Part shown: positions 1 to 41,356 of the stretch, one piece after another
How the letters are laid out: the number at the start of each line of letters is the position of its first letter
Position numbering within the stretch: the first letter of the stretch is position 1
Source: a virus
Strand: one strand, 5' to 3'
Length of the DNA stretch: 41,356 bases
Virus record (IMG/VR): IMGVR_UViG_3300044742_000333
Coordinates: 1 to 41,356 of that record
Program-made: the position numbers and the translations under genes
The notes under the pieces: generated by a model
What the model saw: the letters and a program-made list of their open reading frames with translations, nothing else
What the model was told of the DNA's origin: nothing
Database searches by the model: none

Positions 1-55
1 ACAGGGTCAGGAATAACTACGATGACGACGTCATCGTAGTTATTCCTGACCCTGT
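1..55. repeat. Perfect terminal palindrome (27-bp arms)
   Basis: Bases 1-27 are the exact reverse complement of 29-55, around a single central base (28, a). The core reads TGACGACGTCA. It is the very start of the window, so it may be the read-through of a covalently closed hairpin end or a fold-back artefact of assembly or amplification. I recognise no protelomerase in the window, and the sequence alone does not choose between these. Confidence 0.9.
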
Positions 56-205
56 TGTCAAGGCCTCCTGATTCGTCCCCCTGACCCCTACTCCCCCTGG
101 AGTATCGCTCATACTCCCGGCCCAGTACCAGACATACTCCCTAGTCAGTATCATCTATACGCGCAGTCGGAGCGCACTATGCGCTGTCTAGGCGCGCATT
201 AGTTA
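56..205. other. Left-end non-coding region with ACTCCC boxes
   Basis: No gene is supported between the terminal palindrome and the ardC-like promoter. ACTCCC occurs at 90-95, 113-118 and 136-141, and its complement GGAGT at 99-103. GGAGTAT (99-105) and ATACTCC (111-117) form a 7-bp inverted repeat. Two further ACTC boxes lie at the right end (41328-41331 and 41335-41340). A binding site for a partition or regulatory protein is possible; this is inference. Confidence 0.4.
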
Positions 206-234
206 TTGACAAGCGCTCGTTACGTCTATATGGT
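206..234 (+). promoter_or_regulatory. Sigma-70-like promoter of the ardC-like gene
   Basis: TTGACA (206-211), a 17-nt spacer and TATGGT (229-234). The spacer carries ACAAGCGCTCGT (209-220), a diverged copy (10 of 12 matches) of the recurrent ACGACCGCTCGT operator-like motif. Transcription should start near 241, which excludes the in-frame TTG at 206 and supports the ATG at 296. Confidence 0.7.
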
Positions 235-295
235 TACTGTCGAAGGTTGCGAGCGATGGGCGCTCGACACCTTCACCCCGGAAGGTAAGCACTCC

Positions 296-1093
296 ATGTC
301 CAACCCAACTACCCCGGCATCCTTCGCCGAGCTGCTACAGACTGCCGTGACGCAACCCGGCGTGATTAGCCAAGCGTACTCACGGTTTCACAACTACAGC
401 CTTGGGAATGTGCTGCTAGCGTGGGCGCAGTGTATCGAACGCAAGATCGCCCTGGGCCCGATTGCCACGTTTCCCAAATGGAAGGAACTAGGCCGGCACG
501 TTAAGAAGGGCGAGAAGGCAATCGCACTATGTCAACCCGTCACGATTCGAAAGAAAGCAGACGAGACGCGCGCAGACGCTGACGGGCCCGAATGCTTTAC
601 GCGCTTTGTCTACCGTAATTCATGGTTTGTGCTCGCGCAGACGGAAGGCGCAGACGTGCCGCCCGTCGAGCTGCCAGACTGGGACAAGGCACGCGCACTG
701 CTGGCGCTCGATGTCCACGAGATCCCATTTGACCTTATCGACGGTAACGTCATGGGATACGCCAAGGGGCGACAGATCGCTATATCGCCCGTGAACCCAC
801 GGCCGTACAAGACGCTGTTCCACGAACTCGCGCACATCCTGCTCGGACATACCGCAGAAACCGCCCAATCTGACGACGAGACGACGCCGCGCAGTCTGAG
901 AGAGGCGGAGGCGGAGTCTGTCGCGCTGCTCTGCTGTGAGGCTCTGAGCCTCCCTGGAGCAGATGAGGCCCGAGGGTACATACAGAGTTGGTACGGCACG
1001 GGCAACCCGATACCAGAGAAGTCCGCGCAAAAGATTCTTAAGGCGGCCGATCAGATTCTCAAGGCCGGCCAACCCGCCAAACCCACCGAGTAA
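296..1093 (+). CDS. ardC: ArdC-like antirestriction protein with zinc metallopeptidase domain
   Basis: 265 aa. Residues about 8-115 match the ArdC N-terminal ssDNA-binding domain (NYSLGNVLLAW, then a W-x-x-LGRHVKKGEKAI pattern). Residues about 165-240 form a zincin-type peptidase with HELAH at 176-180 and a downstream glutamate-rich helix (EAEAESVALL) that would supply the third zinc ligand. ArdC proteins are known from conjugative plasmids, where they protect incoming DNA from restriction; a similar role after injection is likely here. The ATG at 296 is preceded by GGAAGG and lies downstream of the promoter at 206-234. It is the first gene of the plus-strand early block. Confidence 0.85.
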   Translation: MSNPTTPASFAELLQTAVTQPGVISQAYSRFHNYSLGNVLLAWAQCIERKIALGPIATFPKWKELGRHVKKGEKAIALCQPVTIRKKADETRADADGPECFTRFVYRNSWFVLAQTEGADVPPVELPDWDKARALLALDVHEIPFDLIDGNVMGYAKGRQIAISPVNPRPYKTLFHELAHILLGHTAETAQSDDETTPRSLREAEAESVALLCCEALSLPGADEARGYIQSWYGTGNPIPEKSAQKILKAADQILKAGQPAKPTE

Positions 1094-1094
1094 G

Positions 1095-1150
1095 TCTGCG
1101 CCGCTACCGCCCCACGATTCTTGCAAATCGTGGGGCGCATGGGGCGCAGA
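1095..1150 (+). other. Nested stem-loop after the ardC-like gene
   Basis: An outer 8-bp stem (1095-1102 with 1143-1150) encloses a perfect 12-bp stem (1108-1119 with 1126-1137) with a 6-nt loop. It starts two bases after the ardC stop. There is no T-run, so it is either a factor-dependent terminator or an RNA processing/stability element. A second hairpin follows at 1161-1190 (GCGTGGG paired with CCCACGC, flanked by GGCG/CGCC), just before the next gene. Confidence 0.7.
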
Positions 1151-1209
1151 ACAGCTCCACGGCGGGCGTGGGATGGGCCCACGCAACGCCAGCATAGAAG
1201 GAACGGGTC

Positions 1210-1386
1210 ATGGTGAACAAGTACAGGCGGGCGGCTGAGTTTTGGGGCGAGCGTGCCGCGTGGCAGCTCGGATACATGCGGGCAATGCTGCTCCTCGGGC
1301 GAGACGACGAAGCAGCACACGCCGCGACTAGGGCGCGTCTTGCGGCTATTTATGCGGCCACAGCCGCCCGCGTGGGTGGCCGCTAA
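1210..1386 (+). CDS. Small alanine-rich helical protein, 58 aa
   Basis: ATG at 1210 is preceded by GAAGGA at good spacing; stop TAA at 1384-1386. The product is basic and alanine/arginine-rich with an uninterrupted helical pattern (AAHAATRARLAAIYAATAAR). I recognise no family. It lies between the ardC-like gene and the promoter at 1517, behind the two leader hairpins, and is probably an early gene of the same transcript. The good ribosome site makes it likely real despite its length. Confidence 0.55.
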   Translation: MVNKYRRAAEFWGERAAWQLGYMRAMLLLGRDDEAAHAATRARLAAIYAATAARVGGR

Positions 1387-1520
1387 TGCGGTACACCGTA
1401 CGTAAATCCATCGCGCGTGTCGTGGCCACTTGTGGCAACCGGGACGTACCGCCAGCACGGTTCAGTGTTCCCCGCGCGCCCAGAATAGGGCGCATCCGCG
1501 CGGGGCCACGCATTAGTTGA
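1386..1520 (+). CDS. Possible small basic protein, 44 aa
   Basis: The ATG overlaps the stop of the preceding gene (TAATG), the coupling arrangement used repeatedly in this genome. The product is short, very basic (many Arg) and unrecognised. The stop codon overlaps the -35 box of the next promoter. The arrangement supports translation, but the composition could also come from chance in GC-rich DNA. Confidence 0.3.
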   Translation: MRYTVRKSIARVVATCGNRDVPPARFSVPRAPRIGRIRAGPRIS

Positions 1521-1545
1521 CAACGACCGCTCGTTGAATTACAGT
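1517..1545 (+). promoter_or_regulatory. Promoter with central ACGACCGCTCGT operator-like motif
   Basis: TTGACA (1517-1522), 17-nt spacer, TACAGT (1540-1545). The motif ACGACCGCTCGT occupies 1523-1534, filling the spacer, so a protein bound there would compete with or modulate RNA polymerase. Transcription should start near 1552, ahead of the ATG at 1577. Confidence 0.75.
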
Positions 1546-1576
1546 GGACGCAGTCGCAGTGGTGGAGGAGAGAGAC

Positions 1577-1882
1577 ATGACGGCAATTTTGGTGGTGATG
1601 GGCGGGACGTTGACCTCGATTGACTCGGTGGTCGTGGTCGAGGACGGCGCGGTCGAGCAGACGCTGGCCGCGTTGACGGCGGCGGTGAACGGGTTGGCCG
1701 TGTTCCAGACGTTCAAGGTGGAGCCGCTGGAGCGCGTACTGGGCTCGTTCAGCGACGACGAGGTTGAGGGCGAGACGCGCCTCGGCTGCTCCGTCTGCGG
1801 GCGCACATGGGACGTTGGCGACTCGGACGCGGAAGAGCCCGAGCGGTTCTGCTCGCACGACTGCGAATTGGAGGTGCAGTAA
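1577..1882 (+). CDS. Early protein with C-terminal treble-clef-like Cys4 motif
   Basis: 101 aa from the ATG at 1577, which has GGAGGAG upstream; the GTG at 1544 lies inside the promoter and is rejected. The N-terminus is hydrophobic beta-strand-like (TAILVVMGGTLTSIDSVVVV). The C-terminus holds CSVCG then FCSHDC, a Cys4 zinc-binding pattern as in small zinc-ribbon/treble-clef proteins. First gene of an overlapping series reaching to 4043. Function unknown; a nucleic-acid or protein-binding role would fit. Confidence 0.7.
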   Translation: MTAILVVMGGTLTSIDSVVVVEDGAVEQTLAALTAAVNGLAVFQTFKVEPLERVLGSFSDDEVEGETRLGCSVCGRTWDVGDSDAEEPERFCSHDCELEVQ

Positions 1883-2214
1883 TGGCACGGATCAGAGTGA
1901 AAGTGACCCGCACGCCGGACGGGTTTGTCGTGAAGTGGCCGCAGGGACTGGTGGCGGTGCGCTCGCAGAAGCAGGCGGATGCGCTCAAGGCCAACGTCCT
2001 CGCCGGCATGACGCCGTCGAGCGCGATTTACGCGGCCATCGTGCCGCCCCGCCGCAAGCTCCCGCGTGACCCTGGCAAGTGGGCGAAGTTGGGCGGGCAA
2101 GCCCTGGCGGCAAAGATGACGCCGGAAGAGCGCAGCGCCTCGGCGCGACGAGCGGCAGCAGCGCGATGGGGCACGACGGCGACGGTCCCGGTGGCCGTCG
2201 AGGAGGCGCAGTGA
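1882..2214 (+). CDS. Small basic protein with alanine/arginine C-terminal helix
   Basis: 110 aa. The ATG overlaps the previous stop (TAATG). The first half reads as beta strands (RIRVKVTRTPDGFVVKWPQG). The second half has LGGQALAAKMTPEERSAS followed by ARRAAAARWG, a pattern seen in many small phage and plasmid DNA-associated proteins of unknown function. Probably a nucleic-acid-binding accessory protein; the precise role is unknown. Confidence 0.65.
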   Translation: MARIRVKVTRTPDGFVVKWPQGLVAVRSQKQADALKANVLAGMTPSSAIYAAIVPPRRKLPRDPGKWAKLGGQALAAKMTPEERSASARRAAAARWGTTATVPVAVEEAQ

Positions 2215-2540
2215 TGGGCGCGCGGATGTACGCGGAACGTGAGGCCGACCGGCTCGTGCTGGGCGACAAGGTATGGGTGGTACGTGGCGTCCTCGTCAGA
2301 GAGGGCGAAGTCGTCGCGGTGCAGACGTATGAACTCGCCACGTTGCATCCGAGTTATCGCGTCAACGCGAACGGCTATACGTGGACAGAGAATCGCACCG
2401 ACCTCTACCGCCGGCCGGCGGAGTTGGAAGAACTCGTCGCGCGGTTGGAGGACGACCTTGAGTATTTCACGGCCACCGTGGAGGACTTTCAACAGCAGCT
2501 CATAGATCAGCAGGACCGCGAGCAGGAAGCCACGCGATGA
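2214..2540 (+). CDS. Early protein with C-terminal coiled coil
   Basis: 108 aa. The ATG overlaps the upstream TGA (TGATG) and has AGGAGG upstream. The N-terminal half is strand-rich (DKVWVVRGVLVREGEVVAV); residues about 65-105 are a charged heptad-like helix (ELEELVARLEDDLEYF onward) consistent with a coiled coil. No family recognised. Translationally coupled to the genes on both sides. Confidence 0.6.
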   Translation: MGARMYAEREADRLVLGDKVWVVRGVLVREGEVVAVQTYELATLHPSYRVNANGYTWTENRTDLYRRPAELEELVARLEDDLEYFTATVEDFQQQLIDQQDREQEATR

Positions 2541-3247
2541 CCACGAGCACCCCGACGCAACCGCCGATTGAGCTACTCGCCGCGAAAGCGAGGTCGCGCG
2601 GCGTCACGGCCGAGCAGCTCGACGCGTTCTTTCGCAACGTCCGGCAGCGCGACGACGGCTGCTGGCAGTGGATGGGCCCGATCAACAACAACGGCCTGCC
2701 GCTGTTCACTGAATGCCCCGAGGGGCGTCCAGGGCGGTTGCCGGTCAAACAGCCCATGGGCCACCGCACGGCGTGGTGGTGGTTCCGGGGACGCCTCTAT
2801 CGCTACCCCTACGCCAAGCTGCTCCAGACGTGCGGCCATAAGGCCTGCGTCAACCCCATGCACCTCCAGCAGAAGCTCGTGCGCGAGGCCAAGCCGGTCG
2901 AGCTGCATACCGACACGTTCACGGCGATCTTCAGTCGCATCGAACGGGTGCCGATGCCGCCGAGCGACGACGACGAGTTGGTGGGCCCCTGCTGGCGATG
3001 GACGGGCGACGTCAACGTCAGCGGGTACCCGACGCTCGAAATGATCGGCCATCCGCGAGCACTCGACGTCCTGGTGTTCGCGTGGTTTGGGACGTACCTC
3101 GCCGGCCAATCGGAAGCCACCCATTTGCCGTTGCATCACTGCGAGGTGCGCGCGTGCCTGAACCCCGCGCACATGCGACTCGTCCCCGCCGCCGACCGCC
3201 AAGCGCTGGCGGGCCGTCTGCGGCACAAATTAGCGGAGGCTAAATGA
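2537..3247 (+). CDS. Tandem HNH-type endonuclease-like protein
   Basis: 236 aa, starting with an ATGA overlap. It contains two copies of an HNH module of the phage type: first CWQWMGPINNNG ... HRTAWWWFRG ... CGHKACVNPMHL, then CWRWTGDVNVSGY ... LHHCEVRACLNPAHM. The second copy keeps a His-His-Cys block; the first reads LLQTC there and has lost the histidine. This looks like an internal duplication with one possibly degenerate nuclease unit. Likely role: DNA nicking or cleavage, either selfish or linked to replication/packaging. It sits in the early overlapping operon rather than between structural genes. Confidence 0.75.
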   Translation: MTTSTPTQPPIELLAAKARSRGVTAEQLDAFFRNVRQRDDGCWQWMGPINNNGLPLFTECPEGRPGRLPVKQPMGHRTAWWWFRGRLYRYPYAKLLQTCGHKACVNPMHLQQKLVREAKPVELHTDTFTAIFSRIERVPMPPSDDDELVGPCWRWTGDVNVSGYPTLEMIGHPRALDVLVFAWFGTYLAGQSEATHLPLHHCEVRACLNPAHMRLVPAADRQALAGRLRHKLAEAK

Positions 3248-3492
3248 GCGGCAGCAACCTGACCTTGTATCGCGTCCTAGTGAAACTCGGTGTGAGCGAC
3301 AGTGACGCCGAGAGCGCGGCGACCTTGGACACGGCGACCTTGGCGACCGCCGCGCAGCTCGGGACCGTGCGCGAAGACTTGGCGGCGGTCAAGGCTGATG
3401 TCAATTCCCTGAAGTGGATGTTTGGGATCACCTGGACGTTCCTGGCGCTCATCTTGGGCGTCGTGGTGCAGTTGCTACTGCGACGGCCATGA
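3244..3492 (+). CDS. Coiled-coil protein with C-terminal membrane anchor (copy 1)
   Basis: 82 aa, ATGA overlap with the previous gene. A predicted helical segment (about residues 20-55) is followed by one transmembrane helix near the C-terminus (WTFLALILGVVVQLLL) and a short basic tail (RRP). The layout matches the product of 3816-4043. Such tail-anchored proteins could act in the envelope (holin-like, superinfection exclusion), but the sequence does not decide. Confidence 0.65.
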   Translation: MSGSNLTLYRVLVKLGVSDSDAESAATLDTATLATAAQLGTVREDLAAVKADVNSLKWMFGITWTFLALILGVVVQLLLRRP

Positions 3493-3815
3493 CGGACGAG
3501 CAGGCACGTCGCGCGCGGCTGCAGGAGCGGTTCGATCAGTTGTCGAGAAAACTCGACCTCTATGAAGAAACGCACGCGTTCTATACGAAGGCCTTTTGTC
3601 GTGATGATGCAGCGGATCATCTCGCGGCGTGGGAAACCAGCAGCGATCTCGATCTGTGTGAGGTGCTCGTCTGGATCTTCAAGACGGAGAGCCAAGTGAC
3701 TGAGTTGACCCGCGAACTTGAGGCGGCGAAACAAGACCGCGATCACGCGCGGACCCAACTCCAGGCGATTGGCCGAAAATCATTCTGGGCGGCACGACCG
3801 CGAAAGGATCCCTAA
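3489..3815 (+). CDS. Unknown helical protein between two membrane-anchor genes
   Basis: 108 aa; ATG overlaps the previous stop by 4 nt. The product is strongly helical and charged, with heptad-like segments at both ends (QERFDQLSRKLDLYEETH; TELTRELEAAKQDRDHART). No membrane segment and no recognised family. Its position between two paralogous tail-anchored proteins suggests a shared complex; this is inference from context only. Confidence 0.6.
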   Translation: MTDEQARRARLQERFDQLSRKLDLYEETHAFYTKAFCRDDAADHLAAWETSSDLDLCEVLVWIFKTESQVTELTRELEAAKQDRDHARTQLQAIGRKSFWAARPRKDP

Positions 3816-4043
3816 ATGGCATTACGGATGGGCGCACTCTACGACGCACTCCGCACGGGGCAGGGCATCAGCGAGGAGGCCGCCAAGCAAGCGGCCGAGG
3901 AGGTGGCGAGCTACGACAACCGCATGGCAGCGCTCGACACCCGCACGGCGGTCCTCACCTGGATGGTCGGCGCGCTGATCGCCCTGACCATCGGCAACCT
4001 CTGGCTGACGGTGACGATCCTCGGTCGGTTGCCGCGCCCGTGA
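3816..4043 (+). CDS. Coiled-coil protein with C-terminal membrane anchor (copy 2)
   Basis: 75 aa, starting directly after the previous stop. The helical N-terminal part (EEAAKQAAEEVASYDNRMAAL) is followed by a transmembrane helix (VLTWMVGALIALTIGNLWL) and a short PRP tail, the same architecture as 3244-3492. Last gene of the plus-strand early block; its stop lies four bases from the stop of the convergent gene at 4048. Confidence 0.65.
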   Translation: MALRMGALYDALRTGQGISEEAAKQAAEEVASYDNRMAALDTRTAVLTWMVGALIALTIGNLWLTVTILGRLPRP

Positions 4044-4047
4044 GCGT

Positions 4048-4662
4048 TTACGGCGTGGGACTCTGGCCCCACGCCAGCGGCTCGATGTCCGTGATCGGCG
4101 GCGGTCCCGGCAGCTCCAGATTCGCGGCCACGCGCAACAGCAGATCGGTGGACTGCGTCCCGACCCACACCATGCCCACGACATCGCCGTGCCGCCGCGC
4201 CAACTCCGCGCAGAGGACGAGATGCTCCAATGCGTCCTCGTCCGTCTCTCCCGGCCCGTCCAACCCCACGACCAACACCGCGTGCGCGAGCGGGCAGAAC
4301 TCCAAGCCGGCGTCGTAGCGCGTGACGGCGGCGGGGATCGTCTCGTCCGGTCGGCGCGTACACCGCAGCCACCACTGGTCCCCATACTGCGTGGCCGGCG
4401 TGGCCGACAGATCCCATTCGGCGCTATCGGTCCAGATCGCAAGCGGGCGCTTGAGACGGCGGGCGGTCGCGCGCGAGGCCTCCATCACGGTGCGGAGCGT
4501 ATGCTCACGCGGCTGGCCGTCTTCCCAGGTGATCGGCTGCGCTTCGCACCAGACCGCGATGAGCTGCTGCGGCGACACCTCGTCGGTACGGTCAGCGGGT
4601 AGCACGACCGGCGACGGGCCGACGCCCGCGAGCGCGAGGTTGATCAGCGTCTCGGTGCCCAT
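4048..4662 (-). CDS. Unknown protein, 204 aa
   Basis: The ATG at 4662 overlaps the HNH stop (TGATG), so it is translationally coupled to the gene above it. The product is mixed alpha/beta, with segments such as HAVLVVGLDGPGETDEDALEHLVLC and GDVVGMVWVGTQSTDLLLRV, but no motif I can assign. Being last in a minus-strand operon headed by a small basic protein, DUF1064 and HNH genes suggests a nucleic-acid-related or accessory function. No function is claimed. Confidence 0.65.
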   Translation of the reverse strand: MGTETLINLALAGVGPSPVVLPADRTDEVSPQQLIAVWCEAQPITWEDGQPREHTLRTVMEASRATARRLKRPLAIWTDSAEWDLSATPATQYGDQWWLRCTRRPDETIPAAVTRYDAGLEFCPLAHAVLVVGLDGPGETDEDALEHLVLCAELARRHGDVVGMVWVGTQSTDLLLRVAANLELPGPPPITDIEPLAWGQSPTP

Positions 4663-5459
4663 CAGACCGCTGGCCCTAGGTATGGGACCGCCTCGCACGT
4701 CGCCTGACGCTCGTTCAATAAGTCGGTCATCAACTCTGAAACGATACGCCGCTGCTCCATGAAAAGCACGGCACGCGCTAATCCGAGGACGCCGTGCTTG
4801 GCGAAGAGCCAGTCCGCGACATCCTTACTGCCCTTGCTCCAGTTGCATTGCCTGCAGCAAGGCATGAAGTTGTCTTTTTCCGCTGCGCCACCATGCACGA
4901 CAGGCTCAATGTGATCGAGGACGAGGTCACTTGTTGGCAGGCCGCAGTAGATGCATAGGCCCTTAGCTTTCTTGATCAGGTTGGTCGCGAAGTTGGTCGA
5001 GATCTTCTCTGGTGCCGCTGAGCGCCGAAGGATGTCGTTGATCCTGTGTCGGCGACGGTATTTCTTGGCATTCTGGCGAGCCCGTGCGTTGAGCCGCTCT
5101 CGATTGTCCTCCCGCCATGCGTTCAAATTAAACGGCGTCCGCTCGCGCTTGTTCATGCATTCACGCGAACAGAATCGTCGGTTCTGTTTTGCTTGGCAGG
5201 GGAAGACTTGGAATGTGCGGTGGCACGTCTCGCATTCCAACGATACCTTGACGCTCACGCGTGGCGGCTTCGGCGGTTTCACAGGAGTTCGACGCATCCG
5301 CGCGATGATCGCGCACTTGGCGGAACAGTAACCCTTTCGCTGTTTCGCCTCACTCTGCCGCCAGACGCGCGTCGTGCCGCATTCTGGACATGTCAACTGG
5401 ATGCGCGGTGCGCGGGGAACACATCGCCGAAATCCAGCCTTTGGTATGCCATAGGGCAT
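4662..5459 (-). CDS. HNH endonuclease with two Cys4 zinc motifs
   Basis: 265 aa from the ATG at 5459, which has GGAGGT 8 nt upstream. Two zinc-finger-like units come first (CPECG...YCSAKC and CETCH...RFCSREC), then a basic linker, then an HNH core (CIYCG, LVLDHIEPVVHGG, CCRQCNWSKGSKD). Homing-type HNH proteins of this layout are common in phages. The coding sequence is visibly less GC-rich than its neighbours, which suits recent acquisition. Lies between the DUF1064 gene and an unknown gene without disrupting either. Confidence 0.85.
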   Translation of the reverse strand: MPYGIPKAGFRRCVPRAPRIQLTCPECGTTRVWRQSEAKQRKGYCSAKCAIIARMRRTPVKPPKPPRVSVKVSLECETCHRTFQVFPCQAKQNRRFCSRECMNKRERTPFNLNAWREDNRERLNARARQNAKKYRRRHRINDILRRSAAPEKISTNFATNLIKKAKGLCIYCGLPTSDLVLDHIEPVVHGGAAEKDNFMPCCRQCNWSKGSKDVADWLFAKHGVLGLARAVLFMEQRRIVSELMTDLLNERQATCEAVPYLGPAV

Positions 5460-5463
5460 TGGA

Positions 5464-5892
5464 CTAGACCTCCACCACGAGCAGTCCGTACTCAGCCTCA
5501 AAGATGCGCTTTCTGAGTTGGTAGGCCTCGGTCTTCGTCACGCCGACTTTCACGTCTTCAATACGCATGACCCCGGCTTCCCGATATTGGAAGTCGGGTT
5601 TGTACGTGCCAATCTGCAATTTGTCGCCGGAAGGCGTCACGGCATGGAGGCCGTAACAGGGATGCGGGATCAAGTCCGTAATGATCCCGCCCTTCTCCAA
5701 CAGCCGCAGTTCCTGCCAACGGGCCGCTTCCTTTTTCGAGTCGAAAAGATACCCGTCGAGTTCCGTCTTCGTGTTCCTGTACTTGGCGCGCGTTGGTGTG
5801 GGGGCGACTGCCGCCGCCATCCGGGCGGGCGATGCGCGGAACCGCGCGAGGTACTCGGCGTATTGCGCGTCGGTCATGCGGTCGAGGCTCAC
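5464..5892 (-). CDS. DUF1064-family predicted nuclease
   Basis: 142 aa from a GTG at 5892 that overlaps the upstream TGA (GTGA); an ATG at 5877 is the alternative. The body matches DUF1064: KYRNTKTELDGYLFDSKKEA, then YKPDFQYRE and MRIEDVKVG. The E...D...ExK pattern is that of the PD-(D/E)xK fold. In phages these proteins are usually annotated as endonuclease-like, often near replication/recombination genes. Role here: probable structure-specific or recombination nuclease. Confidence 0.75.
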   Translation of the reverse strand: MSLDRMTDAQYAEYLARFRASPARMAAAVAPTPTRAKYRNTKTELDGYLFDSKKEAARWQELRLLEKGGIITDLIPHPCYGLHAVTPSGDKLQIGTYKPDFQYREAGVMRIEDVKVGVTKTEAYQLRKRIFEAEYGLLVVEV

Positions 5893-6050
5893 GGCTGCAC
5901 GTCCTTGTCGCGCGGACGTTTCTGCCGGCGCTTCTTCCGGCGTTGCGCCACGAGTTTCAGTGCGGCCATGCGGCGATCTTCCGTCGAGACATTCGCCCAC
6001 CGACGTCGGCCGAGGGCCTGGGCGGCGGCATTGAGTTCCGGTTTTGCCAT
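5889..6050 (-). CDS. Small basic protein heading the DUF1064 operon
   Basis: 53 aa, too short for many gene callers. It starts at the ATG at 6050 and overlaps the next gene by 4 nt. N-terminus MAKPELNAAAQALGRRRWAN, then a very basic tail (AQRRKKRRQKRPRDKD). No Shine-Dalgarno is visible; the -10 box ends six bases before the ATG, so translation is probably leaderless. Likely a DNA/RNA-binding accessory protein; family unknown. Confidence 0.65.
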   Translation of the reverse strand: MAKPELNAAAQALGRRRWANVSTEDRRMAALKLVAQRRKKRRQKRPRDKDVQP

Positions 6051-6056
6051 ACGGAG

Positions 6057-6079
6057 AGTGTACTACGACGACCGCTCGT
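6057..6079 (-). promoter_or_regulatory. Leaderless promoter with operator-like motif
   Basis: On the minus strand the motif ACGAGCGGTCGT (6079-6068) is followed by five bases and TACACT (6062-6057), then six bases and the ATG at 6050. The motif overlaps the stop codon of the upstream virion gene, so the DUF1064/HNH operon appears to have its own switch, separate from late transcription. Confidence 0.65.
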
Positions 6080-7884
6080 CACCGCTCGGGCGGCTGTTGG
6101 TTCGCCAGTTGCGCCAGGATGGCGAGCCGCACCAGTTCCCCGATCTTGGGCGCGGCGGCCGGGAGCCCCCGGCCAAAGATGTCATAGGCGGTCTGGTGCA
6201 AGGGGTACTTCAGCCGTTTGAACTCACTCGTGAGCGTATTGCCGAGAGACTCTGGTTTGGTCAGCGAGAAGAGCCGCTGCGCCTTGTCGAGTTCGTCGAT
6301 CTGATTGAGGTGCGGCGTGGTGGCGGGCGCGGCGGATCGGATCGCCGCGCGCTCGTCGGCGGCGAAGGCTTGCCGACCGAGGGTGCGCGCCGTGTTGCCG
6401 ACGTCGCCCTCCGAGAACCGCGCGCCTTCGGCAAAGCGGATGCGATCCGCCGGGGTCAGGCCCAGTCGGCGCGGATCGTTCTGCAACGCCGTCACCGCTT
6501 CTTCGATGAACGAGACTTGCTCGGGCATCATCTGGGGGTTGTTGATCAACTTCTCGACGTTCTCGCTGAACGTGACGCCTGCGCCAGGACCGCTCATGCG
6601 GACGGGCGGCATACTCGGGTTCGCGGAGTTCGTGAGGGTGCCGGGGTAGGCCGGGAGTTCGCGCCTCACCGGTCCCGGCAACTCCATTCCCGGCGTCGAG
6701 GGCGGCGGCGTGGGCGCGACCGGCGGCGGCTCGGGCTCCAGCGGGCGGGGCGGCAGCTCGGGCTTGTACGGCCCGCCTGCGACGGGGGGTGGCCCCGTGG
6801 GGCCGGGATCCGGTCGGTTGCGCCAGGACGAGAGGGCGCGGGCCTCTTCAGCGGCGGCGACGTCGGTGGCCGTCTCGCGGCCCATCTGGCCCATGCGCTG
6901 CGAGAAAATGTCATCGAGCGCGTTGCCGGTGGCCTCACCGACGCCGATGGATTGTGTCGGCGGAAACGGCGTGAGCCGCGTCGGCCCGCCGCCGCCAAAG
7001 GGGTTCTCAGGATTAAGGAACGGCGTGGCCGCGCCCCGCACGCTGTTGTAGGTCCGTCCGAACAGGTTGCCCATCATCGTGGGCCGCGAGGGCTGAGTGA
7101 CGGCTCCCGGCTGCGCGGCGTCGATGGCGCGGCTGGTCGCGTTCTCGGCGAGCACCTTGGCCTTGTCCTGGCCGGTCCTGATACCTGACCGGAACAGGCC
7201 CTGCTTGAGGCCCGCCTGCACGCCTTCGCGCGCCACATCCAGCGGCAGATCCGCCGGGACATCCACGAGGTTTCGGCGGGCCGACGTTTCGACCTTGTTC
7301 GCCAACCAGCCCGGGACACTGCCCTCGCCCGTGAGGACGCGCCCAACCTCGGGAGCCATGACACTCGCGGGGATCTGCGCCCCCGCGCCGAGCGCCTGCC
7401 ACATGCCGCCGGGGTCACCGCGCTCGATGCGCTGCTGGGGCTCGACGAACTGGTTGCCGATGCCCGGGACGCCGGTCATGCCGGCCGACGCTAACTCAGG
7501 ATTGAGGAGCCCGATGTTGCCTGGGCTCGCGTTCTGCGCCAAGTAGATCAAGCCGCGTCGGACTTTCGGATCGTCGATGGTGCGCTTGATCGGATCGGTG
7601 ACCAGTCCCATCAGTTGGTCGGCGGTGGTGAGCGGGTTCTGCGTGAACATCTTCAGCAGCCCGCTGACGTTACCGCCGATCTGCGAGGGCGTGATGCCGA
7701 GGCCATAGGCGAAGTCGCCCGCCTCCTTGAACGGCGTCTGCCCTTGCAGGCCGCGCAGTTGATCCTGAATCCCTGGCGAGGGCGGCGTCGTCGGTTTGAT
7801 GTCGAGGCCGAACCCTTCCATCTTGGGCAGGCTCTCGGCTTCTTTGTCGGTGGGCGGTTGGAGAATGCGTCGTTGCTGTCCCAT
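6079..7884 (-). CDS. Large proline-rich putative internal virion protein
   Basis: 601 aa, last gene of the long structural block. Helical N-terminal part, then a low-complexity proline/glycine-rich middle (about residues 360-425, e.g. PPRPLEPEPPPVAPTPPPS) and a helical C-terminus. No enzymatic motif seen. In podoviruses the genes after the tail nozzle commonly encode internal or ejection proteins, and its position and size fit. Function inferred from synteny only. Confidence 0.6.
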   Translation of the reverse strand: MGQQRRILQPPTDKEAESLPKMEGFGLDIKPTTPPSPGIQDQLRGLQGQTPFKEAGDFAYGLGITPSQIGGNVSGLLKMFTQNPLTTADQLMGLVTDPIKRTIDDPKVRRGLIYLAQNASPGNIGLLNPELASAGMTGVPGIGNQFVEPQQRIERGDPGGMWQALGAGAQIPASVMAPEVGRVLTGEGSVPGWLANKVETSARRNLVDVPADLPLDVAREGVQAGLKQGLFRSGIRTGQDKAKVLAENATSRAIDAAQPGAVTQPSRPTMMGNLFGRTYNSVRGAATPFLNPENPFGGGGPTRLTPFPPTQSIGVGEATGNALDDIFSQRMGQMGRETATDVAAAEEARALSSWRNRPDPGPTGPPPVAGGPYKPELPPRPLEPEPPPVAPTPPPSTPGMELPGPVRRELPAYPGTLTNSANPSMPPVRMSGPGAGVTFSENVEKLINNPQMMPEQVSFIEEAVTALQNDPRRLGLTPADRIRFAEGARFSEGDVGNTARTLGRQAFAADERAAIRSAAPATTPHLNQIDELDKAQRLFSLTKPESLGNTLTSEFKRLKYPLHQTAYDIFGRGLPAAAPKIGELVRLAILAQLANQQPPER

Positions 7885-7890
7885 GTCCGC

Positions 7891-9090
7891 TCACCTACCA
7901 ATGATGTACTTGCCGTCGGGCGACACTTGCACCCACTCACCCTGTGGGGTCTTGCCCCACCAGACGTTATCTTTCTGGACCGGCACGAAGGAGCTGGTGT
8001 AAGGCACGAGTTTGTCGAGCGCTTGCTGTTCGTTCTCAGGTCCGGTCCTGCCGCCGCCTGGGCGCGCCACGACCGGCGGCGTGGTCCCGGGGCGTGTGCC
8101 GACCGCCGGTTCATCGGCCCCCGCCATCGAGATCGAGTCCAACAAGGACGCGATGCGGGCGATCTTGCGGTCCTTGAGCGTCTTGGAGTCCCCCGGTTGG
8201 GGGAACATTTGTCGGACACTCTGGACGTCGGGTTCCGTTAGGACGCCAACGTGCCCAACGGCGCGCGCAATCGATGGCGTGAACATTTTGATCAGTGAGG
8301 TGTACTCGGCGACGTCGTCGTTGTAGTTGGCTTGGGCTTTGAGTTTCTCCACTTCGCCCACGGCCTTCGCCATGAGGCCGCTGCCGGTGTTGATCCGGTC
8401 GGCCAACTCAGAGATGCCCTGCAGGACCGGCTGCGCGCGTCGGCCGGCGGCGAGGACGTTGCGCTGTTCTGACGTCGCGGGCAGGGGCAACCGCATCGGA
8501 TCGCCGCCGGGGCCGGTCGGTTGTCGAAATGTCTGGGTGTTGGGATCCCAAATGAGGTACTCGGATCCGCTTTGGACGGGCCGCTGCATAAACGGGCGCA
8601 GTTCCGCATCGCCCGCCTTCTGGTACTTATCCTTCCACGCGATCACTTCGTCGGACGTGAACGGGGGCGGAGCCCCCGCGTTGCCTTGCGCCTGCCATTG
8701 ACGGGCGCGCTCAGGTATGACGTGGTCGCGCATGAAGCGTTCGAACTCGGCCGAGCTGCCGCTCGACTGCGCGTCAGGCGACTGGGCTTCCTCCCAGATC
8801 CGTCGGCCCGTGCGATCGATGCCGACGGCATAGGGCCCCGTCTTCGTTGGATCAGTGGACCGCAGATCGCGGACCACGCTGGGACTGCCGGTGGCCGTCA
8901 TCCGCGCGACCGCTTCGAACTCATTGGTCCGCGCGTTCTGTTCTTCAACGGCGGCCTTGCGTTGGGCCAGCGCCTGGTTGAAGGCGAGCACTTCCTGCGC
9001 GCGCCGTTCCGCGATCATCTGTTGCAGTTCGTTCTGGAACGCCTGGGCACCGCCTGCGCCGGTCAAGCCGAGGTTGGGGGCTTGCGGCAT
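7891..9090 (-). CDS. Putative internal virion/ejection protein
   Basis: 399 aa; the ATG at 9090 overlaps the upstream TAA (TAATG). Long helical N-terminal segment (FQNELQQMIAERRAQEVLAFNQ onward), a mixed middle, and a short C-terminal strand motif (NVWWGKTPQGEWVQVSPDGK). No named family. Third of the large proteins after the nozzle gene and, like its neighbours, probably packaged inside the capsid. Confidence 0.6.
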   Translation of the reverse strand: MPQAPNLGLTGAGGAQAFQNELQQMIAERRAQEVLAFNQALAQRKAAVEEQNARTNEFEAVARMTATGSPSVVRDLRSTDPTKTGPYAVGIDRTGRRIWEEAQSPDAQSSGSSAEFERFMRDHVIPERARQWQAQGNAGAPPPFTSDEVIAWKDKYQKAGDAELRPFMQRPVQSGSEYLIWDPNTQTFRQPTGPGGDPMRLPLPATSEQRNVLAAGRRAQPVLQGISELADRINTGSGLMAKAVGEVEKLKAQANYNDDVAEYTSLIKMFTPSIARAVGHVGVLTEPDVQSVRQMFPQPGDSKTLKDRKIARIASLLDSISMAGADEPAVGTRPGTTPPVVARPGGGRTGPENEQQALDKLVPYTSSFVPVQKDNVWWGKTPQGEWVQVSPDGKYIIGR

Positions 9091-10436
9091 TAGCGGACCC
9101 TCCTGGCGGGCGCGGGCCACGGATACGGCTGCGGCACGGGCCCCGCCTCGGGCGCGAGATCGAGCACGCGGTTGTAGTCGCCGAACAGGCCCGCCTCCCC
9201 GCCCCGTGGGGCGGTCGCGGCCGGCGAGGGCGATCCCGTCAGTTCGCTGATACTCGGCAGCGCCGACTGCCGATAGAGATCCTGGGATCCGATGGTCATC
9301 CCGGTGGCCCCCGGAGACGACGCGGGGCTGGTGGAGCGCGTGATGGCGGGCAGCGTCGTCCCCGTCGTGTTGGTCGTGCCGGTCGCGTTGGTGTTGGTCG
9401 GCGTAGTCGTTTGCGGGAACCCGTAGTAGGCCCCGAGCGCGAGGCTCCCGTAGTTGAGCGCGCTATCGAACCAGTTGGCCTCGGGCGTCTCACTGAGCGG
9501 ATCGGGTTCCGGCAGCGCGGCCATGCGCCGTCCGCTCGTGGCGGTCCCCGGCTGCAACGGATCGAGCAGGTTCTGGATCGACTCGCGATACATCGCGTTG
9601 GCGATCTCGTCGCGCCGTGCCTGCGGAATATCACCAATCCCCGGGCCCGCTTTCGGGACGTACTGGGCCATCTCGGACGGCACCGTGACCTGGGGCCCCG
9701 GAGTCGCGTTCTGCAGGAAGCTCGCGCGGACGCTGTTGCCGTAGGAGTTGTTGAGCAGATCCTGCGCGAACTTGCGCTGATCGAGTTCCACCCCAGCGCG
9801 GTCGTATTGGGTGCGGGTCCGCGTGAGGTTGGCTAAGTCATAGGCGCGGGCGTTGGCGGCTTCCGCTTGCCGTCCCCCCGCCCGCCCCGCACTGAGCGCG
9901 GCGAGGCCCCGGCCGATGTTCGCTCCGGTGATCCCCTTGGCCGCCGTCGCGGCCCCCGTGCCTGCGCCCGTGCCGACGGCCCCGCCCCCGGCGGCTGCCG
10001 CCCCCGTGCCCGCCGCCGCCGCGCCCGTCCCGGCCGCCGCCGCCCCGCCCATCAGCGCGCCCGTGCCAGAGGGATAGAGCGCCCCTAAGCCAATCGTGGA
10101 GGCGGGTAACCCGCCCACCCCCGCCGCCGTGCCCGCCCCGGCCGCGCCTGCGCCCGCGCCCGCCCCGAGCCCGGTAAACCCGCCGAGGAGCGCGCCCCCG
10201 ACAATCGGGGCCCCGAGCGCAATCGCCGCTTGCCACCATTCGATGTCCCCGGCGCGGCCCGCCGCGTCCTGGCGCGCGGCCAGCGCGGGGTTCTCCTGCC
10301 GCCATTTGATCGTGGCGGCGATGCTCTCGGGGCCAAACGCCTGCGGATCGATCTCGGCGTCCTGCGACAGACGGGGCAGATCGCCCGCCCGCCGACCGGC
10401 CTTCGACGCCGCACGCGCAATCGGGGGCAGAGCCAT
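9090..10436 (-). CDS. Virion protein with long Gly/Ala hydrophobic low-complexity tract
   Basis: 448 aa. Residues about 68-180 are almost entirely Gly, Ala and Thr with hydrophobic character (e.g. GGALLGGFTGLGAGAGAGAA), including tandem AAAAGTG-like repeats. This could insert in or cross a membrane, as DNA-ejection proteins do. The C-terminal part is Thr/Asn-rich (TTTPTNTNATGTTNTTGTT). A role in genome delivery is plausible from synteny and composition; no homologue is recognised. Confidence 0.6.
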   Translation of the reverse strand: MALPPIARAASKAGRRAGDLPRLSQDAEIDPQAFGPESIAATIKWRQENPALAARQDAAGRAGDIEWWQAAIALGAPIVGGALLGGFTGLGAGAGAGAAGAGTAAGVGGLPASTIGLGALYPSGTGALMGGAAAAGTGAAAAGTGAAAAGGGAVGTGAGTGAATAAKGITGANIGRGLAALSAGRAGGRQAEAANARAYDLANLTRTRTQYDRAGVELDQRKFAQDLLNNSYGNSVRASFLQNATPGPQVTVPSEMAQYVPKAGPGIGDIPQARRDEIANAMYRESIQNLLDPLQPGTATSGRRMAALPEPDPLSETPEANWFDSALNYGSLALGAYYGFPQTTTPTNTNATGTTNTTGTTLPAITRSTSPASSPGATGMTIGSQDLYRQSALPSISELTGSPSPAATAPRGGEAGLFGDYNRVLDLAPEAGPVPQPYPWPAPARRVR

Positions 10437-10437
10437 C

Positions 10438-10785
10438 TCAGTACCTCACGGCTCGCCGCGTCGAGTCCTGCGGCGAGAAGGGACGCGGTTGCGTGTCGGG
10501 CCCGTCGGGCATCCGCACCTCACTGCCCGGGACCACTTGTGGGCCACCGAGCGCCGCGATAATCGCCTCCCGCTGCGCGATCCGAGGATCGGGCAGGGGT
10601 GGAATTCCCGGTGATCCTGGGGCATTTCCGGGCATTCCAGGCGGCATCCCCGGCGGAATTCCAGGCGGTTGAATTCCCGGCGGCATGCCGGGTGGGGCGG
10701 GCTCGGGGCGGGGCGGAATCGGACGCCCGAACGTCGGGGCCGGGGCCCCGTACGGTTGACCGACTTGGGCGCGTTCGACGGCCAT
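10438..10785 (-). CDS. Small protein with collagen-like PPG/PGM repeats
   Basis: 115 aa. Residues about 28-65 are built of Pro-Pro-Gly triplet-like units (PPGMPPGIQPPGIPPGMPPG), resembling the collagen-like stretches of some phage structural proteins. The rest is short and polar. One base separates it from the next gene, so it is co-transcribed with the large internal proteins. Likely a minor virion component or spacer. Confidence 0.6.
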   Translation of the reverse strand: MAVERAQVGQPYGAPAPTFGRPIPPRPEPAPPGMPPGIQPPGIPPGMPPGMPGNAPGSPGIPPLPDPRIAQREAIIAALGGPQVVPGSEVRMPDGPDTQPRPFSPQDSTRRAVRY

Positions 10786-10788
10786 GGC

Positions 10789-12168
10789 TTACCTCGTCGG
10801 GTTCAGCGCGTAATTCGCGTTGAACTGCCGTTTCAGTTCTTCCAGTTGCGCGGCATCCAGCCCATACCCGTAGTTGAACTGTCGCGCGTCTTCGCCGAGG
10901 CGCATCCGGTCGAGGTCGATCCCGGCGCGTCCGAGGAACTCCCGCAGCGCGAGATCGTTCGCGGATTGGCGTTCCGTGGAGGCCATCTGCTCGCGGCGGA
11001 TCGCCGCATCGAGCGTCATCGCCTCACGCTGCAGTTGCTGCGCGAGATCGAACTGGCCCGCCTGCTGCGCCTGGGCAATCGCGAACTGCAGATCCTCGCG
11101 CTGCGCCTGCATGCGCGTCACGGCCAGCTCGCCGAGGAAGCCCGCCTCGCCTTCGCCGCGCTGCTGCCGGATCCCTTGCAGCTCGGTATCGAAGTACCCC
11201 GTGTTGTCGTAGCCCTGAAAGGCCGCGTCCTCGGCCAGTTCCGCCCGTTGCCGTTCTTCAGCCCGCTGCGCGGCGAGCCGGTACGCTTGGTTCTCGGGCG
11301 AGTCCATTAGCTCTTGCGGCGTCGGCGGCTTCTGGCCGAGCAGTTCGAGGATCGCCGCGCGACTCGCGTCATTGAGCGCCTGCGACGAGGAGCCGTTCGC
11401 AATTTGGGACGCGGTCGTCGGCGTGGCCGTCGCCCCTGCGCCCGTCGTGGCGGGCACGCCCGACGTGCCGCTGGAGAACGACGAAGTCAGCGCACTGCTG
11501 CCGGTCCCGTAGGGCGACAGGGCCGTGCCGCCCAGACTGCCGCTCGCCGCGCCGACCGCGTCACTTTCCGGTTGCCACGCGATCCCACTCTCGCCGCCAA
11601 AATCGCGGATCACATCGACGTTGCCGATGCCGGGAATATTGACGACGTCCTTCCCGGCCCACGTCGTGCCTGGATACGCTTTCGCGATGTCAGCCATCGC
11701 GGCCTGGAGTTGTGTCGGATCGTTGAGGTTGTAGCCGGACAGGATGCGGCCGACGACGTACTTGGGCGTCTGGTGGAGCGGATTCGCCCACTTCGTCGGG
11801 TCATAGCCCGAGACGGCGGTCTGGTTGTAATTGGTCGCGATGTAGCCCGGCTTGGCGTACCCGCCCGTGTCCAGCACGCCCGCGTTCTGGGTCGGCGGCG
11901 TGTCCGTGATCTTGGGCATGTCGGGCGGCGGGGTGGCGTACGGATCGGGATTGGGCACGAGGGTGCCTGTCCCTGTATTCGTGGCCGCTGCCGCCGCCGC
12001 CTCGCGGTCCCGCAAGATCTGTTCGTAGCTCTTCGTCGCCGTGCTGGTGGTCGTGGCGGGCGGGAGCGGCGCATTCGGATCATTCGGATCCGGCGCGGCG
12101 GGCCCGTCGGGGCCGTCCGGCTCGCCATAGCCTGGGTCGTTGGGATCCCAAGGTTTCTTGACTGCCAT
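10789..12168 (-). CDS. Putative internal virion protein with helical C-terminus
   Basis: 459 aa, starting just downstream of an AGGAGTGAGTA-type ribosome site. The N-terminal part is Pro/Asp-rich (DPNDPNAPLPP), the middle Ser/Gly/Thr-rich, and residues about 285-459 form a long Gln-rich helix (REDLQFAIAQAQQAGQFDL). First of the big genes after the tail-fibre-like gene. Long Gln/Ala helices are typical of podoviral internal proteins; the function is inferred. Confidence 0.6.
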   Translation of the reverse strand: MAVKKPWDPNDPGYGEPDGPDGPAAPDPNDPNAPLPPATTTSTATKSYEQILRDREAAAAAATNTGTGTLVPNPDPYATPPPDMPKITDTPPTQNAGVLDTGGYAKPGYIATNYNQTAVSGYDPTKWANPLHQTPKYVVGRILSGYNLNDPTQLQAAMADIAKAYPGTTWAGKDVVNIPGIGNVDVIRDFGGESGIAWQPESDAVGAASGSLGGTALSPYGTGSSALTSSFSSGTSGVPATTGAGATATPTTASQIANGSSSQALNDASRAAILELLGQKPPTPQELMDSPENQAYRLAAQRAEERQRAELAEDAAFQGYDNTGYFDTELQGIRQQRGEGEAGFLGELAVTRMQAQREDLQFAIAQAQQAGQFDLAQQLQREAMTLDAAIRREQMASTERQSANDLALREFLGRAGIDLDRMRLGEDARQFNYGYGLDAAQLEELKRQFNANYALNPTR

Positions 12169-12188
12169 TACTCACTCCTTCACATCCC

Positions 12189-12773
12189 CTAGACGAGCGT
12201 CACGCGCAGATCGAGGCGCACCCGTTTCACCGACGAGACGCTCTCGACATTGAAGGCCAGAATGTCATCGGCCGCGAGCGCCGTCGTCCAACCCACCAAG
12301 GTCGCATCCTGGCTCTTGATGGCGCTACTGAGGGTCGGTTTCGCACTGGCGCAAATGCTATCCGCGACCGTCGGCGGATAGTTCGCGTACGGGGCTTTCC
12401 AGATGTCCACCACCATCGAGCCGCTGGTCAGGGCCGGGTCCGCTGAGAGCAGCGTCACTTGCGTAATCGTACACGCCCACGGCACCACCAGCACGCCGGA
12501 AAAGCCGGTGGCGATCCCGCTGCCGGGGCTGGCGAAATGCGCGATCACGAAGGTCAGCGTCTGCTGGGGCTCCACGCCATTGACGGTGATGGGGCCCCCC
12601 CGCACCGCGAGCGGGCCGGTCACCGTGAGCGACGACGCGGTGATGTGCGTGTGCTGCCCGTCGTCGTCGTGCTCCTGCAGCAGATACGCGGTCAGCTCGC
12701 TGTCGAGTTGGTCGAGTTCTTTCCGCACAATCGGCGGCAGCTCGGAACGGAAGGTGACGGAGGGGAGCGGCAT
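12189..12773 (-). CDS. Tail/head fibre-like protein
   Basis: 194 aa; ATG at 12773 overlaps the nozzle stop (TGATG). Short N-terminal helix (IVRKELDQLDSELTAYLLQEHD), then a beta-rich region. The C-terminal part (VVDIWKAPYANYPPTVADSI ... LVGWTTALAADDILAFNV) matches the compact beta domain found at the end of many phage fibre proteins. Probably a short fibre or appendage attached to the tail. Host receptor unknown. Confidence 0.65.
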   Translation of the reverse strand: MPLPSVTFRSELPPIVRKELDQLDSELTAYLLQEHDDDGQHTHITASSLTVTGPLAVRGGPITVNGVEPQQTLTFVIAHFASPGSGIATGFSGVLVVPWACTITQVTLLSADPALTSGSMVVDIWKAPYANYPPTVADSICASAKPTLSSAIKSQDATLVGWTTALAADDILAFNVESVSSVKRVRLDLRVTLV

Positions 12774-14785
12774 CAGAGGGCACTCGTCCCGACGTCGAGG
12801 TCGGTGGTGGTGATGCGCGCGTCCCAGCGGTCGAGGCTGAAGAAGTGATCGGCCGCGCACGGATCGCCGAGTTCCGTTTGAAACGTCCAACTGCCCGCGA
12901 GCATCGCGTCTTCGAACAAGAAAATCCGGCGCGACTCCGTCTCTTCCGCCGTGAGCGGCACCGTCGAGAGGAGTTCTTCCTGATCGCCGTAGTTGCGGAT
13001 CAGACGCTGCGCGAGGAGCGCATTGGACGTATGCGCGCGGACCCACGCCTTGTCGAGTTGCACGATCTGCGGGGCCACGCTGACGTTCCAGGCCTTCGAC
13101 GTGATGTGGGCGCAGTAGGCCGTTTCATTCGGTTGGTCGGCATCATCGACGTTGACGTCGGGCGCATCGAACTGATTGATGCGCGTGTCGTACCCGAGGT
13201 ACGGCTTGAGCCGCCGCCCCATCGGGTTGCCGAACACTTCGGCGAACATGACGGAGCACTGCGCCGTCGCCGCCGCGCCCGTGAACCGCGTCCAACCGTA
13301 GCGCACGCCTTCATCCCGCGTCGGTCGGCCTTCTTTGGGAAAGAACATCAGGCCCGTCGTCGGATAGAGTTCGTCGCCCTGGACGATCCACCAGTAGCAG
13401 CGGCGGGTGCGTTGGTCGTAGAGCCCGTGCGCGGACAGCGGCGTCGGCAGTTGCGGATCGAAGGTCGCCCACAGATCCTGAATGTCGTACCCGAGCCATT
13501 GCAGCCCGTCCGCGCCGTAGCGGTACGGGCCCCGGTGCGGATCCAACCAGTAGATGCACGGGCGACCGCTTTCGTCTTCGCCCACAAAACTCGACCAGTG
13601 CGACACGCAGCCGATCTCTTTACTGAGGGTGATGCGCGCGTACGGCCGCGCCGCCGCGCCGGTCGGCTTGAGCAGATACACGCCGCGCGACTGCATGACC
13701 AGAATGTTGCCGTCCACCGGGCCCACAATCGCGCGATCTTCTGCGCCCGAGTTGCGCGAGATGTCGATGTAGCCCTTCAGTTCCGACGACATCACGATGG
13801 ACTCGTCCTCGCCGCCATCCACGGTCGCATCGAGCGCCTGCGTGATGTAGACCCGCCCGGGCACGGCGGGGAGCGCGTTGTTGGTTTGATCGCCCTGCGT
13901 GCCGAACAGCAGGAGCCGCACGCCGTCCCAGAGCAGGAACTTCGCGCTCGGCAGCGGCCAGCGGGATCCTTCCAACGGCGCGGCCTCGAGGCTCCCATAC
14001 TGCGTGACGAGGCGCGTGTCGGTGAAGGTCGTCGCCGAGGCGAACGCGGTCCAGTCGTTGAGTTGGTAGTAGAGGACGCCGTCGGCCGATCCGAACACGC
14101 GCCAGTGCGTGGCTGACTCGGTCGCCGCCGCGACGGTGATCAGCACGCCCGTGCCGCTGCCACTCGGCGTGAACGCCACCGCCGTGCCGAGCGCCGACAC
14201 CGCCATCGGCGTATCGCTCACATCCGTCCGCAGTTGCGTGCGGTAGTAGCGCAGCGTGGCCGCATAGCTGCCGCTGCCGTCGTTGGTCGGGACGGGCGCA
14301 GCGGGGCCTGAGAGGCCCGCGAGGCGCAGCGTATTCCCTGACGTCCCCGGCTGATAGACGTGTAGGCGATTGCCCGCCGTGCTGTCGTACGCGAGGAACA
14401 GTTTGCCGTTGCCGGTGGCGTAACTGACGAGGAGCGGACTGCCCTCCAGCGCATCGGTCTGCGTGATCGCCGTCGCCGCGAGCCCTGCCGTGACGTGCAT
14501 GAACTGGGACGGCGTGTCGAACGTGGAAAACACCAGCACCGCCTGCCCGTCATCCTGCGTCGGCTGGAAGCGCGTCATCGAGGCCGCGCCTTCGAAGCTG
14601 CCGGTGATCGGCATGGTGATCGTGCCGCGTCTCCGCTCGCCCAGACCCTTCGCGGTGAGGATCCAGTTGACGGCTTCGGTCCCCATGTCGGACGGCAGCA
14701 CGGCCGGTTCATCGACGCCGTTGCGTCCCCGAAAGCGGCCCCAACTGAGCAGGTGCTGCCCATAGCTCCCGGCCTTTTTCGCCAT
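12773..14785 (-). CDS. Tail nozzle (tail tubular protein B-like)
   Basis: 670 aa, beta-strand-rich throughout with repeated aromatic/glycine strand motifs, as expected of a beta-propeller nozzle (T7 gp12 / P22 gp10 type). It directly follows the adaptor gene and precedes a fibre gene, the usual order in podoviruses. No signal peptide or catalytic motif. The ATG overlaps the adaptor region junction at 14785, showing tight coupling. Confidence 0.7.
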   Translation of the reverse strand: MAKKAGSYGQHLLSWGRFRGRNGVDEPAVLPSDMGTEAVNWILTAKGLGERRRGTITMPITGSFEGAASMTRFQPTQDDGQAVLVFSTFDTPSQFMHVTAGLAATAITQTDALEGSPLLVSYATGNGKLFLAYDSTAGNRLHVYQPGTSGNTLRLAGLSGPAAPVPTNDGSGSYAATLRYYRTQLRTDVSDTPMAVSALGTAVAFTPSGSGTGVLITVAAATESATHWRVFGSADGVLYYQLNDWTAFASATTFTDTRLVTQYGSLEAAPLEGSRWPLPSAKFLLWDGVRLLLFGTQGDQTNNALPAVPGRVYITQALDATVDGGEDESIVMSSELKGYIDISRNSGAEDRAIVGPVDGNILVMQSRGVYLLKPTGAAARPYARITLSKEIGCVSHWSSFVGEDESGRPCIYWLDPHRGPYRYGADGLQWLGYDIQDLWATFDPQLPTPLSAHGLYDQRTRRCYWWIVQGDELYPTTGLMFFPKEGRPTRDEGVRYGWTRFTGAAATAQCSVMFAEVFGNPMGRRLKPYLGYDTRINQFDAPDVNVDDADQPNETAYCAHITSKAWNVSVAPQIVQLDKAWVRAHTSNALLAQRLIRNYGDQEELLSTVPLTAEETESRRIFLFEDAMLAGSWTFQTELGDPCAADHFFSLDRWDARITTTDLDVGTSAL

Positions 14786-15795
14786 CAGCCGCGATCCGCC
14801 GGAAACCAGGGGCCGAGGTCACTCCACCCGTGCGTGCCGGGGCCGAGTTTCCCGCTGACCGGTTTGTAGTTCACGGGGTATTCGATGTGCGCGGTGAGGT
14901 CGATGGCATAGCGTTCGAACTCGGCCATCTCCATCTGGGACTGCTGCAGCCGTCCGTCCTTGCGATACATCCGGCCGCGCGCGTAGCAGCAGAGCATCTC
15001 GTGATAGCTGTCGGCGAACGGCGGCGTGTCCTCGTCATGCACCAGGCGCGGGATGGCATACTGGCCTTCCATCTGATAGTCCAGCGCGGCCGAGGGCGTC
15101 GGGTACAGCCGGAAGCCGAGCATCCGGCTCGCCTGGGATCCATCGACCGAGTTCGCCGTGATCATCCCGAGGGATCGCCCGCCGCCATCGGTCAGCAGGA
15201 TGTTGCCCAACGTCGTCGCGTCGAGATGCACTTGCACGATCTGCGAGTAGAGCAGCGACTGAAAGATGGTGACTGGCGTCGTGCCGGCGAGCAGGTTCCA
15301 GTCCGTGTTCTTGATGTCCACCAGGTCGTTGTAGGGCGGGGCGCGCAGGATGCGGACGTTGAGCCGTTGCGTCGTGTCGAGCGCGTTGTCGGAGACGGCG
15401 ATGAGCGTGTAGTAGCCCGACGGATCGGCCTGCGGCTGTTGCTCGACCGGCGTGAACCCTTCGGGGATCCAGTAGGCGGGCGTGCCGCTGGTGCGGACAG
15501 ACGGATCGAGGGCGCGGTACCAGTCGCGCGTCCGCATCTCCAACCGCCGCCCGTTGGCGACGTCGATGATGTGGTCGATCCGGTCGAGGGACTTCGCGGC
15601 CCCGTAGAAGCCGCGCCCCGCCTCCGACACGAACGGGAGTTGCGCGATGCGGAGACTCTTCAGGCGCGGACGCCGCAACACGCGCTCGAGGCCTTCATTG
15701 AGAAACCGCCGCACGCGCTCCTGCACCCCCGGCTTGGGGGCCGCTTGGTACTGCATGTCGTCGAAGACGCCGCGCTGCAACTCGGCGAAGGTCAC
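14785..15795 (-). CDS. Head-to-tail adaptor (gp4/gp11-like)
   Basis: 336 aa. N-terminal helices (FAELQRGVFDDMQYQ, VQERVRRFLNEGLERVLRRP) and the overall layout match podoviral adaptor proteins that bind below the portal ring (P22 gp4, T7 gp11 family). A beta-rich middle precedes a helical C-terminal region (MEMAEFERYAIDLTAHIEYP). Located between small head genes and the nozzle gene, as in related phages. Confidence 0.7.
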   Translation of the reverse strand: MTFAELQRGVFDDMQYQAAPKPGVQERVRRFLNEGLERVLRRPRLKSLRIAQLPFVSEAGRGFYGAAKSLDRIDHIIDVANGRRLEMRTRDWYRALDPSVRTSGTPAYWIPEGFTPVEQQPQADPSGYYTLIAVSDNALDTTQRLNVRILRAPPYNDLVDIKNTDWNLLAGTTPVTIFQSLLYSQIVQVHLDATTLGNILLTDGGGRSLGMITANSVDGSQASRMLGFRLYPTPSAALDYQMEGQYAIPRLVHDEDTPPFADSYHEMLCCYARGRMYRKDGRLQQSQMEMAEFERYAIDLTAHIEYPVNYKPVSGKLGPGTHGWSDLGPWFPADRG

Positions 15796-16016
15796 AGATG
15801 CGACTCCTGCGTCGGCGCGTAGACGCGCTGCCCCGTGCGGAGCCCGACTTGCTCAAAGAACCGCCGCTCGATCTTGATCCGAAACGGCAGTTCGCCGGGG
15901 ACGTCGAACGTGTACGACGTGAACGTCTGCCGATTGTCGTCGGTGATCCAGATCGTGAAACTGCGCTGGGGCGTCGGTTCCAGGCACAGGCCGAACGGTT
16001 GGCGTCTGAAGGGCAT
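15792..16016 (-). CDS. Small conserved head-region protein, 74 aa
   Basis: ATG at 16016 with GAGG upstream; its stop overlaps the adaptor start by 4 nt. Beta-rich sequence (SFTIWITDDNRQTFTSYTFDV; FRIKIERRFFEQVG). No family recognised. Its tight coupling to the adaptor and the neighbouring 99-aa gene suggests a minor capsid or connector role. Confidence 0.6.
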   Translation of the reverse strand: MPFRRQPFGLCLEPTPQRSFTIWITDDNRQTFTSYTFDVPGELPFRIKIERRFFEQVGLRTGQRVYAPTQESHL

Positions 16017-16020
16017 GGCA

Positions 16021-16320
16021 TCACCTCGTGGGCGCGAAAATCCACGTATGCGCCCCTTCGGGCGAGTCATCGACGTGTTCGAAGAACTGGCCGTTCACGC
16101 TGATACGGAAGCCGAACGCCTCTTCGGGAATGTAGGCCTCGGTGATGGCATCGCGGTTGTCGCCGGTCAGGAGCACGCGCACCGGATCGCCCGCCGCCTG
16201 CTGCCCCGGCAACGGGGGGCACGTCAGCGTCGGCCTCGGATCGGGGATCGGATCCTCGGGCGGATCGCGCGGATAACTGCCCTCGGCGGGGTGGATCACG
16301 AGTTGCTCTTTCTTCGCCAT
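16021..16320 (-). CDS. Small head-region protein, 99 aa
   Basis: ATG at 16320 with AAAGGAG at ideal distance; the longer frame start is rejected. Proline-rich N-terminal half, then a beta-strand C-terminal half (EAFGFRISVNGQFFEHVDD) resembling the style of the next gene product (FRIKIERRFFEQV), so the two may be diverged duplicates. Probably a structural accessory. Function unknown. Confidence 0.55.
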   Translation of the reverse strand: MAKKEQLVIHPAEGSYPRDPPEDPIPDPRPTLTCPPLPGQQAAGDPVRVLLTGDNRDAITEAYIPEEAFGFRISVNGQFFEHVDDSPEGAHTWIFAPTR

Positions 16321-16330
16321 CGGATCTCCT

Positions 16331-17002
16331 TTACGCGGTCGCCGTCGCGGCGAGCCGGTTTTCGAGGGCCGCGACTTGCGCCTGGAGGTGCTGGATGAGG
16401 ACGAGCGCGGACGCGGGGTCGGCAATCGTTTGACCATACAAAAGCTCGATCAGAATGGCGGCTTGACTGGGCAGATCGTGACGGGTGTCGAGCCCGCGAT
16501 ACGGGACCATCACTTCCAGTTTCTTCTTCGTCCCGTTCTTGCTGATCGTCGCCGTCCAGTTGCCGTCGCGCGCGCTCTTGTCGGACGTGAACTGATTGAT
16601 GAGTTCGATCTCGGGGATCGTGAGCCAGTCGGCGAGCACGCGGCCCCGGCAGAACTCGTAGTCGTAGATCATCGTCGGACGCGGATGCGCTTCCCGCCCG
16701 ATGGGATCGTCGGGCAGGTAGTGCAACGTGTGCGTCTGACAGATCGCACAGGTCGGATCGACGTGATAGACGCCGCGATCTTCGTAGTGCGGATTTTCTT
16801 GGCGCACGGCGCGCTGCGCGGTTTGCGTCAGCGACTCGACTTGCTTGAGCAACGCCGTCATCGCTTCCGGCATCCCGGGCGCAGCCCCGCCGGTCGTCGC
16901 CGCCTCCTTGAACGCAAGCAGCAGCGTCTTCAGGTCGTCCGCGCCGAGCACATACTGCGTCGGGGACTTGGGCGGGGTGGTTGCCGGATCGTCTTTTGCC
17001 AT
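16331..17002 (-). CDS. Unknown virion-operon protein, 223 aa
   Basis: N-terminal helical region (LKTLLLAFKEAATTGG; ALLKQVESLTQTAQRAV), a central segment with paired cysteines and histidines (YHVDPTCAICQTHTLHY), then a strand-rich part and a C-terminal coiled-coil-like helix (ALVLIQHLQAQVAALENRLA). Lies between the capsid genes and the adaptor. Could be a neck or minor head protein; no family assigned. Confidence 0.6.
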   Translation of the reverse strand: MAKDDPATTPPKSPTQYVLGADDLKTLLLAFKEAATTGGAAPGMPEAMTALLKQVESLTQTAQRAVRQENPHYEDRGVYHVDPTCAICQTHTLHYLPDDPIGREAHPRPTMIYDYEFCRGRVLADWLTIPEIELINQFTSDKSARDGNWTATISKNGTKKKLEVMVPYRGLDTRHDLPSQAAILIELLYGQTIADPASALVLIQHLQAQVAALENRLAATATA

Positions 17003-17026
17003 TCAGCACCTCAACGAAAGAGAGTC

Positions 17027-17059
17027 CCGCACGCCGTGGGTTGGAGTCACGGCGTGCGG
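17027..17059. other. Perfect 12-bp stem-loop with GGTTGGAGT loop
   Basis: CCGCACGCCGTG (17027-17038) pairs perfectly with CACGGCGTGCGG (17048-17059); the loop 17039-17047 reads GGTTGGAGT on the plus strand. It fills the 77-nt gap between two minus-strand head genes and has no T-run. It belongs to the recurrent GGTTGGA stem-loop set (see findings). Confidence 0.85.
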
Positions 17060-17079
17060 AATTGATGTGACGCCAGGAG

Positions 17080-17805
17080 TCACAGCAAATTGATTTGCGC
17101 CGGGAAGATCTTTCCCGTGACCCCCGTGACGAGCGCGCGCCCGATCATCGTGAGCGTCGAGCTGTTGATCGCCGCTGCGCCGGGAGCCGCCCCGGGCGCA
17201 CTCAGCGCCATGCCGACGGCCGGGGTGCCGTCCACGAGCACCGGGAAGTCGCCACAGACGCCCACCCAGCCGTACCGGCCGAGGGTGATGGGATAGACGG
17301 CCACGCCGACGACCCCGCCCGTGAGCGTGGTGACCGGCGTCTGGATGACGCCTCGGCAGGGATGCGGCGTCAGCGTGACGCGGCTCGCGGTGGTGAGCGC
17401 GACTTGCACCGCGTCATCCGCCCGCAAGTTGATCGTCGCGATCCCGCCCGAGAGCACGGCCGCGTGGCCGCTGATCCCGTACGAGTAGCCTTCTCCTGGC
17501 GTCGTGTCGATGGTCGCCAAGCCTTCGGCATAGAGATTCTCGGCGGCGGCAGCGGCTCCCAAGGTCACGACGATCTGCTTGCCGCCGACGGCGACGGCGG
17601 CGGTCGGCGTGAGCTGGCCGTGGACCGCGACTTGCGCGGGCGACTGCAGCAGGTTGCCGGGGACGAGGTTGGCCGCACCGGCCAGGACGTAGCGATACAT
17701 CCGGCCGCGCGAGTCCACCGAGATCGATCCGAGGGCCGCGAGCGGCGTGGTCGAATCGCTCTGCACTTGCCCACCAGTGATGGTTGGAAATCCTGAAAGA
17801 TTCAT
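17080..17805 (-). CDS. Putative capsid accessory/decoration protein
   Basis: 241 aa, directly downstream of the major capsid gene with a strong GGAGG site. Almost entirely beta-rich, Gly/Ala/Val/Thr-rich sequence (e.g. GKQIVVTLGAAAAAENLYAEG; VGVAVYPITLGRYGWVGVCG), without catalytic motifs. Position and composition suit a head-decoration or capsid-stabilising protein. Confidence in the exact role is low. Confidence 0.6.
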   Translation of the reverse strand: MNLSGFPTITGGQVQSDSTTPLAALGSISVDSRGRMYRYVLAGAANLVPGNLLQSPAQVAVHGQLTPTAAVAVGGKQIVVTLGAAAAAENLYAEGLATIDTTPGEGYSYGISGHAAVLSGGIATINLRADDAVQVALTTASRVTLTPHPCRGVIQTPVTTLTGGVVGVAVYPITLGRYGWVGVCGDFPVLVDGTPAVGMALSAPGAAPGAAAINSSTLTMIGRALVTGVTGKIFPAQINLL

Positions 17806-17833
17806 GACAGTTGTCCTCCTTTCTCTGATGGGT

Positions 17834-18808
17834 CTACGCGATGGTGGTGACGGTGCCGAGGTGCCGACGTGCGGTCGCGCACAAGTTGCCCACGCTGAAC
17901 ACGCGATGCACGCGCATGAGCTGGTTCGCGGGCTCGATGGGTTCTTTCATCTTCATCCACGCGCCTTTGAGCACCACGAGGTTCAGAAAGGTTTTGTTGA
18001 TGAAGTACGCGGTCGCGGCGGTCGCACTTTCGTCGTAGACGTACGGAATGCCGAGGAACGCGATGGCCTCGTTGAGCCAGCCGAGATCGGGATCCGCTTC
18101 GCCGTCGCTGTCTTTGACGAGGTTCGTCACGTCGGTCAGGAGCTTGTGGTAGCCCTCAAACGACGCGCGATCCGAGATCAAGCCGGTGGGCTTTTTGTCG
18201 GTGCCGCCGAGCGAGCACTGATTGTGTACCGACAAAAGTGCCGCGCGATAGTTGTTGAACGCGGTGCCCGCGCCACTCGCCTGCTTCGACCGCCAGAACG
18301 CCCAGGTGCCGGCGTTGATGGAGCCGACCGTGCCGGTGGTGGGATCGGCCGGGATGATCTTTTTCAGCCCGTCCCAATCTTTTCCACCGTTGCCCGTGCC
18401 GTCACCCCAGAGCATTTCGTTGAGTGACTGCAGCGCGCTCGACACGCCGTTCTTCAACTTCGATTTGACGACGTCGATCTTGCGGTTCGCGACCGCGTTG
18501 CGAAGTTCCTCGAGGTCGCTGAAGACCACGGACCCAGCGTGGATCCGCTGCTCGTAGCGCGCGGCATCGAACACGTCGATGCGCGTCGTGTCAATCGTTT
18601 CGAGTTCGCTGATGGATCGGAACGTGGTGTTCTGTGCGTACTCGACCGTCACTTCGAACAACCGCCCACCATCCGCGTACTCGCGATAGCCGCCGTCTTT
18701 CAAGAGGTACAAGAGCGCTTGGCTCGTGAACGTCTGATCGACGGGGCCCGAACTCCAGAGATTTTCCCACGCCACACTGGCGACTTGCCCGATATTTGGA
18801 TCAGCCAA
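17834..18808 (-). CDS. Major capsid protein
   Basis: 324 aa, the expected size for an HK97-fold podoviral capsid protein. Characteristic features are the N-terminal FRSISELETIDTTRIDVFDA segment, the conserved LWGDGTGNGGKDWDGLKKII block, and a C-terminal strand region (AYFINKTFLNLVVLKG). Preceded by a scaffold-like gene and followed by a decoration-like gene. The intergenic gap before it (18809-18856) holds a small hairpin (GCACC 18813-18817 with GGTGC 18822-18826). Confidence 0.8.
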   Translation of the reverse strand: MADPNIGQVASVAWENLWSSGPVDQTFTSQALLYLLKDGGYREYADGGRLFEVTVEYAQNTTFRSISELETIDTTRIDVFDAARYEQRIHAGSVVFSDLEELRNAVANRKIDVVKSKLKNGVSSALQSLNEMLWGDGTGNGGKDWDGLKKIIPADPTTGTVGSINAGTWAFWRSKQASGAGTAFNNYRAALLSVHNQCSLGGTDKKPTGLISDRASFEGYHKLLTDVTNLVKDSDGEADPDLGWLNEAIAFLGIPYVYDESATAATAYFINKTFLNLVVLKGAWMKMKEPIEPANQLMRVHRVFSVGNLCATARRHLGTVTTIA

Positions 18809-18856
18809 CGGAGCACCATTCGGTGCCGCCTAACGGATCGGAGATCCGCGCGCGGC

Positions 18857-19885
18857 TTACCGCGCAGCCGTCGAAGTCAGGGCGGAATTGATCGCGCGTT
18901 CCAACCGCGCATCCAATCCCCCGCGATTTTCACGCGTTCCTGATCGAGCGACTGCGGCCGCCCCCGGGCGAATCGTGTTCGCGGCGGAGGCTTGCTTGAT
19001 CTCGTCGAGCGTCTGTCGGCGGGTTTCCGCTTTGAGCGTCGTGGTGCTGGTCTGGAGGTCTTCCTGAAGGGCCCGATTGTACGCGGACAGCAGCGTCGTC
19101 CGTTTGTCGCTGACCATGATCTCGCGAATACGTGGCGTGAGGTCATCGAAGCGATGCCACGTTTTCGCTTCCCGCACGGCTTCGCCCGCGAACGATTGGG
19201 CCTCGGCGCGGATCTGCGCCACGCGTGCGGAATGGTGGAGCTGCTGTAAGGGCTGCAGTTCGCCGCTCAGTTGCTGTTTGAATTGGCCCAGCGCGTGATT
19301 GACGTACTGTTGGACTTGCTCGGCGGTATACGCCCGCTGCCCATCGACGCTGACGAGCGCCGGTTCTGGCAGTTGGGGTGGGTCCGCTCGTCGCTGGTCG
19401 GGCGCTTCGCCGTCCCGATAGCGATACGTGCCGTCGCGCTTCAAGGCCTGGAGGGTCAGTTCCGCGTGCGTTTGCGGATCCCGGCGCAACAGGTCGATGT
19501 GGGCGCGCACCTCGACCGGGTCGAGGCTGTCGGCGAGTCCATACTCTTCGAAGACTTTGGCGCGCGTCGTGTCGCGTTCGCGGGCGCGCGCATTCTCCAG
19601 CACATGCTGCCACTTGGCAGTCGGCGGTTCCCCGGCCGAGGTCGGCTCGGGTGTCGCTGTCGGGACGCTCGCCCGTCTCGTGGGCGTGTCGGTGGAACTC
19701 GTCGCGGCGGCTGTGCCTTCAACCCCGGAAGACACGGCGGGGGCTCCTGGCAGCGTGGGACCAGAAGAATCCGGTACGGACGGCGTGGTCGCCGGGGCCG
19801 ACGTCCCGCCCGAGGGTGACTCGGGGGCCGACGTCGTCTCCACGGCTGAGCTAACTGCCGCACCTATTGCGCTATCGAGGCTCAT
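18857..19885 (-). CDS. Putative scaffolding protein
   Basis: 342 aa immediately upstream of the major capsid gene. N-terminal 90 residues are Ser/Thr/Pro/Ala-rich and probably disordered. The remainder is helical and charged (AKVFEEYGLADSLDPVEVRA; VQQYVNHALGQFKQQL) with a basic C-terminus, the usual design of phage scaffolds. First gene of the capsid sub-operon; the promoter at 19933-19961 would drive it. Confidence 0.7.
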   Translation of the reverse strand: MSLDSAIGAAVSSAVETTSAPESPSGGTSAPATTPSVPDSSGPTLPGAPAVSSGVEGTAAATSSTDTPTRRASVPTATPEPTSAGEPPTAKWQHVLENARARERDTTRAKVFEEYGLADSLDPVEVRAHIDLLRRDPQTHAELTLQALKRDGTYRYRDGEAPDQRRADPPQLPEPALVSVDGQRAYTAEQVQQYVNHALGQFKQQLSGELQPLQQLHHSARVAQIRAEAQSFAGEAVREAKTWHRFDDLTPRIREIMVSDKRTTLLSAYNRALQEDLQTSTTTLKAETRRQTLDEIKQASAANTIRPGAAAVARSGTRENRGGLDARLERAINSALTSTAAR

Positions 19886-19932
19886 ATGACCGAGGGATCC
19901 CTCACCTTGCTCCTGTCTCGCAGCGGAGCACT

Positions 19933-19961
19933 CGTATCTTTGAGCCTATATCCGGTGTCAA
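19933..19961 (-). promoter_or_regulatory. Late promoter for scaffold/capsid genes
   Basis: On the minus strand: TTGACA (19961-19956), 17-nt spacer, GATACG (19938-19933). A 12-nt palindrome, GAGGGATCCCTC, lies between it and the scaffold ATG at 19885. A separate promoter is needed here because the toxin-antitoxin genes interrupt the minus-strand late block. Confidence 0.5.
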
Positions 19962-20000
19962 CAGGAGGCCGATCCCCCCGCCGCGCGTCCCGTTGGTGGA

Positions 20001-20035
20001 TAGCCAAGATGGGCTAACTTGGCTATACTTTGGGC
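20001..20035 (+). promoter_or_regulatory. Autoregulatory promoter/operator of the toxin-antitoxin pair
   Basis: TAGCCAAG (20001-20008) and CTTGGCTA (20018-20025) form a perfect 8-bp inverted repeat with a 9-nt spacer, overlapping the -10 box TATACT (20024-20029). Six bases later comes the ATG at 20036. This is the usual arrangement for repression by a RHH antitoxin, and it predicts a leaderless mRNA. Confidence 0.75.
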
Positions 20036-20284
20036 ATGAATGTGTCCCTCACGCCCGAGCTGCAGGCGTACATCGACGCGAAGGTGAAGACGGGCCGCTA
20101 CAACAACGCGAGCGAAGTCGTCCGCGAAGCGCTGCGCTTGATCATGGACTACGACACGTTTCGCCACGAGGTGCGCGCGGCGATTGAAGCGCGGGCGGTG
20201 GAAACGACCGGGCTGATCGATGCCGCCGCCGCCGTGGGGGCGTTCAAGTCGAAGTTACAGGCCCGCGCAACGGCGAAGGCGTGA
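20036..20284 (+). CDS. parD: ParD-like antitoxin
   Basis: 82 aa. N-terminal ribbon-helix-helix pattern typical of the ParD/CC2985 family (MNVSLTPELQAYIDAKVKTG, then NNASEVVREALRLI), with an acidic/alanine C-terminal tail that would wrap the toxin. The ATG at 20036 is chosen because the -10 box ends six bases upstream. Overlaps the toxin gene by 4 nt (GTGA). Expected to neutralise the toxin and repress the promoter through the inverted repeat at 20001-20025. Confidence 0.85.
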   Translation: MNVSLTPELQAYIDAKVKTGRYNNASEVVREALRLIMDYDTFRHEVRAAIEARAVETTGLIDAAAAVGAFKSKLQARATAKA

Positions 20285-20583
20285 GGGCGCGCCTCCACCC
20301 ACTGGCGCACCAGGAACTCGCGCAGATCCTCTCGGCGGTCGCTGACCTCAACGTCCCCGCCGCCACGCGGTTGGCGGATGACTTTCTCGCGATGTTCGAT
20401 CTGATCGCCACGATGCCGGGGAGGGGATCGCGTCGGCTGGATCTCACCGACCAGGGGGACGTCCGCTTCGTCCGCGTCCGTGACTACCTCGTCGCGTATC
20501 GGGCCGAGGTGATTCTGCTGATCGTGCATGCCGCCCGCGACCTCCACGGGCTGCTGCCGCACCTCTTGTCCGAGCGGGAATGA
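20281..20583 (+). CDS. parE: ParE/RelE-superfamily toxin
   Basis: 100 aa from a GTG overlapping the antitoxin TGA. Family pattern present: N-terminal helices (PLAHQELAQILSAVADLN), a central MPGRGSRRLDL turn, DVRFVRVRDYLVAYRAE strands and a HAARDLHGLLPHL C-terminus. ParE proteins poison gyrase and RelE proteins cleave mRNA; ParD pairing favours the ParE side. Probably stabilises the phage as a plasmid or excludes rivals. Confidence 0.85.
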   Translation: MRARLHPLAHQELAQILSAVADLNVPAATRLADDFLAMFDLIATMPGRGSRRLDLTDQGDVRFVRVRDYLVAYRAEVILLIVHAARDLHGLLPHLLSERE

Positions 20584-20670
20584 TGTGGTGTGCTAGATTG
20601 ACCCACAGTCGCGATGAGCAGGGGTGCTTACGGCCCGCTACCTGGGCGGGCACGGCGATCAGACGGCAGG
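20584..20670 (+). other. Start of a 473-nt non-coding stretch; small hairpin
   Basis: First part of the gene-free stretch 20584-21056. No convincing gene. A short stem GCCCGC/GCGGGC with loop TACCTG lies near 20633-20651. The rest of the gap is listed separately as two terminators and two large hairpins; outside them I see only an imperfect repeat of CCTAGCGG (around 20850 and 20880). Confidence 0.5.
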
Positions 20671-20702
20671 CCGACGTCCCTCACGGGGCGTCGGCCTGTT
20701 GT
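20671..20702 (+). terminator. Terminator-like hairpin after the toxin gene
   Basis: CAGGCCGACG pairs with CGTCGGCCTG, extended by a T-G pair and CCC/GGG to a stem of about 14 bp around TCAC, followed by a short T-containing tail (TTGTCGTGT). Likely ends the toxin-antitoxin transcript. Confidence 0.6.
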
Positions 20703-20707
20703 CGTGT

Positions 20708-20814
20708 GGGGGGAGTTGATCGGCGACGTGAATCTTCCGGTGGTGACGAGAAGGCGTGGTTGGAGCCCACCTCCCCATCGCCCGCGAGCGTCACGCCGCC
20801 GATCAACTCCCCCC
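20708..20814. repeat. Large hairpin 1 (24-bp stem, one mismatch)
   Basis: Arms 20708-20731 and 20791-20814 are complementary at 23 of 24 positions. The 59-nt loop region can form an imperfect inner stem and has GGTTGGAG at 20758-20765, 27 nt after the left arm. Outer arms contain GGGGGGAGTTGATCGGCG and its complement. Non-coding; either a structured RNA or a DNA cruciform/ssDNA element. Confidence 0.8.
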
Positions 20815-20904
20815 CAGCATCCGAATGTGCTAACCTGCGCTCGTTCGTCCTAGCGGGGTTAGCCTTACGTCCTTACGCCCTAGCGGCGTCAACTTTGCAA
20901 TCGA

Positions 20905-20941
20905 CCGACGGCCGAGGATCTATCCCCCGGCCGTTTTTTTA
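20905..20941 (+). terminator. Rho-independent terminator
   Basis: ACGGCCG pairs with CGGCCGT, with GG/CC inside, followed directly by TTTTTTT near 20933-20939. It is a canonical plus-strand terminator although no plus-strand gene ends nearby, so a transcript reading through hairpin 1, possibly non-coding, probably ends here. Confidence 0.75.
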
Positions 20942-20951
20942 TGTCTAGGGA

Positions 20952-21050
20952 GGCGTGTGTCGGCGGCGGGCGTTGGAAGCCGCCGGGTGGGCGCGCAGGT
21001 TGGAGGCCGTCCGCTCGACCGGTGACCTCGTCCCGCCGCCGACACACGCC
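20952..21050. repeat. Large hairpin 2 (perfect 19-bp stem, nested inner stem)
   Basis: GGCGTGTGTCGGCGGCGGG (20952-20970) pairs perfectly with 21032-21050. Inside, 20983-20993 pairs with 21012-21022 (one mismatch, two G-T), leaving an apical loop 20994-21011 that contains GGTTGGAG (20998-21005). Begins six bases beyond the stop of the minus gene at 21057. Same plan as hairpin 1 with unrelated stem sequence. Confidence 0.85.
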
Positions 21051-21056
21051 CACCCC

Positions 21057-21452
21057 CTACCGCGTCACGGCCCGCCGCCGGTCGGACGCGGGTTCCTCGT
21101 AGGCCCGGGCGGCAAACCCGAGCTGATCACTGAGTTCCGTCGCTTGCCCTGGCGTCGGCGGATCGCCACTCACCAGTTCCGCCGCCGCGACCCAGAACGT
21201 ATCCGTCCCATTGAGAAACGCGTGGCCCGAGATCATCGCGCCCTCGGGCGTCTCGCGCGTGATGATCAGCGGCACCATGTCGCCTTCGGCCACGGGATCC
21301 CCGAGTCTCGCTGCCGCGCCCGCCGGCCATTCCGGGGGGTTGCGTGAGGCGCGGTTTTTGATGCTGTCGCTCGTGGTGCGTTGGGCCGCGATGAGCGCGA
21401 CATCGCTGGCCGAGAGGACGTAAAGGACGGTCGTGCCAATTCGCATGGGCAT
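21057..21452 (-). CDS. Unknown protein of the portal operon, 131 aa
   Basis: ATG at 21452 (second ATG at 21446) just after the previous stop. N-terminal beta/alpha segment (GTTVLYVLSASDVALIAAQR), then GDMVPLIITRETPEGAMISG and HAFLNGTDTFWVAAAE, which read as a compact beta domain. No family named. Last gene of the portal-side late operon before the non-coding hairpin region. Probably a minor virion or assembly protein. Confidence 0.6.
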   Translation of the reverse strand: MPMRIGTTVLYVLSASDVALIAAQRTTSDSIKNRASRNPPEWPAGAAARLGDPVAEGDMVPLIITRETPEGAMISGHAFLNGTDTFWVAAAELVSGDPPTPGQATELSDQLGFAARAYEEPASDRRRAVTR

Positions 21453-21456
21453 AGGG

Positions 21457-22296
21457 TCACATCACCTGAAGGGGCGCGTGGATCACGCGCGAGGATTGAT
21501 GGTAAAGCGTGCGGCAGGAACAGATGAGCAGCAGCCGCTCGGGCGTGAGCGCCATCGCCAGCGCGAGATCTTCCGAGAGCGGGTTGCCGTCGAAACACGC
21601 GCGATGAAAGAGCCGGGGCTCCTTGTGGCGCGCGCGCAGCGCGGCGAGGTACCGGCGAATGAGCAGCGCCTCCATGTCGTGGAGCAGCGTCGTCGGCCGC
21701 GCCACCGGCCCCGTCTGCGTCATGATCGTGCCGCCGATCTCGTCGCTGCTCGTCGCGGCGATGTTGGGGAGAGAACTGAGCACGAGGTCGGTGGTGCCGG
21801 TCGGCGGCGTGTAGATCGCGTGGCCGCAGCGGCACTCGATCAGCACGCGGCTCGCGCGCACTTGCATCCGCACGCCGTGGTAGCGGTTGCGCTGAAAGCA
21901 GTCCTCGCACCAGAGCGTCTCGACCAGCTCGTAGTGTTTGAAGATCGCGGTGACCGCGCCGTGGACGTGCGCTTCCTCCTGCGTCATCGGCGGCACGACG
22001 ATCTCGGGCAGGGTCAGCGACGAGAGGTGCGTCGGGAGGCACTCGCTCTTCTTGGGGCCGGTGGCGCTTTCCTGCTGGTTCCTGATCCGCAGGCCCGCCG
22101 CGTTGAGCAGCTCGAAATACTGCGACTTGCTCGTGACGTAGGGACGCCCGGGTAGGCCATCGACATACTGCGGGCCATTCCACATGCGGTCGTCGTGGAC
22201 GGCGAGCGTCTGCTTCTCGGGCGCAGCGGTCGCGTCGGCCACGGGCTCGAGGGGCGGCGGCGGGCGCGGCGGGATCGCGTGCGGATCGTCAGCCAT
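21457..22296 (-). CDS. Unknown late protein with zinc-ribbon-like cysteines
   Basis: 279 aa from the ATG at 22296 (GGAG upstream; the GTG at 22302 is rejected). Proline-rich N-terminus, then CEDC and CRCG pairs about 25 residues apart, consistent with a zinc ribbon, and a helical C-terminal half (LHDMEALLIRRYLAALRARH). No enzyme motif. The metal-binding pattern and operon position suggest a structural or assembly role. Confidence 0.6.
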   Translation of the reverse strand: MADDPHAIPPRPPPPLEPVADATAAPEKQTLAVHDDRMWNGPQYVDGLPGRPYVTSKSQYFELLNAAGLRIRNQQESATGPKKSECLPTHLSSLTLPEIVVPPMTQEEAHVHGAVTAIFKHYELVETLWCEDCFQRNRYHGVRMQVRASRVLIECRCGHAIYTPPTGTTDLVLSSLPNIAATSSDEIGGTIMTQTGPVARPTTLLHDMEALLIRRYLAALRARHKEPRLFHRACFDGNPLSEDLALAMALTPERLLLICSCRTLYHQSSRVIHAPLQVM

Positions 22297-22305
22297 GGGC
22301 ACTCC

Positions 22306-22626
22306 TCACACCAAGTTGGGCGCGACGATGAACGGGTAGATGCTGCTCCACAGGTCGCGCGGCGGGTTGTCGTAGAGCACGCGCGACTGGATGCGCCAGT
22401 CGCCGGTCACCGGCAGATCGCCCGCGACGGTGACGTAGAGCAACTTGCCCTCTTTCCCACTCCCGATCTTACTCGCCACCTTCTCGGCTGCGCCGGTCGT
22501 GTCGGGCGCACGCAGGTAGACCTTCATCGCGATGGCGGTCGTCAGATCCAGCGGTTGCCCGTTGGACGCCGTGAGCAGCATCACGATCTCCACGCCGATG
22601 ACGCCGACTTGCAGGGTGACCGCCAT
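22306..22626 (-). CDS. Small beta-rich protein, possible baseplate/fibre adaptor
   Basis: 106 aa from ATG at 22626 with GAAGGAG upstream. The segment NGQPLDLTTAIAMKVYLRAPD resembles the N-terminal BppU-like fold that attaches receptor-binding proteins in other phages. The rest is beta-rich (LLYVTVAGDLPVTGDWRIQSRV). Adjacent to two adhesin-like genes, so an attachment adaptor is plausible; the resemblance is by eye only. Confidence 0.5.
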   Translation of the reverse strand: MAVTLQVGVIGVEIVMLLTASNGQPLDLTTAIAMKVYLRAPDTTGAAEKVASKIGSGKEGKLLYVTVAGDLPVTGDWRIQSRVLYDNPPRDLWSSIYPFIVAPNLV

Positions 22627-22636
22627 CACTTCTCCT

Positions 22637-23620
22637 TCACTCGTCGCAGAGACAGTCCGCGCCCCACTCGTTCATCCCCACGGCGAAGATGACGCGCGTG
22701 GTGACGTGCATCGGGATGAGGACGCGCCCCGCCGGGACGCCAACCGGCGCGGGTGTTTCCCCCATCGGGAAGACCAGCAACCCCGTCATCCACCGATCCA
22801 CGTCGGTCAGGTCTTCGATCTGCCAGGTGTAGTCCTTCAGTGGCGGCGGGGCAACCGACGTGCTGAGAGCTTCGACGACGTACTGCGTCACGCGGCCAGG
22901 GACGAGCGCCGTAGCACTGAGCGCCTCGATCACCGTCTGGCTGATGCGGGCGGTCGGCACTGGCAGCGACAGCAGCTCGATGGCGTCCTGGGTGGTCCGC
23001 ACCGACGCGGCCATCCCTTCGATGAACACCGCGACCGCCGCCGCCGCGCCGTGGCCGCCGCCCGTCCATGACCAACTCGGATTGATCGGGGCCGCTGTGG
23101 TCTGGATGAGGTACGCGGCAGAGATTTGATAGTTAGTGCCGCCCACGCCGGGAATGGTGATCAGGCCCGTAAATCCAGACGGGGCCGCATCGGTGACCGG
23201 GGTATCCCCACTGAGGCCGGTGAAGATCAATGCGCCATTGACGCTGGGGGTGACACTGCCGCACGCGAGGGGCGAGGTGCCGCCGGTCGCGCCATTTTGT
23301 TGCCCGTCGTAGCCCGTGACCCCGGCGTAGGCATAGACCACGACGGCCGCGTACGTCGCGGCGCCGCTGACGGTGATTGTGTGGCTCGTCCCGACTACGG
23401 GATTGATCACATAGAACAGTCGTTGCGTCGGCCCGCCGGCCGTGCGCTGCGTCAGACCGATATACGTGTTCCCCTTGGAATCGGAGACGGCGGGCGTGCC
23501 CCCGGCATCGGAGGCCACCGTCACGATGATGCAAGTCGCCCCGGTCGTCGTAAACGCCCCGGTGGTCCCGCCTGCGGGCCCGAGGGCGGCACTGACCGAC
23601 GCGACGAGCGCAATCGCCAT
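22637..23620 (-). CDS. Adhesin-like virion protein (paralogue A)
   Basis: 327 aa from ATG at 23620. Residues 1-200 form a beta-sandwich-like domain shared with the product of 24692-25927: common blocks include VSDSKGNTYIGLTQRT, FYVINPVVGTSHTITVSG and GSVTPSVNGALIFTGLSG. The C-terminal 120 residues are different (QTVIEALSATALVPGRVTQY; LKDYTWQIEDLTDVDRW). Probably a virion surface or receptor-contact protein that diversified by duplication. Confidence 0.6.
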   Translation of the reverse strand: MAIALVASVSAALGPAGGTTGAFTTTGATCIIVTVASDAGGTPAVSDSKGNTYIGLTQRTAGGPTQRLFYVINPVVGTSHTITVSGAATYAAVVVYAYAGVTGYDGQQNGATGGTSPLACGSVTPSVNGALIFTGLSGDTPVTDAAPSGFTGLITIPGVGGTNYQISAAYLIQTTAAPINPSWSWTGGGHGAAAAVAVFIEGMAASVRTTQDAIELLSLPVPTARISQTVIEALSATALVPGRVTQYVVEALSTSVAPPPLKDYTWQIEDLTDVDRWMTGLLVFPMGETPAPVGVPAGRVLIPMHVTTRVIFAVGMNEWGADCLCDE

Positions 23621-23624
23621 GCGC

Positions 23625-24680
23625 CTACGCCGTCCGCTTGTAGCCGAACTGGGCCGCGTTGAAGTCGGCCTCCACCCAGGCCGCGCTCGTGCCGGGGTTG
23701 GTGGCGGCGATCTGGAGCCCGTACGCGTACGTGAGCCCAGGCGAGAGGGCGGTGCCGGGGTAGTCCACGCCACTGTGCCGAATGACCGGCGCGACGGTGC
23801 AGACGCCCGCGTCGGACTTTTTCATGTTGAGGCAGTGCTGGAGGCCGTAGATCGTCGCCCCGACGACGGGTGCATCCTGCACGACGAAGGTGTCGGTCAG
23901 GGGCGACGTGGCCGCGCTGTTGTAGTCGGTATCCCCGTTGGGCGCGGCGTCGTCCACGTTCTGCCAATTCGCGCCCGTGGACGGCGTCCACCCCGTCGTC
24001 GCCCCCGCCGCCGTGGGGACGAGGGGATCGACGCGGCAATCGCCGAGGAAGGTGTTCCACGGCGCGGCCCCGGTGCCGTCCAAGACGTAGACATCATCGA
24101 AGTCCACCGTCTTGCCCTCGCCATAGCAGCCGAGCCAGACCGACGTCCACGCGCTCGATCCGTTGGCGGTGTCGATACTGGTGAGGGTGAGGACGGCCGT
24201 GCCATTGACCCGCACCGTCACCGCACCCGCCGAATCGTGGATCACGACTTTCAATTCGACATACGCATACACGCCAGCCGCCAGCACGCTCCCGGCGGAA
24301 CTGCCGAGCAAAGTGGCGCTGATGGGGTTGCCGGGACCAAACACGGCGGTCGATCCCCGATACGCCGCGATGGACCCGTCCGCATTCGCGCGCAGATGGA
24401 CGTGTTCGCGGTTCGCATTGAGGTCATAGACCCCGAGAAAGTTCAGCGGATCCGTCCCGACCGCGAGGGTGTTGGCTTTGAACGCCGTCCCGACGATTGC
24501 GGTGGTATCTGCCGGCGACGGGCCGCGCATCGCATACGCGACCGACGAACTGAAGCGGAGGCCGGGAGAACTGCGTCGGCCATCCGTGGCCGTGATGGCG
24601 ACCGTCCCGGCGCTCGACGGCCACTTGGTCGCCAAGTCGGCGGTGACGTAATGCGCGAAACTGTCCATGAAGAGCAACAT
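23625..24680 (-). CDS. LamG/concanavalin-like virion protein
   Basis: 351 aa from ATG at 24680 (ATG at 24668 also possible). The first 200 residues read as a lectin-like jelly roll (MDSFAHYVTADLATKW; VYAYVELKVVIHDSAGAVTV; TVDFDDVYVLDG). The C-terminal part, with GDCRVDPLVPTAAGATTGWT and a NVDDAAPNGDTDYN block, is a pattern seen in many phage tail-associated proteins. Likely a surface-exposed, glycan-binding structural protein set between the two adhesin paralogues. Confidence 0.65.
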   Translation of the reverse strand: MLLFMDSFAHYVTADLATKWPSSAGTVAITATDGRRSSPGLRFSSSVAYAMRGPSPADTTAIVGTAFKANTLAVGTDPLNFLGVYDLNANREHVHLRANADGSIAAYRGSTAVFGPGNPISATLLGSSAGSVLAAGVYAYVELKVVIHDSAGAVTVRVNGTAVLTLTSIDTANGSSAWTSVWLGCYGEGKTVDFDDVYVLDGTGAAPWNTFLGDCRVDPLVPTAAGATTGWTPSTGANWQNVDDAAPNGDTDYNSAATSPLTDTFVVQDAPVVGATIYGLQHCLNMKKSDAGVCTVAPVIRHSGVDYPGTALSPGLTYAYGLQIAATNPGTSAAWVEADFNAAQFGYKRTA

Positions 24681-24691
24681 AGCGTCTCCGT

Positions 24692-25927
24692 TTACGGGGC
24701 CAACGACGTCGGGTTGGCGGTTTTGGTGCGATACGTTTCGGGATCGCCCGTGGGCCCCGGCACCGCGTAATTGACCGGGAGAAAGACCGCCGTCGTCATC
24801 GCGACGTCGGTGCGATCTTCCGCCCACGACCACACCGTGTTGATCGGCGCGGCGGTCGGTTGCACGTAGAAGCCCACCGAGCCTTGCACGCCATCGGAGT
24901 TGCCCCCGGTCAGCGGGAAGACGGGGGGATCGACCACGTCCGCGCCCGTGACCGGGGGCCCGACGTCGTAATACTCGCCGAGCGAGGTCAGGCCGGTCAG
25001 GATGAGCGCGCCATCGGCGGCGGGCGTGACACTGCCAGTCGCCTGCGGGGACGTCGTCGCCCCACTGTGGCCGGTGCCGTTCTCGGTCTGATAGGCCACC
25101 ACGTTCGCAAAGCCGAAGATGATGATCGGCGTGCTCACGCCACTGACCGTGAACGTGTGGCCGTAGCCGACCGTGGGATTGAGGCAATACCAGAACCGCA
25201 TCCGCACGGTGCCGGGGGCCCCATACGCGGTGAGCGGCGTCCAGGCGTTGCTTTTCGAATCGGTGATGACGAGCGTCGGCCCCTCGACGTACAGGATCGC
25301 GACGACGAGTAACGACGCGCCCACCGTGCTCACCGCGCCGGTCGGGCCCGAGTGCTGCGCCGAGATCGTGATGATGAGTGAGATCGGCGGCGGCGGATCG
25401 TGGACGACCACGAGGTCGTCGGGCTGGTTCTGTGCCGTCAACGCGGTGCCCCAGAGCGTGAGGTTCGACGCGTTGACGGCGAGGCCGAGCACGAGCGCGA
25501 AGTACGACGCGCCGTCACCGGGGACCGGCCAGTAGCGGTCCTCGCGGAACCCATCGACCGACGTGCCGCTGGCTTCATCGATCTCCACCGGCAGGCCGAG
25601 CGGGCCGACGAACTCAAACAGATGCACGACGAACGCGCAGGCAATGGACGCCGTGACGGTGACCGTCGTCGCCCCGGCGAACGCGTGCGGGCAGCGCCAC
25701 ACCGACATCATCTGCGGCGGGTTCGAGCCAGGACCGAACGTCGCGATGGTGGTGTAGCTGTTCGCGCGGTTGTCGGTCACGGTGAGCGCGAAGGGCGCGA
25801 CGTTCGCCATCACGACGACGAGTAACTCGGAGCCGACCGTGACCGGCGACGTGAAGGCGTGCGAGAGCGTCATCGCCACCCCGGCCGAGGGCGCGGCCGT
25901 CGTCTGTAACCGGTCAAACGGCGGCAT
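24692..25927 (-). CDS. Adhesin-like virion protein (paralogue B)
   Basis: 411 aa; ATG at 25927 overlaps the upstream stop. Two beta-sandwich repeats: residues about 1-200 (VTVGSELLVVVMANVAPFAL; FALTVTDNRANSYTTIATF) and 200-400 (VITDSKSNAWTPLTAYG; TVGYGHTFTVSGVS; GSVTPAADGALILTGLTS; AAPINTVWSWA). The second repeat is clearly homologous to paralogue A. Likely a host-contact or decoration protein; the duplication suggests selection for varied binding. Confidence 0.6.
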   Translation of the reverse strand: MPPFDRLQTTAAPSAGVAMTLSHAFTSPVTVGSELLVVVMANVAPFALTVTDNRANSYTTIATFGPGSNPPQMMSVWRCPHAFAGATTVTVTASIACAFVVHLFEFVGPLGLPVEIDEASGTSVDGFREDRYWPVPGDGASYFALVLGLAVNASNLTLWGTALTAQNQPDDLVVVHDPPPPISLIITISAQHSGPTGAVSTVGASLLVVAILYVEGPTLVITDSKSNAWTPLTAYGAPGTVRMRFWYCLNPTVGYGHTFTVSGVSTPIIIFGFANVVAYQTENGTGHSGATTSPQATGSVTPAADGALILTGLTSLGEYYDVGPPVTGADVVDPPVFPLTGGNSDGVQGSVGFYVQPTAAPINTVWSWAEDRTDVAMTTAVFLPVNYAVPGPTGDPETYRTKTANPTSLAP

Positions 25928-26121
25928 CAAGCAGACTCGCGCGTCGGCGTGGCTCCCCGGCGCGTCGGATATTTTGCTTCGGTGATCAGGTCGCCACTCG
26001 GGCGGCGAAGGGGCGCATCGCGCTGACAGGACTCGCAGCGATGGCCGTCGGTCGTGCGGCAGACGTCGCCGAGGCACTCGCCGGGAGTGTGACAGTCCAC
26101 GCATTGGAAGACGTGGCTCAT
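25927..26121 (-). CDS. Small cysteine-rich protein, 64 aa
   Basis: ATG at 26121 overlaps the portal stop (TGATG), and its own stop overlaps the next ATG, so it is coupled on both sides. Cysteines are arranged as CVDC, ECLGDVC and CESC, suggesting one or two bound zinc ions. Basic C-terminal tail. Function unknown; possibly an assembly factor. Confidence 0.55.
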   Translation of the reverse strand: MSHVFQCVDCHTPGECLGDVCRTTDGHRCESCQRDAPLRRPSGDLITEAKYPTRRGATPTRESA

Positions 26122-28238
26122 CACATCGTCCTGCCGGAATTGTTCTGGAGATTGCCGGTGAGCCGCGTGTCGTGCTTGTCCACGGGCTCGATCCCCTGCG
26201 GGGCCTTGATTAGTTCCGGGGCCAGCGTGGGCGGCGGCGGCAGTTCTAACCCATACATCTTGGAGAGATAGAGCCTAACCCCCTCATAATTCGGCGACAT
26301 CGGGTTCAGATCATCCCCGCGCATTGAGAACGTCGCCTTGGGCGGTTCTGGTTTCGCGGGCTCCGGTTGCTTAATCAGCGGCACCCTGTCCTGGCCGAAC
26401 GCGTCACACAAGAGCCCCGCTACTTCCATCTGGTTGAAGTACGGATTGTTGCTGACGAGGTTGACGAACCGCAGCATCTTCTCGCGTTCCTGCGAGGCAT
26501 CGACGCGCACGCTGCTGTCGGGATTGAAGGTGAAGAGGTAGTCGCCCGCAATCGTCGTGCGGTCCCATTGCGCGAACCGCTTCGCGCCGTCCTCGCCGAC
26601 GATCTCGACCAGTTCCTGATCGGTCGCGAAGAGCTGCACGAGACTGAACAGTTTCTTGCAGCCGCGCGCGTACTGCGTCAGCAACCGCACGCGTTCTTTC
26701 GCCTGCCGCGTTTCGGTGGCGCGCTGGATCAGGCTCGCTTCGTACGCGGTGTCGGTGTCATCGGATCCGAGGCCCTGCTGGTTCGCGCCACTCGCCGTCA
26801 AGCGGTCGATGTCGTTCTGCGTGATGGCATCAAATTGGAAGTTCTCATTTGGGAAGTGCGCGACGGCGAGTGCGCGCAGATCGCTTTCACTGATGGGCCC
26901 CTCGAACTTTATTAAGCTCTGGATTTCTCCTGACTCCAACTGCTCGACCGTATCGCGCGTCAGCGCGGGGCTCTTCACGTTGATGCCGCGCATCGGCATC
27001 GAGCGCCGTCGCTGCTGCACCATCTGCGAGCGGCCCAGGCTCTTCTCGTCGGCGATGTCGCGCACCACGCTGCAGTCGCTTTTCGGGAACGCGCTGTTGA
27101 CGCGGCTGCGGAGCGTGAAGACGTGGATCGGGTAGCCGCGCATCCCGCCCGTGAACCGGCCCATGTTGTCGAAGCGTTGCCACGGCGAGTTCTCGTGGAC
27201 GACGACGCCCTGGCCGTTGCGCCCGCTCTTCTTGGCGAGCACGACGAGCCGCCGGATGCGCTCGGGATTGAGTTCCGTCGCGTCGTAGAGCGAGGCGCGA
27301 TACCAGATCTCGTAGCCGCAGGCCACGCTGCGCTTCTCGAGCGCATCGCGGTCGGCGGGGGCGACGAGCCGCTCGGACCAGTTCAGATCCGAGAACGACG
27401 ACGGCTCGACGCCATACCGCCGCACCAGTTCCTCGGTGTCCGCATAAAAGCGGAACGCCAACCACGGCGCGGCGTCAAAGCGGGAGCTGAGAAAGCCCAC
27501 CGGGGAGAGAAAGTCGTCAGGGCTGATGCGGTTCCAGTAGTAATCGCACCAGAGTTTCTGCGGGTTCGTTTCCGTTTCCGGCTGGCCGTCTGGCCCGAGC
27601 GCGAGCGTCTCTTCGTTCTGGTACCCGCCCGTCATCGGATCGATCAGCGGCTGGCCGCTCATCGGATCGAGCTTCGGCACCGAAGCGCCGGTCAGCGGAT
27701 CGGTGACCGGCTCCATGCGGCCGGTCGGCGTCTTCACGTCCTGGGTGACGCTCTCGTAGCCGATCTTCGTCACGCCGATGCCGGCGGGCACGAGGATGTC
27801 GGAGAGCACCTCGTCCATCATCGCCACGGCGTCGATCTTGTCCTCGCCCAGGAGCGTGTCCATGATCGCCTTGACGATGGGCGCGACGGGCCGCGTCTCG
27901 GGCCGCGTGCCCGCGACCTGTAAGGCAGGCTGCTGATGAAATAACTGCGGCTTCTTTTGTTCGACGGTATAGAAGCCCACGTTGACCGAAATGGTGTCGT
28001 TGACGTGGACCCCGGGCAGCGTGGGCCGGTCGCCGTCATAGCGGCTCATGTTGGCCCGCCACGCCGGGACTTCCTCCTTCAACCGGTCTACCGCCGCGTC
28101 GATCTCGGACGACCAGAACGCTTCGCTGCCGTACCCCTCGTCAGGGAGCGGGATCGTCAGGTCCGTCGCCGCCGCCGCCGCCGCCGCCGGACGCCGCGTG
28201 AGCGAAGTCCCTGTGGACTTCGCACGTCGTTTCGCCAT
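26121..28238 (-). CDS. Portal protein
   Basis: 705 aa, the size of P22-type portals. Typical features: an N-terminal helical region (WSSEIDAAVDRLKEEVPAW), EQKKPQLFHQQPALQV, a wing domain, a long C-terminal helical stem (YEASLIQRATETRQAKERVR) and a flexible proline-rich tail (EPAKPEPPKATFS). It forms the dodecameric channel for genome entry and exit. Located downstream of the terminase, as expected, and headed by a TATACT -10 box. Confidence 0.8.
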   Translation of the reverse strand: MAKRRAKSTGTSLTRRPAAAAAAATDLTIPLPDEGYGSEAFWSSEIDAAVDRLKEEVPAWRANMSRYDGDRPTLPGVHVNDTISVNVGFYTVEQKKPQLFHQQPALQVAGTRPETRPVAPIVKAIMDTLLGEDKIDAVAMMDEVLSDILVPAGIGVTKIGYESVTQDVKTPTGRMEPVTDPLTGASVPKLDPMSGQPLIDPMTGGYQNEETLALGPDGQPETETNPQKLWCDYYWNRISPDDFLSPVGFLSSRFDAAPWLAFRFYADTEELVRRYGVEPSSFSDLNWSERLVAPADRDALEKRSVACGYEIWYRASLYDATELNPERIRRLVVLAKKSGRNGQGVVVHENSPWQRFDNMGRFTGGMRGYPIHVFTLRSRVNSAFPKSDCSVVRDIADEKSLGRSQMVQQRRRSMPMRGINVKSPALTRDTVEQLESGEIQSLIKFEGPISESDLRALAVAHFPNENFQFDAITQNDIDRLTASGANQQGLGSDDTDTAYEASLIQRATETRQAKERVRLLTQYARGCKKLFSLVQLFATDQELVEIVGEDGAKRFAQWDRTTIAGDYLFTFNPDSSVRVDASQEREKMLRFVNLVSNNPYFNQMEVAGLLCDAFGQDRVPLIKQPEPAKPEPPKATFSMRGDDLNPMSPNYEGVRLYLSKMYGLELPPPPTLAPELIKAPQGIEPVDKHDTRLTGNLQNNSGRTM

Positions 28239-28280
28239 GAGAGCGCGAGCCCTTTGCTTCCAACCAGAGGGTGAACGGTC

Positions 28281-28286
28281 AGTATA
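28281..28286 (-). promoter_or_regulatory. Possible -10 box upstream of the portal gene
   Basis: TATACT reads on the minus strand at 28286-28281, 43 bases before the portal ATG. No good -35 is present at standard spacing (GATTCC at 28309-28304), so an activator or another polymerase contact would be needed. Confidence 0.35.
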
Positions 28287-28386
28287 AACCTTGCATCAAG
28301 GGGGGAATCGGGCCGCGATCTGGTGAGATCGATGGGACACGAGCGACACGCCCAAGATGTTGTGATTGTGGTCGCCAGAGACACCA

Positions 28387-28408
28387 AAGGCCGGGTGGCC
28401 CCGGCCTT
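28387..28408 (-). terminator. Hairpin between the 58-aa gene and the portal
   Basis: AAGGCCGGG (28387-28395) pairs perfectly with CCCGGCCTT (28400-28408), loop of 4 nt. Reading on the minus strand it is followed only by TGG, so it is a weak terminator or a pause/processing site separating the 28445-33368 genes from the portal operon. Confidence 0.5.
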
Positions 28409-28444
28409 CAGTGGTGTGTTTTTGGGACTGACGTGCGCCGACGC

Positions 28445-28621
28445 TTAGGAGAACCCCGCCAGATCCGCGGTGAGTTTCAGCAGTTTCCCGATGATTTCAT
28501 GCGAGCGTTGCAGGGAGGCGTTCGCCTTTTTCAGCGCGTCGATTTCCTCACCTTGCGCGTCGAAGAGTTCGATTTGTAATTCGTAGAGCGTTCGCACGAT
28601 GGCGCGTTCTTTGTCCTCCAT
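28445..28621 (-). CDS. Small coiled-coil protein, 58 aa
   Basis: ATG at 28621, TAA at 28447-28445. The product is a continuous charged helix with heptad spacing (TLYELQIELFDAQGEEIDAL, then LQRSHEIIGKLLKL), so probably a coiled coil that oligomerises. It lies directly after a secreted-protein gene. No family recognised; composition and clean helical periodicity make it likely real. Confidence 0.55.
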   Translation of the reverse strand: MEDKERAIVRTLYELQIELFDAQGEEIDALKKANASLQRSHEIIGKLLKLTADLAGFS

Positions 28622-28631
28622 TTGGGTGGCC

Positions 28632-29087
28632 TTAGCTACAGACGCGGGCCGCGCCCGTGCCGATGCAGATCACGCCCGTGCCGTAGTTGATGTAGGTGCC
28701 GGACGGACTGACGGTCCACAGGTTGCCCTGGCTGTCCGTGCCGCGCTGCGAACCGTCGCGCTCGATGGTCGTGCGCCACAGGCTGCCGGTGTTGAGATTG
28801 CTGCCGCGCACGGTCGTGGTCCCCGAGGTGTCCCGGTCCCACGAGTAGCGATTGCCCGAGCGCCAGTCGTAGGTCGTGCCGGAGGTCGGCGGCGGCGGCT
28901 GGATCGGGGCGTAGGGCACGTAGACCGGGTAGGTCGGGACCGGCGGCGGCGTGTAGCGATACGGGGTGTAGACGTACGGTTCATACACGGGGGTCGGGTC
29001 GGGGCGACGGCGGGACGATTGCGCCTGGGCGACGGCCGGGACGACGAGGATCAGGGCGACGAGGGGGAGCCAACGGACACTTCTCAC
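28632..29087 (-). CDS. Secreted protein with cleavable signal peptide
   Basis: 151 aa from GTG at 29087 with GGAGG upstream; upstream alternatives fall inside the promoter at 29120-29139. N-terminal signal peptide RSVRWLPLVALILVVPAVA with an AQA cleavage site. Then a Pro/Tyr-rich segment (VYEPYVYTPYRYTPPPVP) and a Gly/Thr-rich beta domain ending in two cysteines (VICIGTGAARVC). Expected in the periplasm or outside the cell. It may modify the envelope of the lysogen or exclude other phages; function unknown. Confidence 0.65.
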   Translation of the reverse strand: MRSVRWLPLVALILVVPAVAQAQSSRRRPDPTPVYEPYVYTPYRYTPPPVPTYPVYVPYAPIQPPPPTSGTTYDWRSGNRYSWDRDTSGTTTVRGSNLNTGSLWRTTIERDGSQRGTDSQGNLWTVSPSGTYINYGTGVICIGTGAARVCS

Positions 29088-29119
29088 AGGAAACCTCCAA
29101 ACGGAAACGACAGAGGGAG

Positions 29120-29139
29120 AGTCTACCACGAGCGGTCGT
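29120..29139 (-). promoter_or_regulatory. Promoter with operator-like motif for the secreted protein
   Basis: On the minus strand ACGACCGCTCGT (29139-29128), two bases, then TAGACT (29125-29120). A leader of about 25 nt with GGAGG leads to the GTG at 29087. The motif abuts the stop codon of the terminase nuclease gene. Confidence 0.65.
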
Positions 29140-29768
29140 TAGCGTGCGGCGTAGCGCAAGCCGCGCCGGATCGCGTCGATCTCGTGCCCGATGGCGTCGG
29201 GCGGCAGCGTCTTGACGATCTTCGTCGGCGGCAGCGGACGCGCCATCACCCAGTAGCGCAGCGCCGCAGCCGGATATTCGTCGGTCGTTGAATCGATGTC
29301 ATCGGGCTGCTTCGCATCGGACACGAGCGTCAGGAACGTGTCGAGAAAGTAGACGCAGTCGGCGTGGACCTGGAGCGAGGGCGCGTCGAAGATGCGCGGC
29401 ACTTCGCGGTCGTCGTCGCGAAAGGTTCGCACGTCGAGCCACGCGCGGATCCGCGCCCAGCCGTTGACGCGGTCCTTGTCGCCCGGGGTCATGTGCAGGC
29501 CGCGCGCACGGAACGTCTCGCTCACGGTTTCGCCGCGCGCCGTTTTTGTTTTCGGAAAGATCTCCGGTTGCGCGATCACGTCGATGAGGCGCGGAATCCC
29601 CTTCTCTTTCAGGAACGCGTGGATGCGCGTGGCGGCGACATCGGGCGTCGTTTTGAAAAAGGTCATCTCATGCCGCAGGACCGCGCGCCCATCGGTCTGG
29701 ACGGCGATGAAGCCCATCCACCCTCTGGCCGCGTACGACCAGTGGAGAGCCCCGTAGTGATGAATCAC
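29139..29768 (-). CDS. terL: Terminase large subunit, detached C-terminal nuclease domain
   Basis: 209 aa from a GTG at 29768 that overlaps the previous stop (GTGA). It aligns by eye with the RNase H-like nuclease half of terminases: GALHWSYAARGWMGFIAV, RLIDVIAQPEIFPKT, TPGDKDRVNGWARIRAWL and YPAAALRYWVMARP. It has no ATPase motifs. The matching ATPase half is at 31501-32598, about 1.7 kb upstream in the same strand. At positions usually occupied by catalytic acids this protein reads H9 (ALHW for ALDW), Q67 (AQP for ADP) and A168 (PAAALRY for xxDALRY), with D163/E164 nearby. It may be an inactive or altered nuclease, or the alignment may be offset. Confidence 0.75.
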   Translation of the reverse strand: MIHHYGALHWSYAARGWMGFIAVQTDGRAVLRHEMTFFKTTPDVAATRIHAFLKEKGIPRLIDVIAQPEIFPKTKTARGETVSETFRARGLHMTPGDKDRVNGWARIRAWLDVRTFRDDDREVPRIFDAPSLQVHADCVYFLDTFLTLVSDAKQPDDIDSTTDEYPAAALRYWVMARPLPPTKIVKTLPPDAIGHEIDAIRRGLRYAAR

Positions 29769-30070
29769 TCGCCCGCCTCTGCTGCTGCTGCCAACGCTTC
29801 CCACTTTTGGAGGCACAGCGGATAGTGAACGTGGCCTCCGCGCTTGAGGAGAACGCCCATCTTGTCGAAGTCGAACGCCCCGCCACACATGATGCACCGC
29901 GAAGGAACGTATGGCGGCGGCTCCGCGATGGCACACGCCCAGTCCAACTGCTTTCGCAGCCGGTCGATCTCCGCGAGGGCGGCGTCGATGGCGGCGGCAA
30001 CATCCTCATTCCCGCCACCGCAAAGTTTGGAGAAGCTCCGAAGCGTCTCGGTGAACGGCGCGTCGGTCAT
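29765..30070 (-). CDS. Mosaic mini-gene product (MTDAPFTET leader, Cys C-terminus)
   Basis: 101 aa from ATG at 30070, ATGA overlap with the previous gene; it ends overlapping the terminase nuclease start. The first residues (MTDAPFTET) equal those of the genes at 39538 and 40798. The next block, LRSFSKLCGGGNEDVAAAID then AALAEIDRL, equals the gene at 40195. The C-terminal half is unique, with a CIMCG...C pair that may bind zinc. It is a recombinant of two right-end gene types, placed within the split terminase. Function unknown. Confidence 0.65.
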   Translation of the reverse strand: MTDAPFTETLRSFSKLCGGGNEDVAAAIDAALAEIDRLRKQLDWACAIAEPPPYVPSRCIMCGGAFDFDKMGVLLKRGGHVHYPLCLQKWEALAAAAEAGE

Positions 30071-30330
30071 GGCGTCACCCGTGACTCTATTTCGATGGTG
30101 AACGGCAACGAGGGATCGCCCGTCATCCGCAGCCGCCAGGTATCCCCGCGCACGTCGATGTAGCGCCACGTCCCATCGCTACTCTTCAACATGACATCGC
30201 GATACTCTGGCGCATCAGCCCACGCGCCAATGTGCCCAGCCGAGGCGCGGACGATGCGGCTCGTCTCCCGCAGATACTGTGTCGTCTCAGCCAAGTTCTT
30301 CAGCATCTCCTCGATGTCCGCTTGGGTCAT
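30067..30330 (-). CDS. Unknown protein led by a leaderless promoter, 87 aa
   Basis: ATG at 30330; the -10 box TAGGCT ends six bases upstream and no ribosome site is visible. N-terminal helix (DIEEMLKNLAETTQYLRET) followed by a strand-rich half (DGTWRYIDVRGDTWRLRM). No family recognised. First gene of a small cassette that reaches the terminase nuclease gene, so this promoter may also transcribe the nuclease fragment. Confidence 0.6.
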   Translation of the reverse strand: MTQADIEEMLKNLAETTQYLRETSRIVRASAGHIGAWADAPEYRDVMLKSSDGTWRYIDVRGDTWRLRMTGDPSLPFTIEIESRVTP

Positions 30331-30336
30331 GGCGTC

Positions 30337-30356
30337 AGCCTACCACGAGCGGTCGT
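30337..30356 (-). promoter_or_regulatory. Leaderless promoter with operator-like motif inside the split terminase
   Basis: Minus strand: ACGACCGCTCGT (30356-30345), two bases, TAGGCT (30342-30337), six bases, ATG (30330). Same layout as the promoters at 6057 and 39286. Confidence 0.65.
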
Positions 30357-30577
30357 CAGGACTCCCAGTGCGCGCGCGCGAAGCGCTGCGGCACTTCGAA
30401 CTCGTCGCCGCACAGGCGACAGCGATACGTGTGGCCGGCGCGCATCTGGCGCGGGCCGGTGCCGATGATCGGCAGAATGGTGACGTATTTCGTCGCGAGG
30501 GGAGCCATGGGATCGATCCAGAGATGCGCGTGTGCGGTAGACCACGAGAGGGGGTAGCGAGTCAGAGCGATAGCCAT
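30356..30577 (-). CDS. Small zinc-finger-like protein, 73 aa
   Basis: ATG at 30577 with GGAAGG upstream. The C-terminal part has CRLCG and RFARAHW, a CxxC...H pattern that could form a small zinc-binding unit. The N-terminal part is unremarkable. Lies between the HNH gene and the leaderless promoter, just behind a GGTTGGAG stem-loop. Function unknown. Confidence 0.5.
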   Translation of the reverse strand: MAIALTRYPLSWSTAHAHLWIDPMAPLATKYVTILPIIGTGPRQMRAGHTYRCRLCGDEFEVPQRFARAHWES

Positions 30578-30586
30578 GGGATCCAA

Positions 30587-30620
30587 CCTTCCATGGTCGT
30601 GGCTCCAACCCCCCCGACCG
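30587..30620 (-). other. GGTTGGAG stem-loop downstream of the HNH gene
   Basis: On the minus strand GGTCG and CGACC form a 5-bp stem, extendable by TCC/GGA across a bulge, around a loop that contains GGTTGGAGCC. It lies between the stop of the HNH gene (30644) and the ATG at 30577. Member of the recurrent stem-loop set. Confidence 0.55.
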
Positions 30621-30643
30621 GAGAAACGACGCGGGGAGACGAG

Positions 30644-31504
30644 TTATTCGAGGTACTTCTGGTTTATCGTGTCCATTGTGCAAATCATAAGATCCATGAG
30701 GCGCGGGGGCCAGTTGTGTTTCCACCCTTTGGACGCGTTACAGGGTTGGCAAGCCGCCACGATATTGCTCCTCTCGTGCCGACCGCCACGACGGATCGAC
30801 AGCCGATGATCCTGAGTGAGCGCGACGTTCGCGAAACAGTAGTAGCAGCAGCCACCTTGTGCAACTTTTGTCTCCTCCCAGTCCCGATGGGTGTAGCCGT
30901 CGCATTCCCCGCCGCGCAAGACGGCCCGACGACGACGACTCGCTTCCCTCATCACGTCAGGGTTCGCTCGCGCCCACTCCGCCTTCACGACTTTCAATAG
31001 GTCTTTGTTTTTGGCGCGATATTCGACGCCGCGTCGATAGACGCGTTCCTGGTTTGCCACGACCCAAGCGCGGGCCTTTGCGATACCTAACTCAGGATTC
31101 TTGTGATAACTCGCCTTCCTTTGGGCTTTTTCGCGTTCAGGATTAGCCTTGCGATTAGCTTTTCTGGTCACCAAAATACGCGGCTTGTTCTTGTGGTAAT
31201 AAGCCGACCCCTTCGCCGCCGCGTTTGGGTCTGCGGCATATTTCGCACGTTTTCGTTGCCGAATCCCGTCCCGGTTTCTGTGGTAACTCGCGCGTTTATT
31301 TCGGCGATGCTGCTCAGGATTTTTTGCCACCCACGCCTTGTGGTCTGCCTTGTATTTCTCTGGATTGGCTTTTCGACGCGCGAGGACAACCTCCTTGTTG
31401 GCGGCGTACCACGTCTTCGCCCGCATTTTGTACAGTTCCTTATTCGCCAGATAGTGCTGTCGCTGGTAGGCCTTCGGGTTGGCTGTTTTAATGGGAGAAC
31501 TCAT
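30644..31504 (-). CDS. HNH homing-type endonuclease inserted in the terminase gene
   Basis: 286 aa; the ATG at 31504 overlaps the ATPase-half stop (ATGA). The N-terminal 200 residues are basic helical repeats (units like YHKNPE, YAANKE, YHRNRD) that probably bind DNA; the C-terminal HNH core has CCYYCFANVALTQDHRLSI and CQPCNASKGWK. Less GC-rich than its surroundings. Its position exactly between the ATPase and nuclease halves of the terminase suggests it caused or exploited the split, as homing endonucleases in conserved phage genes do. Confidence 0.85.
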   Translation of the reverse strand: MSSPIKTANPKAYQRQHYLANKELYKMRAKTWYAANKEVVLARRKANPEKYKADHKAWVAKNPEQHRRNKRASYHRNRDGIRQRKRAKYAADPNAAAKGSAYYHKNKPRILVTRKANRKANPEREKAQRKASYHKNPELGIAKARAWVVANQERVYRRGVEYRAKNKDLLKVVKAEWARANPDVMREASRRRRAVLRGGECDGYTHRDWEETKVAQGGCCYYCFANVALTQDHRLSIRRGGRHERSNIVAACQPCNASKGWKHNWPPRLMDLMICTMDTINQKYLE

Positions 31505-32598
31505 ACGGGCTCCGCGTGCGTCACATGGATCGCAGGATCAAACGTCTCCCAAAACTGGCCCGCCATCACGGACCAGTCGCCTTCGGCTAATTGCTTGTAT
31601 CTGGGAGCCGACAATCCGGCGAGCGTCTTCTCGCGATAATCCGGGGCGAGGTACGGATTCGACGTCAACGTGCAGTTGATGAAACCGTACTCTTCGGCAC
31701 GGTATTGGGGATAGAGATCCCGATCTGGTGCCTTCTTCAAAAACATACTTACCAACCATCGGTGAGCCCTTCCTCCGGGGTTGCTCCATATGCGGGTGCA
31801 GCCTGCACGCTTCCCCATCCGTTGATAGGCGAGACGCGCGGTCGCGGATCCTCGGGCTCGCGACGACAGCTCGCTGATGGCGAGCGGCAGTAGTTGCACG
31901 CCTTCCTCCAGCGCGACCTCGTCAAACTCCTGGCCGATGTGCTGTTGGATGTCGCCAACGTCGTCGCAATAGCCCGCTTGGATCATCGCGTCGTTGTTGT
32001 CGTCGTGGTGAAACACCATCACGCGCGCTTGCGCTTTGTATGTGGCATCGCCGAGGAGCTTGGCTTCGCGCGCCATGTGGCCGAGATGGTTCCGCTCTAG
32101 TTCCGGGTAGCTTCTCCGAATCAGGAGCGATCTGAATCCTGGGATTTCCCGGCATTTTTTGTAGAGGTTCCAGCGGCATCCCACGGACTTGCTCACGCCG
32201 GCCGCGCCCGCCACGAGCAGGTTCGTGGTCGTATTTTCACCGACCTCGATTTGCAGCGGCAGCGGCAGGAACAGGATCGGCCCACTGCTCTGCCCTGCCT
32301 TCCGCATCGCCGCCGCGAGTTGGCGATCTGCACAGGCGTCCGTCGAGCAAATCCAGTGCTCCTCGCCCATCCGTCGAAACGGTTGCCCACACCAGAGGCA
32401 GCGGGCGATCTCATGCAGGTCCGGGGCTCCATGGACGGCTGGGGCCCCATTCAGCACTAGCGGCGATGGGATCGGTTCGCTGAGTGGTTGGTGCCCAGGC
32501 CGCGCTATGGGCTCGGTGTCGAGGGCAACGGCAGAGGCGGCTCCTCGTTCTCGCTCTCGCTTGGCTTTGATGGCTTTCCAGGGGATGAACTTCGCCAT
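31501..32598 (-). CDS. terL: Terminase large subunit, ATPase half
   Basis: 365 aa. N-terminal zinc-binding pattern (C67, C70, C84, C89), Walker A GAAGVSKS at 131-138 (S in place of the usual G before K), Walker B-like GQEFDEV with D226/E227, then NPGG and TSNPYLAPDYREKTL, LAEGDWSVMAGQFW, typical of terminase ATPase domains that drive packaging. The protein stops right after the motif that normally precedes the nuclease domain (FDPAIHVTHAEPV), and the nuclease continues as a separate gene at 29139-29768. It must act with that product, another nuclease, or through an RNA-level joining not evident here. Confidence 0.85.
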   Translation of the reverse strand: MAKFIPWKAIKAKRERERGAASAVALDTEPIARPGHQPLSEPIPSPLVLNGAPAVHGAPDLHEIARCLWCGQPFRRMGEEHWICSTDACADRQLAAAMRKAGQSSGPILFLPLPLQIEVGENTTTNLLVAGAAGVSKSVGCRWNLYKKCREIPGFRSLLIRRSYPELERNHLGHMAREAKLLGDATYKAQARVMVFHHDDNNDAMIQAGYCDDVGDIQQHIGQEFDEVALEEGVQLLPLAISELSSRARGSATARLAYQRMGKRAGCTRIWSNPGGRAHRWLVSMFLKKAPDRDLYPQYRAEEYGFINCTLTSNPYLAPDYREKTLAGLSAPRYKQLAEGDWSVMAGQFWETFDPAIHVTHAEPV

Positions 32599-33368
32599 TT
32601 TTCCTGCTCCTCCGCGAGCATCTCACGCCGACGTTTCGCCACCCGCTTCTTGAAATCCATCGGCGGATCAGCGACCGGTGGGGCCCACTTGGGAGCAGCT
32701 CGACGCGTGATCGGCGGCGGATCGGGTGGCACTTGGGACGGCTTGACCGGCGGCAGGTCGGCCGCGCGACGGGTAATCTCGGCCAAGAGGTCGAGCGTCT
32801 CGGTGTCGGTGTGTCGGCGCATAGGCACCTCCGGGGACGGCACGGGGCGACGTGGGCGCTGGGGACGACGTGGGGAACTCCCCCGCATTTTACGGCGATG
32901 GGCGACGACGCCGCTCAGGAGGTTGTCGAGCGTGCGGATGTCGGCCACTGTGAGCGACCGGTCGTAGACCCGAACGGCCGCGAGTTTCAGGTTGTCGCGG
33001 ATCTCGCCGTGGTCGATGGCGTGTTCCAACCCGCGATAGGCGATGGCGCGGAGCGTTTTGATGGGGTCAGCAAACGGCGTTCCCGGCTGTTCCACGCGAG
33101 AGCGTGGGGCGCGCAGCGCTGCCTTGGGGGTTTGATCTGCGGGGGGGGGATTAAGGGAACGCGCGCTGGGGGGGGCTGAAGCGTTTTTTTTCGGACAAAA
33201 AAAATTGCGCCGTTTGCCGGGGCCGGTGCGATTGCAGCGAGCCCTGGCACTGGGGGCGCGACGGTTCCGTCGGCGGGTCACCCCCGAGTTCAGGCCACCC
33301 AGGCGGGCGGCAGCGCGGCATTGGGCCGCGCGTTCCGGTGAGCCGTTTCGAACCACTTGCAAAGACAC
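32505..33368 (-). CDS. Putative terminase small subunit
   Basis: 287 aa if the GTG at 33368 is used; its start is uncertain because the GGGAGGGG site lies almost on top of it, and a GTG at 33356 or TTG at 33362 is possible. The central part is helical (DPIKTLRAIAYRGLEHAIDH; DNLKLAAVRVYDRSLTVADI), flanked by basic and Pro-rich regions. Overlaps the terminase ATPase gene by 94 nt. Assigned by position before the large subunit; no family signature is visible. Confidence 0.45.
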   Translation of the reverse strand: MSLQVVRNGSPERAAQCRAAARLGGLNSGVTRRRNRRAPSARARCNRTGPGKRRNFFCPKKNASAPPSARSLNPPPADQTPKAALRAPRSRVEQPGTPFADPIKTLRAIAYRGLEHAIDHGEIRDNLKLAAVRVYDRSLTVADIRTLDNLLSGVVAHRRKMRGSSPRRPQRPRRPVPSPEVPMRRHTDTETLDLLAEITRRAADLPPVKPSQVPPDPPPITRRAAPKWAPPVADPPMDFKKRVAKRRREMLAEEQEKWRSSSPGKPSKPSESENEEPPLPLPSTPSP

Positions 33369-33386
33369 CCCTCCCGTCAGGACAGG

Positions 33387-33600
33387 TTTCCGGCTGTTTT
33401 TTAGGACAGCTCACGCCGGAAACATGGGTTGCGTTCTCGAAAGAGGTTGATCTAGACTGGGGTCCAACCGCGCTACCCAGTCTGTTTTCGCGCTCTTTCG
33501 AAAACGACTTTTAACCGCCGCTTCAGCTTGTCCAGGCTGGGGCGGCGGTTCTGTTAAGAGGCGAGTCTAGATCCCGTTTGACTCGCCCGTCAAACTTTTT
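33387..33600 (+). other. Stack of dyads ending in a terminator; candidate small RNA
   Basis: This gap (33369-33626) holds no gene but five inverted repeats: 33387-33394/33415-33422; 33432-33445/33493-33506 (one mismatch) enclosing 33454-33461/33476-33483; 33513-33521/33542-33550; 33560-33567/33580-33587; and 33576-33582/33589-33595 followed by TTTTT. The last two overlap and exclude each other, like an antiterminator/terminator pair on the plus strand. TTGCGT (33429-33434) and TAGACT (33453-33458) could be a plus-strand promoter. Possible roles: small RNA, partition site or origin. Confidence 0.55.
33589..33600 (+). terminator. Rho-independent terminator (plus strand)
   Basis: GTTTGAC (33576-33582), loop TCGCCC, GTCAAAC (33589-33595), then TTTTT (33596-33600). 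No plus-strand gene ends here, so it would stop either a small RNA from the dyad region or read-through towards the partition genes. Confidence 0.65.
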
Positions 33601-33626
33601 AGACCAAAGCCCTATCCACATACGCC

Positions 33627-33884
33627 CTATTCCGCGATCTCGGGCTCACCGTGTTTCGCGAAATAGTCGTTGAGCGCCTCGTTCACTTGCGCCTGGAGCG
33701 TCATCCCGCGCGTAATGCCCATCATCCGCAGCTTGTCCTTCACGGCGTGGGCATAAAACACCGTGAGATGCGTCTTCGTCGCGCGCCCTGGCCGGTAGTA
33801 GGGCGACTCCCCTGCCGGGGCCGGCGGCGCGGCGGCGCGGCGGATCTTCTGCAGGGCGACATCGGCCAGTTGGGGTTTAGACAT
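33627..33884 (-). CDS. Ribbon-helix-helix partition partner (ParG/ParB-like)
   Basis: 85 aa; ATG at 33884 overlaps the ParA stop by 8 nt. Flexible basic N-terminus (QLADVALQKIRRAAAPP), then a strand THLTVFYA and helices HAVKDKLRMMGITRGMTLQA onward, a ribbon-helix-helix like that of small ParG-type centromere-binding proteins paired with ParA. Expected to bind a centromere site and stimulate the ParA ATPase. Known relatives bind short ACTC boxes; repeats of that kind occur upstream of parA and at both ends of this window. Confidence 0.7.
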   Translation of the reverse strand: MSKPQLADVALQKIRRAAAPPAPAGESPYYRPGRATKTHLTVFYAHAVKDKLRMMGITRGMTLQAQVNEALNDYFAKHGEPEIAE

Positions 33885-34530
33885 GGACTCCTCCAGTGGT
33901 TGACGAGTTGGAGTTCACCAGTTCACGCATGAACTCGTACACGAGTTGCGTTTCCGCCGCCGCTTTCCCGCGTGGCTCGTACTCCAGTGCCACTTGGCCG
34001 AGGATGGTCGCGTCCGAGAAGGCCTCGCGGTTGCCGAGGCCGGTGGGGCAGACCGGGATCCCGAGCTGCTCGAGGAGGACGCTCGCATCCGCGTGCCGGG
34101 AGCCCCGCGCCGAGACGGCGTTGAGCACGGCGGCGACCGACCGCGTGCCGGTGCTGCGGATTAGCTCAAGCGTCGTGGCGACCGTCTCGAGGTCGAAGAG
34201 TTTGGTGCGGCAGGGGATGAGCACCAGTTCCGACACGCGCGCGGCTGCCAAGGCCGCCTGTTCCGCCCGAGGCGGCGTGTCGATGATGGCGAGATCGACG
34301 CCGGCCTCGGCGGCGGTCTTCAGGGTCTGGGGCAGGCGCGCGGCCAGGGTGGGAATGACGTGCGGCGGGTGGCCGTGCCGCCGGTCGCCCCACGCCGCCG
34401 CCGTGGCCTGACTGTCCACGTCGATGATGACGACGTTCTGGCCCGCCTGCATCGCCGCCACCGCCAACGAGAGCGCCAGCGTGGTCTTGCCCGATCCGCC
34501 TTTTTGAGTGATCACGGTCACGATATGCAT
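33877..34530 (-). CDS. parA: ParA-family partition ATPase
   Basis: 217 aa, the short form without an N-terminal DNA-binding domain (type Ib). Deviant Walker A KGGSGKTT at 10-17 with the signature lysine K10, Walker A' VVIIDVDSQA, and Walker B AIIDTPP around D84. Such ATPases partition low-copy plasmids together with a small DNA-binding partner, here the downstream RHH gene. In a phage this points to an extrachromosomal prophage. ATG at 34530 with GAGAGG upstream. Confidence 0.88.
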   Translation of the reverse strand: MHIVTVITQKGGSGKTTLALSLAVAAMQAGQNVVIIDVDSQATAAAWGDRRHGHPPHVIPTLAARLPQTLKTAAEAGVDLAIIDTPPRAEQAALAAARVSELVLIPCRTKLFDLETVATTLELIRSTGTRSVAAVLNAVSARGSRHADASVLLEQLGIPVCPTGLGNREAFSDATILGQVALEYEPRGKAAAETQLVYEFMRELVNSNSSTTGGVHV

Positions 34531-34531
34531 G

Positions 34532-34554
34532 GAGTCAACCTCTCAACGAGTCAA
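34532..34554 (-). promoter_or_regulatory. Direct repeats upstream of parA
   Basis: GAGTCAA occurs at 34532-34538 and 34548-34554 (TTGACTC on the coding strand), 16 nt apart, directly before the parA start. They contain ACTC, the box bound by ParG-type repressors, so autoregulation by the RHH partner is plausible. No convincing -10/-35 pair is seen. Confidence 0.4.
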
Positions 34555-34760
34555 TGTGTCGGCTGATCTCGTGAAGAACTTTAGGAGTTGACGCCGCCGG
34601 TACGATGGGAGCGGGTCTACCCGATCCGGGTGTGACGTGAAGGGCGGGTCGAGCGCTGGCCCCTGATGACGGCGTGCCGTGCCGCCTGCGCGCTGCTGGG
34701 AAACCGGATCGGGCCCCCCCTTGCACGAGGGGGTACGATCTAGCGTTCACGACCGAACGA
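34555..34760. other. Intergenic region between parA and the lysis-side genes
   Basis: Divergent gap without a supported gene. It contains a C-tract/G-tract hairpin (CCCCCC near 34715 with GGGGG near 34730, flanked by GATC on both sides) and GGGTCTACCC-like short dyads near 34613. Promoters for parA (leftward) and the holin-like gene (rightward) must lie here but I cannot place them with confidence. Confidence 0.4.
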
Positions 34761-34793
34761 CGCACGGGCTGGCGGTTGGAGGCGGCTCGCGCG
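34761..34793 (+). other. GGTTGGA stem-loop (13-pair stem, two mismatches)
   Basis: Arm 34761-34773 pairs with 34781-34793 through 11 pairs (two G-T) and two mismatches; the loop 34774-34780 is GGTTGGA. The 19-mer gctggcggttggaggcggc (34768-34786) is repeated exactly at 36064-36082. An alternative pairing of GGTTGGAGG with CCTCCGACC (34805-34813) reaches the ATG at 34814 and could mask translation. Confidence 0.6.
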
Positions 34794-34813
34794 GGAAGGG
34801 GAGTCCTCCGACC

Positions 34814-35002
34814 ATGTCCCTCTCGGCGCTGATCTCCATCGTCATCGTGCTCGTCATCCTCGGCTTGGCCCTGTGGCTCATCGAGAGCTACGTACCCCTC
34901 TCGCCGCCCTTCAAAGTCGTCATCCGCGTCGTGGTGGTGCTGTTCATCGTCCTCTGGCTGCTGACGCAACTCGGCATCTGGCACGGGCCGGTCTTCCGAT
35001 GA
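34814..35002 (+). CDS. Small two-helix membrane protein, holin-like (Thivi_2564-type)
   Basis: 62 aa with two transmembrane helices (ALISIVIVLVILGLALWLI and VVIRVVVVLFIVLWLLTQLG) joined by a short polar loop with PLSPP. The pattern matches the small membrane proteins often annotated as Thivi_2564 family. In phages such proteins next to lytic genes may act as holins; here a glycosidase-like and a lipoprotein gene follow. ATG at 34814. Confidence 0.65.
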   Translation: MSLSALISIVIVLVILGLALWLIESYVPLSPPFKVVIRVVVVLFIVLWLLTQLGIWHGPVFR

Positions 35003-35196
35003 TCACCACGCTGCTGCGCTGGCTCGGCGTCTGCAACCACGGCGACATGTACCGGGAGCACCGGGAGATCGCCGGTCGCCCCGTGGCGTGCTTTGTCTGC
35101 CCCTGTGGGTTCGTCAGGCCGGTGATCGAGCGCACCGACGAGGAATACGCCCACTTGGACCGAGTCGCCGCGCCTGCGCGGTCCAGGCGGGTCTGA
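34999..35196 (+). CDS. Small zinc-ribbon-like protein, 65 aa
   Basis: ATGA overlap with the membrane-protein gene. Contains CFVCPCGF and an earlier CNHGD, a compact set of Cys/His that could bind one zinc. Remaining sequence is charged. Co-translated with the holin-like gene; function unknown. Confidence 0.55.
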   Translation: MITTLLRWLGVCNHGDMYREHREIAGRPVACFVCPCGFVRPVIERTDEEYAHLDRVAAPARSRRV

Positions 35197-35273
35197 TAGA
35201 GTAGTCGGGCCCGCTAGTTGTTGATCGCAACTGGCGGACCCTCACCACTACCGGTCGTTGAGGCGACCGACAG

Positions 35274-36050
35274 ATGGCTACACAAAAGCATCTCACGCCT
35301 GAAGAACGAGACGAACTTCGCGCATACAACCGCGCATGGCGGGACCAGCACCGGGATGAAATTAACCGTCGTGCTAGAGAACGGCGTGCCTCGCATCCAG
35401 AAAAAGCGCGAGCACTTGATAAAAAAAAGCGAGAGCGACCGAACGATATTGCCCGCCGGAAAGGTTGGCGGCAGCGACATCCTGGGAAACAGAAGTCGTA
35501 TGCCGCCAGATACAACTCATCAGAAAAAGGGAAAAGTCGCCGCACGAAGCAGCAAACGAAAAATCGCCAGTATCTGAACAACAAGCAGAGAAACTGGCGC
35601 GATGCAAATCCCGAGAAGGTGAAAGAAGGAAACAAGCAGCAGTGGTCAAAACATCGCGACAAAAATATAGAAAGAAAAGCCAAGAAACGGGCCTCAAACA
35701 TTGCCGCCGCTCGAGCTTATGAGCGAGATTGGTCGCGCCGAAGATGGCACGGAAACGCCAACTACAGAGAGTCGAAACTTCATCGTGCGCGACGGCATCG
35801 CGCTAATAGGACTGGTCCTCACCCGCTCTTCTCTAAACAGGACAAGGCGGAGATTTTCGCGAGCGGCTGCTGTTTTTACTGTGGTGTATCAGGAGTAGAA
35901 CTCACCGAGGACCATGTGGTTGCACTAACGAAGGGTGGAGCGGACTCGAAAGAGAACATCGTCGCAGCTTGCAGGTCATGCAACTCTTCGAAGCGCGCGA
36001 AGCCCCTAGAGGCGTGGCTTGCCAGCGGGGGTAGAATTAAGCGCAATTAA
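35274..36050 (+). CDS. HNH homing-type endonuclease
   Basis: 258 aa. Basic helical repeat region (units such as NRAWRDQHRDE, NWRDANPEK) followed by an HNH core CCFYCGVSGVELTEDHVVAL and CRSCNSSKRAK. Same architecture as the terminase-inserted HNH gene (30644-31504). Clearly AT-richer, with A-runs, than the surrounding genes, pointing to recent acquisition. The leader has a CGGTCG/CGACCG hairpin just before the ATG. Together with the two genes before it, it lies between 19-nt direct repeats. Confidence 0.85.
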   Translation: MATQKHLTPEERDELRAYNRAWRDQHRDEINRRARERRASHPEKARALDKKKRERPNDIARRKGWRQRHPGKQKSYAARYNSSEKGKSRRTKQQTKNRQYLNNKQRNWRDANPEKVKEGNKQQWSKHRDKNIERKAKKRASNIAAARAYERDWSRRRWHGNANYRESKLHRARRHRANRTGPHPLFSKQDKAEIFASGCCFYCGVSGVELTEDHVVALTKGGADSKENIVAACRSCNSSKRAKPLEAWLASGGRIKRN

Positions 36051-36058
36051 ATAGCACT

Positions 36059-36087
36059 GCGCTGCTGGCGGTTGGAGGCGGCGGCGC
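36059..36087 (+). other. GGTTGGA stem-loop (11-pair stem, one mismatch)
   Basis: Arm 36059-36069 pairs with 36077-36087 with two G-T pairs and one mismatch; loop 36070-36076 is GGTTGGA. Nine bases after the HNH stop and about 20 before the ATG at 36108. Shares a 19-nt exact repeat with 34768-34786. Confidence 0.6.
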
Positions 36088-36107
36088 GGCCCATCCCCGG
36101 AGGCCAG

Positions 36108-37157
36108 ATGGCCTACGTGCGTTGTGATGTTGCCTCCAACGGTCCCTACGAGTACCGATTCGTCGGTCAGTGGTTCCCACGCTGCGACGTCAACCCAACC
36201 GGCGCGTGGGTCGCCTGCGACTGCGACGAGAACGGCAGCAACGTCTACTCGAAAACATCAGCAGGCGAGCGGCACGAGTTAGGGCCGCGTCACCCAGACA
36301 ACCCAATCTGCGTCCGATGGATTCCAGGCCGGAACGTGTTCAAGGTCGCGTGGGTAGACGGAGCCGCGCAGGGTCACACGATTGACATCGATGGGCACGG
36401 ATTCCGCATCCCCGGGTCCGAAGGCACGTTCGACGCGAGTGGCGCGGGTTCGCAAGGGATCCGCGACATGGACGAGATGGGGACGATCTACTTCAAGGAC
36501 GCCACTGACGCGATTGAAGTCGACGGGCTCACGCTCCTGCATTGGCGCGAGCGCGACGACTTCTTTGTGGGTGTGCTTTCGGACACTTGGCTCGGCGTCA
36601 GCGTCTTCGACACGTTTCACCACGCGTGGTATCGCGCGTTTCCGCACGATGTCCAGTTGTTGCCGGGGATCGCCGAGAACGGCACGGTGTCAGTGACCGG
36701 CGAGGGCGGCGGCTTCATCGAGCCGACCGTCTGGGTGAAAGCGCCCTTCGATCCGCACGCGACGACCGAGCCGCCGCCGATTGATCCCCCCGATCCCCCG
36801 GATCCGCCCGATCCCCCAGACCCGCCCGATCCACCCGATCCGCCGGATCCACCCGATCCGCCCGATCCACCTGATCCCCCGGAGGAGCTAATGAACCGCA
36901 ACGTCGTCTACGTAGACTCGTGCTGGCACGAGGTCGAAGAAGTTCCGCACCAAGACGCGGGCCCCGAGCATGGGCCGGTCGTCGGCGTCGTGCGGGTGAA
37001 GGACAGCCAGATCCTGAAAGTCCGCTCAGACGGGAAGGTCGAGTTCGAAGCAGGGAGTCCCGGCGCAGATGAGCGCTGCATCCCCGTCCCCGGCGGCTAC
37101 GTGGCGTTGCGCGAGAAGACCGTCGTCGTGCGAAGAGCGGGGCCATGGACCGTCTAG
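36108..37157 (+). CDS. Two-domain protein joined by a long Pro-Pro-Asp repeat
   Basis: 349 aa from ATG at 36108 with GGAGG six bases upstream. Residues 1-220 are beta-rich, with strand repeats resembling a beta-propeller (YEYRFVGQWFPRCDVNPTGA; DNPICVRWIPGRNVFKVAWV). Residues about 224-258 are around ten PPD units encoded by tandem 9-nt repeats. Then an 88-residue beta domain begins at an in-frame ATG (36891) that has its own GGAGG. Overlaps the glycosidase-like gene by 13 nt; perhaps a binding or tail-associated partner of it. Confidence 0.6.
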   Translation: MAYVRCDVASNGPYEYRFVGQWFPRCDVNPTGAWVACDCDENGSNVYSKTSAGERHELGPRHPDNPICVRWIPGRNVFKVAWVDGAAQGHTIDIDGHGFRIPGSEGTFDASGAGSQGIRDMDEMGTIYFKDATDAIEVDGLTLLHWRERDDFFVGVLSDTWLGVSVFDTFHHAWYRAFPHDVQLLPGIAENGTVSVTGEGGGFIEPTVWVKAPFDPHATTEPPPIDPPDPPDPPDPPDPPDPPDPPDPPDPPDPPDPPEELMNRNVVYVDSCWHEVEEVPHQDAGPEHGPVVGVVRVKDSQILKVRSDGKVEFEAGSPGADERCIPVPGGYVALREKTVVVRRAGPWTV

Positions 37158-38407
37158 AGCGCGACCACGACCTCGGGTGGTGGCTGCAGAGCCAGGGCGG
37201 CGCGGCGGAAGCGGTCCCTCGGCCCACGGTGGTGCCGCTGCGTCGAGACGGCGTGAAGCTCGTGCGGCCTGACGGCACGCTCTGGAAGTACCGGTTCGTC
37301 ACCGGCTTTCGCGGGCCGGAACTCTACGCCATCGGCGAGCACGGCTGGCTCGAGGATTTTTACGGCGCGGTGATCGATCACGGCGGGAACGGCGTGCGCG
37401 TGTTTACGATATGGAACAACACCAAGTACTGGCCGCACTCGCGTCCCGACTACTACGACAAGCTGTGGGAGTTTTGCGAGCACGCGCAGAGCTTCGGCCT
37501 CTACATCCATCTCGTGGCGTTCTGCGATCAAGTGGACAACTCCGACGTGCGGCTCACGACCGCCGACCAAGACGAGCACATGGAGCAGTGCCTCGCGATC
37601 ACGCGCGAGCGGTATGGACAAGTGCTGCTGGAGGTCGAGAACGAGAGTTTTAAAAACGGAAACAATGCGCTCGCCTCGCGGTTTCCCGACGAGATGTTTG
37701 AGGGGATCCTCGCGATGCGGAGCAGTTGGGAGGATGGCGCAGATCCGTCGCTCGGCGGCTGGCTCTCGCTCGCGACGAAGCATTTGGATCGCGGCATCGA
37801 GTGGACGCGCAAACCGAAAACGCTGCACGAGATTCAGTTCGAAGGGTTGGGCGCGTATCCGCCCGCGAAGATCCCTGGCCTCTCCGGGGAACCCGAGCGC
37901 ATCGGCAACGGGCAGGGCATGGTGACCAACCCTCGGCAGCACGCCGACAACGCCGCCTGCGCGGAACTGATGGGTTTGGGCGGGTGTCTGCACGGCGGCT
38001 ACAGCTCGTTCGACGCCGATCACGACTCCGACTTACAGAACTGCTGCTTCCGAGGATCCGCGAATGCGATGGCGTGCGCGCAAGCGGTCGCCGATGTCTG
38101 GAAGTCGAGCGTCTGGGATCTGCGCGTCGGCAGCACGGAGCATTTGGATCGCGGCACCGAGAACAACGACGGCCCGATCCCGGTTACACACTGGGATCGT
38201 TTCAACTCGGGCAGTCCGAACAATCATCCGAACGACGGCGCGTGCCGCACGTACTTCAAATTGCTCGACGGGAAGTACTACGGCCTCAGTTGCGATCCCG
38301 CGCCGCAGTGGCCGGGGTATCAAGAGCGCAACGGCTGGCGCATCGTGGCGCGAGGGGGGTTCGACGACGACGGGCACGGCGGGAACATGATCGTCTGCCA
38401 GCGCTGA
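37145..38407 (+). CDS. Glycoside hydrolase-like protein (TIM-barrel type)
   Basis: 420 aa. The N-terminal linker is followed by a barrel-like series: GFRGPELYAIGEHGW, GVRVFTIWNNTKYW, LYIHLVAFCDQ, then QVLLEVENESF. N166-E167 in the last motif resembles the Asn-Glu acid/base pair of clan A glycosidases such as GH5. No signal peptide. With a holin-like gene upstream and a lipoprotein-like gene downstream it may degrade cell-wall or capsule glycans; an endolysin or depolymerase role is inferred. The family assignment is by motif only. Confidence 0.6.
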   Translation: MDRLERDHDLGWWLQSQGGAAEAVPRPTVVPLRRDGVKLVRPDGTLWKYRFVTGFRGPELYAIGEHGWLEDFYGAVIDHGGNGVRVFTIWNNTKYWPHSRPDYYDKLWEFCEHAQSFGLYIHLVAFCDQVDNSDVRLTTADQDEHMEQCLAITRERYGQVLLEVENESFKNGNNALASRFPDEMFEGILAMRSSWEDGADPSLGGWLSLATKHLDRGIEWTRKPKTLHEIQFEGLGAYPPAKIPGLSGEPERIGNGQGMVTNPRQHADNAACAELMGLGGCLHGGYSSFDADHDSDLQNCCFRGSANAMACAQAVADVWKSSVWDLRVGSTEHLDRGTENNDGPIPVTHWDRFNSGSPNNHPNDGACRTYFKLLDGKYYGLSCDPAPQWPGYQERNGWRIVARGGFDDDGHGGNMIVCQR

Positions 38408-38416
38408 GAAGAAGAC

Positions 38417-38653
38417 GTGAGCCGATGGCAGCGCGCGGCGGCGGTCGTCGCGATTGTGCTGTCGCTCGGGAGCGGGTGCGCCTCCCATGCGTTGTGGTTA
38501 CGCGGCATCCCGCCCGTGTTGGAAATCTATACGACGGCCGAGGTCAAAATCTATCGCTTGGGCCTGAATTGTCGGCTGGAAGTCATCACGAAAACCGAGA
38601 CGGTGATCACGTTGCCGACCCGGTGTTTGACGGTGCCGCACGTTGCTCGGTGA
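38417..38653 (+). CDS. Small lipoprotein-like envelope protein, possible spanin
   Basis: 78 aa from GTG at 38417. N-terminal signal (RWQRAAAVVAIVLSLGSGC) with a degenerate lipobox ending at C21. The mature part is strand-rich (VLEIYTTAEVKIYRLGLN) with two more cysteines. Placed right after the glycosidase-like gene, it could be an outer-membrane spanin-type or other lysis accessory lipoprotein. The assignment rests on topology and position. Confidence 0.5.
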   Translation: MSRWQRAAAVVAIVLSLGSGCASHALWLRGIPPVLEIYTTAEVKIYRLGLNCRLEVITKTETVITLPTRCLTVPHVAR

Positions 38654-38676
38654 GCGCAAGCGATCAGGAGTGAATT

Positions 38677-41356: not shown

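Follow-up and report, generated by a model that had tools for sequence, protein, structure and literature searches.

Sequence comparison indicates that some uncultured tailed phages, which form a small family, encode their DNA packaging motor as two proteins. The window analyzed here, the 41,356 nucleotides of the IMG/VR virus record IMGVR_UViG_3300044742_000333, carries the large subunit of terminase (TerL) as two separate open reading frames, and the break recurs at the same TerL position in three further viral contigs (L002, L016, and L028). In the reading that we prefer, and to which we assign a probability of about two in three, terL has permanently become two polypeptides, a translocating ATPase and a pseudonuclease that would act in trans, and the gap between their genes was later colonized by small genes and an HNH gene. 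The split clade is known from four contigs: three are near-complete sequences that may miss terminal genes, and the fourth is a fragment of 7 kb.

The two domains of TerL are encoded by separate genes

The ATPase half (365 aa; 31501–32598, minus strand) matches the terminase large subunit family PHROG 979 (E = 1.6e-17), and the nuclease half (209 aa, GTG start; 29139–29768, minus strand) is a gene of its own. When aligned by hhalign with a profile of intact TerL proteins, the ATPase ORF covered columns 15–260 (probability 99.9%) and the nuclease-like ORF columns 271–440 (99.6%). The two segments are adjacent and do not overlap, which places the break in a TerL linker of about 10 residues, the only part left uncovered. 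A search of the six-frame translation with the intact-TerL profile recovered the two halves (E = 1.2e-40 and 1.2e-29) and no other significant match, and intact phage TerLs were reached by tblastn from either half on its own. The halves therefore together span an intact TerL, in agreement with a preliminary description of this DNA that had proposed a division of terL into an ATPase gene and a nuclease gene, and whose coordinates, ORF order, and start/stop overlaps were all verified. A full terminase elsewhere, which would have spoken against this proposal, was not found: the profile search detected no second TerL in the window, G001, or G002.

The ATPase ORF ends with GDWSVMAGQFWETFDPAIHVTHAEPV and a stop codon that overlaps the start of the HNH gene (ATGA, 31504–31501), and the start of the nuclease-like ORF overlaps the stop of a 101-aa ORF (GTGA). 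The two TerL domains are not on one polypeptide in any of the four contigs, each of which has a stop and a separate start. The ATPase half contains a Walker A motif (GAAGVSKS), a Walker B motif with the catalytic glutamate (ALEE), and a motif III (SNPGG). The ATPase motifs are retained in 4/4 split members, as in P-loop packaging ATPases, and this half looks like a functional motor. It also bears an N-terminal extension of about 107 aa with a zinc-finger-like CxxC...C...C stretch. AlphaFold models of both halves were poor (mean pLDDT of 36, with 4-row alignments), and a PDB sequence search with profiles of both halves gave no meaningful match.

The nuclease half has lost the catalytic aspartates and is strongly conserved

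The second half is homologous by sequence to the RNase H-like nuclease domain of TerL (hhalign 99.6%; profile E = 1.2e-29), a domain described as universal among the Caudovirales (PMC7824862). It was not recognized by Pfam, PHROGs, or NCBIfam, and a search of the genome contigs with its profile found no relative. Three aspartate positions are indispensable in a TerL nuclease (PMC5389553). An aspartate occupies them in 14/14, 12/14, and 13/14 of the intact TerL outgroups and in 0/4 split members at each position, the replacements being H/R, Q, and A/M. In the window, the three positions correspond to H9, Q67, and A168, and the conserved histidine is replaced by Y165. The first position varies within the clade (H, H, H, R). 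Because all three metal-binding aspartates are lost in 4/4 members, the data do not support the earlier view of this half as a working conventional nuclease.

Yet the nuclease half is well preserved. Its dN/dS values among the three closest members were 0.051 (window and L002), 0.136, and 0.147, i.e. lower than those of the portal gene for the identical pairs (0.156–0.232). Its amino acid identity is 86–98% to the two closest relatives and 47–98% across the members, with five invariant acidic residues (E34, D137, D156, D157, and E164) and a conserved C-terminal stretch, LPPDAIGH, beyond the nuclease domain. The best reading of these sequences is that of a strongly conserved pseudonuclease, predicted to be devoid of all residues known to cut DNA. 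The loss of the catalytic residues from a half that is nonetheless conserved suggests that the packaging machine of this clade no longer cuts its own genome.

We considered the possibility that the split enzyme still cuts, the two polypeptides reassembling and using an altered active site with, for example, E34, D137, D156/D157, and E164. The many acidic residues conserved across 47–98% identity and the low dN/dS would be compatible with this, and the reassembly of a split enzyme has precedents (Aeh1 NrdA and phage 25 gp43; PMC2988022). If this were the case, however, the enzyme would cut with all three of its indispensable positions replaced, the first of them being inconstant inside the clade and the second being occupied by a glutamine (Q67), expected to be a poor ligand for a catalytic metal. 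We therefore regard a cutting enzyme as rather improbable.

The split is most likely older than the HNH gene

Four genes, all on the minus strand, separate the two halves in the window. The one that adjoins the ATPase ORF encodes a free-standing, homing-endonuclease-like HNH endonuclease (286 aa; 30644–31504; Pfam HNH_5/HNH above the cut-off, PHROG HNH), and the local G+C content dips to 0.53 at this gene. It is followed by a zinc-ribbon-like ORF (76 aa from a TTG, with an ATG at 30577; 30356–30586), whose zinc-ribbon matches are weak and below the cut-off. This ORF is conserved in the window, L002 (75% identity), and L016 (64%), with the common motif YRCRxCGDE. The third is an 87-aa ORF (30067–30330) that is present in the window only, belongs to no significant family, and had no homologue in G001 or G002. 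Its stop overlaps the start (ATGA) of the 101-aa ORF (29765–30070), which is related in mosaic fashion to an array of small genes near the right end of the window, with 78% identity over 36 aa to 40192–40293 and an N-terminus resembling those at 39529 and 40789. The 16-bp repeat CGACCGCTCGTGGTAG (30340–30355, minus strand) lies just upstream of the 87-aa ORF, and an exact second copy (29123–29138, minus strand) just downstream of the stop of the nuclease half. The last two genes had been presented as a cassette with its own promoter, for which there was no support: a sigma-70 scan of 28500–33600 gave one site, versus 1.0 expected, and this site was located elsewhere.

The idea that a four-gene insert had split terL is not supported by the comparison with the relatives. 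Between the halves, L002 has the zinc-ribbon ORF and two other small ORFs, L016 the zinc-ribbon ORF alone, and L028 two unrelated small ORFs, the intervening DNA measuring about 1.7, 0.7, 0.26, and 0.45 kb across the four split contigs. An HNH gene is absent from this place in L002, L016, and L028 and is thus limited to the window lineage. Since the relatives share the position of the break but differ in the genes that occupy it, the split of terL is most likely ancestral to the clade. The HNH gene would then most likely have been acquired afterwards, in the window lineage.

If insertion of an HNH homing endonuclease had instead caused the split, terL would resemble nrdA of Aeromonas phage Aeh1, an essential phage enzyme encoded by two genes with an HNH gene, mobE, between them (PMC2988022). 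Gene splitting through HNH insertion is documented (PMC2988022), and the HNH ORF of the window adjoins the ATPase stop through the ATGA overlap, as mobE overlaps nrdA. Furthermore, L002 and L016 contain a short frame tail (MNPxYxE followed by a stop) that resembles the C-terminus of the HNH protein of the window (QKYLE) and could mark a lost HNH gene. Under this model, relatives without the HNH gene should be unsplit. Yet the break is at the identical site in L002, L016, and L028, with no HNH gene between the halves, and an HNH gene at the break is found in the window only. In addition, the ATPase core adjoining this gene is itself a diverged segment, apparently swapped or imported. The Aeh1 case also differs in that the HNH insertion itself constitutes the split and the enzyme remains active, whereas one half has lost its catalytic residues in the window. 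Such an origin of the split is therefore unlikely.

L028 already comes close to being a deeper split relative without any trace of an HNH gene.

Decay or rejoining of the halves

A nuclease half that is merely decaying, with the ATPase acting alone, would account for the missing catalytic residues and for the unlinking of the nuclease gene from the ATPase gene. It would not account for a frame that is intact in four contigs, with 86–98% amino acid identity and a dN/dS of 0.05–0.15, below that of the portal, nor for the conservation of LPPDAIGH outside the nuclease domain, and we consider this explanation very unlikely. The start/stop overlaps, the three further contigs that share the split, and the low dN/dS support an old state and the earlier proposal that the pieces are adapted and not freshly disrupted. 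A sequencing error or a fresh pseudogene was rejected in view of the four split contigs and the dN/dS.

Rejoining of the halves into one polypeptide by an intron or a split intein is the least probable explanation: an HNH gene beside an interrupted gene is typically seen with group I introns, an intron splits terL in Jug phages (PMC12363816), and inteins occur in terL of Mic1 (PMC7156551) and phiJA1 (PMC3670811), but both halves possess a start and a stop of their own, mostly overlapping the neighboring genes, and neither carries additional junction residues that could be intein fragments. An intron was rejected on the basis of Rfam searches that were empty both in a permissive local mode (E ≤ 1) and over the whole window at the gathering threshold, and of spacers that differ in content and length among the four contigs. 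A split intein was rejected on the junction anatomy, since one half stops and the other starts at the TerL linker, which leaves no space for intein sequence.

In herpesviruses, UL15 consists of two exons that flank other genes and are spliced at the mRNA level to give one active protein. As in the window, unrelated genes thus separate the ATPase part from the nuclease part in the genome, but UL15 is rejoined by splicing. The terL of Jug phages is also divided into two or more ORFs, but these are joined by RNA splicing (PMC12363816), whereas no intron was found in the window. In the literature searched, there was no precedent for a two-polypeptide terminase without splicing, which does not prove that none exists. 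With canonical TerL (PHROG 979; e.g. L005, L009, L014, and L031), the halves share homology, gene order, and a location upstream of the portal gene; canonical TerL differs in that one polypeptide carries both domains and the Asp triad is intact.

A packaging motor that may not cut DNA

According to the preferred reading of two permanently separate polypeptides, the N-terminal half would be the DNA-translocating ATPase. The C-terminal half, a pseudonuclease without its metal-binding aspartates, would be kept by strong purifying selection. From its conservation and gene context, it may bind the ATPase ring, the portal, and/or DNA in trans, and serve motor assembly or regulation, a role also suggested for the nuclease remnant of phi29 gp16. 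The genome ends would be produced by another enzyme or by replication, the least certain step of this scheme. Once the genes were unlinked, the gap would have become a landing site for small genes; in the window, where a free-standing HNH homing-type endonuclease gene stands beside the diverged ATPase core, the two presumably arrived together.

In phi29, a phage that packages unit-length DNA, the C-terminal domain of gp16 is a vestigial nuclease in which DNA binding persists (PMC7672431), and the vestigial state has been proposed to be linked to the packaging of unit-length genomes. Both systems pair a packaging ATPase with an RNase H-like domain that has been kept despite the loss of its catalytic residues. 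In contrast to gp16, a single polypeptide with a reduced C-terminal domain, the pseudonuclease of the window is a separate full-size gene. The window phage also differs from phi29 by its P22-type portal and by the lack of a pRNA match in Rfam (entire window, gathering threshold). No protein-primed (type B) polymerase or terminal protein was recognized among the main ORFs scanned, terminal proteins being hard to recognize. It is conceivable, though doubtful, that a lineage unrelated to phi29 evolved a non-cutting motor made of two proteins, an ATPase and a dead nuclease subunit, for linear, unit-length DNA with fixed ends. As the genome ends would already be fixed, cleavage by terminase would no longer be needed.

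Few proteins are as universal among tailed phages as TerL. A clade with a separate motor and a nuclease fold without active site would uncouple cutting from the structural or regulatory roles of the nuclease domain and allow a direct test of functions other than cutting. It would also permit a test of the idea, put forward for phi29, that preformed genome ends lead to the loss of cleavage. Preformed or hairpin ends are hypothesized for this clade. Terminal repeats were not found and the similarity of the left ends of the window and G001 was insignificant; their right ends each lie within 150 bp of one common 43-bp block.

Relationship of the two ORFs to the large terminase subunit

In this 41,356-base IMG/VR virus record, the terminase locus runs on the minus strand from the ATPase half of the large subunit, TerL (31501-32598), through an HNH gene (30644-31504), a Zn-ribbon-like ORF (30356-30586), an 87-aa ORF (30067-30330) and a 101-aa ORF (29765-30070) to a nuclease-like ORF, the nuclease half (29139-29768); beyond it, after two small ORFs, comes the portal gene (26121-28238). 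Start/stop overlaps, a feature noted in the preliminary description, are present at three junctions and are 4 bases each. In a different reading frame, a 287-aa ORF without a family match (32505-33368) runs over the beginning of the ATPase gene. It is partly kept in the related contig G001 (59%) and weakly in a second one, G002, and is possibly a small terminase or an overlapping gene.

The ATPase half matched the PHROG 979 terminase large subunit (E=1.6e-17). The nuclease half had no family match in Pfam or PHROGs, and tblastn from it reached intact phage TerLs (best E about 3e-10). A profile of 12 intact TerLs out of phage and viral records matched both window ORFs (E=1.2e-40 and 1.2e-29); the intact set came mostly from phage records, with L029, L031 and L032 from viral contigs. 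An hhalign comparison with this profile set the ATPase half on columns 15-260 (99.9% probability) and the nuclease half on columns 271-440 (99.6%). The break therefore falls in the inter-domain linker, with no domain missing. The profile gave no other significant match in the window, G001 or G002, in line with the view that no full terminase lies elsewhere. These matches show that both halves are real terminase, and the proposal that they are separate genes was borne out. AlphaFold models were of low confidence.

Conservation of the split in related contigs

Three viral contigs were found as further relatives: G001 (terminase locus L002; portal 92% and nuclease half 98% identical to the window), G002 (locus L016; 77% and 86%) and the 7.3-kb fragment L028 (ATPase about 43%, nuclease half 47%). 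TerL is split at the same place in all three. Between the halves, L002 carries two small ORFs besides the Zn-ribbon ORF, L016 the Zn-ribbon ORF alone, with the nuclease ATG directly after it, and L028 two unrelated small ORFs linked by start/stop overlaps; in none of the three does this gap contain an HNH gene. Since the same split occurs with differing gap genes, it is most likely ancestral to the clade, which is known from four contigs only, and the gap contents are variable. This spoke against the earlier idea that a four-gene insert caused the split. Possibly a founding HNH gene made it and was later lost from all three, which is not the simplest reading; L002 and L016 do have in common a short MNPxYxE* tail, beyond the ATPase stop, that resembles the C-terminus of the window HNH protein. 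Among the open-licence papers searched, none described an unspliced TerL made as two polypeptides.

Remodelling of the window locus

The window's ATPase core, from residue 117 onward, shares 57% identity with that of L002 and 59% with that of L016; between L002 and L016 the figure is 79%. For the portal and the nuclease half the relationship is reversed, the window and L002 being closest. The two patterns indicate that a diverged ATPase core came into the window lineage along with the HNH gene or adjacent to it, and gene conversion around a homing endonuclease would be a natural explanation. The recombination mosaic at 31501-32598 is sharp (57% identity to L002 in the core versus 92% and 98% in the flanking portal and nuclease genes). 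Across the HNH gene, G+C falls to 0.53. Homing-type endonucleases are plentiful in the genome, with three further HNH-type genes at 35274-36050, 4662-5501 and 2537-3247, the first two related to the gap HNH gene.

An array of short mosaic ORFs occupies the window's right end (39311-41201); they share N-termini, for example MTDAPFTET and MSDW, and the segment AIDAALAEIDRL. A mosaic relative of this array, the 101-aa ORF, lies between the terminase halves.

Catalytic positions and selection in the nuclease half

Catalytic columns were read from an alignment of the four split members with 14 intact TerLs. The first position is Asp in all 14 intact TerLs and H, H, H and R in the split members; the second is Asp in 12 of the 14 and Q in all four split members; the third, Asp in 13 and Glu in one, is A, A, A and M in the split members. 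A conserved His that precedes the third position is replaced by Tyr in all four. The corresponding residues of G20c (D294, D347 and D429) were reported to be indispensable (PMC5389553). Judged from these columns, the nuclease half has no conventional active site. The motor motifs of the ATPase half are retained in all four members: Lys-Ser of Walker A, the acidic Walker B pair including the catalytic Glu, and Asn-Pro of motif III.

The dN/dS of the nuclease half was 0.051 (window-L002), 0.136 (window-L016) and 0.147 (L002-L016), lower for each pair than that of the portal (0.156, 0.232 and 0.225); L028 is too diverged for reliable dS. The nuclease half is thus under purifying selection, and decay is very unlikely. 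Together with the recurrence of the split in four contigs, this upheld the initial view that the disruption is not fresh. All four members carry an unchanged C-terminal LPPDAIGH stretch past the nuclease domain, which could be a docking arm.

We propose that the nuclease half would serve the packaging motor in trans, as a subunit with a structural or regulatory role. phi29 gp16 offers a precedent: its C-terminal domain is a vestigial nuclease that binds DNA, and the authors tie nuclease loss to unit-length genome packaging (PMC7672431). Two other nucleases, one an HNH-type protein (2537-3247) and one DUF1064/resolvase-like (5464-6000), are conserved in the window, G001 and G002, and either could supply a cut.

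Genome ends and lifestyle

The three genomes are collinear almost end to end. A shared 43-bp block starts 147 bp from the right end of the window (41210-41356) and 84 bp from that of G001 (39391-39474), which fits fixed ends; a cos-type phage would look similar. Left-end similarity was not significant, and a search for terminal repeats found none. TTGTCAA/TTGACAA occurs in inverted orientation close to both ends of the window and of G001, a weak, post hoc observation. At its very left end (1-55), the window has an inverted repeat of two perfect 27-bp arms around a 1-nt centre; it is absent from G001 and G002 and could be a hairpin genome end or an assembly fold-back. The window ORFs scanned included no recognisable integrase or replication gene. 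At 33627-34530, a ParA-like ATPase adjoins a ribbon-helix-helix gene, which suggests a partition cassette and perhaps the lifestyle of a phage-plasmid.
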